Part shown: positions 1-64,000 of the stretch, in pieces
Numbering within the stretch: position 1 is the first letter of the stretch
Layout of the letters: every line of letters starts with the position of its first letter
Origin: Acidobacteriota bacterium
GTDB taxonomy: Bacteria; Acidobacteriota; Vicinamibacteria; Vicinamibacterales; UBA823
Assembly (NCBI GenBank): GCA_002730525.1
Contig: PCAK01000036.1
Span: forward strand, 1 to 64,000
Reading direction: 5' to 3'
DNA length: 64,000 bases
Position numbers and translations under genes: made by a program
Notes under the pieces: generated by a model
The model's database searches: none
Seen by the model: only the letters and a program-made list of their open reading frames with translations
What the model was told of the DNA's origin: nothing

Positions 1-65
1 GAAGGAGACGGCCGACCGGGCTGGCTCATGGGAGGGGAAATCTGACCCGACCTCTCTCATAATCA

Positions 66-215
66 ATGGACCACCAAGGGGGGCAGGGCAGCAGCGATCC
101 TGCAACCTTCGCTGGCGTGAGCGGCTTCTTCCTGCTGGTAGCGGTGTGCGCCTGTCTATTGCCCGCACGGCGGGCTCTGAAAGTAGACCCGGTGGAGGCC
201 CTTCGAGCAAGGTGA
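66..215 (+). pseudogene. C-terminal remnant of an FtsX/MacB-type ABC permease
   Basis: The frame ending at the TGA at 213-215 encodes a hydrophobic segment followed by [17 protein letters not shown]. That is the typical end of MacB/FtsX-like permeases, including the duplicated orphan permeases common in Acidobacteriota: a last membrane helix, a basic 'PARRA' turn and 'DPxEALRxR'. Only about 40 residues resemble the family. The same frame meets a stop at 60-62, and the sequence before about 95 does not look coding, so this is a truncated tail and not simply a gene cut by the window edge. The only ATG in frame is at 66. The protein would have exported or scanned lipid or peptide substrates when intact; the fragment has no predicted function. 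Confidence 0.6.
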
Positions 216-259
216 ACGAGCCCGAAGGGTGACGTCCTTCAGGGTTTCACCTGGAGCGG

Positions 260-1042
260 CTAGTCCGGCAACTGGAGTGACTCGATGAATGGCGCCGGGA
301 CATGGGCGGTCTTCTTCCCCCCGAGTGCAAAGTAGTACAGCGGTTCACCTTCCAGCGAGTATCTGTGACGATAACGCTGCAGATGGTAGAGATCGAGGTA
401 CTTCGAAAAGATGAGTTCCCGGATGAGCGTGGAGAATCCTGATTCGTCGGTTCGATCCAGGAAGGTCTCCTTGATATTGAAAGACACCCATCCGTGCTGC
501 GCGATCAGGTTGAACGCTTCCAGGAAGGCTTGCGCAGGAATGTCGCCGAAGCCCAGCGCCGCGACGGAGATCAGGCACTCCGGGGACCAGGAAGTAATTT
601 CCTCGCGCTCGTCTGAGGTCAGCGCGCACAGATCCATCACATAGTACGCGTCGTAGATCCCTGGCCGATCCCGCTCCGTGGCCTCGCGGGCCTCTGGGAT
701 GATGTCCACGCCGATCAGCCGTGAGACCCCGTGCTTCTTGAGTTCCTCTCCCGCCATGCCGTTGCCCGCACCGAGATCCAGCACCCGCAGTTCGTTCAAT
801 CGTTGGTCGGACTGCGAGAGCGTGTATTTCAGTACATCCGTCACAGTGGAGGGCGACTGACACTTCAGCCGATCGTAGACGACCTGCTCGTACAGACCCG
901 GAATGCGATAGATCCGCTCGTATTCGTGGAGGCGGATCTTGGTCTTCTCGCCCTGTCCATTGAGCAGGTAGAAATAGACTTCATCCTGCGAGAGTTCACC
1001 GACGTCGGTCTGGGGAAACTGGATTCTGTATCGCTTCAGCAT
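260..1042 (-). CDS. Class I SAM-dependent methyltransferase
   Basis: A 260-residue protein with a Rossmann methyltransferase core. Motif I is LDLGAGNGMAGEEL at about residues 88-101. The acidic post-I residue is the Asp of GVDIIPEA near residue 113, and the 'PECLISVAALGFGDIP' segment is in the motif IV/V region. The first 80 residues have no recognisable domain and may bind the substrate. It most resembles small-molecule or natural-product type methyltransferases, but the substrate cannot be read from the sequence. It stands alone: the permease tail is on the other strand and the next minus-strand gene lies 250 bases upstream, so it probably has its own promoter in 1043-1290. The inverted repeat at 1135-1159 is in that region. 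Confidence 0.85.
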   Translation of the reverse strand: MLKRYRIQFPQTDVGELSQDEVYFYLLNGQGEKTKIRLHEYERIYRIPGLYEQVVYDRLKCQSPSTVTDVLKYTLSQSDQRLNELRVLDLGAGNGMAGEELKKHGVSRLIGVDIIPEAREATERDRPGIYDAYYVMDLCALTSDEREEITSWSPECLISVAALGFGDIPAQAFLEAFNLIAQHGWVSFNIKETFLDRTDESGFSTLIRELIFSKYLDLYHLQRYRHRYSLEGEPLYYFALGGKKTAHVPAPFIESLQLPD

Positions 1043-1134
1043 GTCGCGTCGGAGTGGCCCTTTCAGCTACAGGCGCGCGGGGCTGGAGACTCGTCCCTGC
1101 CGCCCGGCGATAGGTGCGATCCTTCTGGGGCGCT

Positions 1135-1159
1135 TCATTGTCATTGGAACAGACAATGA
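1135..1159. promoter_or_regulatory. Inverted repeat upstream of the methyltransferase gene, possible operator
   Basis: TCATTGTC (1135-1142) and GACAATGA (1152-1159) are perfect 8-base inverted arms separated by 9 bases. The site lies about 93 bases upstream of the methyltransferase start on the minus strand. The size and symmetry suit a dimeric repressor, or a small hairpin. No regulator gene is adjacent, so the role is inferred from symmetry only. Confidence 0.35.
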
Positions 1160-1236
1160 TAGCGTACGCCGACGTACCTCTGCAGCGGAGCGGCCCTGCG
1201 TGCAAAATCACGAGAGAACCGGGAAAGACAGGGTGG

Positions 1237-1256
1237 TTTGGGCCTGATGGCCCAAA
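1237..1256 (-). terminator. Hairpin downstream of the DAO-type oxidoreductase
   Basis: TTTGGGCC, loop TGAT, GGCCCAAA form a perfect 8-bp stem. It begins 34 bases after the stop codon of the minus-strand oxidoreductase operon. There is no run of T residues behind it on either strand, so it may be a weak or factor-assisted terminator or an RNA-stabilising 3' hairpin. Confidence 0.45.
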
Positions 1257-1290
1257 TCGACTGGACCATCACAGAGGTCAGGTCAGTCGG

Positions 1291-2583
1291 TCAGCCGATG
1301 ACGGTCCCGGTTGTCTGGATGTCACCTCGAAGACGGGAGAGGAATCGCGTGTCTACCGAGACGCCCACCCGGGGAAGCTCGAGCTGAACGGGGCTGCGGT
1401 CGGGGTCGCGGCCCGCCTCACAGGTGTCGATGACCTCGGCCATCAGGCGGCCCAAGACCGGTGCGGTCTTGAACGACGAGCCACTGGTGCCGATGCAGAC
1501 GTAGTAGCCGGGCTGGTCTGTGCGGTCGGCGATCGGATACCAATCGTGCACCGTGACGTCGTAGAGCGCGGCGACGCCGCGCGCCGGGCCCAGTCGGACC
1601 TCGGGGAACCGCTTCATCAGGCGGAGACATTGCCGCCGGTGGTAGGGCTCGGTCACACAGGGCGTGAAGTCGTCCGGATCCGGGATCCACTCCAGCGCGT
1701 CACACGCGGGATCGGTGCTCCCGACGATGAGCGCGCGCCCGCCGGACTCGGGCCGGAAGTAGATACCGCCATTGATGTCCCCGACCACCGGAACCTGGCC
1801 ACCGGCCTCGTCGGTGTACTGCGGGTTGGCGAGGGCGTGAACCTCGCGCCGCAGCGCCCGTGTCTCGAGCGGCAGCTCCACGCCGGCCAGTCGGTTAACT
1901 TGCGACGAGTGGGGGCCGGCGGCGTTGACGACAACGTCGCAGTGGATCGCGTCGCCGCCCGCGAGATCGACCTGATAGCCACCGGAGTCTCGCGCCCGGA
2001 TCTTCACGACCTCACGGTTCAGCAGGAAGTGGACCCCGTCACGCTCCCCGGCGAGCCGCAGGTTCTGCGTGGCCAGGGCGGGTGAGACGACGTAGCCGGC
2101 GTCTTCCTCGTACACGCCCCCCTCGATCGGTGCCTCGCCCGGCTCGAAGAAGCTGGGGTCGTCCACCGGCCGTGGCGGACACTGCGAGGCGACGTCAAGG
2201 AACGGGAACCTCGCCGTTACCTCCTCGGGAGAGAGGAGCGCCACCGGAACGTGCAACCGCCGCATCTCCGTGACGATGCCGCGCACCGCGTCGTCGATCC
2301 GCGGTGGGATGAACAGCATGCCGGGCCGGAGAAAGATCGCCGGGTCATCGTCGATCGGGCCGACATAGGCGGGCCAGTCCGCCCAGATGCCGGCGCCTTC
2401 CTGGGCCATGGCGATCATTCCGGGCTCGGAATAGAACCGACGCACGATGCCGCACGAGGCCGACGTGGAGCCGTGCCCCACGGCGCCGTTGCGGTCGACG
2501 ATGGTGGCGTCGCAGCCGCGACGGCGCAGCTCGAGGCCGATCGAGCAACCGACGACGCCGGCGCCGATGACGCAGGCTCTCAC
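1291..2583 (-). CDS. FAD-dependent oxidoreductase, DAO (glycine/D-amino acid oxidase) family
   Basis: A 430-residue flavoprotein. The N-terminus starts directly with the FAD-binding dinucleotide fold [19 protein letters not shown] (GxGxxG at residues 7-12), followed by the acidic ribose-binding residue in TIVDRN. The segment [13 protein letters not shown] is typical of the DAO fold, and the C-terminal [19 protein letters not shown] matches the second FAD-contact motif of sarcosine/glycine-oxidase-like enzymes. The length fits the family. It is the last gene of a three-gene minus-strand operon behind a ferredoxin (29 bases apart) and a fumarate-reductase-like flavoprotein. It may pass electrons from oxidation of an N-methyl or amino acid substrate to the ferredoxin, but the substrate is not deducible from the sequence. 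Confidence 0.85.
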
Positions 2584-2612
2584 GATGCCCTCATCCGACG
2601 TTCACGCCGCCA

Positions 2613-2861
2613 CTACCAGTCTTGTTCACGGACGACGTCATCAAGGGTCAGAGCCCCTTGAATGCTGATCGCCTTCGTGGGGCAGATCTCTTCGCACAGC
2701 TTGCAGAAGATGCACTGGACGGTATTCACGATCTCCATCTTGTCGGTCTCTTCATTCGCATCGAGGACTCTCTGCGCGCACGCTTCAACACAGAGCGCCG
2801 CACCGCAGGTACATTGTTCCTCATCGTACGCGTAGGTAATCTTTCCGGCAGTCCACTTCAC
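2613..2861 (-). CDS. 2[4Fe-4S] ferredoxin-like protein
   Basis: An 82-residue iron-sulfur protein. The second cluster motif is canonical: C50-IF-C53-KL-C56-EEI-C60-P. The first is unusual: C17-T-C19-GAAL-C24-VEA-C28, with a CxC start in place of CxxCxxC. The start codon overlaps the stop of the upstream flavoprotein gene by four bases (2858-2861), so the two are probably translationally coupled and form a complex. It is likely the electron carrier between the flavoprotein and a cellular acceptor. Compared with AprB-like subunits it lacks the C-terminal extension, so a generic polyferredoxin role is safer. Confidence 0.85.
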   Translation of the reverse strand: MKWTAGKITYAYDEEQCTCGAALCVEACAQRVLDANEETDKMEIVNTVQCIFCKLCEEICPTKAISIQGALTLDDVVREQDW

Positions 2862-4621
2862 GTTGCACGCTCTTCGTATCCTTCAGGTTTCATGAAGACC
2901 AGGTCAACCGGTTCGGAGGCTACAGTCATGACTGCATCACCCGTCCGGGTGAGCGTCGTGTTTCTAAGCCAATTCGTGTCATCACGATCGGGGTAGTCCA
3001 AGCGCTGGTTGTAGCCTCTGGACTCCGTGCGGTGCAGGGAGGACGAGATGATCGACTGACCCGACATCGCCATGTTGATGGTTTCCATGGCCTCGCGCAG
3101 CTTTCGATAACTGCCCGAGGCGGAGAGGTTCGGGATGGCTTCCTCCTCCACAGCCCTGAGCCCCTCCAGCCCCCACTGCAATCCTCGCCCATCTCGCAGA
3201 GGTCCAGCGCTCTTCCACATGATTGCCTTGATGCGACTCTTGATACTCGCAGGATCACCGATATGCCCGGGCCTTCGACTCAGGATGGTCTCGAGGGCGG
3301 CCGCTCGGTCTCTAGCCCACTCCCTGGACTCGGGAGCAAGTTCCGGCACCGCCGTGGCGCGGGCTCGTTGAGTGGCGCTCCGGCCGGCCATGACACCCGT
3401 CACGAGTGCGTAGAGCAAGGAGGAGCCTGGTGAGACATCCCCTGCGGCAAACAGTCCCGGCACGTCAGTTCTTCCCCTCTCGTCGATCCGGACCCCGCCC
3501 CCTTTGAAGTCCCCGATACAGATGGGAGCCACTGGAAGGGGGCGTTCCTGCAGGTTGAATCCCCTCAAGAGGTTCTGAGTGAAGATCCCCTTTGAATCGA
3601 CATTCCACAGTTCCTTCGGAACTTTGGTGAGATCGAGAAAGACAGCATTGTTCTCACCTCGCCCTTCCAGGATCTCCTTCATGGAGGCCTTGATCAGATG
3701 GGGAACGAGTTCGATGAAGGGCCTTCCGTATCGTTTTGAAAGATTGTCATCCAGAGAAAGGGTTGCGCCCTTGCCCACGACCTTGTGCTCCTGGGCGTAC
3801 TTGAGAAAGAAGGCCTCACCCTTGGCGTTCCTGAGCACCCCACGTGTTCTGGCGACAGACCCCGGAATCCAGTACTGAGCAACCCCATCCAGGGCGACCC
3901 CCCAGTTGTCAAACCCCATCATCTCCATATCCGTGAGGGTCGCTCCGGCTCGACAGGCCATGGCCAACCCGTCTCCGGTCATGCGAATCGGGGCATAGCT
4001 CCGTTCGTAAATCTGGCCACACGATCCAGTTGCCATCACGATGGACGTGGCTCGAAAGGTGACGAACTGCTTCTTCCGGAGGTCAAATCCAACTGCGCCA
4101 ACGATCTCTCCATCCTGTCGAATGAAGTCGGTGATCATCGTCATGATCCGAGTCTTGACACCAATCTTCCTGGCATGTTCGAGCAGAGGAAGCATGATGT
4201 GGGTCCCATAGACAGCGGGGGGGCCCAACCAGCGCTGGGCATAGATGTCCTCCACACCGAAGTCCCGCAGTTCTTCAGCGCGCGTTTGCATCTCGCAGGC
4301 GACCGTCATCGCAATCCGTTGGTTGGCCGTGAAGTTACTTCCTCCGGTTCGTGCACCTTCCCGCACAAAATACTGAAAGGAATCCTCAATCGAAGCCTCG
4401 AAGTTCATCCCCGGCTCTGCCAAGCCCATCTTGACCAGATAGCCTGGAGGGACCCTGGCCACCAAGGCCCCGGCATAGATGGAGGCGCTGGCCCGCGTCA
4501 AGATGCTCTTCTCCACCAACAGGGTATTGAGTCCGGCTCGCCGGGCCTCGATGGAAGCCCTGAGACCGCCCATCCCGCTCCCGATGACCAGGACATCGCA
4601 TTCGTGGGTTGTTGTCTTCAT
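2858..4621 (-). CDS. FAD-binding flavoprotein, succinate dehydrogenase/fumarate reductase family
   Basis: With the ATG at 4619-4621 the protein is 587 residues and opens with MKTTTHECDVLVIGSGMGG, so the GxGxxG FAD motif begins at residue 14. A frame extension to 4714 would overlap the divergent gene at 4683 and adds no conserved sequence. Family features include AGLNTLLVEKS, ATGSCGQIY, a glycine-rich FAD pyrophosphate segment GRTDVPGLFAAGDVS near residue 385, and a helical C-terminal domain like those of FrdA, SdhA and AprA. The gene leads an operon with the ferredoxin and the DAO-type oxidoreductase. Its own substrate is unknown: no transmembrane anchor or SdhB-like subunit is present. Base composition looks less GC-rich than its flanks, consistent with transfer. 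Confidence 0.85.
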   Translation of the reverse strand: MKTTTHECDVLVIGSGMGGLRASIEARRAGLNTLLVEKSILTRASASIYAGALVARVPPGYLVKMGLAEPGMNFEASIEDSFQYFVREGARTGGSNFTANQRIAMTVACEMQTRAEELRDFGVEDIYAQRWLGPPAVYGTHIMLPLLEHARKIGVKTRIMTMITDFIRQDGEIVGAVGFDLRKKQFVTFRATSIVMATGSCGQIYERSYAPIRMTGDGLAMACRAGATLTDMEMMGFDNWGVALDGVAQYWIPGSVARTRGVLRNAKGEAFFLKYAQEHKVVGKGATLSLDDNLSKRYGRPFIELVPHLIKASMKEILEGRGENNAVFLDLTKVPKELWNVDSKGIFTQNLLRGFNLQERPLPVAPICIGDFKGGGVRIDERGRTDVPGLFAAGDVSPGSSLLYALVTGVMAGRSATQRARATAVPELAPESREWARDRAAALETILSRRPGHIGDPASIKSRIKAIMWKSAGPLRDGRGLQWGLEGLRAVEEEAIPNLSASGSYRKLREAMETINMAMSGQSIISSSLHRTESRGYNQRLDYPDRDDTNWLRNTTLTRTGDAVMTVASEPVDLVFMKPEGYEERAT

Positions 4622-4682
4622 CCGCACGGCATTGTAGCCCCGCCGGACGGCTGGCAGAGTAGAGTGGTAAAGGGACCGGGTG

Positions 4683-5177
4683 ATGACGCTCGAATCGATC
4701 GAATCCAAGGTCATCGAGACCCTCCAGGCGAACCGGATACGTTACCGGCTTTTGCCGCATCGCGAGCCTGTGTTCACGGTGGAACAGGCGGCCAGGCAGC
4801 GTGGGGTAGTCAAGGACGAGATCGTGAAGTCGATTCTGCTCGTGGACAAGAATGGCCGATACGTCATGGCGTGCGTGGCCGGAGACACTCGGCTCGATCT
4901 CAGGGCGGTCCGCGCCTGCCTCGGGCGCGATTGGACCCGGCTCCATTTCGCGAAGCCGGACGAGATTCTGGCGGTCACCGGGTCGGTTCAGGGGGCCGTG
5001 GCGCCGGTCGGGCTGCCGGAGCATCTGCCGGTGATCTTCGATGAAGCGATTGCCCAGCGCAGCACGGTCAGTATCAGCAGCGGAGATCCGATGGTCGGAT
5101 TGGAGCTCGACCGAGTAGATCTCGTTCGCGTGGCCGGGGCTCAGTCGGCACGGATTGCAGAGGCAGGCACGCGGTGA
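4683..5177 (+). CDS. YbaK/EbsC-family aminoacyl-tRNA deacylase
   Basis: A 164-residue single-domain protein of the YbaK/ProX/EbsC superfamily, which hydrolyses misacylated tRNAs such as Ala-, Ser- or Cys-tRNA(Pro). Conserved elements are visible: the segment ending VVKDEIVKSILL carries the expected lysine of the first strand-helix unit, followed by GDTRLDLRAVRA, the glycine-rich ITGS-like AVTGSVQGAVAPVG and the closing SSGDPMVGLELD. The ATG at 4683 is preferred over the adjacent GTG at 4680. It overlaps the next gene by four bases (5174-5177), so the two are co-translated. Which mischarged tRNA it clears cannot be told from the sequence. Confidence 0.85.
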   Translation: MTLESIESKVIETLQANRIRYRLLPHREPVFTVEQAARQRGVVKDEIVKSILLVDKNGRYVMACVAGDTRLDLRAVRACLGRDWTRLHFAKPDEILAVTGSVQGAVAPVGLPEHLPVIFDEAIAQRSTVSISSGDPMVGLELDRVDLVRVAGAQSARIAEAGTR

Positions 5178-5830
5178 ACGAAGAGACGCCGCAATACCTC
5201 TGCTCGACGGCTGTCATCAACTACGATCACGCGGCCGTCGCGGAGTTCGCGAAGCGCAGTGCGGGTGACGTGACCGATCTCAGGGAGCAGGCGGTCAGGT
5301 TCTACTACGCCGTGCGCGACGGCATTCGGTACGACCCGTACACCATCGAGCTGTCGGACGAAGGCCTTCGGGCCAGCACGACTTTGGCCAGCGGCCGGGC
5401 TTGGTGTGTGCCCAAGGCGGTTCTCTTGGCCGCCTGTTGCCGGGCGGCGGGGATTCCGGCTCGGCTCGGTTTCGCCGATGTGCGAAACCATCTGTCGACG
5501 GCGCGGATGCGCGAACGGATGAAGACCGATCTGTTCTTCTGGCACGCGTATACGTCCATCCGGCTGGGCGGCGTCTGGGTCAAGGCGACGCCAGCGTTCA
5601 ACATCGGACTCTGTGAGCGACTTGGACTGAAGCCCCTGGACTTTGATGGACGCCAGGACGCCCTCTTTCAGCCGTTCGATTCCGCCGGGAACCGGCAGAT
5701 GGAGTACGTCCGATATCGAGGAGAGTTTGCGGACGTGCCGATCAGTCAGATCGTGGCCACGTTCCGGCGGGAGTACGGTGCGCTCCCTTCCGCGAAGGAA
5801 GGGGAAAGTATACTCGGCGGTTGTGGGTAG
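5174..5830 (+). CDS. Transglutaminase-like cysteine peptidase family protein
   Basis: A 218-residue protein with the transglutaminase/papain-like core. The nucleophile is probably Cys78 in GRAWCVPKA, and the histidine is His124 in LFFWHAYTSIRL. The strand carrying the third residue is GGVWVKATPAFN, where the usual Asp is not obvious. The helix after the cysteine (LAACCRAAGIPARLGFADV) is characteristic. There is no signal peptide, so it acts in the cytoplasm. Translation starts with a GTG overlapping the stop of the deacylase gene. Such stand-alone proteins are mostly uncharacterised; protease, amidase or cross-linking activities are all possible. Confidence 0.8.
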   Translation: MNEETPQYLCSTAVINYDHAAVAEFAKRSAGDVTDLREQAVRFYYAVRDGIRYDPYTIELSDEGLRASTTLASGRAWCVPKAVLLAACCRAAGIPARLGFADVRNHLSTARMRERMKTDLFFWHAYTSIRLGGVWVKATPAFNIGLCERLGLKPLDFDGRQDALFQPFDSAGNRQMEYVRYRGEFADVPISQIVATFRREYGALPSAKEGESILGGCG

Positions 5831-5965
5831 GCGAGAAGTGGCCGTAGCAAGGCGACGTTCGGGACATCTGGGAGGATCTGAGCGCAGGAGGAGGGGAGTT
5901 CGTTCTCGAGGTGCGTCGATGAGCGCGCAAAGGATTCCCTCGAAAAGATGGAGGATGTGCAAGTG

Positions 5966-6967
5966 ATGAGATTGGCCAGCACCCCAGGTACGGCGGCCGG
6001 CCTCTGCCTGCTCCTCGCCGTCGGCGGCTGCGTGTCGGAGCAGGACGCGCCGCCGTCTCGAGTCGCGGACAGCTACAGGTTCGCGCTGGTCGGCGACATG
6101 CCCTACTATGCCGACCCCGACACGCAACTCCCTCCGGAATTCGTCGCCGCGCAGTACGCGGCCGTTCTGCAGGAGATCGGTGACGCCGACGTGGAGTTTG
6201 TCGTTCACGTGGGCGACACGAACAGCTCTCGGGTTTGTGCAGATTCAGTCTACGCCGAGCGATACGCGGAGTTCGAGGCCATCGGACATCCCGTCTTCTA
6301 CACGCCTGGCGACAACGAATGGCTCGAGTGTGACAACGCCGGCCTCGATCCGATGGAACAACTCGAACATCTCAGAGCCACATTCACGCAGGGGGACGAA
6401 TCTCTCGGCGGACGCAAACTGCCGATCGAGCGCCAGAGCAGTCAGTCCGGCTACGAGAAGTTCCGTGAGCACGTCCGCTGGCGGTTCGGTGGTGACCTCT
6501 ATGTCGCGCTACACGTGGTCGGTGGAGGCAACAACCGGGGCCCGGACGCCGAGCCGAGGGCGGAGTTCGTCGAGAGGAACGAAGCCGTGATTGCCTGGAT
6601 GCGGCAGTCGTTCGAGCTGGCTCGGCAGGAGAGTCTCCCCAGTGTGGTCGTCGTGATACATGCCAACCCGAGGTGGGAGCGTTTCAACCGCGGGGAGCCG
6701 AATCCGTCATTTTCGGTGTTTCTCGAGGCCCTGTATGGCGAAGTCGACACGTTCGACGGGCCGGTGCTGTTGCTCCACGGCGACACGCACACTTTCAGGG
6801 TCGACAAGCCGATCTCGAACCCTGAAACCGGCGAGCTGTTGACGAACTTCACGCGGGTGGAGACGTTCGGTCATCCGCGGATGCACTGGGTGCTGATCAC
6901 GGCGTCGTCGGAAGACGTCGACCGGTTCGACATTCAACCGATGATTGTGAGTCAGAGTCGACCGTGA
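5966..6967 (+). CDS. Calcineurin-like metallophosphoesterase, lipoprotein
   Basis: A 333-residue protein when started at the ATG at 5966, which has GGAGG 11 bases upstream. An in-frame ATG at 5948 would precede this site. The N-terminus has a hydrophobic stretch ending LLAVGGC, a lipobox, so the mature protein is probably anchored in the periplasm. Metallophosphoesterase signatures are in order: ALVGDMPYYAD, VVHVGDTNS, YTPGDNEW, VVVIHANPRW and LLHGDTHTFRVD, which together supply Asp, Asn and His metal ligands. The substrate is unknown; related periplasmic enzymes act on nucleotides or phosphodiesters. The gene sits alone after a 135-base gap. Confidence 0.85.
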   Translation: MRLASTPGTAAGLCLLLAVGGCVSEQDAPPSRVADSYRFALVGDMPYYADPDTQLPPEFVAAQYAAVLQEIGDADVEFVVHVGDTNSSRVCADSVYAERYAEFEAIGHPVFYTPGDNEWLECDNAGLDPMEQLEHLRATFTQGDESLGGRKLPIERQSSQSGYEKFREHVRWRFGGDLYVALHVVGGGNNRGPDAEPRAEFVERNEAVIAWMRQSFELARQESLPSVVVVIHANPRWERFNRGEPNPSFSVFLEALYGEVDTFDGPVLLLHGDTHTFRVDKPISNPETGELLTNFTRVETFGHPRMHWVLITASSEDVDRFDIQPMIVSQSRP

Positions 6968-7028
6968 CTACGGTCGGTGTGGCCTTCGACGGGGGTGTGG
7001 AACTGGCCGCGTGAGCAGGGAAGTCGGC

Positions 7029-7058
7029 TCACCGTCCCGTCGGCACCCGCGCCTGGAG
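7029..7058 (-). repeat. Recurrent coding tail LQARVPTGR-stop, copy 1
   Basis: On the minus strand this stretch reads LQARVPTGR followed by TGA. It lies about 120 bases after the stop of the NTF2-like gene. Copy 3 (10020-10067) shares 28 bases exactly but ends in TAG, so the peptide and the stop function are kept while the stop codon differs. No start codon or gene body is attached. Confidence 0.6.
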
Positions 7059-7178
7059 TGCCAGGTGAGGACCAACGGACCGGCTATTCCTGATGGCTGC
7101 CCTGCACGTCCACGCCACCCCTTTGAGGGGGGGGCGGCGTGGCCGTGGCAGAGGACGCGGCTGTGGCAGTCCGCGCGC

Positions 7179-7601
7179 CTACGACTGGCCGAGCTGCTGC
7201 ATCAAACTCAGCATGTCGAAGTATTGCCGACTCTGTTTGAGCTTCCCCCCGTCGAAGTCGAGCACCCACGCGGAGCGGGTCGTCTGCTGCTTCCCGGTCG
7301 CCGCGATGGTGCCGGTGGGTCCTTGCATCGGTGCCGTGTGGGTGCCGGTCCAGCTGACCTCAAGGACGGCGGTGTTCCCGGTGGACATCGCGTTTCCGAC
7401 AGTCCCCTTGATGTCAGGGAAGGCTTCCTTCCAGCCCTTGAGCGCCTCGACGACTGCCTCGACGCCCTCCAGGGTTCGGGCCGTCGGGACCTCGTCGTAG
7501 ACGCTGTCGGCTGTCAGGTTCTGCCGATAGGTGTCCCAATCGTTATTGTTGAACGCGGAGACGAGTGCGGTTGCGAGTTGCGCTGGATTCTGGTCTGACA
7601 T
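7179..7601 (-). CDS. SnoaL/NTF2-like fold protein
   Basis: A 140-residue protein with the cone-shaped NTF2/SnoaL fold pattern: an N-terminal helix (PAQLATALVSAFNNNDWDTY), the DSVYDEVPTARTLEG turn, the helix VEALKGWKEAFPDI, then strands TAVLEVSWTGTHTAPM and SAWVLDFDGGKLKQSRQYFD. This matches the 'ester cyclase' or SnoaL-like group, whose members are enzymes or ligand-binding proteins. The start is supported by AGGAG seven bases upstream. It lacks a signal peptide. Its neighbour is a methyltransferase-fold protein, but they are not overlapping and a common pathway is not evident. Confidence 0.85.
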   Translation of the reverse strand: MSDQNPAQLATALVSAFNNNDWDTYRQNLTADSVYDEVPTARTLEGVEAVVEALKGWKEAFPDIKGTVGNAMSTGNTAVLEVSWTGTHTAPMQGPTGTIAATGKQQTTRSAWVLDFDGGKLKQSRQYFDMLSLMQQLGQS

Positions 7602-7663
7602 GATTAGCTCCTGTCTTTAAAGTGAAGGATGTGACTCAGCGTGCATGTGTGCGGGTCGCCGCC

Positions 7664-7687
7664 CTACCGTCCCGTCGGCACCTGGGC
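7664..7687 (-). repeat. Recurrent coding tail AQVPTGR-stop, copy 2
   Basis: Directly after the TAG of the spermidine-synthase-like gene (7688-7690) the same frame reads AQVPTGR and a second TAG. Read-through would therefore add seven residues. It matches the ends of the copies at 7029 and 10020 over about 19 bases. Confidence 0.55.
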
Positions 7688-8356
7688 CTACTTGAGACCC
7701 AGGAAGATCGTATGGCGGGCGCCGCCTTTTCTGAGGCGAGCCCGCACGCGGTCGACTTGCGTGTCAAACCCGTGGAAGCGAAGGCGTTGCTCGAATCGTC
7801 GATTCTCGCGTGCGGACCACACGGCCAGCGTACCTCCGGTCCTGAGCGCTGAGTACGCGGCCGCGACACCGGCGTTGTCGTACAGATCGTGATTGGCAGC
7901 TGCGGTGAATGCCACGGGGCCATTGTCCACATCTAGCAAGATCGCGTCGAACTGGTCCGGGCTTTGGCGCATCGTGACGCCGACGTCCCCGATCTCGACC
8001 CGGACGCGTCTGTCACTCAGCGGATGTCCTGCTAGGGCGGCGAGCGGCCCGCGGTTCCATTCGATCACCGCCGGCACGAGTTCCACCACGGTCACGGTGA
8101 CCTTCGGCGGGAGCAGATCCAGAGCCGCCCGCAGGGTGAACCCCATCCCGAGGCCCCCGATGAGCACGCAGGGCTCCTCCGATGCGCGACAGCGCAGGCA
8201 CGCGGCCGTGGCCAGTGCTTCCTCCGACCCGTGGGCCCGACTCGACATTAAGGTCTTGCCGTTCACGCGGATGACGTACTCGGCGTCTTGCCGGGCGAGC
8301 TGCATGTCGCTTCCGTCCGGCGTGCAGGTTTGTCCGAGTAGTTCCCAGGCCTTCAT
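7688..8356 (-). CDS. Spermidine-synthase-like protein (methyltransferase fold)
   Basis: A 222-residue protein with the spermidine/spermine synthase type Rossmann core. GGLGMGFTLRAALDLLP is the glycine-rich loop. VTVVELVPAVIEWNRG carries the acidic residue expected to contact the cosubstrate ribose, and FDAILLDVDNGP is the equivalent of the catalytic Asp loop. The first 60 residues replace the longer N-terminal beta domain of true SpeE, so polyamine synthesis is doubtful; related short proteins are annotated only as spermidine-synthase-like. It precedes the NTF2-like gene by 87 bases on the same strand and follows the double-cupin gene by 34 bases, so these may form one transcript. Confidence 0.8.
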   Translation of the reverse strand: MKAWELLGQTCTPDGSDMQLARQDAEYVIRVNGKTLMSSRAHGSEEALATAACLRCRASEEPCVLIGGLGMGFTLRAALDLLPPKVTVTVVELVPAVIEWNRGPLAALAGHPLSDRRVRVEIGDVGVTMRQSPDQFDAILLDVDNGPVAFTAAANHDLYDNAGVAAAYSALRTGGTLAVWSARENRRFEQRLRFHGFDTQVDRVRARLRKGGARHTIFLGLK

Positions 8357-8389
8357 CGTGACGGAGCCCTGCCTCTCAGAGAGAGCCGC

Positions 8390-9367
8390 TCAGAAGCCCG
8401 GGTCGAACCCACTTACGTCACCGTTCGGTGCCCACCAGAAGTAGAGCCAGCGCAGCGGACCCTCCCCGACGTTCTCGATGCGGTGCGTGGCGTTCGGCGG
8501 TGTGTGGATCGCCGTGCCAGGCCCCGCGTCGATTCCGCGACCATCAACGGTCCACCGGGCGTGCCCGTCGAGCATCACATAGACTTCGGGCGACGGGTGG
8601 AAGTGCGTCGGGTAGGCCGCGCCGGCGGCAAGCATTTGCAGGCTCATGCGGACGTCGTCGCGGGTCACGCCAGGCCAGTTGGCGAGCGCGCTGCGGACGA
8701 GCGGCTTGTACCGGTACACGCGCCAGAGCGACTCGGAGTAGGTCCAGTTCGTCGTCCAGGTGACATCGACTGACCGGACGTGCAGGCGGTCGCTCGCCTC
8801 AGTGGAGGCCTTGTATCGGGTGAGCGTCGCCGTCGTCGGGCGAGACGAGTAGTCCGGCACGTCGTCTGTCATCGTCGAGCCGGCGTGCAACGCCTCCCGA
8901 TCTCCACCCGGTGCGCAGCGGTACGCGATCGCGAGCAGATCGTCCGAGCCGGTGGCGATGAACGAGTGTGTCGCACCTGGCGGCACGAAGACGGCCGTGT
9001 CGGGCGTCGCGCTGAACTGCTCGTTGTCGATCGTCCAGGTTGCCGCGCCGGCGGCGATGAAATGGATCTCCGGGACGCGATGGGAGCGCGCGGCGACGCC
9101 CTGTCCCGGCTCTAGGGCCAGCCGGTGGATGCGTAGATCGCCTCTCGGAATGCCTCCTGCGTCCGGTCCGACGAGGCGCTGGTGGCGAAGGGACACATTC
9201 GGCTCCGTGTGCCAGGGAAGCCGGTCAGCGTTGACGTGCACCACTGGCGGGGTGTCCTGCATCGGCGGCGTCGGCCGGGAGGCCGAGACCGACGCGACGC
9301 CCAGTGCCACGGCGATGGTCAGCGCTCCGGCGCAGGACTTTCTTCGCGACCACGAGGACCCATGCAT
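8390..9367 (-). CDS. Exported double-cupin protein
   Basis: A 325-residue protein with an N-terminal signal peptide (basic start, hydrophobic ALTIAVALGVASVSA). It has two cupin domains. The first, about residues 80-150, contains VPEIHFIAAGAATWTIDNEQ and DTAVFVPPGATHSF. The second, about residues 240-320, contains PTHFHPSPEVYVMLDGHARW and TAIHTPPNATHRIENVG, with H-x-H-x5-E style metal ligands in that domain. The first domain lacks the HxH pair, so it may be structural. Such periplasmic bicupins are often oxygenases, isomerases or sugar-binding proteins; the substrate is not known. It diverges from the tail-anchored protein gene at 9441. Confidence 0.85.
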   Translation of the reverse strand: MHGSSWSRRKSCAGALTIAVALGVASVSASRPTPPMQDTPPVVHVNADRLPWHTEPNVSLRHQRLVGPDAGGIPRGDLRIHRLALEPGQGVAARSHRVPEIHFIAAGAATWTIDNEQFSATPDTAVFVPPGATHSFIATGSDDLLAIAYRCAPGGDREALHAGSTMTDDVPDYSSRPTTATLTRYKASTEASDRLHVRSVDVTWTTNWTYSESLWRVYRYKPLVRSALANWPGVTRDDVRMSLQMLAAGAAYPTHFHPSPEVYVMLDGHARWTVDGRGIDAGPGTAIHTPPNATHRIENVGEGPLRWLYFWWAPNGDVSGFDPGF

Positions 9368-9440
9368 TCGACAAGGGTACTATCAGAGTTTCAAGCCGGT
9401 TGACGTGGAAAGCGTTCAGGCTGCTTACGACCGAGACAAG

Positions 9441-9947
9441 ATGCAGTTCGTTGAGGCTGGAGTCGAAAATCCCTGGTTCTACCATAAAGGTCATCACAAA
9501 GTCCGAACGCTCTTCGATGAACTCCTCCACGAACTCGAACTCCTCGACCAGGCCGGTGAGGACTCCGGTTACCCGACCGCCTTCGATTTGAGATTGAGGC
9601 AACGCTTCCTCGCTCGGCATTGGGCGAAGAAGCATCCTGCGCAATACGCCGATCCAGACTCACTGTTCGAAACGCAGCCTGAAGAAGCGCAGGAGAAGAA
9701 GGGTGAACGTGGGTGGGCCACACTCGCCGCAGAGTTCCGGGATCTAATCGTCGCGACCACCGATGGCCGCGACCTGGACAACGGCTTGCTCAACGATGCC
9801 GTGTCCCGTCTCCGAGAGACGCTTGAGAGTGTGCAGGAACGCCACGAGGACCGCCTTCAGCAAATCGAGAAGAAACTAACGACCAGTCTGAACGCGATTC
9901 TTGTAGGAGCGATGTTTGTTGGAGTGTTGCTATTGTTTTCGCAATGA
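9441..9947 (+). CDS. Hypothetical C-tail-anchored membrane protein
   Basis: A soluble, charged protein of about 168 residues ending in one membrane segment, TSLNAILVGAMFVGVLLLF, two residues before the stop, so it should be inserted tail first with the bulk in the cytoplasm. A heptad-like stretch (LRETLESVQERHEDRLQQIEKKL) just before the membrane predicts a coiled coil. The frame is open further upstream and overlaps the cupin gene. ATG 9441 is the first ATG of the part that looks like real coding sequence, and a GTG at 9405 is an alternative. The codon usage is poorer in G/C than the neighbouring genes, suggesting acquisition. I recognise no family. Confidence 0.6.
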   Translation: MQFVEAGVENPWFYHKGHHKVRTLFDELLHELELLDQAGEDSGYPTAFDLRLRQRFLARHWAKKHPAQYADPDSLFETQPEEAQEKKGERGWATLAAEFRDLIVATTDGRDLDNGLLNDAVSRLRETLESVQERHEDRLQQIEKKLTTSLNAILVGAMFVGVLLLFSQ

Positions 9948-9966
9948 GTGCAACTGAATAGCACTC
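9946..9966 (+). terminator. Hairpin at the end of the tail-anchored protein gene
   Basis: GAGTGC (9946-9951) and GCACTC (9961-9966) flank a 9-base loop and overlap the gene's stop codon. No T-run follows, so termination is uncertain. Confidence 0.25.
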
Positions 9967-10019
9967 TGGGGACTCACCGCTGGAGAGCGCGGGTCGTGGA
10001 TGAGTTGCTGATCCGGCCT

Positions 10020-10067
10020 CTACCGTCCCGTCGGCACCCGCGCCTGGAGTTCGGTGAACCAGGTCGC
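10020..10067 (-). repeat. Recurrent coding tail TWFTELQARVPTGR-stop, copy 3
   Basis: On the minus strand, seven bases after the stop of the tandem-cupin lipoprotein gene but in another frame, the sequence reads ATWFTELQARVPTGR and TAG. It is the longest of the three copies in this region and looks like the genuine C-terminus of a larger protein whose body is missing. Confidence 0.6.
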
Positions 10068-10074
10068 CCCGCCA

Positions 10075-10845
10075 CTACTTGAGCGTCACCCAGATCAGAT
10101 CGATGGTGGTGTCGCCCGTGTTGCCCGACTCGTGGCCCTCGCTCAGGGCGACAGGTTCCATCCACCCCACGGAGCCGATCTCCGAGAACGGTGACGGATC
10201 GCCCTGCGTGCCGCCGCGGCGTTCCGACCAGACTCCTCCCTTGATGTGGATGTAGACCTGGTTGCCGGGATGCGAGTGAATCCCCTCCCACTCTCCCGGC
10301 TCGATCTGGAACCGTTGCACGATCACCCGGTCGTTCTCGAGCAATAACTCGAGCGGGATATTCGGATAGGTCTGCTGGGCGTGATCGACTTCGGGAGCTG
10401 ACGGCGCATCGTCCTTCAGCGTGACCCAGATCAAATCGATCGGGGTGTCGCCGGTGTTGCCGGATTCGTGCCCCTCGCTGAGCGGAATGGGGTCCATCCA
10501 GCCCAGTGACCCGTCCTCAGAGGGGGCACCGGAAGAGGTCGGTTCACCGCCTCCGGTAATGGCGGACCATTGCCCGCCCTTGACGTGCACGTAGAGCTGG
10601 TTGCCCGGATGAGCGTGGATGCCCTCCCATTCACCCGGACCAACGACGAACCGTTGCACGACGACTCGCTCGTTTTCGAGCAGCACCTCACCGTTAGGAT
10701 TCGCCAGGCTCGGGTAGGTCAATAAGAACCGCTCTTCGGCGGCTGCAGCCCGCGCCTCCTCCGGCGGGGCCACCGCTTGCTCGCTGCCACCGCAGGCGGC
10801 AATGAGGGAGAGCAGGACCACGCTCATCATCAGGCTACGTGGCAT
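10075..10845 (-). CDS. Lipoprotein with tandemly duplicated cupin-like domains
   Basis: About 256 residues from the ATG at 10843-10845. An earlier in-frame ATG at 10881 would add 12 residues in front of the signal peptide. The N-terminus (LMMSVVLLSLIAAC) has a lipobox, so the protein is a surface or periplasmic lipoprotein. Two nearly equal domains of about 110 residues follow. They repeat the core PGEWEGIHAHPGNQLYVHVK and PGEWEGIHSHPGNQVYIHIK, and both end with GHESGNTGDTPIDLIWVTLK-like sequence. The His pair is kept in each copy, so both may bind metal. The duplication looks recent in evolutionary terms because the two halves are so similar. It diverges from the flavin oxidase gene at 10959. 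Confidence 0.85.
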   Translation of the reverse strand: MPRSLMMSVVLLSLIAACGGSEQAVAPPEEARAAAAEERFLLTYPSLANPNGEVLLENERVVVQRFVVGPGEWEGIHAHPGNQLYVHVKGGQWSAITGGGEPTSSGAPSEDGSLGWMDPIPLSEGHESGNTGDTPIDLIWVTLKDDAPSAPEVDHAQQTYPNIPLELLLENDRVIVQRFQIEPGEWEGIHSHPGNQVYIHIKGGVWSERRGGTQGDPSPFSEIGSVGWMEPVALSEGHESGNTGDTTIDLIWVTLK

Positions 10846-10958
10846 GGAGTCGCCGAGCGTGGTGCCGGAGGTTAGAGGCATATTGGTGAACGGCCAAATC
10901 TACCACAGGGAAGACGCGGCGCTATAAACTGTCACGCGTGCTTGGCGGGGAAGGAGCG

Positions 10959-12968
10959 ATGCTGAAGAAAGACCGGAAGCTGGGGATGGACCGTGACATC
11001 ACACGGCGCGACTTCCTGAATGGCGTCAGCATTGCGGTGGGCGGATCGATGCTGCCAACGCCACTGACGCCGGCGCTTGCTGCACTGGAATCTGCGGCCG
11101 ACGAACAATCAGTACAGATGACGCCCGGCTATTACCCGCCCACACGTGAAGGCTTACGGGGCAGTCATCCGGGTTCATTCGAAGTTGCCCACATGATCCG
11201 TGACGGCAAGCGTTGGGATGACCCGGCCGATTCGATCGATAGCGGAGAAGAGTACGACCTGGTGGTGGTTGGCGGTGGCATAAGCGGACTCGCGGCTGCC
11301 CATTTCTATCAGAAAGAGGCAGGCCCAGAGGCACGCATTCTCATAGTCGACAATCACGACGACTTCGGCGGCCATGCGAAGCGTAACGAATTTCACTACA
11401 AAGGCAAGATGCGTGTCGACCTAGGCGGAACAGAGTACATCGAGGCCCCCTGGCGCTATCCGGCCGTTGCCAAGACATTGCTGGACGACTTGAATGTCGA
11501 TACGGATCAGGCGCAGGAGGTTTTCGACTACGGTCTGTATCCGTCGCTGAATCTTCGCGGTGGTATTTTCTTCGACGGGGAAACCTTCGGTACCGATCGG
11601 CTCGTGGTGGGCGCACCGGGCATTCCGCTGAGTGATCATCAATTCGCCTATGTCACTCTGCCTGCAGAACTGGAACAAGGTATCGGCGACGAGGATGCGG
11701 TGAATGCGTTTCTCGACCGCACGCCACTTTCGGTCAGTGCGCGACAGGACATCCTGCAATTGTTTAGCGGCGGTCGAGACTATCTCGAGGGCCAATCGAC
11801 GAACGACAAGATCTCGCTCTTGAAGTCGATCAGCTATGTCGACTTCCTGACCGACGTGGTCGGTGCTGGCCAGGAAGTCGTCGACTTCTTCTGGATGTGG
11901 CGAGGCAGCTACATGGGCCATGGCACCGACCTGACACCCGCATTCTCTGCCATGCGTTACGGCCTGCCTGGCACTATCGGTCTGCTGCTCGAACCTGAGG
12001 TTCAACGATCAGCGGAATGGCTGGCGCATAGTTATAAAGAGGATCTTCATTTTCCAGATGGTAACGCGTCGATCGCCAGACTGTTAGTGCGCAAATTGAT
12101 TCCTGGGGTGGCGCCCGGCCACTCGATGCATGACATCGTCGCTACGCCATTCGATTACAGGCAGTTGGATCGCGACGACTCACCAGTCCGGTTGCGACTC
12201 AACGCAACGGCGGTGCGAGTTCGTCATGTCGGTGAACCGACATCCGCCACTTCAGTCGAGATGACCTACGTGCAAGGTGAGAGTGCCCTGCGAGTGAGAG
12301 CACGTCACTGCGTACTCGCTTGCTACCACGCAATCATTCCTCACCTGTGCCCGGAGTTGCCCAGTGAGCAGAGGGCGGCGCTGGCTGAAACAATTCGCAT
12401 GCCCCTGGTCTCTATCAACGTGCTCGTTGACAACTGGACAGCCTTCGAAACCCTTGGAATGTTCGCAGCATATTGCCCCGGCTGCTACTTTAGCGATGTC
12501 CGGTTGACATACCCGCTGCGGTTTGCCGACTACGAATCCGCAAGAACACCTGAAGAGCCCATGACAGTTCACCTGTACCGCATTCCACTGCCCGGCGAAG
12601 GGCCAGCCGGCGAGCAATTTCTTGCGGGCCGTTATGATCTCCTGAGTACACCGTTTGAAGTATTTGAACGTAATATTCGCTCGCAACTGGGCCGAATGCT
12701 GGCGGAGGGTGGTTTCGATCCGGCACGCGACATCAAAGCCATCACCGTCAATCGCTGGCCGCACGGCTATGCGGTCGGCTATGACGCTGATGCGGATGAA
12801 ATGAACTACTGGTCAGAGGGCTGGACGGACGCTAGGAAGGTGTGGCTGACGGGCCGCCAACAATTTGGTCGTATCGCCTTTGCGAACTCGGATGCCGATG
12901 CGAACGCCATGACTGAAGCGGCGATCGAACAAGGCTATCGTGCTATTCAGGAAGTATTGCGGCAGTAG
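10959..12968 (+). CDS. Tat-exported NAD(P)/FAD-dependent amine-oxidase-like flavoprotein
   Basis: About 669 residues from the ATG at 10959 (AAGGAG is close by; ATG 10986 is an alternative). The N-terminus carries a twin-arginine motif, TRRDFLNGVSIAVGGS, followed by a hydrophobic stretch, predicting Tat export of a folded flavoprotein. The FAD fold starts at EEYDLVVVGGGISGLAAAHF with the acidic residue in ILIVDNHDDFGGHAKR, a pattern seen in amine-oxidase/protoporphyrinogen-oxidase-like proteins. The C-terminus AFANSDADANAMTEAAIEQGYRAI fits the FAD-contact end of the family. The substrate is unknown. The codon third positions are noticeably less GC-rich than in flanking genes, so horizontal transfer is likely. 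Confidence 0.85.
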   Translation: MLKKDRKLGMDRDITRRDFLNGVSIAVGGSMLPTPLTPALAALESAADEQSVQMTPGYYPPTREGLRGSHPGSFEVAHMIRDGKRWDDPADSIDSGEEYDLVVVGGGISGLAAAHFYQKEAGPEARILIVDNHDDFGGHAKRNEFHYKGKMRVDLGGTEYIEAPWRYPAVAKTLLDDLNVDTDQAQEVFDYGLYPSLNLRGGIFFDGETFGTDRLVVGAPGIPLSDHQFAYVTLPAELEQGIGDEDAVNAFLDRTPLSVSARQDILQLFSGGRDYLEGQSTNDKISLLKSISYVDFLTDVVGAGQEVVDFFWMWRGSYMGHGTDLTPAFSAMRYGLPGTIGLLLEPEVQRSAEWLAHSYKEDLHFPDGNASIARLLVRKLIPGVAPGHSMHDIVATPFDYRQLDRDDSPVRLRLNATAVRVRHVGEPTSATSVEMTYVQGESALRVRARHCVLACYHAIIPHLCPELPSEQRAALAETIRMPLVSINVLVDNWTAFETLGMFAAYCPGCYFSDVRLTYPLRFADYESARTPEEPMTVHLYRIPLPGEGPAGEQFLAGRYDLLSTPFEVFERNIRSQLGRMLAEGGFDPARDIKAITVNRWPHGYAVGYDADADEMNYWSEGWTDARKVWLTGRQQFGRIAFANSDADANAMTEAAIEQGYRAIQEVLRQ

Positions 12969-13228
12969 CAGGCTGGCCCGAGCGCGTGATCCCAATTCCC
13001 GCCCGCTGGCTCGTTTGGGCTGAATGCGCCGGTATTGAGGTCGACGCCGTTCCCCCGCTCGTCCATGTGGTGCCCGGAGGTTCAGCGGAACGGATAGAAC
13101 TGCCGATCGGCTCGGGAGGGCCTCACTGAGGCGCTTCGAGCATTTCAAGCCGTAGTTTCATCGCTCCGATTGGCTCATCCATGGCGCGACTGGCGGGTGG
13201 GACCGAGTCCGTCCGATACACTGTCTGA

Positions 13229-14149
13229 ATGTCGTCGACCGGAAGTTCCTCCATCCACTGCATCCGCGATCTCCATTCCGCACGGGAGCCGGGCGACCGC
13301 CCGGTCATCTCGTTCGAGTTCTTCACGCCGAAGACCGACGCGGGCGACGTGAAGCTGATGGAGGTGACGATGCCGGCGCTGATGGCGCTGGCGCCCGACT
13401 ACGTGTCGGTGACCTACGGGGCGGGCGGCGGTACGCGGGCGAAGACGCTGACCTTGGTCGACGCGATCCAGAAGCAGTTCGATCTGACCGCGATGGCGCA
13501 TCTCACCTGCGTCGGGCACACGCGCGACGAGATCGCCGCGATTCTCGACGAGGCGAAGGCGCTGGGCATCCGGAACATCCTGGCCCTCAGGGGCGACCCG
13601 CCGGCGGGGGAGGCCGAGTTCACGACGCCTGACGGTGGTTTCGAGTTCTCCTACCAGCTCGTGGAGTTCATCCGGGCGCACGGCGACTTCTGCATCGGGA
13701 CGGCGGGGTTTCCGGAAGGCCACCTGGCCTGCGAGGGCAGGAAGCTGGCCGACTGGGGCTACTTGAAGCAGAAGGTCGATGCCGGCGCCAACTTCGTCCT
13801 GACGCAGCTCTTTTTTGACAATGCCGACTTCTTCGCGTTTCGCGACCACATGGTGCGCCAACTTGGCGTGACGGTGCCGATTTGCCCGGGCATCCTTCCG
13901 ATTCTCTCGTCGAAGCAGATCACGCGGTTCACGCACCTCTGCGGCGCGCGCATTCCGGCTGCGTTGCAGACACGGCTTGAAGACCTGGCCGACGACGACG
14001 CCGGGGCGACGGCGTTCGGCATCGAGTATGCGACGGCGCAGTGCGAGGAACTGATCCGGGAGGGCGTGCGGGGGCTGCACCTCTACTCCCTGAACAAGGC
14101 GCACTCGGTTGCCGCGATTCTGGGAAACTTGGGACTCGACCACCGGTAG
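13229..14149 (+). CDS. metF: Methylenetetrahydrofolate reductase
   Basis: A 306-residue FAD-dependent TIM-barrel enzyme that reduces 5,10-methylene-THF to 5-methyl-THF for methionine synthesis, in the cytoplasm. Family signatures are clear: VISFEFFTPKTDAG with the catalytic Glu, VSVTYGAGGGTRAKT, HLTCVGHTRDEI, ILALRGDPP, GTAGFPEGH, and FVLTQLFFDN. The length matches bacterial MetF. The ATG at 13229 has no clear Shine-Dalgarno; TACACT at 13215-13220 sits so close that the transcript might be leaderless. The one-carbon theme fits the glycine cleavage genes 3.5 kb downstream, though they are separate transcripts. The 260 bases between 12969 and 13228 show no convincing gene. Confidence 0.95.
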   Translation: MSSTGSSSIHCIRDLHSAREPGDRPVISFEFFTPKTDAGDVKLMEVTMPALMALAPDYVSVTYGAGGGTRAKTLTLVDAIQKQFDLTAMAHLTCVGHTRDEIAAILDEAKALGIRNILALRGDPPAGEAEFTTPDGGFEFSYQLVEFIRAHGDFCIGTAGFPEGHLACEGRKLADWGYLKQKVDAGANFVLTQLFFDNADFFAFRDHMVRQLGVTVPICPGILPILSSKQITRFTHLCGARIPAALQTRLEDLADDDAGATAFGIEYATAQCEELIREGVRGLHLYSLNKAHSVAAILGNLGLDHR

Positions 14150-14152
14150 CCG

Positions 14153-14970
14153 CTAGCGCGGGTCAGCCCAGCTGTCGATCAGGCTCCGCGCAAACGGCAT
14201 CGCGGTCGCCGGCGCGACCAGTTCGACCTGCATCACGCCGTTGTCGCCGAGATCGAAGAAGAGGCCCTCCCCCTCGTAGCGCAGGCCGAGCCGATCGGCG
14301 GCAGCCGTGTAGCCGGTCAGTCCGCTGCCCGGACGGGCGGTGGCACAGGCAGCCGCCGCGCCGGCGGCATCGATCCCCGACACCTACCAGGCGAAGTGCA
14401 ACTGCACGGTGAAGTCGCCCGGGGCCGACGCCGCCAAGGTGACCCGCGGTCGGGGGAGTCCGGCGCAGGCCCAGGGCTCGTCGCGCTGCAGTTCCCAGCC
14501 GGCGGGCAACGTCACCTGGGGCGCGTTGGGCGTGGGTAGCGACGTCGCGACTCATTTGATGCGGGGGAGCGCCTCGTCGGCAGCGTAGACCGTGGCCTCG
14601 AGCGCCGGAGTCGGCACGAGCCGGTTCGGCAGGCCGGTGGGGAAGACCACCTCGATCCGGTTCGGGGTCCGGGTGAGTTCGACGGCGACGCCGCCCTCCA
14701 TCCGGACTTCGGTGCTCTCGGCGACGACGTGGTGGTTCGTGACGACGTAGCCGAGCGGCAAGACGACGAAGCCGCTGCCGGTCGCAATCTGGACGTCGCC
14801 TCGGCGGTCTCGCTTTGCCGCAGATAGTTGCTGCGCGTCTGGCGCGCGCCGATCGTGCGGATGAAGACGGTCGCGTCCTCCGGGTTCGGGGCGCGCTGGG
14901 CCTCGGCGCCGGCGGCCGGGCCGAGCACGCCGAGTGTGGCGGCGACGGCTAGTGTCGTGAGGCGGGGCAT
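14153..14970 (-). pseudogene. Decayed trypsin-like (S1C) secreted protein gene
   Basis: The minus strand begins with a signal peptide (MPRLTTLAVAATLGVLGPAA) and reads to about 14805, then continues in another frame as ATGSGFVVLPLGYVVTNHHV. That is the strand-turn and catalytic-histidine region of DegP/HtrA-like proteases. In that second frame there are two internal stops, TGA at 14552-14554 and TAG at 14384-14386, yet the sequence between and after them stays protein-like up to the stop at 14153, including GLFFDLGDNGVMQVELVAP. One frameshift and two nonsense codons make a functional product unlikely. Asp and Ser of a protease triad are not visible, so even the intact form may have been a degenerate protease or a binding protein. 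Confidence 0.7.
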
Positions 14971-15066
14971 CGGTTTTTCGGGAGAGCGTTTCTTAGGATA
15001 GCCGATGCCGCGCCGCGCTTGCTAGGATGAGGCGTCACCAGACAGGAGCCGAGAGGGAATGACGCC

Positions 15067-16236
15067 ATGACGAGCAAGAAGCCCTGGCCCGCCCTGACGC
15101 TGGCGGCGGGCCCCGTGGAGGTGTCGCCGCGCGTGCTGCGCGAGCAGTCGCGGCCGGTCCTCTACCACTACGACCCTGCGTTCATCGAGCTGTTCGGCCA
15201 GGTCTGCCACCTGGTGCAGCAGGCTTTCCGGACGAAGTACGACGTGGTGCTGATGCAGGGCGAGGCGATCCTCGCGCTGGAGGCCGCCGCGGCCAGCCTG
15301 TTCGAGCCGGGCGACAAGGTGCTGAACCTGGTCTCGGGAATCTTCGGCAAGGGCTACGAGCACTTCATCAGAAGGTACGGCGGCGAACCGGTCGAACTGG
15401 CGGTGCCCTACAACGACGCGATCGACTCGGCCGAGGTGCAGGCGGTGCTCGAGGCCCAGCCCGACATCAAGTACCTCTCGGTCGTGCATTCCGAGACGCC
15501 CTCCGGGACGGTGAACCCGATCGAGGCGATCGGCCGGATCGCGAGGGCCCACGGCGTGCTGACGATCGTCGACACGGTCTCTGGGCTGGGCAGCGAACTG
15601 CTGAGCCCGGAGGGGTGGAACATGGACATCGCGATCGCCGGGCCGCAGAAGTGTCTCGGCGCGCCGCCGGGGCTCTCGCTCGTCACGGTGAGTCCGGCGG
15701 CCTGGGAGGCGATGGAACGCCACCGGCCGCCGCTACGGGGCAGCTTCCTGTCGCTGCTCGACTGGCGCGATACCTGGCTCGCGAAGAAGACCTTCCCCTA
15801 CACGCCGTCGGTCAGCACCGTGTATGGCCTCGAGGCCGCGTTGCTGGCGATGCTCGAGGTGGGCGTGGAGCGCTACGTCGAGCGCCATCAGTCGATCGCG
15901 CGGGCCTGCCGCCGGGGCGTCGAAGCGCTCGGCTTGAAACTCTGGGCGGCGCGCGAGGCGATCGCCGGGGCGGCGGTCACCGGCGTGGCGATGCCCGACG
16001 GCGTCGACGACAAGGTGCTGCGCGGTCATATGCGCGAGCGCTACGGCGTGATGATCTCCGGCGGCTACGGCGAGCTGGCGGGACAGTTGTTCCGGCTCGG
16101 GCACATGGGGCAGGCGGCGCATCCGGCCTACCTGGCGGCCCAGCTCGCCATTCTCGAACGGTCCCTGGCCGACCTCGATGTGGCCGTGGAACTTGGCGCC
16201 GGCGTCGGCGCCGCGATGCGGGCACTCGACGCGTGA
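15067..16236 (+). CDS. Class V PLP aminotransferase (alanine-glyoxylate / pyridoxamine-pyruvate type)
   Basis: A 389-residue fold-type I enzyme. LAAGPVEVSPRVL is the usual opening of alanine:glyoxylate and serine:pyruvate aminotransferases. MQGEAILALEAAAASL is the cofactor-phosphate region, TIVDTVSGLG holds Asp169, and Lys195 in IAGPQKCLGAPPGLS forms the Schiff base. The GPQKCLGAPPG form is also found in pyridoxamine-pyruvate aminotransferases, so that activity is an alternative. It overlaps the downstream symporter gene by four bases and precedes gcvTHP. This context favours a role in glyoxylate-to-glycine conversion, with alanine or serine as donor, which is an inference from gene order. 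Confidence 0.85.
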   Translation: MTSKKPWPALTLAAGPVEVSPRVLREQSRPVLYHYDPAFIELFGQVCHLVQQAFRTKYDVVLMQGEAILALEAAAASLFEPGDKVLNLVSGIFGKGYEHFIRRYGGEPVELAVPYNDAIDSAEVQAVLEAQPDIKYLSVVHSETPSGTVNPIEAIGRIARAHGVLTIVDTVSGLGSELLSPEGWNMDIAIAGPQKCLGAPPGLSLVTVSPAAWEAMERHRPPLRGSFLSLLDWRDTWLAKKTFPYTPSVSTVYGLEAALLAMLEVGVERYVERHQSIARACRRGVEALGLKLWAAREAIAGAAVTGVAMPDGVDDKVLRGHMRERYGVMISGGYGELAGQLFRLGHMGQAAHPAYLAAQLAILERSLADLDVAVELGAGVGAAMRALDA

Positions 16237-17603
16237 CCCCAGGCGCGCCCTCGCCCGAGCGAGGCGTCTGGGTCAGCCGCTGGGGCTTCGTCCTGGCCGC
16301 GGCCGGTTCGGCGGTGGGCCTCGGCAACATCTGGCGCTTCCCCTACATCGTCGGCGAGAACGGCGGCGGCGCGTTCGTCCTCGTCTATCTGCTCTGCATC
16401 GTCTTCCTCGGGCTGCCGATCCTCGTCGCCGAACTGGGAATGGGCCGGTCGGTGCAGCGGACGCCGGTGGGTGCGTTCCAGCTGCTCGCGGGACGGCGAA
16501 GCGCCTGGGTCGGGCTGGGCTGGCTCGGCGTCGCCGTCGGGTTCCTGCTGCTGTCGTTCTACTCGGTCGTGGCCGGGTGGATGCTGCGTTACGCCTTCCT
16601 CGCCGTGAGCGGCGCGCTCAGCCGCGGCGGCGTCGCCGAGGTCCAGCAGACCTTCGGGACGATCGCCGGCGATGGTGCCGGCAGCGTGGCCGGTGCGCTG
16701 GTCTTCATCGGATTGAACGTGGCCATGGTCGGCGCCGGCATCCAGCGCGGGGTCGAGCGTTGGTCGCGCATCCTGATGCCGGCGCTGCTCGTGCTGCTAC
16801 TCGGCCTGATCGGCTACGCGACGACCCTGGACGGCTTTGCCGTGGGGGTCGCATTCCTGTTCCGCTTCGATCTGGGCGCGCTCGACCGGGGCGGCCTGCT
16901 GGAAGCCCTGGGGCATGCGTTCTTCACGCTGAGCGTCGGGTTGGGCGGCATGCTCACCTACGGGAGCTACCTGCCCGGCCGGAGCGGCGTCGTCGAGAAC
17001 GCGGTGGCCATCGTCCTGCTCGACACCGTCGTGGCCATGCTCTCGTGCCTGCTCGTCTTTCCGCTGGCCTTTACCTTCGGCCTGCCGCCCTCCGAGGGCC
17101 CCGGGCTGATCTTCGTCAGTTTGCCGATGGCCTTCGCCCAGATGCCGGCGGGTGGCTTCGTCGGGGCGGTGTTCTTCGTCCTGCTCATCTGCGCGGCGCT
17201 CACGAGTGGGCTGAGCATGCTCGAGCTGGCCGCGTCGTACTTCATCGATGAGCGGGGCTGGACCCGACGCCAGGCGGTGACACGGGTGGGCGGGATCATC
17301 GCGGTGCTCGCGCTGCCCTGCGCCTTGACCGGCAGCACGGAGGTGTTCGGGAGCGGGTTCGAAGCCCTCGTGGGCCGGAGCTATTTCGACTTCCTCGTCG
17401 ATCTGGTCACCAACTGGCTGACGCCGCTCGGCGGCCTCGGATTTGCGCTCTTCGTCGGCTGGCGACTGGGTCCCGGCGTTCGTCGCGGGCAGTTCGACGA
17501 AGGGGCGCCGGAGGCCGTCTACCGCGGCTGGCTCGCCGTGCTCCGTTTCCTGGCGCCCCCGGCCATCGTCCTCATCTTCCTGCGCGGCATCGGACTGCTC
17601 TAG
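16233..17603 (+). CDS. Sodium-dependent transporter, SNF (neurotransmitter:sodium symporter) family
   Basis: A 456-residue membrane protein using the GTG at 16233 that overlaps the previous stop (GTGA). The first helix has the family hallmark AAAGSAVGLGNIWRFPYIVG, the unwound Na+ and substrate site of LeuT-type carriers, followed by GGGAFVLVYL. About eleven to twelve membrane segments are visible, ending in LAPPAIVLIFLRGIGLL. Prokaryotic members import amino acids such as leucine, tryptophan, tyrosine or glycine together with Na+. Lying between a glyoxylate-type aminotransferase and the glycine cleavage genes, glycine or alanine is a reasonable guess for the substrate. Confidence 0.9.
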   Translation: MTPGAPSPERGVWVSRWGFVLAAAGSAVGLGNIWRFPYIVGENGGGAFVLVYLLCIVFLGLPILVAELGMGRSVQRTPVGAFQLLAGRRSAWVGLGWLGVAVGFLLLSFYSVVAGWMLRYAFLAVSGALSRGGVAEVQQTFGTIAGDGAGSVAGALVFIGLNVAMVGAGIQRGVERWSRILMPALLVLLLGLIGYATTLDGFAVGVAFLFRFDLGALDRGGLLEALGHAFFTLSVGLGGMLTYGSYLPGRSGVVENAVAIVLLDTVVAMLSCLLVFPLAFTFGLPPSEGPGLIFVSLPMAFAQMPAGGFVGAVFFVLLICAALTSGLSMLELAASYFIDERGWTRRQAVTRVGGIIAVLALPCALTGSTEVFGSGFEALVGRSYFDFLVDLVTNWLTPLGGLGFALFVGWRLGPGVRRGQFDEGAPEAVYRGWLAVLRFLAPPAIVLIFLRGIGLL

Positions 17604-17617
17604 TGCGGGGCGGTATC

Positions 17618-17647
17618 TTGACCCACCTTCGAAGCGCATAGTACGGT
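17618..17647 (+). promoter_or_regulatory. Possible promoter of gcvTHP
   Basis: TTGACC (17618-17623) and TACGGT (17642-17647) are separated by 18 bases, upstream of gcvT. The -35 box is good but the -10 box is weak. No glycine riboswitch core was seen in the 120-base leader. Confidence 0.35.
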
Positions 17648-17673
17648 AGCCCGGTTTGGCGGCCGGTCGAGGC

Positions 17674-17691
17674 CCGCGCCGTGTGGCGCGG
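17674..17691 (+). other. Hairpin in the gcvT leader
   Basis: CCGCGCC, loop GTGT, GGCGCGG give a perfect 7-bp GC stem, 32 bases before the gcvT start. It has no T-run and lies downstream of the putative promoter, so it may influence translation initiation or mRNA stability. Confidence 0.4.
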
Positions 17692-17723
17692 CGCCGCGGG
17701 AGGCTCCCCGAACACGTGACCGC

Positions 17724-18839
17724 ATGACCGACGCCGCCCAGACGCTCAAGCAGACGCCGCTCCACGCCCGCCATCTCTCGCAGGGCGCGCGCATGGTGCC
17801 GTTCGGTGGCTGGGAGATGCCGATCGAGTACGGCGGCCTTGTCAGCGAGCACATGGCGGTGCGTACGGCCGTCGGCCTGTTCGACGTCAGCCACATGGGC
17901 GAGATCGAGGTGGCCGGCGCTGACGCTCTGGCGGCGGTGCAGCGGATCTGCTGCAACGACGCGTCGAAGCTCGAGGTGGGCCAGGCGCAGTACTCGGGCC
18001 TCACGACGCCGCGCGGCACGCTCATCGACGACGTGCTGGTCTACCGGTTGGCGGACGACCACTTCATGCTCGTCGTCAACGCCGCCAACATCGCCAAGGA
18101 CTACCGCTGGATCGCCGACGAGATCCAGCCGGTCGGCGATGCTGTGGCCGTGAACGCGAGCAATCGCTACGCGCTCGTCGCCGTGCAGGGGCCGGCGGCC
18201 GTCGAGACGGTGCAGCCCGTGACCGGCGTCGAGCTGTCGGAGCTGGGCTACTACCGCTTCGTCACGGGGGAGGTGGCGGGGCAGCTCGCGACGATCTCCC
18301 GCACCGGGTACACCGGGGAGGATGGACTCGAGATCTACCTGGCGCCGCAGGCAGCCGACCGAGTCTGGCAGGCGCTCACCGAGAGCGGTGCGCCGCTGGG
18401 GCTGGTGCCGGCGGGACTGGGCGCGCGCGATACGTTGCGACTCGAGGCGGCGATGCGGCTCTACGGCAATGACATGGACGAGGAGACGACCGTCCTCGAG
18501 GCTGGGCTGGGCTGGTTGGTCGGCTGGGACAAGACGGAGTTCATCGGCCACGAGGCGCTGCGCGATCAGAAGGCCGCTGGGGTAGGCCGGCGGCTTGTCG
18601 GATTCGAACTGGTCGACCGCGGCATCGCCCGCCCGGGCTATCCCGTGCGGGTGGACGGCGAGGTGGTGGGCGCCGTGACCAGCGGCACCCAGACGCCGTT
18701 CGTGAAGAAGGCGATCGGGATGGCCTATCTGCCGGCCGCGCGGGCCAAGGCCGACACCGAGTTCGAGGTGGAGATCCGCCGCCGCTGGGCGCGTGCCAAG
18801 GTCGTGAAGATGCCGTTCTACAAGCGGCAGGGGAGCTGA
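17724..18839 (+). CDS. gcvT: Glycine cleavage system T protein (aminomethyltransferase)
   Basis: A 371-residue protein transferring the methylene unit from the lipoyl-bound aminomethyl group of GcvH to tetrahydrofolate, releasing ammonia. Typical segments are TPLHARHLSQGARMVPFGGW, the DVSHMGEI motif near residue 56, SRTGYTGEDGLEIY and the GARDTLRLEAAMRLYGND folate-binding region. The C-terminal barrel (RPGYPVRVDGEVVGAVTSG...) is complete. It starts an operon gcvT-gcvH-gcvP with five bases between gcvT and gcvH. The whole complex works in the cytoplasm and links glycine breakdown to one-carbon metabolism. Confidence 0.97.
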   Translation: MTDAAQTLKQTPLHARHLSQGARMVPFGGWEMPIEYGGLVSEHMAVRTAVGLFDVSHMGEIEVAGADALAAVQRICCNDASKLEVGQAQYSGLTTPRGTLIDDVLVYRLADDHFMLVVNAANIAKDYRWIADEIQPVGDAVAVNASNRYALVAVQGPAAVETVQPVTGVELSELGYYRFVTGEVAGQLATISRTGYTGEDGLEIYLAPQAADRVWQALTESGAPLGLVPAGLGARDTLRLEAAMRLYGNDMDEETTVLEAGLGWLVGWDKTEFIGHEALRDQKAAGVGRRLVGFELVDRGIARPGYPVRVDGEVVGAVTSGTQTPFVKKAIGMAYLPAARAKADTEFEVEIRRRWARAKVVKMPFYKRQGS

Positions 18840-18844
18840 GGCGC

Positions 18845-19216
18845 ATGTATCCGGACGACCGCAAGTACAGCAAGGATCACGAGTGGGTCAAGCTCTCGGG
18901 CGGCGAGGCAACGATCGGTATCACGCAGTACGCGCAGGAACAGCTGGGCGATGTCGTCTACGTGGAACTCCCCGAGGTGGGCCGCGCCGTGAAGCGGGGC
19001 GAGATCTTCGGCACGATCGAATCGGTGAAGGCCGTCTCCGAGCTGTTCTGCCCGATGTCGGGCGAGGTGACGGCGGTGAACGCGGACCTCAGCGACTACC
19101 CGGAGGTCGTCAACTCGAAGCCGCATGACACCTGGATGATCACCTTGAAGCTGGGCGATCCGTCCGAGGCCGAGGGCCTGCTCGACAGCGCAGGCTACCA
19201 GGCGTCGCTCGGGTGA
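18845..19216 (+). CDS. gcvH: Glycine cleavage system H protein (lipoyl carrier)
   Basis: A 123-residue lipoyl-domain protein that shuttles the aminomethyl intermediate between GcvP, GcvT and the lipoamide dehydrogenase. The lipoylation site is Lys62 in [20 protein letters not shown], within the expected hairpin. The N-terminal [11 protein letters not shown] and the [18 protein letters not shown] end are characteristic. It overlaps gcvP by four bases if GcvP starts at the GTG at 19213. No lpd or lipoate ligase gene is in the window, so these must be supplied elsewhere. Confidence 0.97.
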
Positions 19217-22113
19217 GGCCGGCGCCCGCCAGCCGCATGGGCACGAGTTCAGACGCAACCGATCGGTTCGTGCGGCGACATATCGGCCCGCGGCCGGCCG
19301 ATCGCGATCGGATGCTCGAGGCCGTGGGCGCCGAGTCGCTCGACGTCCTGATCGACCAGACGATTCCCAAGAGCATCCGGCTGCCGCGGCCGCTCGAGCT
19401 GCCCGAGGGCGAGTCGGAGCAGACGTGCGTCGATCGGCTGCGTCGGATCGCCGCCAAGAACCGCTGCTACCGGTCGTATATCGGGATGGGCTACTACGGG
19501 TGCATCACGCCTGCTGTCATCCTGCGCAACGTCCTCGAAAATCCGTCGTGGTACACGCCCTACACGCCGTACCAGGCCGAGATCGCGCAGGGCCGCCTCG
19601 AGGCGCTCCTCAACTTTCAGACGACGGTCATCGATCTGACGGGAATGGATGTCGCCAACGCGTCGCTGCTCGACGAGGCGACGGCGGCGGCCGAGGCGAT
19701 GGCGATGCTGTCGCGCGTGAGCCGTGGCCGGGGCCGCCGGTTCCTGGTGTCACCACACTGCTTCCCGCAGACGCGGGCGGTCGTTGCCGGGCGCGCGGAG
19801 CCGCTCGGGTTCGAGCTGGACGTCGCCGACCCATCCACCGCGACCTTCTCGGACGACGTCTTCGGAGTGTTGCTCCAGTATCCCGACGACTCGGGCGCGG
19901 CCACCGATCTGACGGAGACGATCGCGCGGGCCCACGCCGCCGGGGTGCTGGTGGCCGTCGCGACCGATCTGCTGGCGCTGACCGTGCTGAAGCCGCCGGG
20001 CGAGATGGGCGCCGACGTCGTCGTCGGCAATTCGCAGCGCTTCGGCGTCCAGCCGGGATATGGCGGGCCGCACGCGGCGTTCCTGGCCACCCGTCAGGCG
20101 CATATCCGCCAGATGCCGGGCCGCGTCATCGGGGCCTCGGTCGATGTCCACGGCGCGCCGGCATATCGCATGGCGCTGCAGACACGCGAGCAGCATATCC
20201 GGCGAGAGAAGGCGACCTCGAATATCTGCACGGCCCAGTCGCTGCTGGCCAACATGGCCGGCTTCTATGCCGTCTACCACGGACCGCAGGGCCTGGAGGC
20301 GATCGGTCGGCGGCTGCATCGCCTGGCGTGCGTGCTCGAGCGCCGGCTCGAGCGTTTCGGCTGCGAGCAGCGCAATGCGGAGTATTTCGACACGCTGCGT
20401 ATCGGCGTCGGGAGCCTCGAGCTGGCGGCCCGGGTGCCGGATGCGGCCGAGGCGGCGCATCTGAACTTCCGGTGGTTCGACGACGGTGACGTGGGCATCG
20501 CGCTCGACGAGACGTCGACCGAGGCCGACCTCGACGACATCGTGGCGGCGTTCGGCAAGGCGCTCGGGCGCGATCCGGTCGAGGCGGGCGACGACGCTCC
20601 GGGCGAGGAGGCGTTCTCCGACGGTGTCGCCCGCCAGAGCGCGTTTCTGACGCACCCCGTCTTTCAGACCCATCAGTCCGAAACCGAGATGATGCGGTAC
20701 CTGAAGCAGTTGGAACGCCGCGACATCGGGCTCGACACCTCGATGATTCCGCTCGGGTCGTGCACGATGAAGCTGAATCCCGCGGCGGCGATGCTCCCGG
20801 TCACCTGGCCGGCGATCGGCGATCTGCATCCGTTCGTGCCGGTGGATCAGGCCGCCGGCTACGCGCAGATCTTCGCGGAGCTGGAATCGGCGCTGTGCGG
20901 GATCACCGGCCTGGACGCCGTCTCGCTGCAGCCGAACTCGGGGGCCCAGGGTGAACTGGCGGGTCTGATGGTGATCCGCGCGTACCACCATCATCGCGGC
21001 GAGGATGGGCGCCGGGTCGTTCTGATCCCGTCGTCGGCCCACGGCACGAATCCCGCGTCGGCGGTCATGGCCGGCATGCAGGTGGTGGTGGTGGCGTGTG
21101 ACGACGCGGGCAACGTCGACGTCGACGACCTCCGCGCGAAGGCGGCGGAGCATGGCGCGGCGCTGAGCGCCTTGATGATCACCTACCCCTCGACGCATGG
21201 AGTGTTCGAGGAAGCTATCCGTGAGATCTGCGTGACGGTCCACGAGCACGGCGGGCAGGTCTACATGGACGGGGCCAATATGAACGCGCAGGTGGGCCTG
21301 ACGAGCCCGGCCGTGATCGGCGCCGACGTCTGTCATCTGAACCTGCACAAGACCTTCGCGGTTCCGCACGGCGGCGGGGGGCCGGGAATGGGGCCGATCG
21401 CCGTGGCGGCCCATCTGGCGCCCTACCTGCCGAGGCACCCGGTCGCCGGGCCGACGATGGCGCGAGGCATTCCGCCCGTGGCGGCGGCGCCGTGGGGCAG
21501 CGCGAGCATCCTGACGATTTCCTACGCCTACATCCGGATGCTGGGCGCGGACGGGCTGACCGACGCCACGCGCTACGCCATCCTGACTGCGAACTATCTC
21601 AAGGCGCGGCTCGAACCGCACTTCGAGGTGCTCTACGCGCGCCCGAATGGGCGGGTGGCGCACGAGTTGATCTTCGATCTGCGCCCGTTCCGCGAGGCGA
21701 CCGGCATCGACGAGCAGGATGTCGCGAAGCGGCTCATCGACTACGGGTTCCATGCGCCCACCGTGTCGTTCCCCGTGCCGGGCACGATGATGGTCGAGCC
21801 GACCGAGAGCGAGCCACTCGAAGAACTGGACCGGTTCTGCGAGGCGCTGATCGCGATTCGCGGTGAGATCCAGGCGATCGCCGACGGTCACGCGGACCGT
21901 CAAGACAATCTGCTGAAGAACGCCCCTCATACGGCGGCGGCCGTGGTGTCCGACACCTGGTCCCACCCGTATTCTCGGGAGGCCGCGGCGTTTCCACGGC
22001 CCTTCGTTCGGGCCCAGAAGTTCTGGCCGAGCGTTGGCCGGATCGACAACGCCTACGGCGACCGGCATCTGATCTGCAGTTGTCCGCCGGTCGAGGCCCG
22101 GGGCGAGGACTAG
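19213..22113 (+). CDS. gcvP: Glycine dehydrogenase (decarboxylating), full-length P protein
   Basis: A 966-residue PLP enzyme that decarboxylates glycine and loads the remaining aminomethyl group on GcvH. The two halves that are separate subunits in many bacteria are fused here: an N-terminal half with [18 protein letters not shown] and [20 protein letters not shown], and a catalytic C-terminal half. The PLP lysine is in [20 protein letters not shown] (codon 21349-21351), and [16 protein letters not shown] is another hallmark. GTG 19213 overlaps the gcvH stop; ATG 19237, giving 958 residues, is an equally likely start. Confidence 0.97.
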
Positions 22114-22135
22114 CCGCCCGGGGTCGAGCTGAGGG

Positions 22136-23011
22136 TCAGGTAGTGCGGTTGAGCGCCGCGGCCGTCCGGCGTAACTCGGCCAGGAGCGTCAGGGTCACCG
22201 GGCCGGGCTGACCAGCGCCGATCGTCCTCGCACCCACCTTGACGATCGGCACGATCTCGCGGGTCGTGCTGGTGAGGAAGGCCTCGTCGGCCGTGGCGAG
22301 GTCGCCGTCCTGCAGCACCGCCTCCGCGACAGGCACGTCGATGGCCGCACCCACCTCGAAGACGAAGTTGCGCGTGATTCCCTCGAGCAGCCCGGCGTCG
22401 AGTGGCGGTGTGAGCGCCGTGCCATCCCGGACGATGAAGAAGTTCGACTGCGAGCACTCGACCAGGTCGCCCTGGTAGTTGCGCATCAGCGCCTCGTAGG
22501 TGCCCTCCTGAAGCGCCTGCTGCATCGCCAGAGCGTTGTTCAGCAGATTGTTCGACTTGATCGCCGGGTGCACCGAGTCGGGGTGATTGCGTACGACCGA
22601 GACGAGCGATACGGCGACGCCCGTCGCCTGGAACTCGGCCGGCACCTCGGGAAGCGGCTTCACGATGATGACGAGCGACGGCGTCGTCGCGGTCTTGGGG
22701 TCGTAGCTGATGTCGCCGACCCCGCGCGTGAGCAGGAGGCGAACGTACGCCTCGCCTTCGGCGGCGCCGGCGGCGATCGTCTCGATGATACGCGTGTGCA
22801 CGCCGGCGTCATCGAGCGGGCACGCCAGGTCGATGCGCGCGGCCGAACGGCGCAGCCGATCCATGTGCCGGTCGAACAGGAACGGAAGTCGGTTGTAGGT
22901 GCGGATCGTTTCGTAGACACCCTCGCCGAAGAGGAATCCGCGATCGAACACCGAGATCGACGCCGTGGCACCGTCGGTGATCGTGCCGTTGACGTTCACG
23001 GTGGCTGACAT
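22136..23011 (-). CDS. Class IV PLP aminotransferase (branched-chain / D-amino acid aminotransferase-like)
   Basis: A 291-residue fold-type IV protein. The start at 23009-23011 has GGAGGAG eight bases upstream, so a longer reading frame to 23425 is not needed. Motifs are SVFDRGFLFGEGVYETIRTY at the N-terminus, the PLP lysine in AIKSNNLLNNALAMQQA, the glutamate in LVECSQSNFFIV and the C-terminal EAFLTSTTREIVPIVKVG. These fit branched-chain aminotransferases (IlvE), D-alanine aminotransferases and 4-amino-4-deoxychorismate lyases. The STTREI ending and the short length do not separate the three, so the substrate remains open. It converges with gcvP. Confidence 0.85.
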   Translation of the reverse strand: MSATVNVNGTITDGATASISVFDRGFLFGEGVYETIRTYNRLPFLFDRHMDRLRRSAARIDLACPLDDAGVHTRIIETIAAGAAEGEAYVRLLLTRGVGDISYDPKTATTPSLVIIVKPLPEVPAEFQATGVAVSLVSVVRNHPDSVHPAIKSNNLLNNALAMQQALQEGTYEALMRNYQGDLVECSQSNFFIVRDGTALTPPLDAGLLEGITRNFVFEVGAAIDVPVAEAVLQDGDLATADEAFLTSTTREIVPIVKVGARTIGAGQPGPVTLTLLAELRRTAAALNRTT

Positions 23012-23169
23012 CCGCTGTCGCTCCTCCAGCTGCGAATCGGGTCGTGTCCGGTGCGGCCGTCGCCCGCGTGCGATGCGTCGCGCCGTCGACTCCGGCAGCG
23101 TAACTCTTGTGCTAGACTTCGTGCAAGCGGTCGCCCCGTCACTTCTCGGCGGTGGCGCCGCTCCTTCCG

Positions 23170-24741
23170 ATGCGAGTCCTGAACACCGAGCAGATGCGCG
23201 AGGCGGACCGCCGGACGACCGAAGAGATCGGGCTGCCGTCGGTCGTGTTGATGGAGAACGCCGGGCGGCAGGTCGTGGCGGCGCTCGAGGCGCACTTCGA
23301 CGATCTGGCGACGCAGCGCGTGGCCGTGCTGTGCGGACGCGGCAACAACGGCGGCGATGGGTTCGTGATTGCGCGGACACTGAAGCAGCGTGATATCGAG
23401 GCGGCGGTCTTCGTCTTTGGCCCACTGGCCGGCGTGCAGGGCGACGCGCGTCGCAATCTGGACATCCTCGGCCAGGTTGGCATGACGGTCGTCGAGATTC
23501 CCGACGAGCAGGCCTGGGAGCTGCACTATTCCGAGATCGCCGCGTTCGACGTCATCGTCGATGCCATTCTCGGGACGGGCATCCGCGTTCCGCTGGTCGG
23601 CTTGATGCAGACGCTCGTGGCCGACGTCAACGGCCTCGACATTCCGGTCGTGTCGGTGGATCTGCCGACCGGGCTGTCGGCGGATTCGCACGATGTCGTG
23701 GGCGAGGCGATCGAGGCCATCCTGACCGTGACGATGGGGGCACCGAAGCTGCCGTTGGTCCTGCCGCCGGCCGAGGCGCACGCTGGCGATCTCGTTGTCG
23801 CCGACGTTGGGATCCCCGGGCCGGTGATCGACGCGCTCGAGGGGCCGCGACTCGAACTGATCACGCGCGAGGGCGTCCGTGACATGGTCGCCGCTCGGCC
23901 GGCAGAGTCGCACAAGGGGGACTTCGGCCGGGTGCTGGTCGTGGCCGGCTCGGTGGGGAAGAGCGGGGCCGCCGGCCTCGCCGCGACCGGCGCGCTCAAG
24001 AGCGGCGCGGGCCTCGTGACCGTGGCCACGCCGCGGTCGTGCCAGGCCGTCGTTGCGGGCTATGCCGCCGACTACATGACGGTCGGGCTCGAGGACACGC
24101 CCGAGGGCTGCGTCGACCTGCTGGCACTCGACCAGGTGCTCGAGCTGACCGCCGATGTCATCGCCGCGGGTCCGGGCCTGGGTCAGGGGCCGTCGGTGGT
24201 CGCGTTCGTCCACGGTTTGCTCGAGCGGAGCGGCGCGCCGCTGGTCCTCGATGCCGACGCGCTCAATGCGTGCGTCGGCGATGCCGAGCGGCTCCACGGC
24301 CGCGACGGGCTCGATCTGATCATCACGCCGCACCCCGGCGAGATGGCTCGGCTCCAGGGTACGACGGTGGAGGACGTTCAGGCGAACCGGATCGAGGCGG
24401 CGCGATCGTTCGCGACCACCCACGCGGTCCATGTCGTCCTGAAGGGGCATCGCACGGTCGTCGCATGTCCGAACGGCCGGACGTTCATCAATCTCACCGG
24501 TAATCCGGGCATGGCGACCGGCGGCATCGGCGACGTCCTCACCGGCATCATCGCCGCCTGGTCGGCGCAACTTCTTGATGCGGAGGCGGCATGCAAGGCC
24601 GGCGTCTACCTGCACGGGTTGGCGGGTGACCTGGCCGAGGCGGACGAGGGCGAGGTGGCGCTCACGGCCTCCGATCTGCCGCTCCATCTTGGGGACGCCG
24701 TGCGGGAACTCTCCGGACGCCGGCGCGACCCCGACGCCTGA
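23170..24741 (+). CDS. nnr: Bifunctional NAD(P)H-hydrate epimerase / ADP-dependent NAD(P)H-hydrate dehydratase
   Basis: About 523 residues from the ATG at 23170. Two fused repair enzymes are present. The N-terminal YjeF_N epimerase (about residues 1-215) has NTEQMREADRRT, ENAGRQVVAAL and the loop LCGRGNNGGDGFVIAR. The C-terminal ribokinase-like dehydratase (about 230-523) has HKGDFGRVLVVAGS, ADALNA, TPHPGEMARL and the GNPGMATGGIGDVLTG ATP-site motif. Together they restore hydrated NADH and NADPH. The gene is 14 bases upstream of tsaE, a frequent neighbour of yjeF in bacteria. Confidence 0.95.
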   Translation: MRVLNTEQMREADRRTTEEIGLPSVVLMENAGRQVVAALEAHFDDLATQRVAVLCGRGNNGGDGFVIARTLKQRDIEAAVFVFGPLAGVQGDARRNLDILGQVGMTVVEIPDEQAWELHYSEIAAFDVIVDAILGTGIRVPLVGLMQTLVADVNGLDIPVVSVDLPTGLSADSHDVVGEAIEAILTVTMGAPKLPLVLPPAEAHAGDLVVADVGIPGPVIDALEGPRLELITREGVRDMVAARPAESHKGDFGRVLVVAGSVGKSGAAGLAATGALKSGAGLVTVATPRSCQAVVAGYAADYMTVGLEDTPEGCVDLLALDQVLELTADVIAAGPGLGQGPSVVAFVHGLLERSGAPLVLDADALNACVGDAERLHGRDGLDLIITPHPGEMARLQGTTVEDVQANRIEAARSFATTHAVHVVLKGHRTVVACPNGRTFINLTGNPGMATGGIGDVLTGIIAAWSAQLLDAEAACKAGVYLHGLAGDLAEADEGEVALTASDLPLHLGDAVRELSGRRRDPDA

Positions 24742-24755
24742 CACGGTCCCTAGCG

Positions 24756-25208
24756 ATGTCCATCCAGCGGACGGCCTCGGAGGCCGAGACCGAACAGGTC
24801 GGCGCGGCACTGGCGGTGCAGATCAGTCCGGGTGCCGTCGTGCTGCTCTACGGCGAGTTGGGCGCGGGCAAGACCGCGTTCGTCCGAGGACTGGCCGGCG
24901 GACTCGGCGTCAAGCCGGAGCAGGTCAGTAGTCCGACCTTCACGCTCATCCAGGAGTATCGCGGGCGGATGACGGTCCACCACGTGGACCTGTACCGGGT
25001 CGCGGGCCGCGAGATCGATGATCTCGGGCTGGATGAACTGGCCGAGGGCGATGCGGTCGTCGTGATCGAGTGGGCCGATCGGCTGCCCCGTCCGCTGGAC
25101 GGGGCGTATGTCGTGCGGATTGCCGATCGGGGTGGGGACCGGCGTGACATCGACATCGACGCGGCGGGCGCGCACGCGCCAGCCCGGCCGGTTCACTCCG
25201 CGCGATAG
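24756..25208 (+). CDS. tsaE: tRNA threonylcarbamoyladenosine biosynthesis ATPase
   Basis: A 150-residue P-loop protein required with TsaB, TsaC and TsaD for t6A37 modification of tRNAs decoding ANN codons. The Walker A box is GELGAGKT (residues 33-40), followed by [14 protein letters not shown] with the switch region, VHHVDLYRV with the family Asp, and [11 protein letters not shown] as the Walker B-like strand. It is 14 bases from nnr. Its last 16 bases overlap the 3' end of guaB on the opposite strand, so the two transcripts converge. Confidence 0.95.
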
Positions 25209-26731
25209 TTCGGAGCTTCCTTCGAGATCACGACGTCGTGGACGTGGCTCTCGCGCATGCCGGCGGGCGTGATGCGTACCAGCTTCGCGCCCCGCTGAAG
25301 GTCCACGACCGTCTCGCAGCCGCAGTAGCCCATCCCGGCGCGGAGGCCGCCCACCAGTTGATGGAGGAGGACGGCCAGGCCGCCCTTGTGCGGCACGCGC
25401 CCCTCAATGCCCTCGGGCACGAGCTTCGGGCCGTCCTCCGGAGCGCCCTCCAGTTCGAACTCGTCCTGAAAATACCGGTCGCGGCTGCCCTGCCGCATCG
25501 CGCCGATCGACCCCATGCCGCGGTACTCCTTGAAGCTGCGGCCCTGGTACAGGATCAACTCCCCGGGGCTCTCGTCGGTCCCGGCAAACAGGCTGCCGAT
25601 CATGACCACGCTCGCGCCGACGGCGAGGGCCTTGGTGAGGTCGCCCGAATACCGAATTCCGCCGTCGGCGATGATCGGGATGCCGTGGCGCGCGCCGACG
25701 GACGCACAGTCGTCGATCGAGGAGATCATCGGCATGCCGATGCCCGCGATGATCCGTGTCGTGCAGATCGAGCCCGAGCCGATACCCACCTTGACCGCGT
25801 CGACCCCTATGTCGATCAGCGCCTGCGTGGCCTCCCCGGTCGCCACGTTGCCCGCGATGAGATCGGTGTCTGGGAAGACGGTCCGCAGCCGCTTGACCAT
25901 CTCCATGACGCCCTGGGAGTGCCCGTGGGCCGTATCGACGACGAGAACGTCGGCATGGGCGGCCACGAGCGCCGCGGCCCGTTCGGGAGTGTCTTTCGCG
26001 ATGCCGACGGCCGCGCCGACGCGCAGCCGTCCGAGGTCGTCCTTGCAGGCGTTTGGATACTTGATCACCTTCTGGATGTCCTTGACGGTGATCAATCCCT
26101 TGAGCATGTAGTCCTGATCGACGACCAGGAGCTTCTCGACCTTGTGTCTGTGCAGGATCTCCTTCGCCTGGTCGAGCGTCGTGCCGACGGGCACCGTGAT
26201 CAGGTTCTCGCGCGTCATGACGTCCCCAATCGGCCGGTGGGTGCCGCCTTCGAACCTGAGGTCGCGGTTCGTCAGGATGCCCACGAGACGGCCTTCCTTG
26301 TGCCCGTTCTCCGTGATCGGCACACCCGAGATGCGGTACTTCCGCATGAGCGCAAGCGCTTCGTGGATCTGGTTGGTCGGCGAGAGCGTGATCGGGTTGA
26401 CGATCATGCCGCTTTCAGATCGCTTGACGCGGTCGACCTCGGAGGCCTGCTCCTCGATCGGCAAATTCTTATGAATGATGCCCATGCCGCCGTGCTGGGC
26501 CATCGCAATCGCCAGCCCCGACTCGGTGACCGTGTCCATCGCGGCGCTCACGATAGGTACGTTGAGCTTCAGGTTGCGCGTCAACCAGGTTCCGACGTCG
26601 ACCTGACTGGGCAGGACCTTGGATTGCTGGGGCACCAGCAACACATCATCGAAGGTCAGGGCGGTCTCGATGGTGGACTCTCGGTGTGGCGAGGTCGCGG
26701 CGTCAGCGTTCGTCTTCGTCTGTAGAGGCAT
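25193..26731 (-). CDS. guaB: IMP dehydrogenase
   Basis: A 512-residue enzyme oxidising IMP to XMP, the first step of guanine nucleotide synthesis. [20 protein letters not shown] is the standard N-terminus. Two CBS domains lie at about residues 115-230 ([40 protein letters not shown]). The catalytic cysteine is in [17 protein letters not shown], and the flap Arg-Tyr region is EGRVPHKGG. It follows secA by 15 bases on the minus strand, so both are probably on one transcript from the promoter at 29704-29732. Confidence 0.97.
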
Positions 26732-26746
26732 GGCGCACCCGCTAGT

Positions 26747-29650
<2,904 letters not shown>

Positions 29651-29703
29651 ACGCGGTTCGAAACGGAGACAGAGGGCCGCGTTTCGGTGCGGATATTCGA
29701 CTG

Positions 29704-29732
29704 ATTGTACGAGAGCCGCGCGGATCCGTCAA
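29704..29732 (-). promoter_or_regulatory. Sigma-70-type promoter of secA-guaB
   Basis: On the minus strand TTGACG (-35), a 17-base spacer and TACAAT (-10) lie 54-82 bases upstream of the secA start. Spacing is ideal and both boxes differ from consensus by one base. Confidence 0.75.
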
Positions 29733-29769
29733 GAAAACCGGACGTGGCGTGGGGAGGCGCCGTCGGCAG

Positions 29770-30699
29770 TCAGTTGGTCGACAGCGTGTCCGAGGGAGTC
29801 AAGAAGCGGTACGGGTTGATTGGCCGGCCGTCCGCCCAGATCTCGTAGTGGACGTGCGTCCCGGTCGCACGTCCCGTCGAGCCGACATAGCCGATCAGAT
29901 CGCCTCGCTCGACGCGCTGTCCAGCGCCCACGGCGAACCGCGAGAGATGGCCGTAGCGCGTCCGGAGCCCGTAGCCGTGCTCGAGGACGACGAGGTTGCC
30001 CAGGTTGCCGCTCCGCTTTGCCGAGGCGACGCGTCCAGCCGCCGTGGCGTAGACCGGCTCGCCACGGCTGGTCGAGATGTCGAGTGCGCGATGGAACGTC
30101 CGGATGCCGGTCAGCGGGTCGATCCGATACCCGTAGGTGCTGGTCAGCCAGCCTCGCGTCGGCCAGATGGCCGGCGTGGCGGCGGCCAGGGCGCGCCGCC
30201 GTTCGACACCGTAGCGGATGCCCTGCAAGCGGCCACCGAGATTGCCCAGCAGGTCGGTCAGGAACGTGAACGTGGTTCGCGGCGAGGCCAGCGCCACCGC
30301 GTAGAGCGGATCGGGCGCGAGGGCTGCGGCACCGCTCGTGCCGGCCAGTGCCCGGGCCTTCAGTTCGGGCGGCAACTGATTCAGGGCCTCGAGGGAGACC
30401 GCGTCCAGCATAGCGCGCTCGTCGAGGGCGGTGACGACGGTCTGCAACGACGCGATTTCGCTGGCGAGCGCGGCCGACGCCGTCCGGTAGCCGGCATTCT
30501 CGACCTCGAGCGTGGCGAGGTCAGTGCGCAGCCGGTCGATCTCGGTCGAGGCCACCGAGCGAAAGCCCAGGCCGAGCAGGATAGGCGTGCCCAGCACGGC
30601 GATCGTCAGGCCGAGCGTCAAGCGCAGGCTCAGTGTGAACCGACGCACCACCCCGCTCGAGCGGTCCGCGACGACGACGGTGTACCGGTTTCTTAGCAT
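29770..30699 (-). CDS. Membrane-anchored M23 family (LytM-type) metallopeptidase
   Basis: About 309 residues from the ATG at 30697-30699; a longer frame to 30753 adds no recognisable sequence. A membrane segment (LRLTLGLTIAVLGTPILLGLGF) is near the N-terminus. It is followed by a helical, probably coiled-coil region with many Leu/Glu/Ala residues, and a C-terminal peptidase domain. Zinc ligands are in FHRALDISTSRGEPVYATA and THVHYEIWADGRPI; GYGLRTRYGHLSRF and KSG/GDLIGYVGSTGRATG complete the fold. Such proteins cut peptide cross-links in peptidoglycan or activate amidases at division. It sits upstream of secA with its own transcription direction the same. Confidence 0.9.
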   Translation of the reverse strand: MLRNRYTVVVADRSSGVVRRFTLSLRLTLGLTIAVLGTPILLGLGFRSVASTEIDRLRTDLATLEVENAGYRTASAALASEIASLQTVVTALDERAMLDAVSLEALNQLPPELKARALAGTSGAAALAPDPLYAVALASPRTTFTFLTDLLGNLGGRLQGIRYGVERRRALAAATPAIWPTRGWLTSTYGYRIDPLTGIRTFHRALDISTSRGEPVYATAAGRVASAKRSGNLGNLVVLEHGYGLRTRYGHLSRFAVGAGQRVERGDLIGYVGSTGRATGTHVHYEIWADGRPINPYRFLTPSDTLSTN

Positions 30700-30878
30700 T
30701 TGACGGGTAACGCGGCGTAACGAACCCGCCAGGCAGGCCGGTTCGCCGTGCAAAACCTATGAAAACTACCACATTCGCCGCGGCGTTGGAAGCGTTTGGA
30801 CTTCAGAGCGAACATCGACCGAAACTCACTCGTCTCGAACGGACTACGCGGGACTGCACGGTTCTGCCTGTCTTATCG

Positions 30879-32394
30879 TCACTCCACCATCCGGAACTGT
30901 AGGGCCTCCGCGAGGTGCGGGCGGCCTATGGCGGCCACACCGTCGAGGTCGGCGATCGTCCGGGCCAGCTTCAGCAGCCGAACGTGGCTGCGCGCCGACA
31001 GCGTCAGCGTCGTGGCCGCGGTCTCGAGGAGCCTGGCGGTTGGGCGGTCCAACCGGCAATCGGTCCGCAGGCGGCGCTCGGACAACTCCGCGTTGCAACG
31101 CTCCGCTCGGCCGTCCAACCGGGCGCGCTGACGCTCGCGCGCGGCCTGCACCCGTGCGCGGATCGCCGTCGATGTGAGCCCGCTCGGTCGCGTGAGCAGA
31201 TTTCCGGTTGGCGCCGGTCGTACGTCGACCGCGAGGTCGATTCGGTCGAGCAGCGGCCCCGACAGGCGCGGGCGGTAGCGCTGGCACTCGCCCGGAGTAC
31301 AGCGACACGGCGCGAACGGGATGTCCGTACAGCCCGCACGGGCAGGGGTTCATGGCGCCCAACAGGATGAAGCGAGCGGGAAACCTGGCGATCTGCGCGG
31401 CACGCGCGATGCGGACCGCGCCTTGCTCGAGCGGTTGGCGGAGCGCCTCGAGGCTTCGGCGGGTGAACTCCGGGAGTTCGTCGAGGAAGAGCACGCCGTT
31501 GTGGGCCAGGCTGATTTCGCCGGGTCGGGGCAGACTGCCGTCTCCGACGAGAGCGACGTCGGATGTCGTGTGATGCGGCGCGCGGAACGGGCGGCACCGC
31601 ACAAGACCACCGTTCGCGGGCAGCAGCCCGGCGACCGAGTGAATCGTTGTGGTCTCAAGTGCTTCGTCAATGCTCAGCGGTGGCAGGATGCCGGGGAGCC
31701 GCCTGGCCATCATCGTCTTCCCGCTGCCTGGCGGGCCGACGAGCAGCGCATGGTGACCACCGGCGGCGGCGATCTCGAGGGCACGCTTCGCGAGGACCTG
31801 GCCCTGCACGTCCTCGAAGTCGGGCGCGGCGCCGGTTACGGAGATCGGCCGCGGCGGTGGCGGGCCGGCCGGTCGGTGAGCCACCGCGTCGACCGCCTCT
31901 CTGAGCGTGCCGACCGGTGTGACGTGGAGGTCGCCGAGCAATGCAGCCTCCGCGACATTCGGGGCCGGCAGGAGCAATTCGCGCAACTGGTGGCGGCGGG
32001 CGGCGACGGCGATCGGCAAGACCACGGTCGAGGTCTGCACGGTGCCATCGAGCGACAGTTCGCCCAGGACGAGGAGGTCTTCGACGTGTCGGTGTGAGAG
32101 GCGTCCCGACGCCGCGAGGATGTCCAGCGCGATGGGGAGGTCGAAGCGGGTGCCGGCCTTGCGCAAGTCGGCGGGCGCGAGGTTAACCGTGATCCGGTGC
32201 GGAGGGAACTCGAGCTCAGAATTCTGAATGGCGCTGCGCACGCGGTCGCGGCTCTCGCGGATCGCCGCGTCGGGGAGGCCGACCATGGCGAACGAGGGCA
32301 ATCCGAACGAGACGTCGACCTCCACGTCGACCTCCACGTCGACGAGCGAGGCATCGCTGCCGATCACGGTCGCGGCGCGGAGGCAGGCGAGCAC
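30879..32394 (-). pseudogene. comM: comM/yifB-type Mg-chelatase-like AAA+ ATPase, frameshifted
   Basis: The frame from 32394 encodes the ComM N-terminal domain ([20 protein letters not shown]) and the Mg-chelatase AAA+ domain: Walker [34 protein letters not shown], and [13 protein letters not shown]. At about 31320 the frame shifts; the true continuation, [20 protein letters not shown] then [18 protein letters not shown], runs in another frame to the TGA at 30879-30881. Removing one base near 31323 restores about 505 residues, the usual ComM length. ComM is a helicase acting in branch migration during natural transformation. The single-base nature of the shift makes a sequence error as likely as real inactivation. 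Confidence 0.85.
32312..32345. repeat. 12-bp tandem repeat in the 5' part of comM
   Basis: The 12-base unit ACGTCGACCTCC is present twice and starts a third time. On the coding strand it gives repeated Val-Asp-Val-Glu, lengthening an acidic strand that is normally shorter in ComM proteins. It is in frame, so it does not disrupt the gene. Confidence 0.8.
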
Positions 32395-32540
32395 GGATGT
32401 CGATCAGAGATCCTGCAAGATGATGGCCGGGCGGTGGTGGTGCGGGGAGCGGGGCCTTGACCCGGCCGGGGCTGCCGAGACTGATCAGTCGAAGACGTTG
32501 GGGGGTAGCAGATACTGCGCCGCCGGGGGCGGCGCGGCGC

Positions 32541-34268
32541 TCAGCCGCGCCAGTCGGAATGGATGAAGAGGTCGTGCGCGGCGCCGTAGTCGCGCGCCGA
32601 CGGGGTCACGATCGTGTCGTCGTCGATCCGAATACGCCGGCCCTCCTGATGCGCGAGGCGGACGTCCTCTTCGCAGACGAACTCCGCAGCGCCGGCCGCG
32701 CCTTCGGCGGCCGGCGGTGACGGTGGCGGCGCGGGTGACGGTGGCAGGGCGCTGAGCGGCGCTCTGACGCCACGCGTCGACAGGAACTGGTCGATCCGAT
32801 GCGTCAGCGCATCGGCCGCCAGGCCGGTTGGCCGGATGGAGACTGGCGCGCGCGGCAAGGCGGGCGTCTCGGTGCTGGGTGCAGTTGTCGCGGCGGCGGG
32901 TTGGACGCTCTTCACCTCGTAGGCGAGGCGCTTGACGTTCAGCAGGTGCAGCGGCGAGATGTTGTCCGACGTGATGTTGCCGCCGTAGCCCCCGCAACCC
33001 AGGGTCATGGCGGGATTCAGTCCGGTCGTCAAACCGATTGATCCGTGCGTGGTCGGAGTATTGACGACGATCCGGAAGGCTGGCTTCTTCAGCCCGAACT
33101 CGAGGATGACCTCGTCGTTGTTCGAGTGAATCGACATCGTGTGGCCCATGCCGCCGTACCGGAGGATCTGCTTGCAGCGATCGCACCCCTCCCGCCAGTC
33201 CTTGACAACATAGAACGACAGCACCGGGCAGAGTTTCTCGATGGAGAGAGGATGCTCGCGGCCGACGCCGGCGAGTTCGGCGATGAGGACGCGGGTTTCG
33301 GGCGGCACGTCGATGCCGGCGGCCGCAGCGATCTGCGGCGCGGACTTGCCGACCAGTTTCGGATTCGGGAGGCGCTGCGGGCTGACGAGTTCACGCCCCA
33401 CCGCGTCGATCTCCGCTGCCGAGAGGAAGTAGGCGCCGTTCGCCGAGAACGCCCGTCGCACCTGATCGACGATCGCGGCGTCCGTGACGACCGAGTTCTC
33501 CGACGAGCAGAGGACGCCGTTGTCGAACGTCTTGCCCGTGACGATGTCGCGGACTGCCTTCGCGACATCGGCGGTGCGCTCGATGTAGGCCGGGGCGTTG
33601 CCTGGGCCGACGCCGTACGCGGGTTTGCCGGCGCTGTAGGCCGACCGCACCAGGCCCAGGCCGCCCGTGGCGAGGATGACCGCGACGTCGCGGTGTCGCA
33701 TCAGCTCCTGGGTGCCCTCCAGGGTGACGGTCTGCATGACGTTGATAGCGCCCTCGGGGGCGCCCGCCTTGCCAGCCGCTTCGATGAGGACGTTCGCGAT
33801 GCGGGTGATACAGCCCGCGGCGGCTGGGTGCGGACTGAGGACGATCGCGCAGCGGGCCTTGACGGCGATCAGCGCCTTGTAAATCGTCGTCGACGTCGGG
33901 TTGGTCGACGGCACGACGGCCGCCACGACTCCGAAGGGCTCGGCGATCTCGATGAGCTTGCGCGCCTCGTCGCGACGGATGACGCCAACCGTCTTGAGCG
34001 GTCGGATGAACCGATGGACCTCTCGGGAGGCGAACAGGTTCTTCTGGATCTTGTCGGCGACGACACCGTAGCCGGTTTCCTCGACCGCGTGTCGGGCGGT
34101 CGCTTCGGCATGCTCGGTCGCGGCCGCCGCCATGGCGTCCACGATCGCGTCGATCTCTTCCTGGGACAGCTCAGCCAGGGCGGCCTGCGCCTGCTTCGCG
34201 CGGCGCGCGAGCGTGCGCGCCTCGTGGATCGACGCGAGGTCTCGATCCGAAGCGGCAACGTCGGCCAT
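32541..34268 (-). CDS. CoA-acylating aldehyde dehydrogenase of a bacterial microcompartment (EutE/PduP type)
   Basis: A 575-residue protein that converts an aldehyde plus CoA and NAD+ to acyl-CoA. The dehydrogenase core spans about residues 1-470, with VVPSTNPTSTTIYKALIAVK, ILATGGLGLVRSAYSAGKPA and the catalytic cysteine in TFDNGVLCSSENSVV. A tail of about 100 residues follows. It has a Pro/Ala linker, a short amphipathic helix ALTHRIDQFLSTRG (about 487-500) that looks like an encapsulation peptide, a second Pro-rich linker, and FVCEEDVRLAHQEGRRIRI then DDTIVTPSARD (529-560), a motif seen in several microcompartment-associated proteins. The neighbouring shell gene at 34335 supports a place inside a microcompartment. 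Confidence 0.9.
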   Translation of the reverse strand: MADVAASDRDLASIHEARTLARRAKQAQAALAELSQEEIDAIVDAMAAAATEHAEATARHAVEETGYGVVADKIQKNLFASREVHRFIRPLKTVGVIRRDEARKLIEIAEPFGVVAAVVPSTNPTSTTIYKALIAVKARCAIVLSPHPAAAGCITRIANVLIEAAGKAGAPEGAINVMQTVTLEGTQELMRHRDVAVILATGGLGLVRSAYSAGKPAYGVGPGNAPAYIERTADVAKAVRDIVTGKTFDNGVLCSSENSVVTDAAIVDQVRRAFSANGAYFLSAAEIDAVGRELVSPQRLPNPKLVGKSAPQIAAAAGIDVPPETRVLIAELAGVGREHPLSIEKLCPVLSFYVVKDWREGCDRCKQILRYGGMGHTMSIHSNNDEVILEFGLKKPAFRIVVNTPTTHGSIGLTTGLNPAMTLGCGGYGGNITSDNISPLHLLNVKRLAYEVKSVQPAAATTAPSTETPALPRAPVSIRPTGLAADALTHRIDQFLSTRGVRAPLSALPPSPAPPPSPPAAEGAAGAAEFVCEEDVRLAHQEGRRIRIDDDTIVTPSARDYGAAHDLFIHSDWRG

Positions 34269-34334
34269 CGGGGTTCCTTCGAGTCAAGAAAGCCCGCCGT
34301 GCACGGCGGGCTGGAGCGGGCGGCGGCGGCGCCG

Positions 34335-34619
34335 CTATTTCGAGGAAGCCTTGGGAAGAAACTTTTCGACTTCGCTGTGTGGGCGCGGGATGACGTGCAC
34401 GGACACCAGTTCGCCGACCCGACGCGCCGCGGCGGCGCCCGCGTCCGTGGCGGCCTTGACCGCGCCGACGTCGCCACGGACCATCACCGTGACAAACCCG
34501 GCACCGATGTATTCCTTGCCGATGAGCACCACGTTGGCTGCCTTGACCATGGCGTCGGCCGCCTCGATCGAGCCCACGAGCCCCTTGGTTTCGATCAGGC
34601 CAAGCGCTTCGAGTGACAT
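34335..34619 (-). CDS. Bacterial microcompartment hexameric shell protein (BMC-H)
   Basis: A 94-residue single BMC domain of the PduA/EutM/CcmK type. [20 protein letters not shown] is the canonical opening; [20 protein letters not shown] and [19 protein letters not shown] are the central strand-helix pair. [17 protein letters not shown] is the C-terminal end. The residues around the central pore should be those after the helix, in the GDVGAV region. A GGAGGA ribosome site is six bases before the ATG. It is upstream of the aldehyde dehydrogenase with a 66-base gap. Only one shell type is seen here; BMC-P pentamers and BMC-T trimers must be elsewhere if a complete shell is made. Confidence 0.95.
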
Positions 34620-34691
34620 TCAGGTTCCTCCAACTGACGATCCGTGGAGCGATGTCGCCCGGGTGCACCGCGACACGCCCGAGCCGCCGGA

Positions 34692-34720
34692 AATGTAACA
34701 TACCGCAGCACCTACGACAA
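34692..34720 (-). promoter_or_regulatory. Promoter of the microcompartment genes
   Basis: On the minus strand TTGTCG, a 17-base spacer and TACATT lie 73-101 bases upstream of the shell protein start. The region is shared with the divergent lipoprotein gene at 34817. Confidence 0.6.
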
Positions 34721-34816
34721 CCCGGTCTGTGCTACCATTCGAGCACTTCTCAGTGCGGTGCCGTGCGGCGGTACCTCGGGCGACGGCAACCTACAACACC
34801 TTCAGGAGGCGAAGCG

Positions 34817-35683
34817 ATGCGGCGAAGGCTCGGGACGGTCTTAATTCTGGTAGCGGCGGTCGCGAGTTGCGGTGGCCCTCCGCCAGAGCCCGTGGCCAGC
34901 GTCGTGGTCGCTCTGGATCGCGGCGCGGCGCCGCTCGGCGGCGTCGTCGGCATGTCGTATCAGTTCTCGGTCTTCGAGGGCCAGGAGCCGATGACCGAGG
35001 ACTACCGCGTGTTCGTGCACTTCGCGGACGCGGACGGCGCGGTCTTATGGACCGATGATCACGACCCGCCTGTACCGACCTCGCGCTGGCAGCCGGGCCA
35101 GACGATCAGCTACGACCGGACGATGTTCCTCCCGCTGTACCCCTACGTGGGGGCCTCGACGATCCGGGTCGGCCTGTATCCGACCGATGGCAGCGATCGG
35201 GTTCCGCTGGCCGGCGATGACGACGGGTCGCGGTCGTACGCCGTGAGCACGCTCGAGTTGTTGCCGCAATCGGAGAACGTCTTCCTGATCTACCAGGATG
35301 GGTGGCACGCGCCGGAGGGGGTCCCTGACACGCCGGATTCGGAGTGGCGGTGGACGCAGGACAACGCAACACTCGCGTTTCGGAATCCGCGCCGCGACGT
35401 GCTGCTGTACCTCAGGGCCGACGGTCGTCCCGACCTCGTCGGGGGGCCGCAGGGCGTGGTGTTGCAGATCGCCGACCGCGAGGTGGCGCGGTTTTCGATC
35501 GAGAACACGGATGCCGAGTTGAGATTGCTGCCGATCACACAGGCGCAGCTCGGCGAGGAAGACATGATCGAGTTGCAGATCCTCGTCGACGGGTCATTCA
35601 TCCCGGCCGAGCGCTCGGCGACGAACGCGGACGACACGCGCGAACTGGGGATCCGCGTGTTCGAGATCTTCCTCATCCAGTAG
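34817..35683 (+). CDS. Hypothetical lipoprotein
   Basis: A 288-residue protein from the ATG at 34817, which has AGGAGG seven bases before it; the frame is open further upstream but without a start context. MRRRLGTVLILVAAVASC is a lipoprotein signal with Cys18 as the acylation site. The mature part is rich in beta strands (DYRVFVHFADADGAVLWTDD; ASTIRVGLYPTDGSDRVPL; ARFSIENTDAELRLLPIT). It looks like two beta-sandwich domains, the first reminiscent of domains found after glycosyltransferases and in secreted lipoproteins. No catalytic motif is seen. It diverges from the microcompartment operon; a functional link is not apparent. Confidence 0.8.
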   Translation: MRRRLGTVLILVAAVASCGGPPPEPVASVVVALDRGAAPLGGVVGMSYQFSVFEGQEPMTEDYRVFVHFADADGAVLWTDDHDPPVPTSRWQPGQTISYDRTMFLPLYPYVGASTIRVGLYPTDGSDRVPLAGDDDGSRSYAVSTLELLPQSENVFLIYQDGWHAPEGVPDTPDSEWRWTQDNATLAFRNPRRDVLLYLRADGRPDLVGGPQGVVLQIADREVARFSIENTDAELRLLPITQAQLGEEDMIELQILVDGSFIPAERSATNADDTRELGIRVFEIFLIQ

Positions 35684-35783
35684 ACGGCGCGGCGGGTTCG
35701 CCTGCGGGCGTGCGGAGCCACGCCGTGCAGTGCCGATCCGTGAAGCGTGCCCCGTTGGGCGGGCGCCGTGTCACGGTCGCCTT

Positions 35784-35792
35784 TGGTATAAT
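35784..35792 (+). promoter_or_regulatory. Extended -10 promoter of the pseudopilin secretion operon
   Basis: TGGTATAAT contains a perfect TATAAT (35787-35792) preceded by the TG of an extended -10 element. No good -35 box is present, as is usual for that class. It lies about 97 bases upstream of the gspF-like start at 35889. Confidence 0.6.
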
Positions 35793-35888
35793 TCGCAGGT
35801 CAGCGTACGGCGATAACGTCCTCTCTCTCAGTATGTTGCGACCGCCACCGGAAGGCCCGGCGGCGTGGCAAGGCGCGATAGCGGGACG

Positions 35889-37100
35889 ATGGAATTCCAG
35901 TGCCGACTCGGGACCGCGACGGGGCAGGTCGTCGAGGGGACCTACGTCGCGGAGAACGAATCACGGCTGCGCCACGATCTCGAACAGCGCGGCATACACG
36001 TCCTCTCGCTGAGGCGTCGGGGCGGATTCGCCTGGTTCACGGCGGCACGCTCGAGCCGGCGGCGTATCGGATCGCGCGAGTTCCTGGTCTTCAATCAGGA
36101 ACTGGCCACGCTGTTGCGCGCCGGCCTGCCGCTGGTGCAGTCGCTCGACATCCTGCGGACCCGCATCGATCATCCGATCTTCAAGCCTGTGCTCGACGAC
36201 GTCCACGAACGGGTGCGCGGTGGCGCCTCGCTCTCGGAAGCGTTCGAGGCCCAGGGCGACCTCTTCCCCGGGGTGTATACCGCGTCGCTTCTCGCCGGCG
36301 AGAAGAGCGGAGGGTTGGAGGAAGTCATCCGCCGATACGTGAGCTACCAGAAACTGATTGGCGGCGTGCGTCGGAAGACGATCTCGGCGATGGTCTACCC
36401 GGCGATCCTGCTCGCGCTCTCGCTCGTGGTGGTCGGCATCATCGTGCTCCGGGTCGTACCGGAGTTCGCGGGGTTCTACGCCGGCTTCGGCTCGACCCTG
36501 CCGCTGAGCACCCGCGTGATCGTCGGCATGTCGGCAGTGGCAAGGCAGTACTTCCTGGTGTTCGCCCTGGGTGCCGGGGTGGCGGGCGCCGCCGGCTGGG
36601 TCTGGTTCCGACGAGGCGATCGGCGGGCAAGCCTCGACCGCTGGCTCCTGAAAGTGCCCGGCCTGGGGCAGATCTCCTGGAAGTTTGCGACGTCGCAGAT
36701 GGCGCGGACGCTTGCCACGCTGCTCGATGGCGGGATGCCGCTGGTGACCGCGCTCGACGTGGCGGCGCGGGCGATGAGTAATCGCCACCTCGCCCTGGAG
36801 CTCAATGTGGTGGCGCAGCGCGTCCGGGAAGGCGAGGGGCTGGCGGCTTCCTTGGCGGCGCGGGGGGTCTTTCCCGACGTCGCGATCCGGATGGTGGAGG
36901 TGGGCGAATCAACCGGGGCGCTCGGCGACATGCTGAACAGCCTGGCCGACTTCTTCGATGAGGAGATCGAGACCAATCTCGGCCGGTTCATCACGACGAT
37001 CGAGCCGGCGCTGCTGGTGATGATGGGCATCGTCATCGCCGCGCTCTTGCTGGCGCTGTACATGCCGCTCATCCAGCTGTCGTCCGTGGTGAGAGCATGA
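35889..37100 (+). CDS. Type II secretion / type IV pilus inner-membrane platform protein (GspF/PilC family)
   Basis: A 403-residue polytopic protein from the ATG at 35889. MEFQCRLGTATGQVVEGTY is the usual N-terminus, and an in-frame ATG at 35865 is less likely. Two GspF domains are present, each with the pattern FNQELATLLRAGLPLVQSL / ATSQMARTLATLLDGGMPLV and followed by EKSGGLEEVIRRY / EVGESTGALGDMLNSL. Three membrane segments are visible (ILLALSLVVVGIIVLRVV, FLVFALGAGVAGAAGWVWF and LLVMMGIVIAALLLALYM). The protein is the platform against which the ATPase drives pilin assembly. Its stop overlaps the start of the ATPase gene by four bases. Confidence 0.93.
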   Translation: MEFQCRLGTATGQVVEGTYVAENESRLRHDLEQRGIHVLSLRRRGGFAWFTAARSSRRRIGSREFLVFNQELATLLRAGLPLVQSLDILRTRIDHPIFKPVLDDVHERVRGGASLSEAFEAQGDLFPGVYTASLLAGEKSGGLEEVIRRYVSYQKLIGGVRRKTISAMVYPAILLALSLVVVGIIVLRVVPEFAGFYAGFGSTLPLSTRVIVGMSAVARQYFLVFALGAGVAGAAGWVWFRRGDRRASLDRWLLKVPGLGQISWKFATSQMARTLATLLDGGMPLVTALDVAARAMSNRHLALELNVVAQRVREGEGLAASLAARGVFPDVAIRMVEVGESTGALGDMLNSLADFFDEEIETNLGRFITTIEPALLVMMGIVIAALLLALYMPLIQLSSVVRA

Positions 37101-38782
37101 CCGAGAAACGTCCGAGTGCTGTGTCCGGCCCGGCTGCCCCAACGCCGTCCGCGGAGGTCACCGACCTGTACGCCGGAGCGGCCGAGGCGGGCACGGTGGA
37201 CCGGGCCGCCGAGATCGCGCGGGCGCGGCAGCTCGCGTTGCGGTACCGCCTGTCGTTCATCGATCTGTCGGAATTCCACATCGATCACGATCTGTTTCGC
37301 TCGATCCCGGCGGACCTCATGCTGCGATACGGCTTCGTGCCCTATCGTCGGGAGGGGGAGTCGTTGGTCATCGTCGTGTCCGACCCGACGGATCTGCCGA
37401 TGCTCGACGAACTGGCGCTGCTGCTCGAGTCGCCGGTCAGGGTGACGGTCGGCGCGCCATCGGCCATTCAGTCAATCCTGCAGAAGAGCGAGAGTTCGCA
37501 GCGCGTCCTCGATGAGGCGACCGAGAGCTTTCAGCTGCAGTTGCTGCACGAGGACGAAGGTGGCGAGGATAGTCTGACGGTCGAGCGGTTGACGAGCGAC
37601 ATCAGCCCGATCATCCGACTGGTCGATTCGACGATCTACACGGCGATCCAGCGGCGGGCCAGCGACATTCATATCGAGACGCAGGACGATGCCGTCCACA
37701 TGAAGTACCGGATCGACGGCGTGCTGCAGCAGGCGATGCGGCCGATCGACCGGCAGTTCCACGCGTCGATCATTTCGCGCATCAAGGTGATGGCGGAGTT
37801 GGACATCGCCGAGAAGCGGATTCCGCAGGATGGCCGGTTCAAGCTGCGGCTCGCCGCCAAGACCATCGATTTCCGGGTCTCCATCATGCCCAGCGTCCAT
37901 GGCGAGGACGCCGTCATCAGGATTCTCGACAAGGAATCGATCAGCGAACAGTTTCAAGAGCTGCGACTCAACATCCTCGGGTTCCCGGAGGCCGAGTTGC
38001 GTCGGTTTCGAAAGTACATCGCCGAGCCCTACGGCATGGTGCTGGTCACCGGCCCAACTGGCAGCGGCAAGACCACGACGCTGTATGCCGCGCTGGCGGA
38101 GATCAAGTCGATCGAGGACAAGATCATCACGATCGAGGACCCGGTGGAGTATCAGCTGGCCGGCATCACGCAGATTCCGATCAACGAGCGCAAGGGCCTG
38201 ACCTTCGCGCGCGGCCTACGGTCGATTCTGCGCCACGATCCGGACAAGATCATGGTCGGTGAGATACGTGATCCTGAAACGGCGCAGATCGCCATTCAGT
38301 CCGCGCTCACCGGGCACCTCGTCTTCACGACGGTTCACGCGAACAACGTCGTCGACGTGCTCGGGCGATTCCTGAACATGGGCGTCGAGCGCTACCAGTT
38401 CGTGTCGGCGCTGAACTGCGTGCTCGCGCAGCGTCTCGTGCGTATGGTCTGCGAGCACTGCAAACGGCCCGTGGCGACGGACCCGGCCATGCTCATCGAA
38501 TCCGGGCTGGACGCGGAGGTGTATGCCGTGCACACGTTCTACGAAGGGGCGGGCTGTATCGAGTGCGGCGGTACCGGTTACAAGGGGCGGACCGCCATCT
38601 GCGAACTGCTGGACCTGACCGACCGAATCCGCGAGATGATCCTCGACGGCAAGCCCACCTCCGAGATCAAGCGGGCCGCGCGGGAGGAAGGGATGCGGTA
38701 CTTGCGCGAATCCGCGATCGAACGCGCGGTGAACGGGATAACGACGCTCAAGGAAATCAACAAGGTGACATTCGTCGAATGA
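37097..38782 (+). CDS. Secretion/pilus assembly ATPase (GspE/PilB family)
   Basis: A 561-residue ATPase. An N-terminal GspE-N domain (DLSEFHIDHDLFRSIPADLM) precedes the motor domain. ASDIHIETQDDAVHMKYRID is the N2 domain; Walker A is VTGPTGSGKTTTLYAAL; the Asp box is ITIEDPVEYQLAG; Walker B is IMVGEIRDPETAQIA; the His box is VFTTVHANN. A zinc-binding tetracysteine, CEHCKRP and CIECGGTGYKG, is present, as in assembly rather than retraction ATPases. It powers pseudopilus assembly in the cytoplasm with the GspF platform. The downstream gene overlaps by four bases. Confidence 0.95.
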   Translation: MTEKRPSAVSGPAAPTPSAEVTDLYAGAAEAGTVDRAAEIARARQLALRYRLSFIDLSEFHIDHDLFRSIPADLMLRYGFVPYRREGESLVIVVSDPTDLPMLDELALLLESPVRVTVGAPSAIQSILQKSESSQRVLDEATESFQLQLLHEDEGGEDSLTVERLTSDISPIIRLVDSTIYTAIQRRASDIHIETQDDAVHMKYRIDGVLQQAMRPIDRQFHASIISRIKVMAELDIAEKRIPQDGRFKLRLAAKTIDFRVSIMPSVHGEDAVIRILDKESISEQFQELRLNILGFPEAELRRFRKYIAEPYGMVLVTGPTGSGKTTTLYAALAEIKSIEDKIITIEDPVEYQLAGITQIPINERKGLTFARGLRSILRHDPDKIMVGEIRDPETAQIAIQSALTGHLVFTTVHANNVVDVLGRFLNMGVERYQFVSALNCVLAQRLVRMVCEHCKRPVATDPAMLIESGLDAEVYAVHTFYEGAGCIECGGTGYKGRTAICELLDLTDRIREMILDGKPTSEIKRAAREEGMRYLRESAIERAVNGITTLKEINKVTFVE

Positions 38783-39726
38783 GCCTGCTGCGATCGATCC
38801 TCTCGACGCCCGGTCCCACTGTGGGAATCGAAATCGCGTCCGACGCGGTCACGGCGGTCAGCCTTGCCCGCAACGGGTCGAACGTGATCGTCAACAGTCA
38901 TGCGACCGAGCCGCTGCCGTTTGGCGCCGTGGTGCCGGCGGTCAACGAGGTCAACATCAAGGACCCGGCCGCGGTGGCCGGGGCGCTCCGCCGCGCCCTG
39001 GACCAGTTCGGACGCCGGCCCCGGCGGGCGGCGCTGGTCGTTCCCGATGCGGTGGCCAAGGTGTCGATCGTGAAGTTCGAGGAGGTGCCGACGCGGAGTC
39101 ACGACCTCGACGAGCTGGTCCGATGGCAGGTCCGGAAGACCGCGCCGTTCCGGATCGAGGATGCGCAGGTGGTCTACAGCCGCGGGCTGACCGACGACAC
39201 CGGGGCGACTGATTTCGTCGTGGCCCTGACCCGGCGGAGCATCATCGAGGAGTACGAGCAGGTGTGCGCGGAGGTTGGCGTGCACGCCGGCGTGGTGGAT
39301 CTGTCGAGCTTCAACATCGTCAACACGGTGATCAGCGGTGATCGCGTCGATGGCGATTGGCTGCTGGTGCACGTGGCGCCCGAGAGCAGCACGATCACGA
39401 TCATGCGCGGCGACCAGCTCATCCTGTTTCGCAACCGGCCGGCCGAGGCCGGTGCCCAGCTGGCCGATCTCGTGTATCAGACGTCGATGTACTACGAAGA
39501 TCGGCTGTTGGGCACGGGCTTTGCGCTGGTGTTCCTGGTCGGGGCCTCGGGCGGTGTGGGCGAGGCGATTCGCAAGGGGCTCGAGGGTCGACTGGGCGGG
39601 AGCGTCGAGTCGGTGGACCCGCGCCGCGTGGCCTCGCTGGCGGACCGGATCGATGCGTCGCCCGACCTGCTCGATCGGCTGACCGCCCCCCTCGGTGTCC
39701 TGGTCAGGGAGCACCCCGCGACCTAG
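38779..39726 (+). CDS. PilM-like actin-fold assembly protein
   Basis: A 315-residue protein starting at the ATG overlapping the ATPase stop. The actin-like fold is indicated by TVGIEIASDAVTAVSLARNG at the N-terminus, by RRAALVVPDAVAKVSIVKFE, and by WLLVHVAPESSTITIMRGDQ as the second phosphate strand. PilM binds ATP and the N-terminus of PilN on the cytoplasmic side of the pilus base; the same fold is the cytoplasmic part of GspL. The segment HDLDELVRWQVRKTAPFRIE is typical of PilM. Confidence 0.88.
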   Translation: MSLLRSILSTPGPTVGIEIASDAVTAVSLARNGSNVIVNSHATEPLPFGAVVPAVNEVNIKDPAAVAGALRRALDQFGRRPRRAALVVPDAVAKVSIVKFEEVPTRSHDLDELVRWQVRKTAPFRIEDAQVVYSRGLTDDTGATDFVVALTRRSIIEEYEQVCAEVGVHAGVVDLSSFNIVNTVISGDRVDGDWLLVHVAPESSTITIMRGDQLILFRNRPAEAGAQLADLVYQTSMYYEDRLLGTGFALVFLVGASGGVGEAIRKGLEGRLGGSVESVDPRRVASLADRIDASPDLLDRLTAPLGVLVREHPAT

Positions 39727-39738
39727 GCGAGACCGGTC

Positions 39739-40332
39739 ATGCTGCGAACGAACCTGGCGACCCGACCGTTCTACAATGAGCGCGGCATCCACGTCGGCCT
39801 GGTCGCGCTGGCGATCGTGGTGGTCGGCCTGACCGGCTTCAACGTCACCCGAATCGTGGAGCTGTCGCGCAGCCACACTGACTTGGGCCTGCGCGTGGCG
39901 CAGGATGAGGCCGCGGCGCGCGAGATGGTCGGGGAGACCGAGGCGGTGCGGCTGCAGATCGACGGTGCAGAGTTGCGGGTCGTGACCGACGCGGTCCGCG
40001 AGGCCAACGGGCTGATCGGGCTGCGGATGTTCTCGTGGACCGAGTTGTTCAACCGCATCGAGACGACGCTGCCGCCGGACGTGATGCTGACGTCGGTCCG
40101 ACCGGAGGTCGACGGCGAGTACGTGTCGGTCGCGATGGTCGTCTTGGGCCGGCGGATCGAAGCGATCGATCGATTCATCGAGGCGCTGGAGGCCACGGGG
40201 TCGTTCGAGGAGTTGCTCGCCCGCCAGGAAGAAGCAACGGACGACGGAATGTTTCGCACGGTGCTGCGCGGTCGCTATCTTGGTGTAGCGGCGGCAGCGG
40301 TGGGCGCGCAGCCCGCGGAGCCTGGGCCGTGA
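39739..40332 (+). CDS. PilN-like assembly protein
   Basis: A 197-residue bitopic membrane protein. MLRTNLATRPFYNERGI is the short cytoplasmic peptide characteristic of PilN (NLATRPF) that binds PilM. One membrane helix (VGLVALAIVVVGLTGFNV) follows, then a coiled-coil segment and a ferredoxin-like periplasmic domain (IETTLPPDVMLTSVRPEVDG and a helix-strand-helix). It is 12 bases after pilM and overlaps the next gene by four bases. Confidence 0.85.
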   Translation: MLRTNLATRPFYNERGIHVGLVALAIVVVGLTGFNVTRIVELSRSHTDLGLRVAQDEAAAREMVGETEAVRLQIDGAELRVVTDAVREANGLIGLRMFSWTELFNRIETTLPPDVMLTSVRPEVDGEYVSVAMVVLGRRIEAIDRFIEALEATGSFEELLARQEEATDDGMFRTVLRGRYLGVAAAAVGAQPAEPGP

Positions 40333-40910
40333 CGGCACTCAAGCGCATCACCGCGGAGAAGCGCCTGTTCATTCTGCCGCTGGTCGTGGGCCTTGCGCTC
40401 AACGCCGCGCTGTTCGCGCTGGCGGTCTACCCGTTGACGGTCCGAGTTGCCAACGCCAAGCTGCTGGCAGCGGCGGCCGTCGAGTCGCTCGAGGATGCCG
40501 AGCAGGCGCAGGCCGAAGCCCTCGCGATCCTCGAGAGCAAGTCGCGCGCGGACGCGGATCTTCGGACGTTCTACGAAGAGGTGTTGCCGCTCGGTCTGCC
40601 CAGCGCGCGGCGGATTACCTACGCGCAGCTCGCGGCGATGGCCGAAGGCGCGAACCTCCGCCACGATCGTCGGAGCAGCGTAGCCGAGCAGGATCGGGGC
40701 AGCCGTTTGGCGCGCCTGCGGACGACGATGGTGCTGGCCGGAGAATACGCCGATGTCCGGGAGTTTATCTATCAGCTGGAGACCGCCGACGCGTTCGTCG
40801 TGATCGAGGGGGTCAGCCTGGTCCAGCCGGACGAGGAGGCGACCTCGCTGGTCCTGACGCTCGAGGTCTCGACGTACTTCTGGTCGGATCAGTCTGATGC
40901 TGATGCGTGA
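40329..40910 (+). CDS. PilO/GspM-like assembly protein
   Basis: A 193-residue protein with a GTG start overlapping the pilN-like stop. A single membrane helix (LFILPLVVGLALNAALFALAV) is followed by an Ala/Glu/Leu-rich coiled coil and a periplasmic domain ending ADAFVVIEGVSLVQPDEEAT. It has the layout of PilO and GspM, which pair with PilN and GspL in the inner-membrane alignment complex. Sequence conservation is too low to choose between the two names, but gene order (M-N-O) favours PilO. Confidence 0.8.
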   Translation: MTALKRITAEKRLFILPLVVGLALNAALFALAVYPLTVRVANAKLLAAAAVESLEDAEQAQAEALAILESKSRADADLRTFYEEVLPLGLPSARRITYAQLAAMAEGANLRHDRRSSVAEQDRGSRLARLRTTMVLAGEYADVREFIYQLETADAFVVIEGVSLVQPDEEATSLVLTLEVSTYFWSDQSDADA

Positions 40911-41271
40911 TCCGCGCGAGGTGGTCCGGAGGCCGGCCGGGCTGCTTGGCATGACAGCGGTTGCCACGTTTACCGTGTTCGCGGTGTCGTGCGGGCGGGG
41001 CCGGCTCGGGAGCAGCGGGCGGCGGCCCGGGGGGGCACGGCAGCAGGCGAGCCTGGGGGAGCGAGCGGCGTGTCGGGACTACCCCAGGTGGCTCTCGACG
41101 GCCTGGCCGGCGGACGGCATCGGCGCATCGGGGTCGAGCCTGCTGGCCGCCGTGCTGTTCGAGGCGACGGTGGCCGGAACCGCGGCGCTGGGCTTGAGCG
41201 GCGTCGGGACGACGCCCGAGGGCGAGCTCGTGCCGCTCGCGTTCCCACCGGTCGCGATTACGGTCCGATGA
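40897..41271 (+). CDS. Hypothetical lipoprotein in the pilus/secretion operon
   Basis: A 124-residue protein that overlaps the pilO-like gene by 14 bases; an ATG at 40903 is an alternative start. The N-terminus contains a hydrophobic run, LLGMTAVATFTVFAVSC, that could be a lipoprotein signal. The rest is Gly/Arg-rich and then SSLLAAVLFEATVAGTAALG with a possible beta segment. Third codon positions are almost all G or C in this frame, so it is coding. It occupies the place of pilP, also a small lipoprotein, but no PilP sequence similarity is visible. The next gene starts inside its stop codon region (ATGA). Confidence 0.6.
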   Translation: MLMRDPREVVRRPAGLLGMTAVATFTVFAVSCGRGRLGSSGRRPGGARQQASLGERAACRDYPRWLSTAWPADGIGASGSSLLAAVLFEATVAGTAALGLSGVGTTPEGELVPLAFPPVAITVR

Positions 41272-41744
41272 AGCGCCTGACCGGCGGCGCCGGCTACACC
41301 TTCGTAGAACTGCTGGTGGTCAGCACGATCCTGCTGGCGCTGGCGTCCGCGATCATGCCGCTCGCGCAGGTGACGATGCAGCGGCAGCGCGAGGTGGAAC
41401 TGCGCCGCGTCCTGCGGGAGATGCGGACGGCGATCGACCGCTACAAGGACGCCGTGGACACCGGCGCCATCAGCCTGATCGATGTGGAGCCCGGCAGCGA
41501 GGGGTATCCGCCCGATCTCGACACGCTCGTCGAGGGCGTGCCGATGGCGAACGACGCGTCGGGCCGGACCTTGAAGTTCCTGCGCCGCATCCCGATCGAC
41601 CCGTTGACGAAGAGCAACGAGTGGGGCCTTCGCTCGTATCAGGACGACGCTGATACCAGGTCCTGGGGCGGCGAGAACGTGTACGACGTCTTCACCACGA
41701 GCCGGGGCACCGGTCTCGATGGGACCGAGTATCGGACGTGGTGA
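41268..41744 (+). CDS. Major-pseudopilin-like protein (GspG type)
   Basis: A 158-residue prepilin-like protein. The prepilin cleavage site is in GGAGYTFVELLVVSTILLAL, where the residue after the Gly is Tyr in place of the common Phe, followed by T, and the Glu at +5 is kept. After the hydrophobic helix come REVELRRVLREMRTAIDRYK and IDPLTKSNEWGLRSYQDD, typical of the GspG globular domain including the Ca2+-loop region. It would be processed by a prepilin peptidase, not encoded here, and polymerised by the GspE/F motor. Confidence 0.88.
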   Translation: MKRLTGGAGYTFVELLVVSTILLALASAIMPLAQVTMQRQREVELRRVLREMRTAIDRYKDAVDTGAISLIDVEPGSEGYPPDLDTLVEGVPMANDASGRTLKFLRRIPIDPLTKSNEWGLRSYQDDADTRSWGGENVYDVFTTSRGTGLDGTEYRTW

Positions 41745-42187
41745 GGGCTGACGGAGCGGACGTGGACATGACGGCGAGTTGGTGGCGGGGCCGATGTCGG
41801 AGCGGTGCCGGTGGTTGGACGCTGGTCGAACTGCTGATCGTGATCTCGCTGATCACGCTGTTGGCGGGTATCTCCCTGGCGTCGTACCGCACGGCGGTGG
41901 TCCGATCGCGCGAGGCGGTGCTGAAGGAAGATCTCTTCCGGATGCGCGACGCCATCGACCAGTATTTTGCCGACAAGTCGGTCTATCCCCCGGCGCTGGA
42001 CTCGCTCGTGGCTGATGGCTACATCCGCCAGGTCCCGGAAGACCCGTTTACCGGATCGCCGGCCACGTGGCAGACCGTCCTGGCCGAACCCGACTTCGAC
42101 AATCCAACGGCCACGCTCGGGGTCTTCGACGTGAAGAGCGGCGCCGAAGGAATGGCGCTCGACGGCACTCCTTACGCCGAATGGTAG
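41738..42187 (+). CDS. Pseudopilin (GspG-like), second copy
   Basis: A 149-residue protein when started at the GTG at 41738, which overlaps the preceding gene; ATG 41768 is possible. The cleavage-site segment is GAGGWTLVELLIVISLITLL, with Trp at +1 in place of the usual Phe and Glu at +5. The C-terminal part repeats the GspG pattern: DAIDQYFADKSVYPPALDSL, VADGYIRQVPEDPFTGSPAT, then GVFDVKSGAEGMALDGTPYA. This ending resembles that of the preceding pseudopilin, so the two arose by duplication. Confidence 0.88.
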   Translation: MVRADGADVDMTASWWRGRCRSGAGGWTLVELLIVISLITLLAGISLASYRTAVVRSREAVLKEDLFRMRDAIDQYFADKSVYPPALDSLVADGYIRQVPEDPFTGSPATWQTVLAEPDFDNPTATLGVFDVKSGAEGMALDGTPYAEW

Positions 42188-42211
42188 CGGGCGGCGATCG
42201 CCGCCGCGCAG

Positions 42212-43389
42212 CTACTGGATCAAGACCTCAATCTGCGCCGAGGCCCGGCGGCCGTCCGCGTCGATGGCGTCACGGTCACGGTCTGGATGCTCACATCCTC
42301 GGGCCGTAGACGTGACTGGTGACGGCGCCACTCGTCGTGACGGACGTGCCGTCACCGAAGGTCCAGTCGTAGCGGACGATGTTGGCAGTGGTCGGGGTGA
42401 CCGCCGCTGTGAACGTGACGTTCACGGGCGCCGTGCCCGTGCCGCTCGTGAGGTCGGAGGTCAGGGTGAGGCTCAGTGGGGTCACCTCTTCCTCGGCCAC
42501 GACGACGGTACTCGTGACGGTCGTGCTGTCGCCGCCGGTGTCGGTCGCGGTGACCGTGACGACATAGGTGCTGTCACGGCGGTAGACGTGCGCCACGGTG
42601 CCCGTGCCTGCGAGCGCGCCGAGGGACTGCTCCGAGCCGTCGCCGAAGTCGATCGTCATCGTCCGGATCGGAGTCGCACCCGCTGTGACCGACAGCGTGA
42701 ACGTGGCACCCTCGCCCTCGGTGACGGGGGAAGGCACCGTCAGGGCGACGGTTGGCGCGATGATCACCGTCACCGCGATGTCGGTGAAGACGTTCCCGAG
42801 CGTTGCGGTGACCGTAGCATCTTGGCTGGTCGTCAGCCGGACGCGGCTTCGCCCGCGTTGTTCGTCGGGACGATCGTCTTGGCCAGTGACCGGCGCTCGT
42901 CGTGAAGGCCACCGGCACCCCGGCCACCCGCTTGCCGGTCTCGTCGGTCACGAACGCGACGATTTGCACCGTTTCGCCGGTCGACGGGACGACGCTCGGG
43001 TTGGCCGTCACGACGATGGTCGAGGCCGCGGCGCCGCCGATCTGGACGTCCACGCTCTCGGAGATGGCGTCGCCCGAGAGGGCGCCAACGGTGGCCAGGC
43101 CAGACCGGCGTCCGGCGTTCAGTCTGACGAGGACCTTCCCGTTCTCGGTACGTGCCTCGCGGGGCGAGATCGTACCGAGCGTCGTGGTGAACGTCACCAG
43201 CGTGCCATTTTGCACGGCGATGCCGTTGATCGGCAGCAGCAGCGGCGAGATGGCGAGCGTGATGGCCGATTGGGTCGGGGCGAGGAGCGGAACCGTGTTG
43301 CAGGCGGCACCGGGGCCGAGAACGGCTGCGGCGATGACGGTAACCAGCACCGCGCGCCGCCACGGCGAGGTAAGCGTCCTTGATCTCAT
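42212..43389 (-). pseudogene. Ig-like/PKD-domain lipoprotein, interrupted by several frameshifts
   Basis: From the ATG at 43389 the protein begins with a lipoprotein signal (LVTVIAAAVLGPGAAC), then an Ig-like domain (GTLVTFTTTLGTISPREART; TGETVQIVAFVTDETGKRVA). At about 42895 and 42848 the frame moves by one base each time, giving SLAKTIVPTNNAGEA and then LTTSQDATVTATLGN, followed by two PKD domains (MTIDFGDGSEQS; VRYDWTFGDGTSVT). Two more one-base shifts near 42304 and 42258 are needed to reach the natural end AQIEVLIQ at 42212. All four look like single missing bases, so sequence errors are plausible. The protein is likely a surface lipoprotein; it lies against the direction of the pseudopilin operon. 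Confidence 0.75.
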
Positions 43390-43414
43390 CGAACCCGAAG
43401 GCGATGATGTCGGC

Positions 43415-44200
43415 ATGACTGGAGGGGGGCAAGCGGTGCGCTTGGCCGATGCGCGCGGCTACGCGATGGCCGCGCTGCTCGTCGCGCTGGCGGTGATGAG
43501 CGTAATGCTCTCGGTCGCGCTGCCGGTGTGGCGGCAGGCGATGCAGCGGGAGAAGGAGGCCGAGCTCGTCTTCCGGGGGGAGCAGTACGCGCGAGCCGTC
43601 GCGCTGTTCCAGCGGAAGTTCGCCGGCGCCTTTCCCCCCAGCATCGAACTGCTGGTCGAGCAGAGGTTTCTGCGCCAGGAGTACGCCGATCCGATGGTCG
43701 AGGACGGCGAGTTCCAGGTGCTCTATCAGACCACTGCGGTGCCAGGCACCACGCCAGGGGCCGGACTGCCGGGCAGTGCGGCAGCGGGCGGCGGCGGTGC
43801 GCGAGGCGGGTCGACGGCGCCGGCCAACGCCTTCTCGTCAACGTCAGGGTCGTCGGCGTTCGACACCGGGGAGGGTGGCGTTCGGGGAGGCGTGGTCGGG
43901 GTCGTCAGCAAGAGCGAAGCCGAGTCGCTGAGGCTCTACCAGGGGCGCTCGCGGTACAACGAGTGGGTCTTCCTGTACACGAACGTGAACGGGCAGGCCG
44001 GCGCCGGCGCCGCTGGCGCAGCGGGGCAGGTCGGTCCCGGGGCTGAAGGCGCCGGCGCCGGCCGCCGTCCGAGCGCCGGTGGTCGGAGCGGTAGCGGTCA
44101 GGCGCCGGGTGGGCGTCGGCCGGGCCAGTCGAGCGGCGTCGGAGGGCGTGGTGCGGGTCCGGCAGGGCCGGCTGGCCAGCGGCCCCCACCGCCGCGCTGA
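43415..44200 (+). CDS. Pseudopilin-like protein with Gly/Pro-rich C-terminus
   Basis: A 261-residue protein. The N-terminus is prepilin-like: ADARGYAMAALLVALAVMSV, lacking the usual Glu at +5, then PVWRQAMQREKEAELVFRGE. The central part has the GspG/GspH-like FQRKFAGAFPPSIELLVEQR and YQGRSRYNEWVFLYT. The last 90 residues are a low-complexity Gly/Ala/Pro/Arg tail. The missing Glu5 suggests a minor pseudopilin of the GspK type at the tip or a non-canonical subunit. It continues the operon direction of the other pseudopilins across the opposing PKD gene. Confidence 0.8.
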   Translation: MTGGGQAVRLADARGYAMAALLVALAVMSVMLSVALPVWRQAMQREKEAELVFRGEQYARAVALFQRKFAGAFPPSIELLVEQRFLRQEYADPMVEDGEFQVLYQTTAVPGTTPGAGLPGSAAAGGGGARGGSTAPANAFSSTSGSSAFDTGEGGVRGGVVGVVSKSEAESLRLYQGRSRYNEWVFLYTNVNGQAGAGAAGAAGQVGPGAEGAGAGRRPSAGGRSGSGQAPGGRRPGQSSGVGGRGAGPAGPAGQRPPPPR

Positions 44201-44227
44201 GCGGTCGAGGCCGCGGGTGGCCTGTGC

Positions 44228-45967
44228 TTAGTCGGTCACGCTCTTCCAGCCGCGCTTCTTCAGGTGGTGGTGCAGCAGGAACCCGGCGCCCAGCGCGCAG
44301 GCGGCATACGGCACCGCGGCCGAGAGCGACTGGAAGAGCAGCGCACCGATTCCGAACAGCGTGCTGTAGACGAGCACCCAGCCGGCGATCCAGTCGATGA
44401 CCAGACTGCCGATCGCCTCCGGCGGTGGATCGCCGGCGGCGCGAGCGATTCGGGCCCATCCCGGACCGCCCGGCCGGACCCTCCGGTAGAACGCAATGAG
44501 GTGATCCATCGGCTCGGGTGGGGTCAGGAAGGTCACGACAAGCCAGCAGACGGTCGTCCACGTGACGAGGTAGAAGAGGGTGGACGGGAACGCCACCTCG
44601 GTGAAGAGCTTGAGGTAGGCGAAGCCGATCGCCGGCGCCACCAGCGCGGTCACCTCCGACCACGCGTTCACGCGCCACCAGTACCACCGGAGAATCAGGA
44701 CTAGACCGATGCCGGCGCCGGACTCGAGAATGAACTCCCACGCCTGGCGGATGCTCTCGAGATAGAAGGTCGTCACCCCGCCGAGTGCCATCAGGATGAG
44801 CGTCGTCAGGCGCGCCGCCCTGATGTAGTGCCGGTCGTCCGCATCCGCACGGACGAAGCGCCGGTAGAAGTCGTTGATGACGTAGGAGCAGCCCCAGTTG
44901 AGCTGCGTGCCGATCGTGGACATGTAGGCGGCGAAGAAGGCGCCCAGCAGCAGACCGCGCCACCCTACGGGCAGATGATCCCGGAGGACCATGACGTAGG
45001 CGGCCTCGCGGTCGGCCACCGACGGGTACAGCACGATCGAGGCGAGTCCCACGAGAATCCAGGGCCAGGGTCGGATGCAGTAATGGGCGATCGTGAACCA
45101 GAGCGTGGCTAGCAGCGAATGGCGCTCGTCCTTCGCTGACATCATCCGCTGCGCGACGTAGCCGCCGCCACTGGCTTCCTGGCCCGGGTACCAGCTGGCC
45201 CACCACTGCACGCCGACGAACGCGATGAACGCGGCGACCGGGAGAGCGAACGTCTCGGCCGTCGACGCGTCGCCGCCGATCGTTGGCATGAACTGGAACG
45301 TCGAGTCGGGAAGCGATTCCCGCAGACCGGCGATGCCGCCGACTGCCGGCAACCGCAGCGCGAACCAGGCGAGTGCGATGGTGCCGCCTATGGCCAGGAT
45401 GAATTGCACGAGGTCGCCCATGACGACGCCCCAGAGGCCCGAGACCGACGAGTACACCCCGGTGAAGGCCAGGCTGATGAGCACCGCCGTCAAGCGGTCC
45501 CAGCCCATCGTGACCAGCAGGATCTTGGCCATGGCCAGGTTGACCCAGCCCATGATGAGGAAGTTGATCGGCAGGCCGAGGTACAGCGCCCGGAAGCCCC
45601 GGAGAAAGGCGGCGGGCCGCCCCGTGTAACGCAGTTCGGCGAACTCGACGTCGGTCAGGATGCCGGCGCGGCGCCAGAGTCGGGCGAAGAAGAACACCGC
45701 CAGCGTGCTCCCAAGGGCGGCGTTCCACCAGATCCAGTTGCCGGCGATCCCGTCCCGCGCGACGATGCCGGCGACGGCGAGCGGGGTGTCGGCCGCGAAT
45801 GTCGTGGCGACCATCGACGTGCCGGCGAGCCACCACGGCAGCGAGCGCCCAGAGAGAAAGTACTGGTCGACGCTAGTGCCGGCACGACGGTAGAAGGCCA
45901 TGCCGATGGCAAGGACGACCACGAAGTATCCGATGATGACCGCCCAGTCGATCGCCGTCAGCGTCAT
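44228..45967 (-). CDS. Sodium:solute symporter family protein
   Basis: A 579-residue integral membrane protein with the SSS fold of about 13-14 membrane segments. WAVIIGYFVVVLAIGMAFYR, then YFLSGRSLPWWLAGTSMVAT mark the first helices with the Na+ site, and VQWWASWYPGQEASGGGYVA, then RMMSAKDERHSL are typical of the subgroup. It ends RGWKSVTD. Substrates in this family include sugars, sialic acid, amino acids and other solutes. It is seven bases after the serine hydrolase on the minus strand and belongs to the murQ-linked cluster, so a muropeptide or amino-sugar substrate is the best guess. Confidence 0.9.
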   Translation of the reverse strand: MTLTAIDWAVIIGYFVVVLAIGMAFYRRAGTSVDQYFLSGRSLPWWLAGTSMVATTFAADTPLAVAGIVARDGIAGNWIWWNAALGSTLAVFFFARLWRRAGILTDVEFAELRYTGRPAAFLRGFRALYLGLPINFLIMGWVNLAMAKILLVTMGWDRLTAVLISLAFTGVYSSVSGLWGVVMGDLVQFILAIGGTIALAWFALRLPAVGGIAGLRESLPDSTFQFMPTIGGDASTAETFALPVAAFIAFVGVQWWASWYPGQEASGGGYVAQRMMSAKDERHSLLATLWFTIAHYCIRPWPWILVGLASIVLYPSVADREAAYVMVLRDHLPVGWRGLLLGAFFAAYMSTIGTQLNWGCSYVINDFYRRFVRADADDRHYIRAARLTTLILMALGGVTTFYLESIRQAWEFILESGAGIGLVLILRWYWWRVNAWSEVTALVAPAIGFAYLKLFTEVAFPSTLFYLVTWTTVCWLVVTFLTPPEPMDHLIAFYRRVRPGGPGWARIARAAGDPPPEAIGSLVIDWIAGWVLVYSTLFGIGALLFQSLSAAVPYAACALGAGFLLHHHLKKRGWKSVTD

Positions 45968-45973
45968 GGCGGA

Positions 45974-47035
45974 TCAGTCGGTGACGGCGCGGTCCGCCAC
46001 GTCGACCACGGCGTCGTGCAGGGCGCGTCGGACGGCCTGGATAGCCTCGGCCTCGAGCACGGCAGGGTGGACCCGATTGGTCAGGAACACGATGTAGAGA
46101 TCGCGCGCGGGATCGATCCAGAGCGAGGTGCCGGTGAACCCGGTGTGCCCGATCGCCGAGGACGACAGGCGGCGCCCGCACGACGAGGTCGGCAGCATCG
46201 TATCCCACCCTAGCGCTCGGGAACTGCCTGGCACGCCGACGCGCCGGACAAAGTGGCGCACGGTGTCCGGCCGGGCGAGGGTCGGCGCGCCCGCCAGCCC
46301 GTTCAGGACCAGGCGCGCGAATCGTCCCACGGCGGCGGCCGTGCCGAAGAGTCCGGTGTGGCCGGCCACCCCGCCGAGCGCCCAGCCGTTGTCGTCGTGC
46401 ACTTCGCCGACCAGGCGGCGTCCACGCCAGCGGTTGTCCCCGGCGGGCGCGATCGAACCGGGCGCGGGCGTCGGCACGTATCGCAGGCCGGCCAGGCCAC
46501 AGGCCTCAGCCACGCGCTCGAACTGTGCGTCGAGCCCCTCCTTACCCAGGTCTTCGAGTAGAAACCCGAGCAGGATGAAGCCGAGGTCGCTGTAGACCGA
46601 CTTCGTGCGGGGCCGGTACTCGAGCGGAAGCCGGCAGATCCGTGGCTCGAACTCGGTGCGACCGACTCGATCTCGAAATAGCGGCTGGTGCGCCGCGAGG
46701 CCGCCGGTGTGCGCCAGGAGGTCCGCGATCGTCACGCCGGATCGGTCGTCGCCGCGCCAGAGGGCTAGGTGTTCGCCGATGCGGTCGGTGAGCGCGAGGT
46801 GTCCGTCGTCGAGGTGATGCATGGTGAGCGTCGTCGTCGCGACGACCTTGGTGAGCGAGGCGAGATCGAAGACGGTGTCGAGGCTCGTGGGCGCGGCGCC
46901 TGCGTCGTAGGTCAGGGTGCCCCAGGCGCCCACCCACAGCGGGCCGTCGGCGCGGCCGATCTCCAGGGTGGCCGCCGGGAAAATACGGGCCTCGACGGCC
47001 CGTCCGATGATCGCCGAGACCTCGCCGAAGCTCAC
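45974..47035 (-). CDS. Serine hydrolase, beta-lactamase class C/DD-peptidase family
   Basis: A 353-residue protein with a GTG start at 47033-47035, preceded by AGGAG and overlapping the stop of the next symporter gene by four bases. The penicillin-recognising enzyme motifs are SLTK (in [20 protein letters not shown]), a Tyr-Ser-Asp element ([12 protein letters not shown]) and HTG in [19 protein letters not shown]. There is no signal peptide, so it works in the cytoplasm. Given its neighbours it may hydrolyse imported muropeptides or D-amino acid peptides; an esterase role is also possible. Confidence 0.9.
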
Positions 47036-48558
47036 GCGGCTGCTCCTGACGGATCGGCGGCGAGGGCGTGCGCCAGCCAGGCGGCTCCGAACGTCGCACT
47101 CGAGCCGATGAGGACATACCACTGCCACGAGATCGGTGTGAACGTTCGGATGCCGAGCATGAAGAGGATGCCGGCCACGATGCCAACCAGGGCGGCCCGC
47201 GGCCCGATCCGCGTCGTCAGGGTGCCGAGCAGAAACGTCCCGAGCAGGACGCCGTTGGTGAACGAGGCGATGCCAAGGACCTCGTCGACGACGCGGGTCG
47301 ACAGTTCGATGGCCGCGACGGCGACACCGAGTTGGACCACGCCCCAGCCAACCGTGGCCCAGCGCGAGACCGTCAGGTAGTGCCGTTCGGATCGGGCGTG
47401 GCCCGTCAGCGGCATGTAGAAATCGGCGAGCAGGGCGGCCGACGACGAGTTCAGGGAGGACGACAGCGTGGACATGGCGGCCGCGAAGATGGCGGCGAGG
47501 ACCAGGCCGACGATCCCCGGTGGGAAGTGCGTCACGATGAAGTGCGGCAGGATGCGGTCGGTCTGTACCGCTCCACCCACCGTGAACGCGGCGATGTCGC
47601 CTGGCGCGTAGGTCGTGTAGTAGACCCACAGCATCACGCCGATGAGCAGGAACAGGACGAACTGTGTGAACACCACGACGCCGCTGACGAGGAGCGCCGT
47701 CGTCGCCTGGCGCGGTCCCCGGCTGCATAGATACCGCTGCACCATGAGTTGATCGGTGCCGTGCGTGGCGGTCGTGAGGAAGGCGCCACCGATGACGCCC
47801 GACCAGAACGTGTAGTCGCGAGAGAGGCTCAGGCTGAAGTCGAAGAGCCGGAACTTGCCGGCCGCGCCGGCCACCTCGACCACCTCGGTCCAGCCGCCCG
47901 GAATGCGGTCGAGGGCGATCGTCGCGGCGAATCCGGTGCCGATCAGGTAAATGGCCAGCTGGATCACGTCGGTCCAGATGACGGCTCTCATCCCGCCGAG
48001 AAAGGTGTAGGCAATGGTCACGGCCGCGATCGCCAGCACGGACAGGACGAGCAGGCCGGTCGTGGGCTCCAGCCCCGGGAGCCACCGTGCCGCGAGCGCG
48101 CTGGTGCCTGGCATGACGAGCAGTAGCGCGGACAGGACGAGCCCGGTGGCGAACAGGCGGAAGCCGTCAGCGAGACTGCGTGTGACGAGAAACAGCGCCG
48201 AGGCGAGTCGGCGCACGTTGTCGTCGAAGCGGCGGCCGAGTATCTCGTAGACGGTCAGGAGGTCGCCGCGAAAGTACGCCGGGATGAACAGCAGGGTGAT
48301 CGCCACTCGGCCGACGAGATAGCCGACGACCAGTTGGAGGAAGGTCAGATCGGCGCCGTAGGCGAATCCCGGCACGCTGATCAAGCTGACCGTGCTGGTC
48401 TCGGTGGCGACGATCGAGCCCATGATCGCCCACCAGGGGATCCGACGTCCGGTGATGAAGTAGTCGCGGACGTCGCGCTGCGCCCGCGAGAAATAGGCGC
48501 CCAGCAGGACGGTCCCGAGGAGGTAGGCGACCAGGACGATGAGATCCAGTGCGCGCAT
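47032..48558 (-). CDS. Sodium:solute symporter family protein, second copy
   Basis: A 508-residue SSS transporter. [20 protein letters not shown], then [20 protein letters not shown] represents the helix 1-2 region with the substrate and Na+ sites, and [20 protein letters not shown], then [20 protein letters not shown] and [14 protein letters not shown] are hallmark segments of SSS members. It is only distantly similar to the 44228-45967 copy, so the two probably take different substrates. It overlaps the serine hydrolase gene, implying co-translation, and follows the GHL10 hydrolase by 53 bases. Confidence 0.9.
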
Positions 48559-48611
48559 CGGGAATGTCCGAGCGGTCCACCGCTGCCGCGGGGCGACGCG
48601 GTGGGCCGCGG

Positions 48612-49859
48612 TTACCGGGATCCGGTTGCGACGGTGTTGATGCCGAAGGCCGCCTCGGCGACCTGGGCGAGGTAGTCAGCGCCGTGCTGCGCCTGATCGG
48701 TCAGGCTGTCGTACGAGAAGAGGACGATCCCGTCGGCGCGGTGTCGGCGTGCGGCGCGAATGTTGTCGATCGTTTGTCCGGGTGAGAGGCGGTACGCCCC
48801 GATCCCGGCCCAGAGATCGTTCGAGGTGGCGATCTCCCGTATGGCGGCGATCTGCGATTCGAACACGGCGGGGTCCTGAGTGTAGGCCATCGGGCAGGCG
48901 ACATCGAGGAGGCCGCTTTCGAGCCAGGTCCGCCAATCCTGGAAGCGGTGCGCCAGGGCGTCGGCTTCGTCGGGGACGAGCGCGGCGCTGAAGACCGCAT
49001 CGGGGCGGCGGCGCTTCACCACGGTGCGGAGCCGCATCAGGAGCGACGTCAGACGCGAGCGGCGCAGCGCGGTCCACCGTTCGGGATAGCGGTCGGCGTA
49101 GGCCGTGGGCCGAACGCGGGCGCGGGCATCCATGCGCAGGCGTTCCTCACCGGACAGATGCGGCCGGACGTCGGCGCGCAACTCCGCCATGGCCGACCGG
49201 CTGAAGTCGAAGCGGTCGTCGGGGAATCGGATGTAGTCGAGGTGGATACCGTCGACCGGGTAGCGGGCGACCAGATCGTCGAGGACCTCGGCCGTGTACT
49301 CCGCGGTGCCCGGCGCGAGCGGCGACAGATAGAGGCCTTCCACGGCGTCGAGGTGTTCCCGCGTCCAGCGCGACAGCCGGCCGAGGTAGCTTGGAGTGTC
49401 CGGCTCGATCGTGGCCAGTTGCTCCGCCAGGTCGCGAGGGACCATCAGCCACTCGGGGTGCCGGTACACGATGTGCTGCCGGGACGCCGGCAGGTCGTTG
49501 GCACTGGCCACGAGGTTGACGTTGACCCACGCATGCACCCGCAGGCCCTCGGCGTGGGCCGAAGCGATCAGCGCCTGGAGCGGGTCGAAGCTCGCCTGCT
49601 GGAACGCCAGCGCCGCGGCGCGCGGGTCGACCCCGGCGGTGAAATAGGCATCGCCTCGACCGCGCACCTGCACGAGCACCGTGTTGAATCCGTGATCGCG
49701 GGCGGTTCTGACGATGGCTTCGACCGAGGAGGGTGAGGTCAGCGACGTGCGGACCACCCAGAGTGCCCGTACTTCATCCAGGGGCTGGCTCGCTGCCGAG
49801 GTCGGCAGCACGCATGCCAGCAGAAGCGCGGCGAGGGCGCGGATGGACTGAACGAGCAT
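48612..49859 (-). CDS. Exported GHL10-family glycoside-hydrolase-like protein
   Basis: About 415 residues from the ATG at 49857-49859, with a signal peptide ([20 protein letters not shown]). The TIM barrel of the glycosyl-hydrolase-like 10 family (formerly DUF187) is recognisable from [20 protein letters not shown], then [42 protein letters not shown] with the family Asp-Tyr, and [11 protein letters not shown]. coli YngK and related enzymes act on glycans of the envelope. In this operon the likely target is peptidoglycan, releasing material that the two symporters import. Confidence 0.88.
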
Positions 49860-49892
49860 GGGGAGCGTCGTCGGGGGCAAAGGAAACGAGTG

Positions 49893-49922
49893 ACTGTATC
49901 AGGCAGGTTAACGCACTGTCAA
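49893..49922 (-). promoter_or_regulatory. Promoter of the GHL10-symporter-hydrolase genes
   Basis: On the minus strand a perfect TTGACA (-35), an 18-base spacer and TACAGT (-10) lie between murQ and the GHL10 gene, 34-63 bases before its start. The operon can therefore be transcribed independently of murQ. Confidence 0.72.
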
Positions 49923-49931
49923 CGCGGCACT

Positions 49932-50936
49932 TCAGCTCAACCCGCGTCGAGCGTCAAGGACCTGCCGGAGCCGTGCCTCGGCGTCCTCGCCGATGGCGTC
50001 GCCGACGGAGTCGCCGGCGGCCTTGAGACGGCTCATCGCCTTGGTATACGAGTCACCGGTCTTCTGCATGACGATCGCGGCCTTGATGTTCCAGCGCGCA
50101 TCATGCAGCAGCACGTCGGCGTCGTCGTATTCCAGATCGGTGATGAGGCCGATGATGCGGAGGGCTCGGTCACGGTGCTTCTGCGACCCGGTCTTCACGT
50201 CGACCATCAGATTGCCGTAGGTCTTGCCGAGTCGGACCATCGGGATGGTGGTCAGCATGTTGAGAACCATCTTCGTGGCCGTTCCGGCCTTGAGCCGCGT
50301 CGAGCCAGCAATGACCTCGGCCCCGACGACCGGCGCGATGGTGACGTCGACGAAGGTCTGCAGTTCGGTGCCGGGCCAGCAGGTGACGAAGACCGTCTTG
50401 GCGCCGGCCTTGCGGGAGCGCGTCAGTCCCCCACGGACGAACGGCGTCATCCCACTGGCCGAGATCCCAATCAGGACGTCACGCTTGGTCGGTCGGATTC
50501 GCGCGACGGCCCTGACACCACTCTCGTAGCTGTCGTCCAGGGCTTCCTTCGACCGGAAGAACGCGTCGCGGCCGTCCGCCATGATCGCCTGGACGAGGGT
50601 CGAGGACGTACCGAACGTCGGCGACATCTCCGCGGCTTCGAGCACGCCGAGTCGGCCGCTCGTGCCAGCGCCGACAAAGACGAGTCGGCCGCCCTTCCGG
50701 AGCGCCTCGGTGACCAGATCGACGACCACGGCGATGCGCGCGCGCTCGCGGTGGACCGCGCTCACGATTCTTCGGTCTTCGGCGACCATCAGATCGACGA
50801 TGTCGGCGGTCGACGCCTTGTCGATCCCCATGCTGGCCGGATTGATGGCTTCGGTCGGCAGGGCCTGCCACTTGGAACTGGAAACTTTGCCGGCCGCGGG
50901 TCGGCGGGGGCTGCGGCGATTGCTATCCGCGGACAT
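49932..50936 (-). CDS. murQ: N-acetylmuramic acid 6-phosphate etherase
   Basis: A 334-residue SIS-domain lyase that splits the D-lactyl ether of MurNAc-6-phosphate to GlcNAc-6-phosphate and D-lactate. TEAINPASMGIDKASTADIV is the typical start of the family, followed by GRLVFVGAGTSGRLGVLEAA, then EMSPTFG with the catalytic Glu, ALDDSYESGVRAV, VLIGISASGMTPFVRGGL and GSTRLKAGTATKMVLNMLTT. The C-terminal three-helix bundle is complete. It identifies the whole minus-strand cluster as cell-wall recycling. No AnmK, NagA or MurP homologue lies in the window. Confidence 0.97.
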   Translation of the reverse strand: MSADSNRRSPRRPAAGKVSSSKWQALPTEAINPASMGIDKASTADIVDLMVAEDRRIVSAVHRERARIAVVVDLVTEALRKGGRLVFVGAGTSGRLGVLEAAEMSPTFGTSSTLVQAIMADGRDAFFRSKEALDDSYESGVRAVARIRPTKRDVLIGISASGMTPFVRGGLTRSRKAGAKTVFVTCWPGTELQTFVDVTIAPVVGAEVIAGSTRLKAGTATKMVLNMLTTIPMVRLGKTYGNLMVDVKTGSQKHRDRALRIIGLITDLEYDDADVLLHDARWNIKAAIVMQKTGDSYTKAMSRLKAAGDSVGDAIGEDAEARLRQVLDARRGLS

Positions 50937-51058
50937 GTTCGCGATTGGTGGCTAGCGTGGCCGGTTCCGGCCTGGCATGCATGTTAGGCTGAGGCCGTTC
51001 AGGGAAGGTTACTCGAACTTGCGGGTCTCCGAGAAGGGCCGCGACGGGAGGGAGAGTG

Positions 51059-52636
51059 ATGAGCGCGACTTCGAGTGGTGCGGGCCTTCGGCACGGAGTC
51101 CTGGCAGTGCTGGTCGTCGGCGTCCTGGGCGCGAGTCTCGGGTGCGGCGGCGCGCCGGCCCCGGAGGCGCGGGACACGCTTGTCTTCGCGGCGCCGGCGG
51201 ATGCCACGGTGCTCGATCCCCACAACACGACGGACAGCCAGTCCGATCAGGTCGTCCTGATGCTGTTCGATACGCTCATCACGTTCGACCAGGAGATGAA
51301 CATCGTCCCGGATCTGGCCGAACGCTGGAAGGTCGCCGAGGATCAGGTGACCTGGACCTTCCATCTGCGTGAAGGCGTGACGTTCCACGACGGCGCCAGG
51401 TTCGATGCGGAAGCCGTGCGGGCCAACTTCGCGCGCGTCCTCGACCCCGAGCAGAATCACAAGCGGTTGCCGCTCTTCGAGATGATCGATCACGTCGAAG
51501 TGATAGACGACTACACGGTGAATATCGTGACGGCGTATCCGTTCGGGGCGTTCGAGCCGACGATGGCGCACGTGTCCGCGGCGATCCTGAGCCCGGCGGC
51601 GGCGGCGACGCACGGCGGTGAGTTTGGCCGTTCCGCGGAAGCCACGTCCGGGACGGGGCCGTACCGGGTTGTCAGGTGGACGAAGGATTTCGAGATCGTC
51701 CTCGAACGCTTCGACGATTACTGGGGCGAGGCGCCCCCGGTGAAGCGGGTCGAGTATCGGCCGATTCCAGAGGCGGCGTCGCGCGTGATCGCCCTCGAGG
51801 CGGGTGACGTCGACGTGATCACCCACATCCCGCCGACGGACCTCGCGCGCCTGGAGGAGGAGGCAGCAATCGACGTGCACAAGGTCGTGAGTATCGGCGC
51901 GCAGCAGTTCCGGTTCAACCATGCGCGGCCGCCGTTCGACGACCCGCGCGTGATCCAGGCGATCTCCTATGCGATCGACCGGCGCGCCATCGTCGAGAAT
52001 CTGATGCCTGGGCTGGTCGAGGTGTCGACCGGCGCGCTCACGCCGATCATGCGGGGCTACGCCGAACTGGGCGAGATCAGCCAGGATCAGGGTCGGGCGC
52101 GCGCGCTGCTGGCCGAGGCCGGCTATCCGGACGGCTTCTCGACGACGATTTCAACGACGCCCAGGTACCTGATGGGCGTGGAACTGGCCGAGGTCATGGC
52201 GGCGCAGCTCGGCGAGGTCGGCATCGAGGTCGACATCAACGTGTTGGACTGGGGATCGATGGTCGCGTTCTGGGAGGGCCTGCTGCCGGAGAACAATCCG
52301 CAGGAGATCTTCATCATGGGCGCCGGGGCCTCGACGGCCGACGCCGACTGGGGGCTCCGGCCGATCTTCCAGACCCACCCGACCAACGAGAACAACTACG
52401 GCTACTACTCGAACGCCGAGTTCGATCGGGTGATCCAGGAGGCGATGCGGGAGACCGATCCCGACGCCAGGCAGGAGCTGTATCGCCGCGCCCAGGAGAT
52501 CGTGTACCTCGAAGATCCTGGAGCAGTCTGGCTCTACGACAACTACTTCATCCTGGGCGCCCGGAGCGGCGTCGTGGACATCACGCTATCGCCGCTCGGC
52601 GTCGTGACCTTCGAGCGGGCCGCCTTCAGAGAGTGA
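51059..52636 (+). CDS. ABC transporter substrate-binding lipoprotein (peptide/nickel family)
   Basis: A 525-residue protein from the ATG at 51059, with GGGAGGGAG upstream. The signal ends VVGVLGASLGCGG, a lipobox, so the protein is membrane-anchored. It has the family 5 SBP pattern: DTLVFAAPADATVLDPHNTT at the start, PDLAERWKVAEDQVTWTFHL, REGVTFHDGARFDAEAV, and WGEAPPVKRVEYRPIPEAAS in lobe II. It captures peptides or other solutes. Permease genes follow at once (GTGA overlap), but no ATP-binding subunit is in the window. Confidence 0.92.
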   Translation: MSATSSGAGLRHGVLAVLVVGVLGASLGCGGAPAPEARDTLVFAAPADATVLDPHNTTDSQSDQVVLMLFDTLITFDQEMNIVPDLAERWKVAEDQVTWTFHLREGVTFHDGARFDAEAVRANFARVLDPEQNHKRLPLFEMIDHVEVIDDYTVNIVTAYPFGAFEPTMAHVSAAILSPAAAATHGGEFGRSAEATSGTGPYRVVRWTKDFEIVLERFDDYWGEAPPVKRVEYRPIPEAASRVIALEAGDVDVITHIPPTDLARLEEEAAIDVHKVVSIGAQQFRFNHARPPFDDPRVIQAISYAIDRRAIVENLMPGLVEVSTGALTPIMRGYAELGEISQDQGRARALLAEAGYPDGFSTTISTTPRYLMGVELAEVMAAQLGEVGIEVDINVLDWGSMVAFWEGLLPENNPQEIFIMGAGASTADADWGLRPIFQTHPTNENNYGYYSNAEFDRVIQEAMRETDPDARQELYRRAQEIVYLEDPGAVWLYDNYFILGARSGVVDITLSPLGVVTFERAAFRE

Positions 52637-53574
52637 CCGCCGCCCTCGCCGCGTTCGGCCGTCACGTCGCGCGTGCGCTCGTGCAGGTCGTGCCCGTCCT
52701 GTTCGGCATCTCGCTGCTCGTCTTCCTCGTCGTCCACTTCATTCCCGGCGATCCGGCCGTCATCGCGGCGGGTCTCGAGTCGAGTCCGGAGGTCGTTGAG
52801 CGGATCCGGACGGAGCTGGGGCTCGACTTGCCGCTCCACCAGCAGTTCTGGCGTTTCCTGAGTGGTGCGGTGCAGGGGGACCTGGGCGAGTCGATTCGCA
52901 CGGGCCGGCCGGTAGCGCAGGAGATTGTCGAGCGGTTTCCCCACACCTTTCGGATCGCCCTGGGTGGGACGCTGCTGGCCGCGCTGCTCGGGCTCCTGGT
53001 CGGCGTCACGGCGGCGATCCACCACAACCGCCTCTGGGACAACCTCATCATGGTGTTGACGCTGGTGGCCGTGTCGACGCCGTCGTACTGGCTGGCCCTG
53101 ATGTTGATGCTCCTGTTCTCGCTCGAACTGCGCCTGTTGCCGTCGATCGGGGTCGGCACGCCGCTGCACTACGTCTTGCCGATCCTGACGCTCGGCATGC
53201 AGTCGGCCGGCCTCATCGCCCGGATGACGCGGTCGACGATGCTCGAGGTGCTGCGTCAGGAGTACATCCGGACCGCGCGAGCCAAGGGCCTGGTCGAGGT
53301 CGTGGTCGTCTACAAGCACGCGCTGCGGAACACGCTCATCCCGATCGTGAGCCTCATCGGGCTCCGGTTCGGCGGCCTGCTCGCGGGCACGGTGCTCGTG
53401 GAGAGCGTCTTCGCCATTCCGGGCATGGGACGGATGATCGTCGAGGCGGTGCTCAACCGCGACTTTCCACTCCTTCAGGGATCGGTGCTGGTCGTGGCGA
53501 CCGTGTTCGTCCTGACGAATCTGCTGGTCGACCTGGTCTACGCCATCGTCGATCCGCGGCTGCGAACGGCCTGA
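52633..53574 (+). CDS. ABC transporter permease, DppB type
   Basis: A 313-residue permease with a GTG start overlapping the binding-protein stop. The first helix (VQVVPVLFGISLLVFLVVHF) and the PGDPA motif right after it mark the DppB/OppB group. The EAA loop is in VLRQEYIRTARAKGLVEVVV, where it contacts the ATPases, and six membrane segments can be traced. It pairs with the DppC-type gene 11 bases downstream. Confidence 0.92.
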   Translation: MTAALAAFGRHVARALVQVVPVLFGISLLVFLVVHFIPGDPAVIAAGLESSPEVVERIRTELGLDLPLHQQFWRFLSGAVQGDLGESIRTGRPVAQEIVERFPHTFRIALGGTLLAALLGLLVGVTAAIHHNRLWDNLIMVLTLVAVSTPSYWLALMLMLLFSLELRLLPSIGVGTPLHYVLPILTLGMQSAGLIARMTRSTMLEVLRQEYIRTARAKGLVEVVVVYKHALRNTLIPIVSLIGLRFGGLLAGTVLVESVFAIPGMGRMIVEAVLNRDFPLLQGSVLVVATVFVLTNLLVDLVYAIVDPRLRTA

Positions 53575-53585
53575 GCGGGGCGCAC

Positions 53586-54416
53586 ATGCTGCAGCGATTC
53601 CGGGCGAACACGGCGGCGGTGGGTGGGGCAACGGTGATCGCGCTGTTCATCGCGGTCGCGGTCGTCGGTCCATCGTTCGCGCCCCACGATCCCCTGGCGC
53701 AGGATCTGTTTTCGAACTACCAGTCATCGAGTTGGGCGCATCCGCTCGGGACCGACCATCTGGGTCGGGACAATCTCAGCCGGATGATCTACGGTGCGCG
53801 CGTCTCGTTGACCATCAGCGTGACCAGTGTGGTGTTCGGACTGATCATCGGCATGGCGATCGGGCTCGTGGCGGCCTACAGCCGGGGTATCGTCGATGTC
53901 GTCTTGATGCGAGTCGTCGACATGCTGCTCGCGTTTCCCGACATTCTGCTGGCGATCGCGATCATCGCCGTGCTGGGTGAAGGGATCGTTAACACGATCA
54001 TCGCCGTGGTGGTCTACAGCGTGCCGCAGTTCGCCCGGATCGTGCGTGGTGCCGCGCTCTCCGTCATCGAAGCGGACTTTGTCAGCGCGGGCCGGGCCTT
54101 GGGTGCGTCGCATCCGCGTCTCGTGCTCCGCCACGTCGTGCCGAACTGTCTGTCGCCGATCGTCGTGCACGCGACGATCATGCTCGGGACGGCGATTCTC
54201 ATCGCCTCCGGTCTTTCTTTTCTAGGCCTTGGGGTGCAGCCGCCCGATCCCGAGTGGGGCGCGATGCTGTCGAAGGGGCGAGAGTTGCTGCGGAGCACGC
54301 CGATCGCCGCGGTGGCGCCGGGCGTTGCCATTACCGTGGTCGTGCTGAGTTTCAGCATCGTCGGCGACGGTCTGCGCGATGCGCTGGATCCGAAGCTGGA
54401 ACGGGAGGTGCGGTGA
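53586..54416 (+). CDS. ABC transporter permease, DppC type
   Basis: A 276-residue permease. The N-terminal helix (GGATVIALFIAVAVVGPSFA), PHDPLAQDLFSNYQSSS and HPLGTDHLGRDNLSRMIYGA are the DppC/OppC hallmark. The EAA loop is IEADFVSAGRALGASHPRLV. The gene ends GDGLRDALDPKLEREV, as is usual. The sulfatase gene starts two bases after its stop codon (TGAG-ATG). Confidence 0.92.
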   Translation: MLQRFRANTAAVGGATVIALFIAVAVVGPSFAPHDPLAQDLFSNYQSSSWAHPLGTDHLGRDNLSRMIYGARVSLTISVTSVVFGLIIGMAIGLVAAYSRGIVDVVLMRVVDMLLAFPDILLAIAIIAVLGEGIVNTIIAVVVYSVPQFARIVRGAALSVIEADFVSAGRALGASHPRLVLRHVVPNCLSPIVVHATIMLGTAILIASGLSFLGLGVQPPDPEWGAMLSKGRELLRSTPIAAVAPGVAITVVVLSFSIVGDGLRDALDPKLEREVR

Positions 54417-54417
54417 G

Positions 54418-55857
54418 ATGAGTTCGACGAACGTTAGACGCGGTCTGGCGGCGGTGGTGGCGGCGATTGCGCTAACGGCGTCGGCGTGTACGTCGCCGGT
54501 GCCCAGGGAGGCGCCCGCCGAGGGCGCGGCGACGCCACCGAACGTCATCTACATCCTTGCCGACGATCTGGGCTACGGCGACCTCGGCGTCTACGGTCAG
54601 GACGTGGTCTCGACGCCCAACCTCGACCGTCTGGCGGCGGAGGGACTGGTCTTCACACAGCACTACGCTGGGTCGACCGTCTGTGCGCCGTCGCGGGCGG
54701 TGTTGATGTCGGGACTGCACACCGGCCATACGGTGATTCGCGGGAACCGAGAGGTCCAGCCGGAAGGGCAGCACCCGATTCCGGACAGCCGCGTGACGTT
54801 GGCGGAGCGGCTCAAGGCGGGGGGTTATCGGACTGCGGCGATCGGGAAGTGGGGCCTGGGCGCGCCGGAGACCGCGGGCGTGCCCACGCGGCAGGGCTTC
54901 GACTATTTCTTCGGCTACAACGACCAGCGCGAAGCCCACTCGTACTATCCGGATCACCTCTGGCGGAACGAGGTGTGGGTGGATCTCGAAGAGAACCGCG
55001 ATGGTGCGCGGGGCACTTACAGCCACGGTCTGCTGGTCGAGGACGCCCTACGCTACCTGCGTGAGGCTGACGACCGCCCGTTCTTCCTCTACCTCCCGTT
55101 CACGATCCCGCATGCCGGCCTCGACGCGCCGGAGGACTCGATGGCGCCGTACCGCGGCCAGTTCGACGAGACGCCCTGGGAGGGGCAGCGCCGGTACATC
55201 ACGCAGGCCACGCCGCGCGCTGCGTTTGCCGGGATGGTGTCGAGGCTCGATCGAGACGTGGGCCGCATCGTCGACCTCGTCGACGAGCTGGGGCTGTCCG
55301 AGCGGACACTCGTGATCTTCACGAGCGACAACGGGCCGCATCAGGAAGCCGGGGCCGACCCGGTCTTCTTCGGAAGTAGCGGTGGGCTGCGCGGCATCAA
55401 GCGCGATCTCTACGAAGGCGGGATCCGGGTGCCCATGATCGCGCGCGGGCCGGGCACCGTCGCCGCCGGGGCGACAACGGATCACGTGTCGGCGTTCTGG
55501 GACGTGACGCCGACGATGCTCGATCTGGCCGGCGCGCCGCCGGCCTCAGGCCTGGACGGTCTCTCGTTTGCGGCGACGCTCCTGAACGAGCCGCAGCAGA
55601 CGCACGAGTACCTCTACTGGGAGTTTCACGAGCAGGGCGGCAAGCAGGCGGTCCGGATGGGGGACTGGAAGGCGGTGCGACTGGAGGTCCTGGAGGATCC
55701 GGAGGGCCCAATCGAGCTGTTCGATCTGTCGACCGATCCGATCGAGGCGCGTGATGTCGCCGGCGAGCACTCCGACGTGGTGGCCAGGATGACCGAATTG
55801 ATGCGTGAGGCGCACGCGCCGTCCGATCTGTTCCCGTTTCCCGGAGACCAACCATGA
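54418..55857 (+). CDS. Sulfatase (formylglycine-dependent), lipoprotein
   Basis: A 479-residue protein from the ATG at 54418, with GGGAGG upstream. It is a lipoprotein (LAAVVAAIALTASAC). The alkaline phosphatase/sulfatase fold starts PPNVIYILADDLGYGDLGVY with the metal Asp pair. The sequence VCAPSRAVLMSG supplies the Cys that is converted to formylglycine (CxPSR), and NREVQPEGQHPI and FTSDNGPHQEAG the other metal ligands. Such periplasmic sulfatases release sulfate from polysaccharides or glycosaminoglycans. It is transcribed with dipeptide-type permeases, which is uncommon. The last four bases overlap a small ORF. Confidence 0.93.
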   Translation: MSSTNVRRGLAAVVAAIALTASACTSPVPREAPAEGAATPPNVIYILADDLGYGDLGVYGQDVVSTPNLDRLAAEGLVFTQHYAGSTVCAPSRAVLMSGLHTGHTVIRGNREVQPEGQHPIPDSRVTLAERLKAGGYRTAAIGKWGLGAPETAGVPTRQGFDYFFGYNDQREAHSYYPDHLWRNEVWVDLEENRDGARGTYSHGLLVEDALRYLREADDRPFFLYLPFTIPHAGLDAPEDSMAPYRGQFDETPWEGQRRYITQATPRAAFAGMVSRLDRDVGRIVDLVDELGLSERTLVIFTSDNGPHQEAGADPVFFGSSGGLRGIKRDLYEGGIRVPMIARGPGTVAAGATTDHVSAFWDVTPTMLDLAGAPPASGLDGLSFAATLLNEPQQTHEYLYWEFHEQGGKQAVRMGDWKAVRLEVLEDPEGPIELFDLSTDPIEARDVAGEHSDVVARMTELMREAHAPSDLFPFPGDQP

Positions 55858-56057
55858 GGCCGACGAGCGATCACACCGCCCCGCGTTGTCCATCGATCGC
55901 GGCGCTGGCGAGCTGGATCGAAGAGTCGAACGACCTGGGCCGGATGCCGGAGGCCCCGGAGATTCACCAGTGCTGGGAGCGCCAGATGCAGCAGAACTAT
56001 GATGCCTGCATCGACGCGATGCTGGAGGCGCGGCGCCGGCGATGCCAGGCGCGGTAA
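55854..56057 (+). CDS. Small hypothetical protein co-translated with the sulfatase
   Basis: 67 residues, starting with an ATG that overlaps the sulfatase stop (ATGA). The third codon positions are strongly G/C, as in real genes here. The sequence contains four cysteines spaced over the protein (residues 12, 40, 52, 64) and a charged C-terminal helix (YDACIDAMLEARRRRCQAR). The TAA stop is already part of the left arm of the repeat element at 56055-56216, so the last residue or residues may have been changed by that insertion. No family is recognised. Confidence 0.55.
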   Translation: MRPTSDHTAPRCPSIAALASWIEESNDLGRMPEAPEIHQCWERQMQQNYDACIDAMLEARRRRCQAR

Positions 56058-56216
56058 CCCCAGAATCCACTTGTCTTGACGTGCCTGGCTTGTTCTGGAC
56101 GGCGGGGGCGGCGTTGCTCCTCGGTCACTTGGGCCCGCCAAACTCCCTCGTCGCGCCTTGCCCTCGCCGCCCAACCCGGCGTCAGACCCCGTCAGGTCAA
56201 GTGAACTCAGGGGTTA
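56055..56216. mobile_element. MITE-like element with 27-bp terminal inverted repeats between convergent genes
   Basis: The 162-base segment between the sulfatase-linked ORF and the opposing dehydrogenase is bounded by imperfect 27-base inverted arms (56055-56081 and 56190-56216) that match at 22 positions when aligned by hand. Each arm begins with TAACCCC and continues to CACTTG and TGACG. The TAA at the outer ends serves as the stop codon of both converging genes. The interior shows no coding sequence. This looks like a small non-autonomous transposable element or a REP-type repeat; no transposase is nearby. Confidence 0.5.
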
Positions 56217-57137
56217 GCGAGCCGGCGACGACATCTGCTCGAGTGCCAGCATCAGGGCATGCGTGCCGCGCTGGCCGTAGCCCTGCGCCTGGACCGCCAG
56301 GTACAGCTGATGCACGAGCGCCAGACCCGGCAGCGCGAGGCCCATCGCCTTGGCCTCGTCGAGGGCGATGCCCATGTCCTTGATGAAGTGCTCGACGAAG
56401 AAGCCGGGATCGAAATTGCGCTTCAAGATCCGGGGTGCGAGGTTATCGAGCGTCCAGCAGGCGGCGGCGCCGCCGCTGATGGCGCCCAGCATCGTGTCGA
56501 GGTCGAGACCGGCCTTGTGCCCGTACAGCAGGCTCTCGCAGACGCCGATCATCGTGCCGGCGATCACGATCTGGTTGCACATCTTCGCGTGCTGACCGCT
56601 GCCGGGGCCGCCCTGGTAGACGATCTTCTTCCCAAGCGTCTCGAAGAGCGGCATGACTGCATCCACGGCCGTCCGCTCGCCTCCGACCATGATCGACAAC
56701 GCGGCGTTCTTGGCGCCGACGTCTCCGCCCGACACCGGCGCATCGACCGTCGCGACCTTGGCTCGCTCGCCTGCGGCGGCAATCTCGCGCGCCAGGCTTG
56801 GCTGCGTCGTCGTCATGTCGACGAAGATCGTGCCGGCTCTGGCGCGCGTGAAGAGGCCAGCCTCGCCGAGGTAGACATCACGCACGTCGGGCGGAAAGCC
56901 GACGATCGTCACGACGACATCCGATTGCTCGGCCACCTCGCGCGGGGAATCGGCCCAGGCGGCCCCCTCGTCGAGGAGCGGCTGCGCCTTCGATCGGGTG
57001 CGTGAATAGACTGTCACGGGATGGCCCTTGGCGAGCACGTGACCGCACATGGAGAGCCCCATCACGCCGGCGCCCACCCAGCCGATGCGGGTGGATCCGG
57101 TGACGGGCGTCGGAGTGGGTGTTGGCTGATCAGGCAT
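56214..57137 (-). CDS. 3-hydroxyisobutyrate dehydrogenase family NAD(P)-dependent oxidoreductase
   Basis: A 307-residue beta-hydroxyacid dehydrogenase. [20 protein letters not shown] is the NAD(P)-binding motif, and [16 protein letters not shown] and [20 protein letters not shown] are substrate and cofactor segments; the catalytic Lys is in [15 protein letters not shown]. The C-terminal six-helix domain is intact ([20 protein letters not shown]). Candidates are 3-hydroxyisobutyrate, tartronate semialdehyde or glyoxylate/succinic semialdehyde reductases; the [12 protein letters not shown] arginine after strand 2 favours NADP+. It diverges from the hom operon; the intergenic region includes the hom promoter. 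Confidence 0.9.
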
Positions 57138-57187
57138 CGCTACAGGAAACGTGAAGGCCGGAACGATGTCAAGGGTGCACGGGCCGT

Positions 57188-57216
57188 TTGACTTGGTGGG
57201 TGCGACGCGTCAGAAT
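57188..57216 (+). promoter_or_regulatory. Promoter of the hom-thrC-lysC-asd operon
   Basis: TTGACT (57188-57193), a 17-base spacer and CAGAAT (57211-57216). Transcription would start near 57223, about 16 bases before the leader ORF and 220 bases before hom. Confidence 0.6.
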
Positions 57217-57238
57217 AGCCGTTCGGCTGCCTCGGAAG

Positions 57239-57367
57239 ATGGTCCCCCCTGGCAGCATCACCATGACGCAGACCCGCGGCACGACGGCGACACCGAATAT
57301 GATGACGGCGACGTGGATTATCACGCTCGCGACGCCGATGCGTGCGCGACAACGCCGGATGATGTAG
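57239..57367 (+). CDS. Thr/Met-rich leader peptide of the hom operon (thrL-like)
   Basis: A 42-codon ORF ending with TAG at 57365-57367. An inner ATG at 57263 gives a 34-codon version with nine Thr codons and six Met codons (counting the start), mostly ACG and ATG, plus two adjacent Ile codons (ATT-ATC). The Thr codons are spread through the first two thirds. The last codons, CGG ATG ATG, and the stop lie inside the antiterminator arm 57355-57364. A run of Thr and Ile codons ahead of a terminator is the design of thrL in E. coli. The ribosome site is weak (GGAAG directly before 57239). The peptide itself needs no function. Confidence 0.6.
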   Translation: MVPPGSITMTQTRGTTATPNMMTATWIITLATPMRARQRRMM

Positions 57368-57409
57368 CCGACCCAGATAGCGACAGAGGAACCTGAGGCC
57401 ATCATCCGG
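57355..57409 (+). promoter_or_regulatory. Antiterminator pairing of the hom attenuator
   Basis: CCGGATGATG (57355-57364), overlapping the end of the leader ORF, is perfectly complementary to CATCATCCGG (57400-57409), which is the left arm of the terminator. The two structures exclude each other. A ribosome waiting at Thr or Ile codons leaves 57355-57364 free; one at the stop codon covers it. Confidence 0.65.
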
Positions 57410-57430
57410 AAGCGGGTGGTGGCTTTTTTT
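57398..57430 (+). terminator. Intrinsic terminator (attenuator) in front of hom
   Basis: GCCATCATCC (57398-57407), loop GGAAGC, and GGGTGGTGGC (57414-57423) form a 10-bp stem with two G-U pairs, followed directly by seven T residues (57424-57430). It is on the plus strand, 12 bases before the hom start, with no complete plus-strand gene ending at it, so it acts on the leader transcript. Confidence 0.85.
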
Positions 57431-57442
57431 GTGCGGAAAGTG

Positions 57443-58696
57443 ATGACGAGAGAACGCGAGGCGGCCGGCACGCTCGGCGTGGCGCTGGTCGGGTTCGGCA
57501 CGGTGGGCCAGTCAGTGGCACGCATCCTGATCGGCGGGGCGGAGGGCTTGCGGCTGGTCCGTATCTGCAACCGTCACGTCGCGCGGAAACGCGTCGCCTG
57601 GGTGCCGGAGCGGGTGAGCTGGACGGAATCAATCGACGACGTTCTGACCTCCGACGTCGACGTGGTCGTGGAACTCATCGGCGGGACGGATCCGGCGCTC
57701 GAGTGGATGCGGCGTGCGCTCGAGGCCGGCAAGTCGGTGGTCACGGCGAACAAGCAGGCGATTGCACATCACGGGACCGAGTTGTTCAGCCTGGCGCGGC
57801 GGTACGGCGGGCGCCTCGGGTTCGAGGCCTCCGTCGCCGGCGGGATCCCCGTGATTCGCGGGATTCAGGAGGGCCTGGCGGCCGATGAGGTCGTGCGAAT
57901 TCAGGGTATTCTGAACGGCACCTGCAACTTTATTCTTTCAGCGCTGGCCTCGTCTCCTCTTGCGTTCGAGACGGTGCTGGCTGACGCGCAGGCGCACGGA
58001 TTCGCGGAGGCCGATCCGTCGGCCGATCTGGATGGGCTGGACGCGCAGGCCAAGATCGCCATCCTGTCGGCAATCGGGCTCGGGCGCCGGGTGGACCCCT
58101 CGGCGATCGAGTGCCGGTCGATCCGGGGTCTGGAGACTGGCGACTTCGATGCGGCCCGGACCCTCGGCTGCGCCGTTCGGCAGGTGTCGACAGCCGAGCG
58201 TATGGAGCCTGCGGGCGTGCGCGCGGCCGTGGGGCCGGCGCTGGTGAGGCTGGACTCGAGGCTCGCGCAGGTCGAGGGGAGCGAGAACGTTGTGCTGGTG
58301 GACGGCGCGCGGGGCGGTCAGACCGGATTCGTGGGCCACGGTGCGGGCGGCGATTCGACCGCAGTCGCGGTCGTGGCTGACCTGATGGCGATCGCCCGGA
58401 GAGATGGGCATGCGGCAACCGATTGTTTTCCGATCGACGGCGAGCCGCAGGCGGTTCATCCAATGGGCGCGCGGCCGTACTACCTGCGCGTGAGCGGCGG
58501 TACGGCCGCCGCGACCCAACTCGCGGCGTGCGGCGTGTCGGTGGCTCGCAGCCTCGATGTGGCGAACGGATGCGTCCGGCTCGTGACGGCGGCCGTGACG
58601 GGGGCCGAGGTCGAGGCGGCCATCGAGACTCTGGCGGCTGGGTCGACGCGGATCTCGGCCGCCCTACCGATGCTCGACGGGGCGGGAGGAGCATGA
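57443..58696 (+). CDS. hom: Homoserine dehydrogenase
   Basis: A 417-residue NAD(P)-dependent enzyme reducing aspartate semialdehyde to homoserine. The ATG at 57443 follows GGAAAG; GTG 57440 in the same frame is possible. Domains: nucleotide binding (GVALVGFGTVGQSVARILIG, GxGxxG at residues 17-22), then SVVTANKQAIAHHG with the catalytic lysine, and GILNGTCNFILSAL in the dimerisation/substrate domain. The last 65 residues have an ACT-like pattern (ARPYYLRVSGGTAAATQLAA), but the usual DxPGVLA motif is absent and the fold looks shortened. This suggests weak or lost feedback inhibition by threonine. It is the first gene after the attenuator. Confidence 0.95.
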   Translation: MTREREAAGTLGVALVGFGTVGQSVARILIGGAEGLRLVRICNRHVARKRVAWVPERVSWTESIDDVLTSDVDVVVELIGGTDPALEWMRRALEAGKSVVTANKQAIAHHGTELFSLARRYGGRLGFEASVAGGIPVIRGIQEGLAADEVVRIQGILNGTCNFILSALASSPLAFETVLADAQAHGFAEADPSADLDGLDAQAKIAILSAIGLGRRVDPSAIECRSIRGLETGDFDAARTLGCAVRQVSTAERMEPAGVRAAVGPALVRLDSRLAQVEGSENVVLVDGARGGQTGFVGHGAGGDSTAVAVVADLMAIARRDGHAATDCFPIDGEPQAVHPMGARPYYLRVSGGTAAATQLAACGVSVARSLDVANGCVRLVTAAVTGAEVEAAIETLAAGSTRISAALPMLDGAGGA

Positions 58697-59973
58697 TGAG
58701 CTTTTTCAGCGGACTGCAATGTCATCTCTGCGGCACGAAGTTTCCCGGTGAGGCGCTCTTTGTCTGCGACCAGTGCCTCGGCCCGCTCGAGGCGACCTAC
58801 GACTACGACGGCGTGAAGCAGGTCCTGACACGAGAGGCGATTGCCGCTCGACCCGAGAATCTCTGGCGCTACAAGGAACTGTTGCCGGTCGAGGGGGCGC
58901 CCCGGACCGGGCTCAACTCGGGCTTCACGCCGCTGGTCAAGGCCGATCGGCTGGCGCGGGAGGTCGGCCTCGAGCGTCTGTATCTCAAGGACGATTCAGT
59001 CAACCACCCGACGCTGTCGTACAAGGACCGGGTGGTGTCGGTGGCCGCGACGCGGGCCGTCGAGCTGGGGTTCCGGGTCTTCGGGTGCGCGTCCACCGGA
59101 AACCTGGGGAACAGCGTCTCCGCGCACGCTGCGCGGATTGGACTCGAGTGCTACGTCTTTATTCCGAACACGCTCGAGCCCGGCAAGGTCCTGGGCACGG
59201 CGATTGCCGACGCGCATGTTATCGCGATCGACGGCACCTACGATGACGTCAACCGGCTCTGCACGCAGATGGCCGATCGGAACGGCTGGGCCTTCGCGAA
59301 CATCAATTTGCGCAGCTACTACGCCGAAGGCGCCAAGACGCTGGCGTTCGAAGTGGCCGAGCAGCTCGAGTGGAGGCTGCCGCAGCATCTGGTCTCGCCG
59401 GTGGCCGGGGGCACGCTGCTGCCGCGGGTCGGCCGCGGATTCCGGGAACTGCGAGAGATCGGCCTGGTCGACGACGAGATGCCGAAGATTCACGCGGCGC
59501 AGGCGGCCGGCTGCGCACCCGTCGTCCGCGCGCTGAACGAGGGCTTGGAGTTCCCCGAACCGGTGAAGCCCGACACGATTGCGAAATCGATCGCGATCGG
59601 GAATCCGGCCGACGGGTTCCAGGTGCTGGAGACGGTCCGCGGGACGGGCGGCGCGGGCGCCATGGTGAGCGACGAACAGATCGTCGAGGCGATCAAGCTG
59701 TTGGCCCGCACGGAGGGGATCTTCACCGAACCGGCCGGCGGAACGACGCTGGCAGCGACGCTCGCGCTGGTCGAGGACGGTGTCATTCCTCGGGACGAGT
59801 CCGTGGTGGTGGCGATCACCGGCAACGGGTACAAGACGGCCGATGTGGTCTCGGATCGCCTGACGACACCGGTCCAGCTCGGCCGTTCGTTGAAGGAATT
59901 CGAGGCCTACCTCGCGTCGCGACCGACCGAGGCCGCGCGCCAGGTTCCAGTGAAGCGTGGCGCGGGACTGTAG
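58693..59973 (+). CDS. thrC: Threonine synthase
   Basis: A 426-residue PLP enzyme converting O-phosphohomoserine to threonine. It starts at an ATG overlapping the hom stop, with GGGAGGAG upstream. The N-terminus has a zinc-ribbon-like pattern, QCHLCGTKFPGEALFVCDQC, as in threonine synthases of the archaeal/plant type. The PLP lysine is in SVNHPTLSYKDRVVSVAATR; GCASTGNLGNSVSAHAAR is the cofactor-binding Ser/Gly segment. SPVAGGTLLPRVGRGF holds the phosphate-binding glycines. It completes the threonine branch together with Hom; homoserine kinase (thrB) is not in the window. Confidence 0.95.
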   Translation: MMSFFSGLQCHLCGTKFPGEALFVCDQCLGPLEATYDYDGVKQVLTREAIAARPENLWRYKELLPVEGAPRTGLNSGFTPLVKADRLAREVGLERLYLKDDSVNHPTLSYKDRVVSVAATRAVELGFRVFGCASTGNLGNSVSAHAARIGLECYVFIPNTLEPGKVLGTAIADAHVIAIDGTYDDVNRLCTQMADRNGWAFANINLRSYYAEGAKTLAFEVAEQLEWRLPQHLVSPVAGGTLLPRVGRGFRELREIGLVDDEMPKIHAAQAAGCAPVVRALNEGLEFPEPVKPDTIAKSIAIGNPADGFQVLETVRGTGGAGAMVSDEQIVEAIKLLARTEGIFTEPAGGTTLAATLALVEDGVIPRDESVVVAITGNGYKTADVVSDRLTTPVQLGRSLKEFEAYLASRPTEAARQVPVKRGAGL

Positions 59974-59988
59974 TCCTGCGATGTGGCT

Positions 59989-61238
<1,250 letters not shown>

Positions 61239-61242
<4 letters not shown>

Positions 61243-62501
61243 GGAAGACGCCAGGCCTCGTCGTCCAGAAGTACGGCGGCACGTCGATCGGCAGCTCCGC
61301 GAGGGTGATCGCGGTCGCCGATCGGATCAAACGTAGCCTGCAGACCGTCGATCGGCTGGTGGTCGTGGTCTCGGCGATGGGCAGCACGACCGACGATCTG
61401 GTCGCCCTGGCGCACAAGGTGTCGCGCGAGCCCCGGGGCCGCGAGATGGACCTGTTGCTGGCCTCGGGTGAGCAGATTGCGGTGTCCACGCTCGGCCTGG
61501 CGCTGCAGGATCGCGGGGTGCCGGCCGTCTCGCTGACGGCAGCGCAGTGCGGCATACGTACTGACGGCGTGTTCAACCTGGCTCGTATCCAGTCGATCGA
61601 TACGCGGCGGATTCAAGGCGAGCTGGATGGCGGGCGGGTCGTCATCATTACGGGCTTTCAGGGAATCACGGACAGCCACGAGATCACGACCCTGGGTAGG
61701 GGCGGCAGCGACGTGACCGGCGCGGCCGTGGCGGCGGCGCTCGGAGCCGAGGCGTGCGACATTTGCACCGACGTCGACGGCGTCCTCTCGGCCGACCCCC
61801 GCCTGGTGCCAGACGCGCGGCGCTGGGCCGAAATGTCCTACGAGGAGGCGATCGAGCTGGCGTCGAGTGGCGCGAAGGTGCTGCATCCGCGCGCGGCGGA
61901 GATCTGCATGTCGTACGGGGTTCCGATTCATGTGCGCTCCAGCTTCACCGACGAGGCGGGGACGTGGATCCGAGCAGGGGAGTCGATCATGGAGCAGGCG
62001 GAAGTTGTTGGCGTCACGAGCGACAAGAAAGTCGCCAAGGTCACGCTGCTGAACGTCGCCGACCGGCCGGGCATTGCGGCGGAGGTCTTCGAGGAGCTGG
62101 CGGACCGGAACATCAGCATCCGGCTGATCATCCAGAGCGCCAGTTCGGAGAGCCGTGCCCGGATCACGTTCATCCTCGACGAAGAGTTCGTGGACGGCGC
62201 GCTCGAGGCGCTTGACCGCTGGAAGGCGGAGCAATTGGCGAGTGACGTCCTCGTGGATCGCGACGTCGCCAAGATCTCGATCGTCGGCTCGGGGCTGGGC
62301 TCGACCCCGGGCCTGGCGGCGCGGATGTTCAAGGCGCTGGCGCGCGAGGGGATCAACATCGATTGCATCAGCTCGTCGGAGATGAAGGTGGCGTGCGTCA
62401 TCGCGTCGCGCCACCTCGAGCGGGCGGTGAAGGTGGTGCACGAGGAGTTCTTCAAGGCCCAGCCGCAGCCGGTGGCGGGGGTAGCGAGTACGGGCGCATG
62501 A
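61239..62501 (+). CDS. lysC: Aspartate kinase
   Basis: A 420-residue kinase phosphorylating aspartate, the first step to lysine, threonine and methionine. The ATG at 61239 overlaps the preceding stop. [20 protein letters not shown] is the amino-acid kinase opening, [20 protein letters not shown] the ATP/substrate region, and [13 protein letters not shown] the catalytic Asp segment. Two ACT domains follow: [20 protein letters not shown] and [20 protein letters not shown], which normally bind lysine or threonine as feedback inhibitors. An overlap of four bases with asd couples the two genes. Confidence 0.97.
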
Positions 62502-63547
62502 CGAAGCAGATTGAGGTTGGGGTTCTCGGCGCGACCGGCATGGTCGGCCAGCAGTTCGTTCGGGAACTGGAGGGCCATCCGTGGTTCAGGCTCACCTGGC
62601 TCGGCGCGAGTGAGCGCTCCGCGGGCAAGCGCTATGACGCCGCGGCGCCCTGGCGACTGCCGGGAGCGATCCCCGACGACATCGGCCGGCGCACGGTCGA
62701 GGCGTCGACGCCGGAGGGCGCGCCCCAGCTCGTCTTCTCGGGGCTCGACGCCGCAGTGGCTGGGGAGGTCGAGGGCGCGTTCGCCGAGTCGGGGCACACC
62801 ATCGTCAGCAACGCCAGGAACTTCAGAATGGACGACCTGGTGCCGCTCCTCGTGCCGGAGATCAACGCGGACCACCTCGGCCTGCTCCCGGCGCAACGGC
62901 AGGCGAAGGGGTGGCGGGGCGGCATCGTGACGAACCCGAACTGCTCGACGGTCGTCCTGACGATGGGCCTGGCGCCGCTTGTCGAGTTCGGCCTGCGTTC
63001 GGTCATCGTGACCACGGCGCAGGCTGTGTCGGGGGCCGGGTACCCCGGCGTGGCGTCGCTCGACATCATCGGCAACGTCGTGCCCGAGGTGCCCGGTGAA
63101 GAGGTGAAGATGGAGACCGAGACCAAGAAGATCCTCGGGCTCCTCCGGGACGGACGTGTGGAGCCGCACGGTCTGACCATCAGTGCGGCGACCACACGGG
63201 TCCCGGTGATCAACGGACACACCGAGATGATCTCGGTCAAGTTCGACGATGCGCCGCCCGAGGCCGATCTCCTGGCGGCCTTCGCCCGGTTCGGCGGCCG
63301 GCCGCAGGAGGCGAAGCTGCCGAGCGCGCCGTCCCGTCCGGTCGTTTATCTCGACGCTCCGTTGCGGCCGCAGCCGCGGCTCGACGCCGACCGGGACGGC
63401 GGGATGACGGTGAGCGTCGGCCGGTTGCGACCGTGCGGTGTGCTGGACTACAAGTTCGTGGCGCTGGGGCACAATACGGTCCGGGGTGCGGCCGGTGCGG
63501 CTGTCCTCAACGCCGAACTGATGCACGCGGATGGATTCCTCGACTGA
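62498..63547 (+). CDS. asd: Aspartate-semialdehyde dehydrogenase
   Basis: A 349-residue enzyme of the archaeal/fungal-type subgroup, reducing aspartyl phosphate to aspartate semialdehyde. [20 protein letters not shown] is the NADPH fold. The catalytic cysteine lies in [40 protein letters not shown] and [20 protein letters not shown], with the catalytic His, follow. It gives the substrate for Hom and closes the pathway within the operon: LysC, Asd, Hom and ThrC all appear, only homoserine kinase missing. Confidence 0.96.
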
Positions 63548-63552
63548 CGATC

Positions 63553-64000
63553 GTGCCGAGAAGACACCGCCCACCCTCCCGCCCGTTTCGGCTCCACCTC
63601 CAGAGCAACCCGAAGGCGCCGCCCGTCTTCCAGGTGACGCCAGAGCGCTATGCCGAAGCCGCCGCGCGCCATCCGCAGGTGGCCAAGCGCGTGAAGGCGA
63701 CGATCGGCACCGACTGGGACGCATTCGACGCGGCGATGCTCGACGCCGACGCCCTGGCGGGCTTCTACTTTCCCCACGATCGGTTTGCGGAGCTGGCGCC
63801 GAAGCTCAAGTGGATCCATATCTGGGGCGCGGGCGTCGAGCACCTCGTGCCGTTCGACTGGCTGCCGCGAGGGATCGCGGTCATCAACAACAGCGGAGTG
63901 CACGCCCAGAAGGCGGGCGAGTTCGCAATAATGGCGATCCTGATGCTGAACAACGCGATGCCGGTGCTGGCCGCGAATCAGCGCGCGAAGGTCTGGGACG
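63553..64000 (+). CDS. D-isomer-specific 2-hydroxyacid dehydrogenase, N-terminal part (cut by window end)
   Basis: 149 complete codons before the window ends, from a GTG at 63553, five bases after the asd stop. The reading continues as the substrate-binding domain of the family: ADALAGFYFPHDRFAELAPK, LKWIHIWGAGVEHLVPFDWL and GIAVINNSGVHAQKAGEFAI, after which the NAD domain should follow. Candidates are glyoxylate/hydroxypyruvate reductase or phosphoglycerate dehydrogenase-like enzymes. The start is uncertain because the first 15 codons are Arg/Pro-rich. It may belong to the hom operon. Confidence 0.8.
   Translation, partial: MPRRHRPPSRPFRLHLQSNPKAPPVFQVTPERYAEAAARHPQVAKRVKATIGTDWDAFDAAMLDADALAGFYFPHDRFAELAPKLKWIHIWGAGVEHLVPFDWLPRGIAVINNSGVHAQKAGEFAIMAILMLNNAMPVLAANQRAKVWD

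Follow-up and report, generated by a model that had tools for sequence, protein, structure and literature searches.

Five consecutive genes in the window, by which we mean the whole 64,000-nucleotide stretch of Acidobacteriota DNA analysed here, may constitute an operon for MurNAc salvage, with the Na+-coupled symporter SSS1 in place of the PTS carrier MurP, an interpretation to which we assign a probability of about 0.5. It draws on the genes present, their order, its conservation among relatives, the phylogeny of the symporters and a residue signature, from which the substrates are predicted. The features that speak for salvage are the unbroken order in 40 loci, the neighbouring murK and nagB genes, the corresponding order in E. 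coli, the likeness of the serine hydrolase to YfeW, a NamZ fusion in the same genome, the grouping of SSS1 and its arginine signature.

The uptake of MurNAc in bacteria without a MurNAc PTS is a poorly covered topic. Streptomyces coelicolor, for example, recycles MurNAc and yet has no MurP ortholog, according to the available parts of the source (PMC5061867). A group of symporters with a one-residue signature and mur genes as neighbours in distantly related bacteria provides a concrete and readily testable candidate for a MurNAc carrier.

Gene order and conservation

The sequence-only reading had listed murQ, a GHL10 gene, a symporter gene, a serine hydrolase gene and a second symporter gene as neighbours, and this arrangement was borne out by the open reading frames and family matches (Table 1). 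All five reading frames are open and closely spaced on one strand; the SSS1 and hydrolase genes share 4 bases (GTGA), and the remaining intergenic gaps measure 51, 53 and 6 bases. The operon promoter is likely located inside the divergent intergenic region next to murQ.

Table 1. Features of the proposed salvage cluster, with positions in the window.
Feature	Position	Strand	Basis
murQ, MurNAc-6-phosphate etherase family	49932..50936	-	ORF and profile match
GHL10 glycosidase-like protein, probably exported	48612..49880	-	ORF and profile match
SSS1, sodium:solute symporter, proposed MurNAc-type carrier	47032..48558	-	ORF, profile, phylogeny
PBP4B/YfeW-type serine hydrolase, GTG start, without visible leader	45974..47035	-	ORF and profile
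SSS2, second sodium:solute symporter, different branch	44228..45967	-	ORF, profile, phylogeny
Codon CGC of SSS1 Arg134 (SiaT position 139)	48157..48159	-	Alignment
Divergent intergenic region, flanked by murQ and by a plus-strand peptide-type ABC transporter	50937..51055	.	Coordinates

Conservation of the cluster, which had been suggested as a check, was confirmed in the relatives, 87 genomes of which contain a MurQ match. The order murQ > GHL10 > SSS1 > serine hydrolase > SSS2 is unbroken in all 40 murQ loci inspected, where genes were called with a home-made codon score and, in three loci with missed genes (L050, L052 and L053), read by tblastn. Individual genes are missing from some of these loci and those present keep the order, which is more than chance. 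Furthermore, nagB and/or murK adjoin murQ in about half of the 40 loci (murK, for a BadF-type kinase, in 21 and nagB in 17). A strong murK match is present in 58 genomes; in 54 of these, murK lies at most 10 kb from murQ, and the other four have no strong MurQ match.

Phylogeny and residues of SSS1

SSS1 is a member of the SSF family (PF00474, 134.5 bits, cut-off 22.8), which has 19 matches in the whole genome, representing about 17 proteins. Its best sequence match in the PDB is the sialic acid carrier SiaT (5nv9), and two trees placed it inside the same larger SSF clade as SiaT. It groups with murQ-linked symporters of the Bacteroidota both in the first tree (95/81) and in the second (94/92), for which 19 rows of the first tree were dropped (11 symporters from the same genome, ActP and 7 near-copies) and 7 rows were added. 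The second tree also groups it weakly with an anmK-linked symporter of Streptomyces (84/43). SSS1 thus sits with mur-linked symporters and not, as the counter-case to the sequence-only reading would have it, among carriers of unrelated solutes. The Bacteroidota branch is long, with 1.8-1.9 changes per column, and has an odd composition, so its position in the tree is unsure. Of the 51 murQ loci from the Bacteroidota side, only 4 have an SSF gene next to murQ or murK; many of the sequence stretches in this count reach only 1.5 kb.

All 20 rows of mur-linked symporters, and 0 of the 42 others, have an arginine in TM3 at the column of SiaT position 139; this pattern was noticed after the fact among all 62 rows, and the mur-linked set includes two rows (L228 and L240) that lie 5-6 kb from murQ. 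In the parts of the SiaT study available, Ser60 and Thr/Ser63 bind a carboxylate (PMC5931594). Their equivalents are kept in all 20 mur-linked rows and also in 22 and 31, respectively, of the 42 others. SSS1 of the window retains the Na2 and Na3 side chains, which is not the case for every mur-linked row. The SiaT ligands Arg135 and Gln82 are replaced by Ala and Val, and SSS1 has a Glu at SiaT position 58, which is odd for an acid-binding pocket.

We propose that SSS1 may use Na+ to carry MurNAc or a closely related derivative. The suggestion that SSS carriers import MurNAc or muropeptides is thereby retained in part: SSS1 is found with mur-linked symporters, but the evidence points to muropeptides no more than to free MurNAc or anhydroMurNAc.

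Hydrolases, second symporter and pathway genes

The serine hydrolase (PF00144, 151 bits), previously read as a class C-type enzyme, is better described as PBP4B/YfeW-like. Its pairwise scores are 122 bits to YfeW, 49 to AmpH and 28 to AmpC, and the best class C beta-lactamase model likewise gives 28 bits, against class C cut-offs of at least 415. The best NCBIfam match is PBP4B (PRK03642) with 115.5 bits, followed by a model with 36.8; this score falls below the equivalog cut-off of 385, which makes the protein a relative of PBP4B and not an equivalog. A serine hydrolase encoded near anmK, nagA and murQ in Thermomicrobium scores 155 bits. The motifs are SLTK (SxxK), YSD, HTG and GEVHD. That the protein lacks a signal peptide, as proposed earlier, agrees with the orthologs: by a hydropathy measure, 36 of 37 rows have no hydrophobic leader, the last row having a truncated or unusual start, and 22 rows have room for at most 10 residues upstream.

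The GHL10 protein (domain match of 96 bits) begins with a signal-peptide-like stretch, as judged by eye. It has its domain in common with DigH of E. coli and Cwp19 of C. difficile, which are described in the accessible portions of two reports as cutting peptidoglycan glycans (PMC12288456, PMC6016235). The identity to DigH is only 24% over 343 aligned positions. Two NamZ genes were identified in the same genome, both away from the cluster. A PBP4B-type/NamZ fusion of this genome, which is probably exported, is 36% identical to the serine hydrolase over 343 residues.

SSS2 is also an SSF protein (PF00474, 117 bits, cut-off 22.8). Matches at 54% identity or more, in 32 genomes, were treated separately from its paralogs at 43-48% (42 genomes); in none of these 42 does the paralog lie within 12 kb of murQ. 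Since SSS2 falls on a different branch of the tree from SSS1 and is without cluster partners in 4 of the 8 off-cluster loci read, we found no evidence for the earlier idea that both symporters import peptidoglycan pieces.

The MurQ protein of the window scores 325 bits with TIGR00274, above the cut-off of 302. It retains Glu83 (E. coli numbering) and has an Asp in place of Glu114, which is present in most MurQs. We take both glutamates to have catalytic roles in the E. coli enzyme, and because of this replacement the activity is not assured despite the family score. A search for a MurNAc kinase (anmK or murK), nagA and nagB had been suggested in the sequence-only reading. Family searches of this genome, which is 99.2% complete, returned no match for AnmK, for BadF-type MurK (also when searched with the MurK of relatives), for NagB or for AmpG, and NagA yielded no full-length match and 11 partial ones, all below the cut-off. 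Two matches to the BadF family were rejected as MurK, as they belong to a gene set that resembles benzoyl-CoA reductase, judging by eye from the N-termini.

Proposed mechanism and alternative explanations

The exported GHL10 protein and the PBP4B-type/NamZ fusion, NamZ being an exo-muramidase, could cut glycans into MurNAc-containing pieces in the periplasm. SSS1 would then import MurNAc or a close derivative, driven by Na+, and its TM3 arginine may form a pair with the lactyl carboxylate. The leaderless hydrolase would act on the imported material inside the cell, where it most likely strips the stem peptide from MurNAc, a role suggested by its subfamily and gene neighbours. MurQ, from its family function, would convert MurNAc-6-phosphate to GlcNAc-6-phosphate, and SSS2 may serve as an accessory carrier, perhaps of sugar. 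Extending this scheme, we tentatively suggest, at odds somewhat short of even, that SSS1 belongs to a hitherto undescribed carrier family, which would couple the uptake of MurNAc or anhydroMurNAc to Na+ and be marked by an invariant TM3 arginine, which would replace the PTS protein MurP in the order to which the window belongs, in some Bacteroidota and in Streptomyces, and which here would feed a cytoplasmic PBP4B-type amidase doing the job of AmpD with an unrelated fold.

Several observations stand against a simple salvage story, namely the gaps at AnmK, MurK, full-length NagA, NagB and AmpG, the Asp in MurQ, the genomes G027 and G054, the few Bacteroidota loci, the arginine noticed after the fact and the lost SiaT ligands. 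The best PDB match and the shared clade with SiaT would also suit a carrier of some other acidic sugar or amino sugar, for instance one resembling sialic acid, whose gene would belong to the operon owing to joint use of the sugars; we consider this fairly unlikely, as Arg135 and Gln82 are lost and the different TM3 arginine is common to the mur-linked symporters. It is unlikely, too, that SSS1, the hydrolase and SSS2 form an independent module, serving for instance D-amino-acid amides, peptides or whatever else the hydrolase may cleave, with murQ only as a frequent neighbour. The three genes are retained in G027 and G054, which have no strong MurQ match and show the same 4-base overlap between SSS1 and the hydrolase as the window, but the hydrolase gene is near murQ in 31 of the 40 loci, including loci without either symporter, and members of its subfamily accompany mur genes in E. 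coli and Thermomicrobium.

Yet another hypothesis is that the pathway is decaying in the family of the window, so that a drifted MurQ and a remnant cluster are left without a known kinase, NagA or NagB. MurK was found in 0 of 9 genomes of this family, several of which are incomplete, and Glu114 is replaced by Asp in all five of its MurQs that were read. The same replacement occurs in 8 of 33 MurK-lacking versus 0 of 30 MurK-bearing genomes, where the eight represent three families and are not independent, and in one of them (G047) a weak MurK match of 38% occurs elsewhere. We regard decay as decidedly improbable, given that the five frames are open, that identity among the SSS2 proteins of the family is 76-97% and that a second MurK-lacking family (f9) has kept Glu114 in the 11 genomes read. 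MurNAc salvage remains our preferred interpretation.

Comparison with known systems

The murQ-murP-yfeW genes of E. coli have the same functional order as those in the window, with an etherase, a carrier and a PBP4B-type hydrolase. The carrier in E. coli is the PTS protein MurP, the place of which is occupied by a Na+ symporter in the window, where the GHL10 gene and a second symporter gene are extra; furthermore, YfeW is 81 residues longer than the hydrolase of the window. For B. subtilis, we presume that YbbC corresponds to NamZ and that AmiE is a PF00144 protein. The cluster murQ-murR-murP-amiE-nagZ-ybbC in B. subtilis likewise brings together an etherase, a carrier, the MurNAc-L-alanine amidase AmiE and ybbC, as presented in the available parts of the source, but it differs in that the carrier is a PTS protein and AmiE acts outside the cell (PMC5061867), and in that the NamZ genes of the window's genome lie elsewhere.

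PTS-independent uptake of MurNAc beside murQ is described for murT-murK-murQ in Tannerella forsythia (PMC5790795, PMC5388701, PMC7670621), and TfMurT was assigned to the sodium symporter superfamily (PMC5790795), in the portions of these papers available. Apart from this work, no Na+-coupled MurNAc carrier of the SSS1 kind was recognised in our survey of mostly open-access literature. In two loci with a nine-gene order matching T. forsythia (L268 and L269), the place of murT is taken by a HGSNAT_cat/DUF5009-type protein and not by an SSF protein, an assignment for which Pfam was run on L268 only and which, by synteny, may also apply to Tanf_08375 of T. forsythia. The published carrier TfMurT may not be an SSF protein, and we dropped it as an ortholog of SSS1. 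The resemblance to SiaT, as characterized in the available parts of PMC5931594, consists of the larger SSF clade and the retention of Na2, Na3, Ser60 and Thr/Ser63 in SSS1, whereas Arg135 and Gln82 are replaced and the arginine of SSS1 is situated four residues further along TM3.

Gene content and conservation of the cluster

Our best reading of the murQ region is a conserved MurNAc salvage operon in which a Na+ symporter replaces MurP. The run of five consecutive genes proposed by the sequence-only reading was borne out, all on the minus strand. MurQ scored above its equivalog cut-off (325 vs. 302 bits), the second gene encodes a GHL10 protein whose N-terminus resembles a signal peptide and for which Cwp19 was the sole sequence match in the PDB up to an E-value of 0.1, and the two symporters SSS1 and SSS2 were each assigned to the SSF family. 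On the other side of murQ, in divergent orientation, are genes for the binding protein and two permeases of a peptide-type ABC transporter, which no ATPase gene immediately follows; the binding protein was seen in one of 40 murQ loci in relatives, in a species of the same genus.

Locations of the features discussed
Feature	Location	Strand	Remark
Five-gene cluster	44228-50936	minus	all five genes present
SSS2	44228-45967	minus	
Serine hydrolase	45974-47035	minus	
SSS1	47032-48558	minus	
GHL10 protein	48612-49880	minus	
MurQ	49932-50936	minus	Glu114 (E. coli numbering) is Asp
ABC transporter genes	51056-54416		
Fused hydrolase-NamZ frame, window's genome	L109:7003-9879 (G000:C28)		
Benzoyl-CoA reductase-like gene set, window's genome	L107:3978-8113 (G000:C15)		called by eye
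Symporter and anhydroMurNAc kinase genes, Streptomyces plasmid	L325:3923-6979		
Protein at the murT place, L268	3332-4681		HGSNAT_cat/DUF5009-type
Protein at the murT place, L269	3343-4692		HGSNAT_cat/DUF5009-type

MurQ was present in 91 of 100 relatives at an E-value of 0.001, with a strong match in 87, from which 40 loci were inspected on stretches of at most 19.5 kb, many of them shortened by contig ends; the first 30 were those with the best MurQ scores, so that the sample is not random. Conservation of the cluster was confirmed in that the order murQ, nagB and murK (on the opposite strand), GHL10, SSS1, hydrolase and SSS2 was unbroken across all 40, with individual genes missing in some. 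Counted within 11 kb of murQ, the hydrolase occurred in 31 loci and GHL10 in 25, while 21 had a BadF-type kinase, 18 SSS1, 17 NagB and 10 SSS2. Restricting the count to the 26 loci that extend 8 kb or more downstream gave, in the same sequence, 24, 17, 13, 13, 11 and 8. The kinase and NagB families were identified by Pfam on one representative each.

The two symporters

The suggestion that both SSS carriers import MurNAc or muropeptides fared better for SSS1, which groups with murQ- and murK-linked symporters, than for SSS2, which lies on another branch. SSS1, whose best PDB match is SiaT, formed a single group with its orthologs in each of two trees, one of 55 and one of 43 rows, and this group joins murQ- or murK-adjacent symporters from two Sphingobacterium, one Gelidibacter and one Tannerellaceae-set genome (support 95/81 and 94/92, respectively), although we are unsure of the placement of the Bacteroidota branch, which is long. 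These four stem from 51 murQ loci (50 Bacteroidota and one verrucomicrobial, many with only 1.5 kb on each side), and the association between SSF proteins and murQ is therefore not general on the Bacteroidota side. A Streptomyces symporter beside anmK gave the most bits against SSS1 (172) among the 25 listed of 97 matching plasmid records and groups with SSS1 at weak support (84/43); on its plasmid, the sodium:solute symporter gene directly precedes the anhydroMurNAc kinase gene.

In a pattern spotted post hoc, SiaT position 139 was arginine in 20 of 20 mur-linked symporter rows (13 of them SSS1 orthologs) and in none of 42 others. Because of these orthologs, and because in two of the rows (L228 and L240) 5-6 kb separate the symporter from murQ, independent cases are few; excluding both rows leaves 18 of 18. 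The position lies four residues from SiaT Arg135, which binds the sialic acid carboxylate according to PMC5931594. Ser60 and Thr/Ser63 also occurred in all 20 rows, yet are common among the others too, and Glu was found at position 58 in 14 of the 20. Judged by its relationships and this signature, SSS1 is a well-motivated candidate for a MurNAc-type carrier.

SSS2 was placed on a separate branch with Indioceanicola and Phocaeicola symporters in both trees. With a threshold of at least 54% identity it was recovered from 32 of 100 relatives, and in 18 of these no more than 12 kb separate it from murQ. Among eight inspected of the 14 genomes lacking murQ within 12 kb, four kept SSS1-hydrolase-SSS2, namely G027 and G054, which have no strong MurQ match genome-wide, G002, where the contig is broken, and G003, which is 74% complete. 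In the other four (G024, G029, G056 and G066) SSS2 stood alone. Given the 14 of 32 genomes without a nearby murQ and the solitary copies, the tie of SSS2 to murein is weak. Pseudopilin-like genes follow SSS1-hydrolase-SSS2 in G027 and G054 (L284 and L285), as in the window.

The serine hydrolase

The class C-type label given to the serine hydrolase has to be dropped, as its score fell far under every class C beta-lactamase cut-off listed. It matched PF00144, and the nearest NCBIfam model by far was PBP4B (YfeW), though under that model's own cut-off. The hydrolase shares 30% identity with E. coli YfeW (122 bits). A Thermomicrobium plasmid hydrolase encoded near anmK, nagA, a BadF kinase and murQ is 39% identical to it (155 bits), but AmpH and AmpC matched with only 49 and 28 bits. 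The absence of a signal peptide agrees with what hydropathy and upstream room indicated in 37 ortholog rows: none had a strongly hydrophobic stretch (means over 15 residues peaked at 1.91, in L083, a row cut at its start), and 22 had room for at most 10 residues upstream of the homologous start.

A fused open frame in the window's genome combines a PBP4B-type domain, 36% identical to the cluster hydrolase over 343 positions and preceded by a signal-like N-terminus, with a NamZ exo-muramidase domain; another NamZ in the same genome has no visible leader. As in the window, E. coli carries a PBP4B-type hydrolase in its murQ operon, in the order murQ-murP-yfeW. Together, the fusion and this order support a role for the hydrolase on MurNAc-containing substrates, where it would probably cleave an amide. 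The B. subtilis murQ cluster includes the amidase AmiE, according to PMC5061867.

The missing phosphorylation step

The search for a MurNAc kinase (anmK or murK), nagA and nagB proposed by the sequence-only reading came back largely empty: family searches of the window's own genome (99.2% complete) gave no match to AnmK, BadF-type MurK, NagB or AmpG, and only partial matches to NagA. The phosphorylation step is missing from the recognised MurNAc pathway of this genome. The MurK of relatives was likewise not found in nine of nine genomes of the window's family, nor in 13 of 13 of a second family (f9). A benzoyl-CoA reductase-like gene set in the window's genome contains two BadF-type ATPase subunits.

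This leaves two readings, one in which MurQ is supplied by a different kinase and one in which the MurNAc pathway is fading in the window's family. Glu83 and Glu114 of MurQ are catalytic residues, and Glu114 was replaced by Asp in eight of 33 MurK-lacking vs. none of 30 MurK-bearing genomes whose MurQ was inspected; the Fisher p-value of 0.005 overstates this difference, the eight cases falling in three families only. One of the eight (G047) has a weak MurK match elsewhere, and none has a strong match to a BadF-type kinase.

Comparison with MurT of T. forsythia

MurT is described as belonging to the "sodium symporter superfamily" in PMC5790795. At odds with this wording, the murT place is occupied by an HGSNAT_cat/DUF5009-type protein (Pfam on L268) in two loci, L268 and L269, whose nine-gene order fits the T. 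forsythia operon as published in PMC5388701. Another Tannerellaceae-set genome (L270) has an SSF protein at this place. Based on synteny, MurT and the SSF carriers beside murK-murQ therefore look like alternatives.

Follow-up and report, generated by a model that had tools for sequence, protein, structure and literature searches.

The 64,000-nucleotide window analysed here belongs to contig G000:C36, in a genome of 3.31 Mb that is 99% complete. The short region separating hom from a divergent dehydrogenase gene (56214-57137, minus strand) raises the question of whether translation of a leader peptide governs transcription of the hom-thrC-X-lysC-asd operon behind it. Ribosome-mediated attenuation is a textbook class of control, and in E. 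coli thrL a Thr-rich leader peptide, an intrinsic terminator and a competing antiterminator precede the threonine-pathway genes. A sequence-only reading had proposed the same logic for this locus. The anatomy of the element, its conservation, its covariation, the matching of its leader codons to downstream genes and a spacing rule were all observed in the sequence, and they make it highly probable that the element is a ribosome-mediated transcription attenuator controlling hom-thrC-X-lysC-asd.

Anatomy of the leader region

The operon lies on the plus strand and comprises hom (homoserine dehydrogenase, the first regulated gene; 57443-58696; NCBIfam PRK06349.1 above cut-off), thrC (threonine synthase; 58693-59973; NCBIfam TIGR00260 and PRK08197.1), gene X of the TIGR00300 family (NPN-dependent ornithine cyclodeaminase-like; 59983-61242; 518.6 bits against a cut-off of 410.8), lysC (aspartate kinase; 61236-62501; NCBIfam PRK06635 series and TIGR00657) and asd (aspartate-semialdehyde dehydrogenase; 62498-63547; NCBIfam TIGR00978). 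An alternative GTG start for hom at 57416, within the terminator, is unlikely. Upstream, the putative promoter TTGACT-17-CAGAAT was present where it had been reported (57188-57216, plus strand; 9/12 in a consensus scan) and was the sole sigma-70-like site in 1.5 kb. The stretch TTTGACTT and its 17-nt spacing to the AAT box were conserved 5' of hom in three related genomes (G001, G002, G004), and TTTGACT also occurred upstream of ilvD.

The leader ORF (57263-57367, plus strand; 34 sense codons, stop TAG at 57365-57367) encodes MTQTRGTTATPNMMTATWIITLATPMRARQRRMM. The counts reported earlier for its 34 sense codons were reproduced, with nine Thr codons (57266-57332), six Met codons and two adjacent Ile codons at 57317 and 57320. 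Of the two starts that had been suggested, 57263 is the likely one because this ATG is retained in a genome of the same genus (G001), where the upstream ATG at 57239 reads ACG; the Shine-Dalgarno sequence 5' of 57263 was weak by eye. Leader start, frame and C-terminal third were retained in the same genome, whose hom leader reads MTQTRGTTATMMTPTVVMSITTTATPMRARHCRMM. The Thr count alone is weak evidence, since 7 of 950 such frames within the window reached at least nine Thr in the 34 codons before the stop. Stalling at rare codons gained no firm support: the Thr codons of hom leaders followed ordinary usage (ACG/ACC), and in ilvD leaders GTT and ATT were somewhat commoner than in the window's genes.

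Three strands follow from the end of the leader onwards, all on the plus strand. Strand 2, the 5' arm of the antiterminator (57355-57370), consists of CCGGATGATG (57355-57364), the stop TAG and GCC (57368-57370). Its exact 10-base complement, CATCATCCGG, was found at 57400-57409 as claimed; the overlap claimed between CCGGATGATG and the stop codon was not, since the motif ends just 5' of TAG, and folding extended the 2:3 pairing beyond the stop codon through GCC. Strand 3 (57395-57409) is common to antiterminator and terminator according to folds and covariation. Strand 4 and the U-run occupy 57413-57430, placing an intrinsic terminator between the leader ORF and hom: a terminator scan returned a hairpin at 57395-57426 followed by seven T at 57424-57430. 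The hairpin, the seven T and the shared strand were thus as first described, while the stem folded as 14 bp rather than the 10 bp proposed (-22.6 kcal/mol, z = -5.8 against shuffles).

Folding with strand 2 free or sequestered gave the two predicted outcomes. In a transcript ending at 57412, a stall at each Thr or Ile codon left 12-13 strand 2:3 pairs, so that stalls at Thr codons yielded the antiterminator until strand 4 was made, and with the ribosome placed at the stop the remaining RNA folded only as the terminator. Once strand 4 was present, the terminator was always more stable than the antiterminator in thermodynamic folds; kinetic trapping would therefore be needed, as it is in other attenuators. 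The search for a protector (1:2) helix returned a weak signal (mean z = -0.26 over 115 loci; z = -0.57 in the window), and a conserved protector helix found no convincing support.

Covariation, suggested earlier as a check on both stems, was detected in the antiterminator. Across 127 sequences, the two pairs immediately flanking the constant core covaried (paired in 75.6% versus 57.5% and 62.2% versus 43.4% in shuffled alignments, 0 of 1000 shuffles each, a significance inflated by the relatedness of the sequences), and these outer pairs were of C-G, G-C and U-A types. Inside the core, one A-U pair was swapped for G-C in 16 sequences. Since most of the outer pairs have their 3' partner within the terminator loop, this covariation is not explained by terminator pairing.

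A probable attenuator family across the order

When the region was compared with its own genome by BLAST, a 74% identical stretch was found 5' of ilvD, where the leader ends in VRVVVITKTGTVVPDAANGMM. The strict pattern GATGATGTAG-N5-35-CCATCATC matched exactly two sites in the 3.3-Mb genome, one 5' of hom and the other 5' of ilvD, and reversed-pattern controls gave zero matches; the paired core is not due to chance. Leader, core and U-run were retained 5' of hom in three genomes of the same family (G002, G003, G004), whose leaders were Thr-rich; in every same-family hom upstream region read (G001 to G004), leader ORF, complementary arm and T-run were all kept.

Across the order, 162 genomes were searched by pattern scan and with a covariance model (R1) built from 32 members. 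The model matched 89 of the 162 genomes at E 0.01, leaving about half of the order's genomes with no R1 match. Extending the search to the whole class gave matches in 90 of 193 genomes at E 0.001, a single weak one lying beyond the order. When the phylum was sampled evenly, matches came from five genomes that do not belong to the class, including loci before ilvD (L293), ilvB (L296) and a pair of ilvH-ilvB operons (L295, L298), their leaders being rich in Val/Leu/Ile. Among 80 loci of the nearest named Hom relatives, mostly Acidobacteriota MAGs, none had the core directly upstream of hom, the best match (20.5 bits, L103) not adjoining it. It is through these Hom relatives, and so indirectly, that the lineage is assigned to Acidobacteriota.

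The family, which comprises over 100 loci, has the core GGATGATG ... GGCCATCATCC-loop-GGRTGRTGGCC-U-run. In the window this core spans 57349-57437 on the plus strand (68.4 bits, E = 6.1e-13, the window being in the training set), with the leader stop TAG directly after GGATGATG, as in the family definition. On these sequence criteria, the element is a member of an order-wide attenuator family and not a one-off, a wider membership that the sequence-only reading had missed. In total, 116 loci were read, 80 of them recovered by the model search and outside the training alignment; three weak matches (L297, L299, L300) and two U-run-poor ones (L301, L302) were left out of the firm count. U-runs were conserved in most members. 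Across operons and families the core varied much less than base pairing by itself would permit, with spacers diverging freely. In the training alignment this invariance is partly by construction, the core having been chosen there by pattern; matches recovered by the model varied more in the core (GGGTGATG, GGATGACG, GGATGAGG). The leader stop shifts between TGA (GGA-TGA) and TAG (ATG-ATG-TAG) frames, as seen between ilvD loci of f9 (L083 and others) and of f1 (L101 and others), so one RNA core serves two reading frames. Recent copying of a cassette between operons was not supported, hom and ilvD spacers being barely more alike within than between genomes (0.006 versus -0.026, 173 of 5000 permutations).

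Leader codons, spacing and the proposed mechanism

Downstream genes were named after their top BLAST match among references taken from the set, themselves named by eye or by family search. On this basis, the 116 loci preceded hom (37), ilvD (31), pheA (11, mostly followed by ilvD or ilvB), aspartokinase (5), ilvB (4), ileS (2), LysR regulators (5) and MFS transporters (2), with 16 unclassified and single cases before ilvA, a TIGR00300 gene and a cysG-cobA-cysI operon. The TIGR00300 gene (L289, in G083), a relative of the operon's gene X, stands alone directly 3' of the attenuator, and its leader is without a clear cognate residue.

Leader codons changed with the operon: Thr and Met for hom, Thr for aspartokinase (leader ending in RPTMTRTTTITTGDSSGG), Val for ilvD (ending in FRPLVVVVRSVGVVITPAASG) and pheA-ilvD, Ile for ilvB and ileS (the Ile-rich ileS leader ending in GIITPIGIPIGIIGAGIRVGRGRVM) and Cys for the cysG-cobA-cysI operon of G001 (a Cys-rich leader ending in AAAICPICSCCCTTMMPGTSG). 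Because a first version of the codon test had selected the reading frame by content, it was repeated with one leader per genus and identical residues scored in all groups. At least three Thr were present in 15 of 19 hom and lysC leaders compared to 1 of 24 ilvD and pheA leaders (p = 3.5e-7), and at least three Val in 24 of 24 ilvD and pheA leaders compared to 3 of 19 hom and lysC leaders (p = 3.7e-9). Met accounted for 13.1% of upstream codons in hom leaders, 3.0% in ilvD and 0.5% in pheA leaders. Among the 19 codons of three hom leaders in genus g15 (L258, L287, L288), Met took 6-7 places and Thr 0-1 (e.g. LHMSMPMSMRMRTVSAMSM), which suggests a methionine-sensing attenuator in this genus; two further hom leaders (L236, L237) had few Thr or Met. 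The routes to Thr and Met part at homoserine, so sensing of both would be sensible. The earlier proposal that charged tRNA(Thr), and possibly tRNA(Met) or tRNA(Ile), is sensed thus gains support for Thr, conserved in the hom leaders of relatives, and for Met, with Ile less well supported. Outside the firm count, the two U-run-poor loci (L301 in G011, L302 in G023) matched the model weakly; their leaders were Cys-rich (e.g. MRILTCTCPRRCVACCCRQDFVCG), the genes that follow are cysteine-synthase-like, and the hairpin had no proper U-run.

The position of the cognate codons was measured as distance from strand 2, with the reading frame picked by content. No cognate codons occurred 1 to 16 nt upstream of strand 2 in the 16 TAG-frame leaders, and they were scarce (0-19%) within 15 nt in the 59 TGA-frame leaders; they then reached 56% at 19 nt and 49% at 18 nt, in that order of frames, with a sharp onset in both. 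As the stop codons of the two frames differ by 5 nt and the onset is alike, the spacing follows strand 2 and not the end of the peptide. An onset at 18-19 nt is what the footprint of a stalled ribosome would predict.

From these observations we infer how the promoter is used, where transcription terminates, where the ribosome stalls and in which direction the operon responds. RNA polymerase would start near 57223, and a ribosome would translate the Thr/Met-rich leader. With ample charged tRNA, it would reach the TAG at 57365 and cover strand 2 (57355-57370), strand 3 would pair with strand 4, and transcription would stop at the terminator near 57430. A shortage of charged tRNA(Thr), and probably of charged tRNA(Met), would make the ribosome stall at least 11 codons upstream; strand 2, left free, would capture strand 3 ahead of the synthesis of strand 4, allowing read-through into hom-thrC-X-lysC-asd. 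Within the family, strands 2, 3 and 4 would form a nearly constant core, and leader codons alone would set the amino acid sensed.

Alternative readings and known systems

An ordinary intrinsic terminator with a fortuitous ORF upstream, strand 2 having no regulatory role, would account for a hairpin that is strong by itself and for a Thr count that is not very rare among the window's frames. It is nevertheless very improbable, as it leaves unexplained the strand 2:3 covariation, the codon matching across operons, the spacing rule and the repetition of the element 5' of amino-acid genes; moreover, the adjoining gene upstream runs divergently and so provides no same-strand transcript to end. The leader might instead act mainly on translation, by reinitiation or exposure of the hom start, and not on termination. 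Leader genes close to structural genes are known in Acidobacteria (survey PMC4833913), and only 17 nt separate the end of the terminator hairpin from the hom ATG; yet the 76 nt between the leader stop and the hom start hold a terminator and a U-run, and the conservation of U-runs in most members leaves this reading very little probability. That a protein or other ligand recognises the constant core, the leader ORF being secondary, would suit a core whose constancy exceeds the needs of pairing while spacers diverge. However, no Rfam family matched the attenuator, pathway-linked change is confined to the codon content of the ORF, the spacing rule fits ribosome-footprint terms, and a constant core alone cannot tell Thr, Val, Ile, Leu and Cys operons apart, all of which makes ligand recognition extremely unlikely.

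Ribosome-mediated attenuation remains the preferred reading, and its stall and antiterminator logic agrees with that of E. coli thrL, as first proposed, in view of the covariation, the codon changes and the spacing rule; both elements have a Thr-rich leader, a terminator and a competing antiterminator. The likeness does not extend to detail. Here the second enriched residue is Met and not Ile, strand 2 directly adjoins the leader stop, a conserved protector helix is not supported, and the core is common to ilvD, ileS and other operons. The Rfam Thr_leader model (RF00506) gave no match in the window at the gathering score, nor in 57100-57500 at E up to 10, and the T-box covariance model matched neither the window nor 57100-57500.

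In Corynebacterium, the ilvBNC attenuator combines a leader peptide with branched-chain codons (MTIIRLVVVTARRLP) and overlapping antiterminator and terminator (PMC11857589, PMC11109978); the ilvB uORF motif is confined to Corynebacterium ilvB and has an extra anti-antiterminator hairpin, and no core common to other operons is described there. Leader peptides of trp, leuS and ilvB are known in Actinobacteria, where trp antiterminators and terminators share conserved triple segments gGCC-rGCy-GGCC and no conserved element was reported for threonine operons (Seliverstov et al. 2005, PMC1262725). Those segments recur across orthologous trp operons, whereas here one core serves the operons of several amino acids. 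The cysS uORF motif uORFC-8-2 of Rhodobacterales, a candidate for ribosome-mediated attenuation with tandem Cys codons (PMC8632094), belongs to another lineage, a single gene and a different RNA.

A genome-scale search for premature terminators included Acidobacteria, whose predicted attenuators had almost no associated function (Naville and Gautheret 2010, PMC2965389), and the leader-gene survey mentions Acidobacteria only for reinitiation distances (PMC4833913). The phylum goes unmentioned in the main texts of two large RNA-motif surveys (PMC8632094, PMC11109978), and no description of such leaders in Acidobacteriota was found among the open-access papers searched. What is new is one nearly constant core across many operons, with a strand 2 that abuts or contains the leader stop and no supported protector; the logic was already known.

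Through this family, a large and poorly cultured phylum, whose predicted attenuators had been assigned almost no function (PMC2965389), would join those with ribosome-mediated attenuation. More than 100 leaders have a core in common and differ in the amino acid sensed; the family thus amounts to a natural codon-swap experiment, and it yields an estimate, from sequence data only, of the nearest approach of a stalled ribosome to an antiterminator strand (18-19 nt). Small unannotated leader ORFs could also predict the amino acid that regulates an operon. A broader and tentative interpretation, which we consider possible though rather doubtful, is that of a general-purpose, phylum-specific attenuator platform serving as one of the main kinds of amino-acid regulation there, its core held constant beyond base pairing and retuned to Thr, Met, Val, Ile, Leu or Cys by leader codons alone. 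It would include the methionine-sensing leaders and might involve extra selection on the core, e.g. for a polymerase pause, a terminator signal or contact with a trans-acting factor.

Small proteins with a low-complexity N-terminal part and a conserved C-terminus GYG[HY]G[VI] were encoded just 3' of the attenuator at several loci (L213, L214, L215, L225, L230, L237, L239, L244, L257, L260, L268, L271, L285, L065, L066, L072, L074). Third codon positions varied in their genes, and none of the four proteins tested had a Pfam match. Many of these loci had Leu-rich leaders, and some of the small genes sat between the attenuator and hom. The tail GYGHGV also ended LeuA-like (2-isopropylmalate synthase) ORFs, identified by eye, in other genomes of the order (L313-L322).
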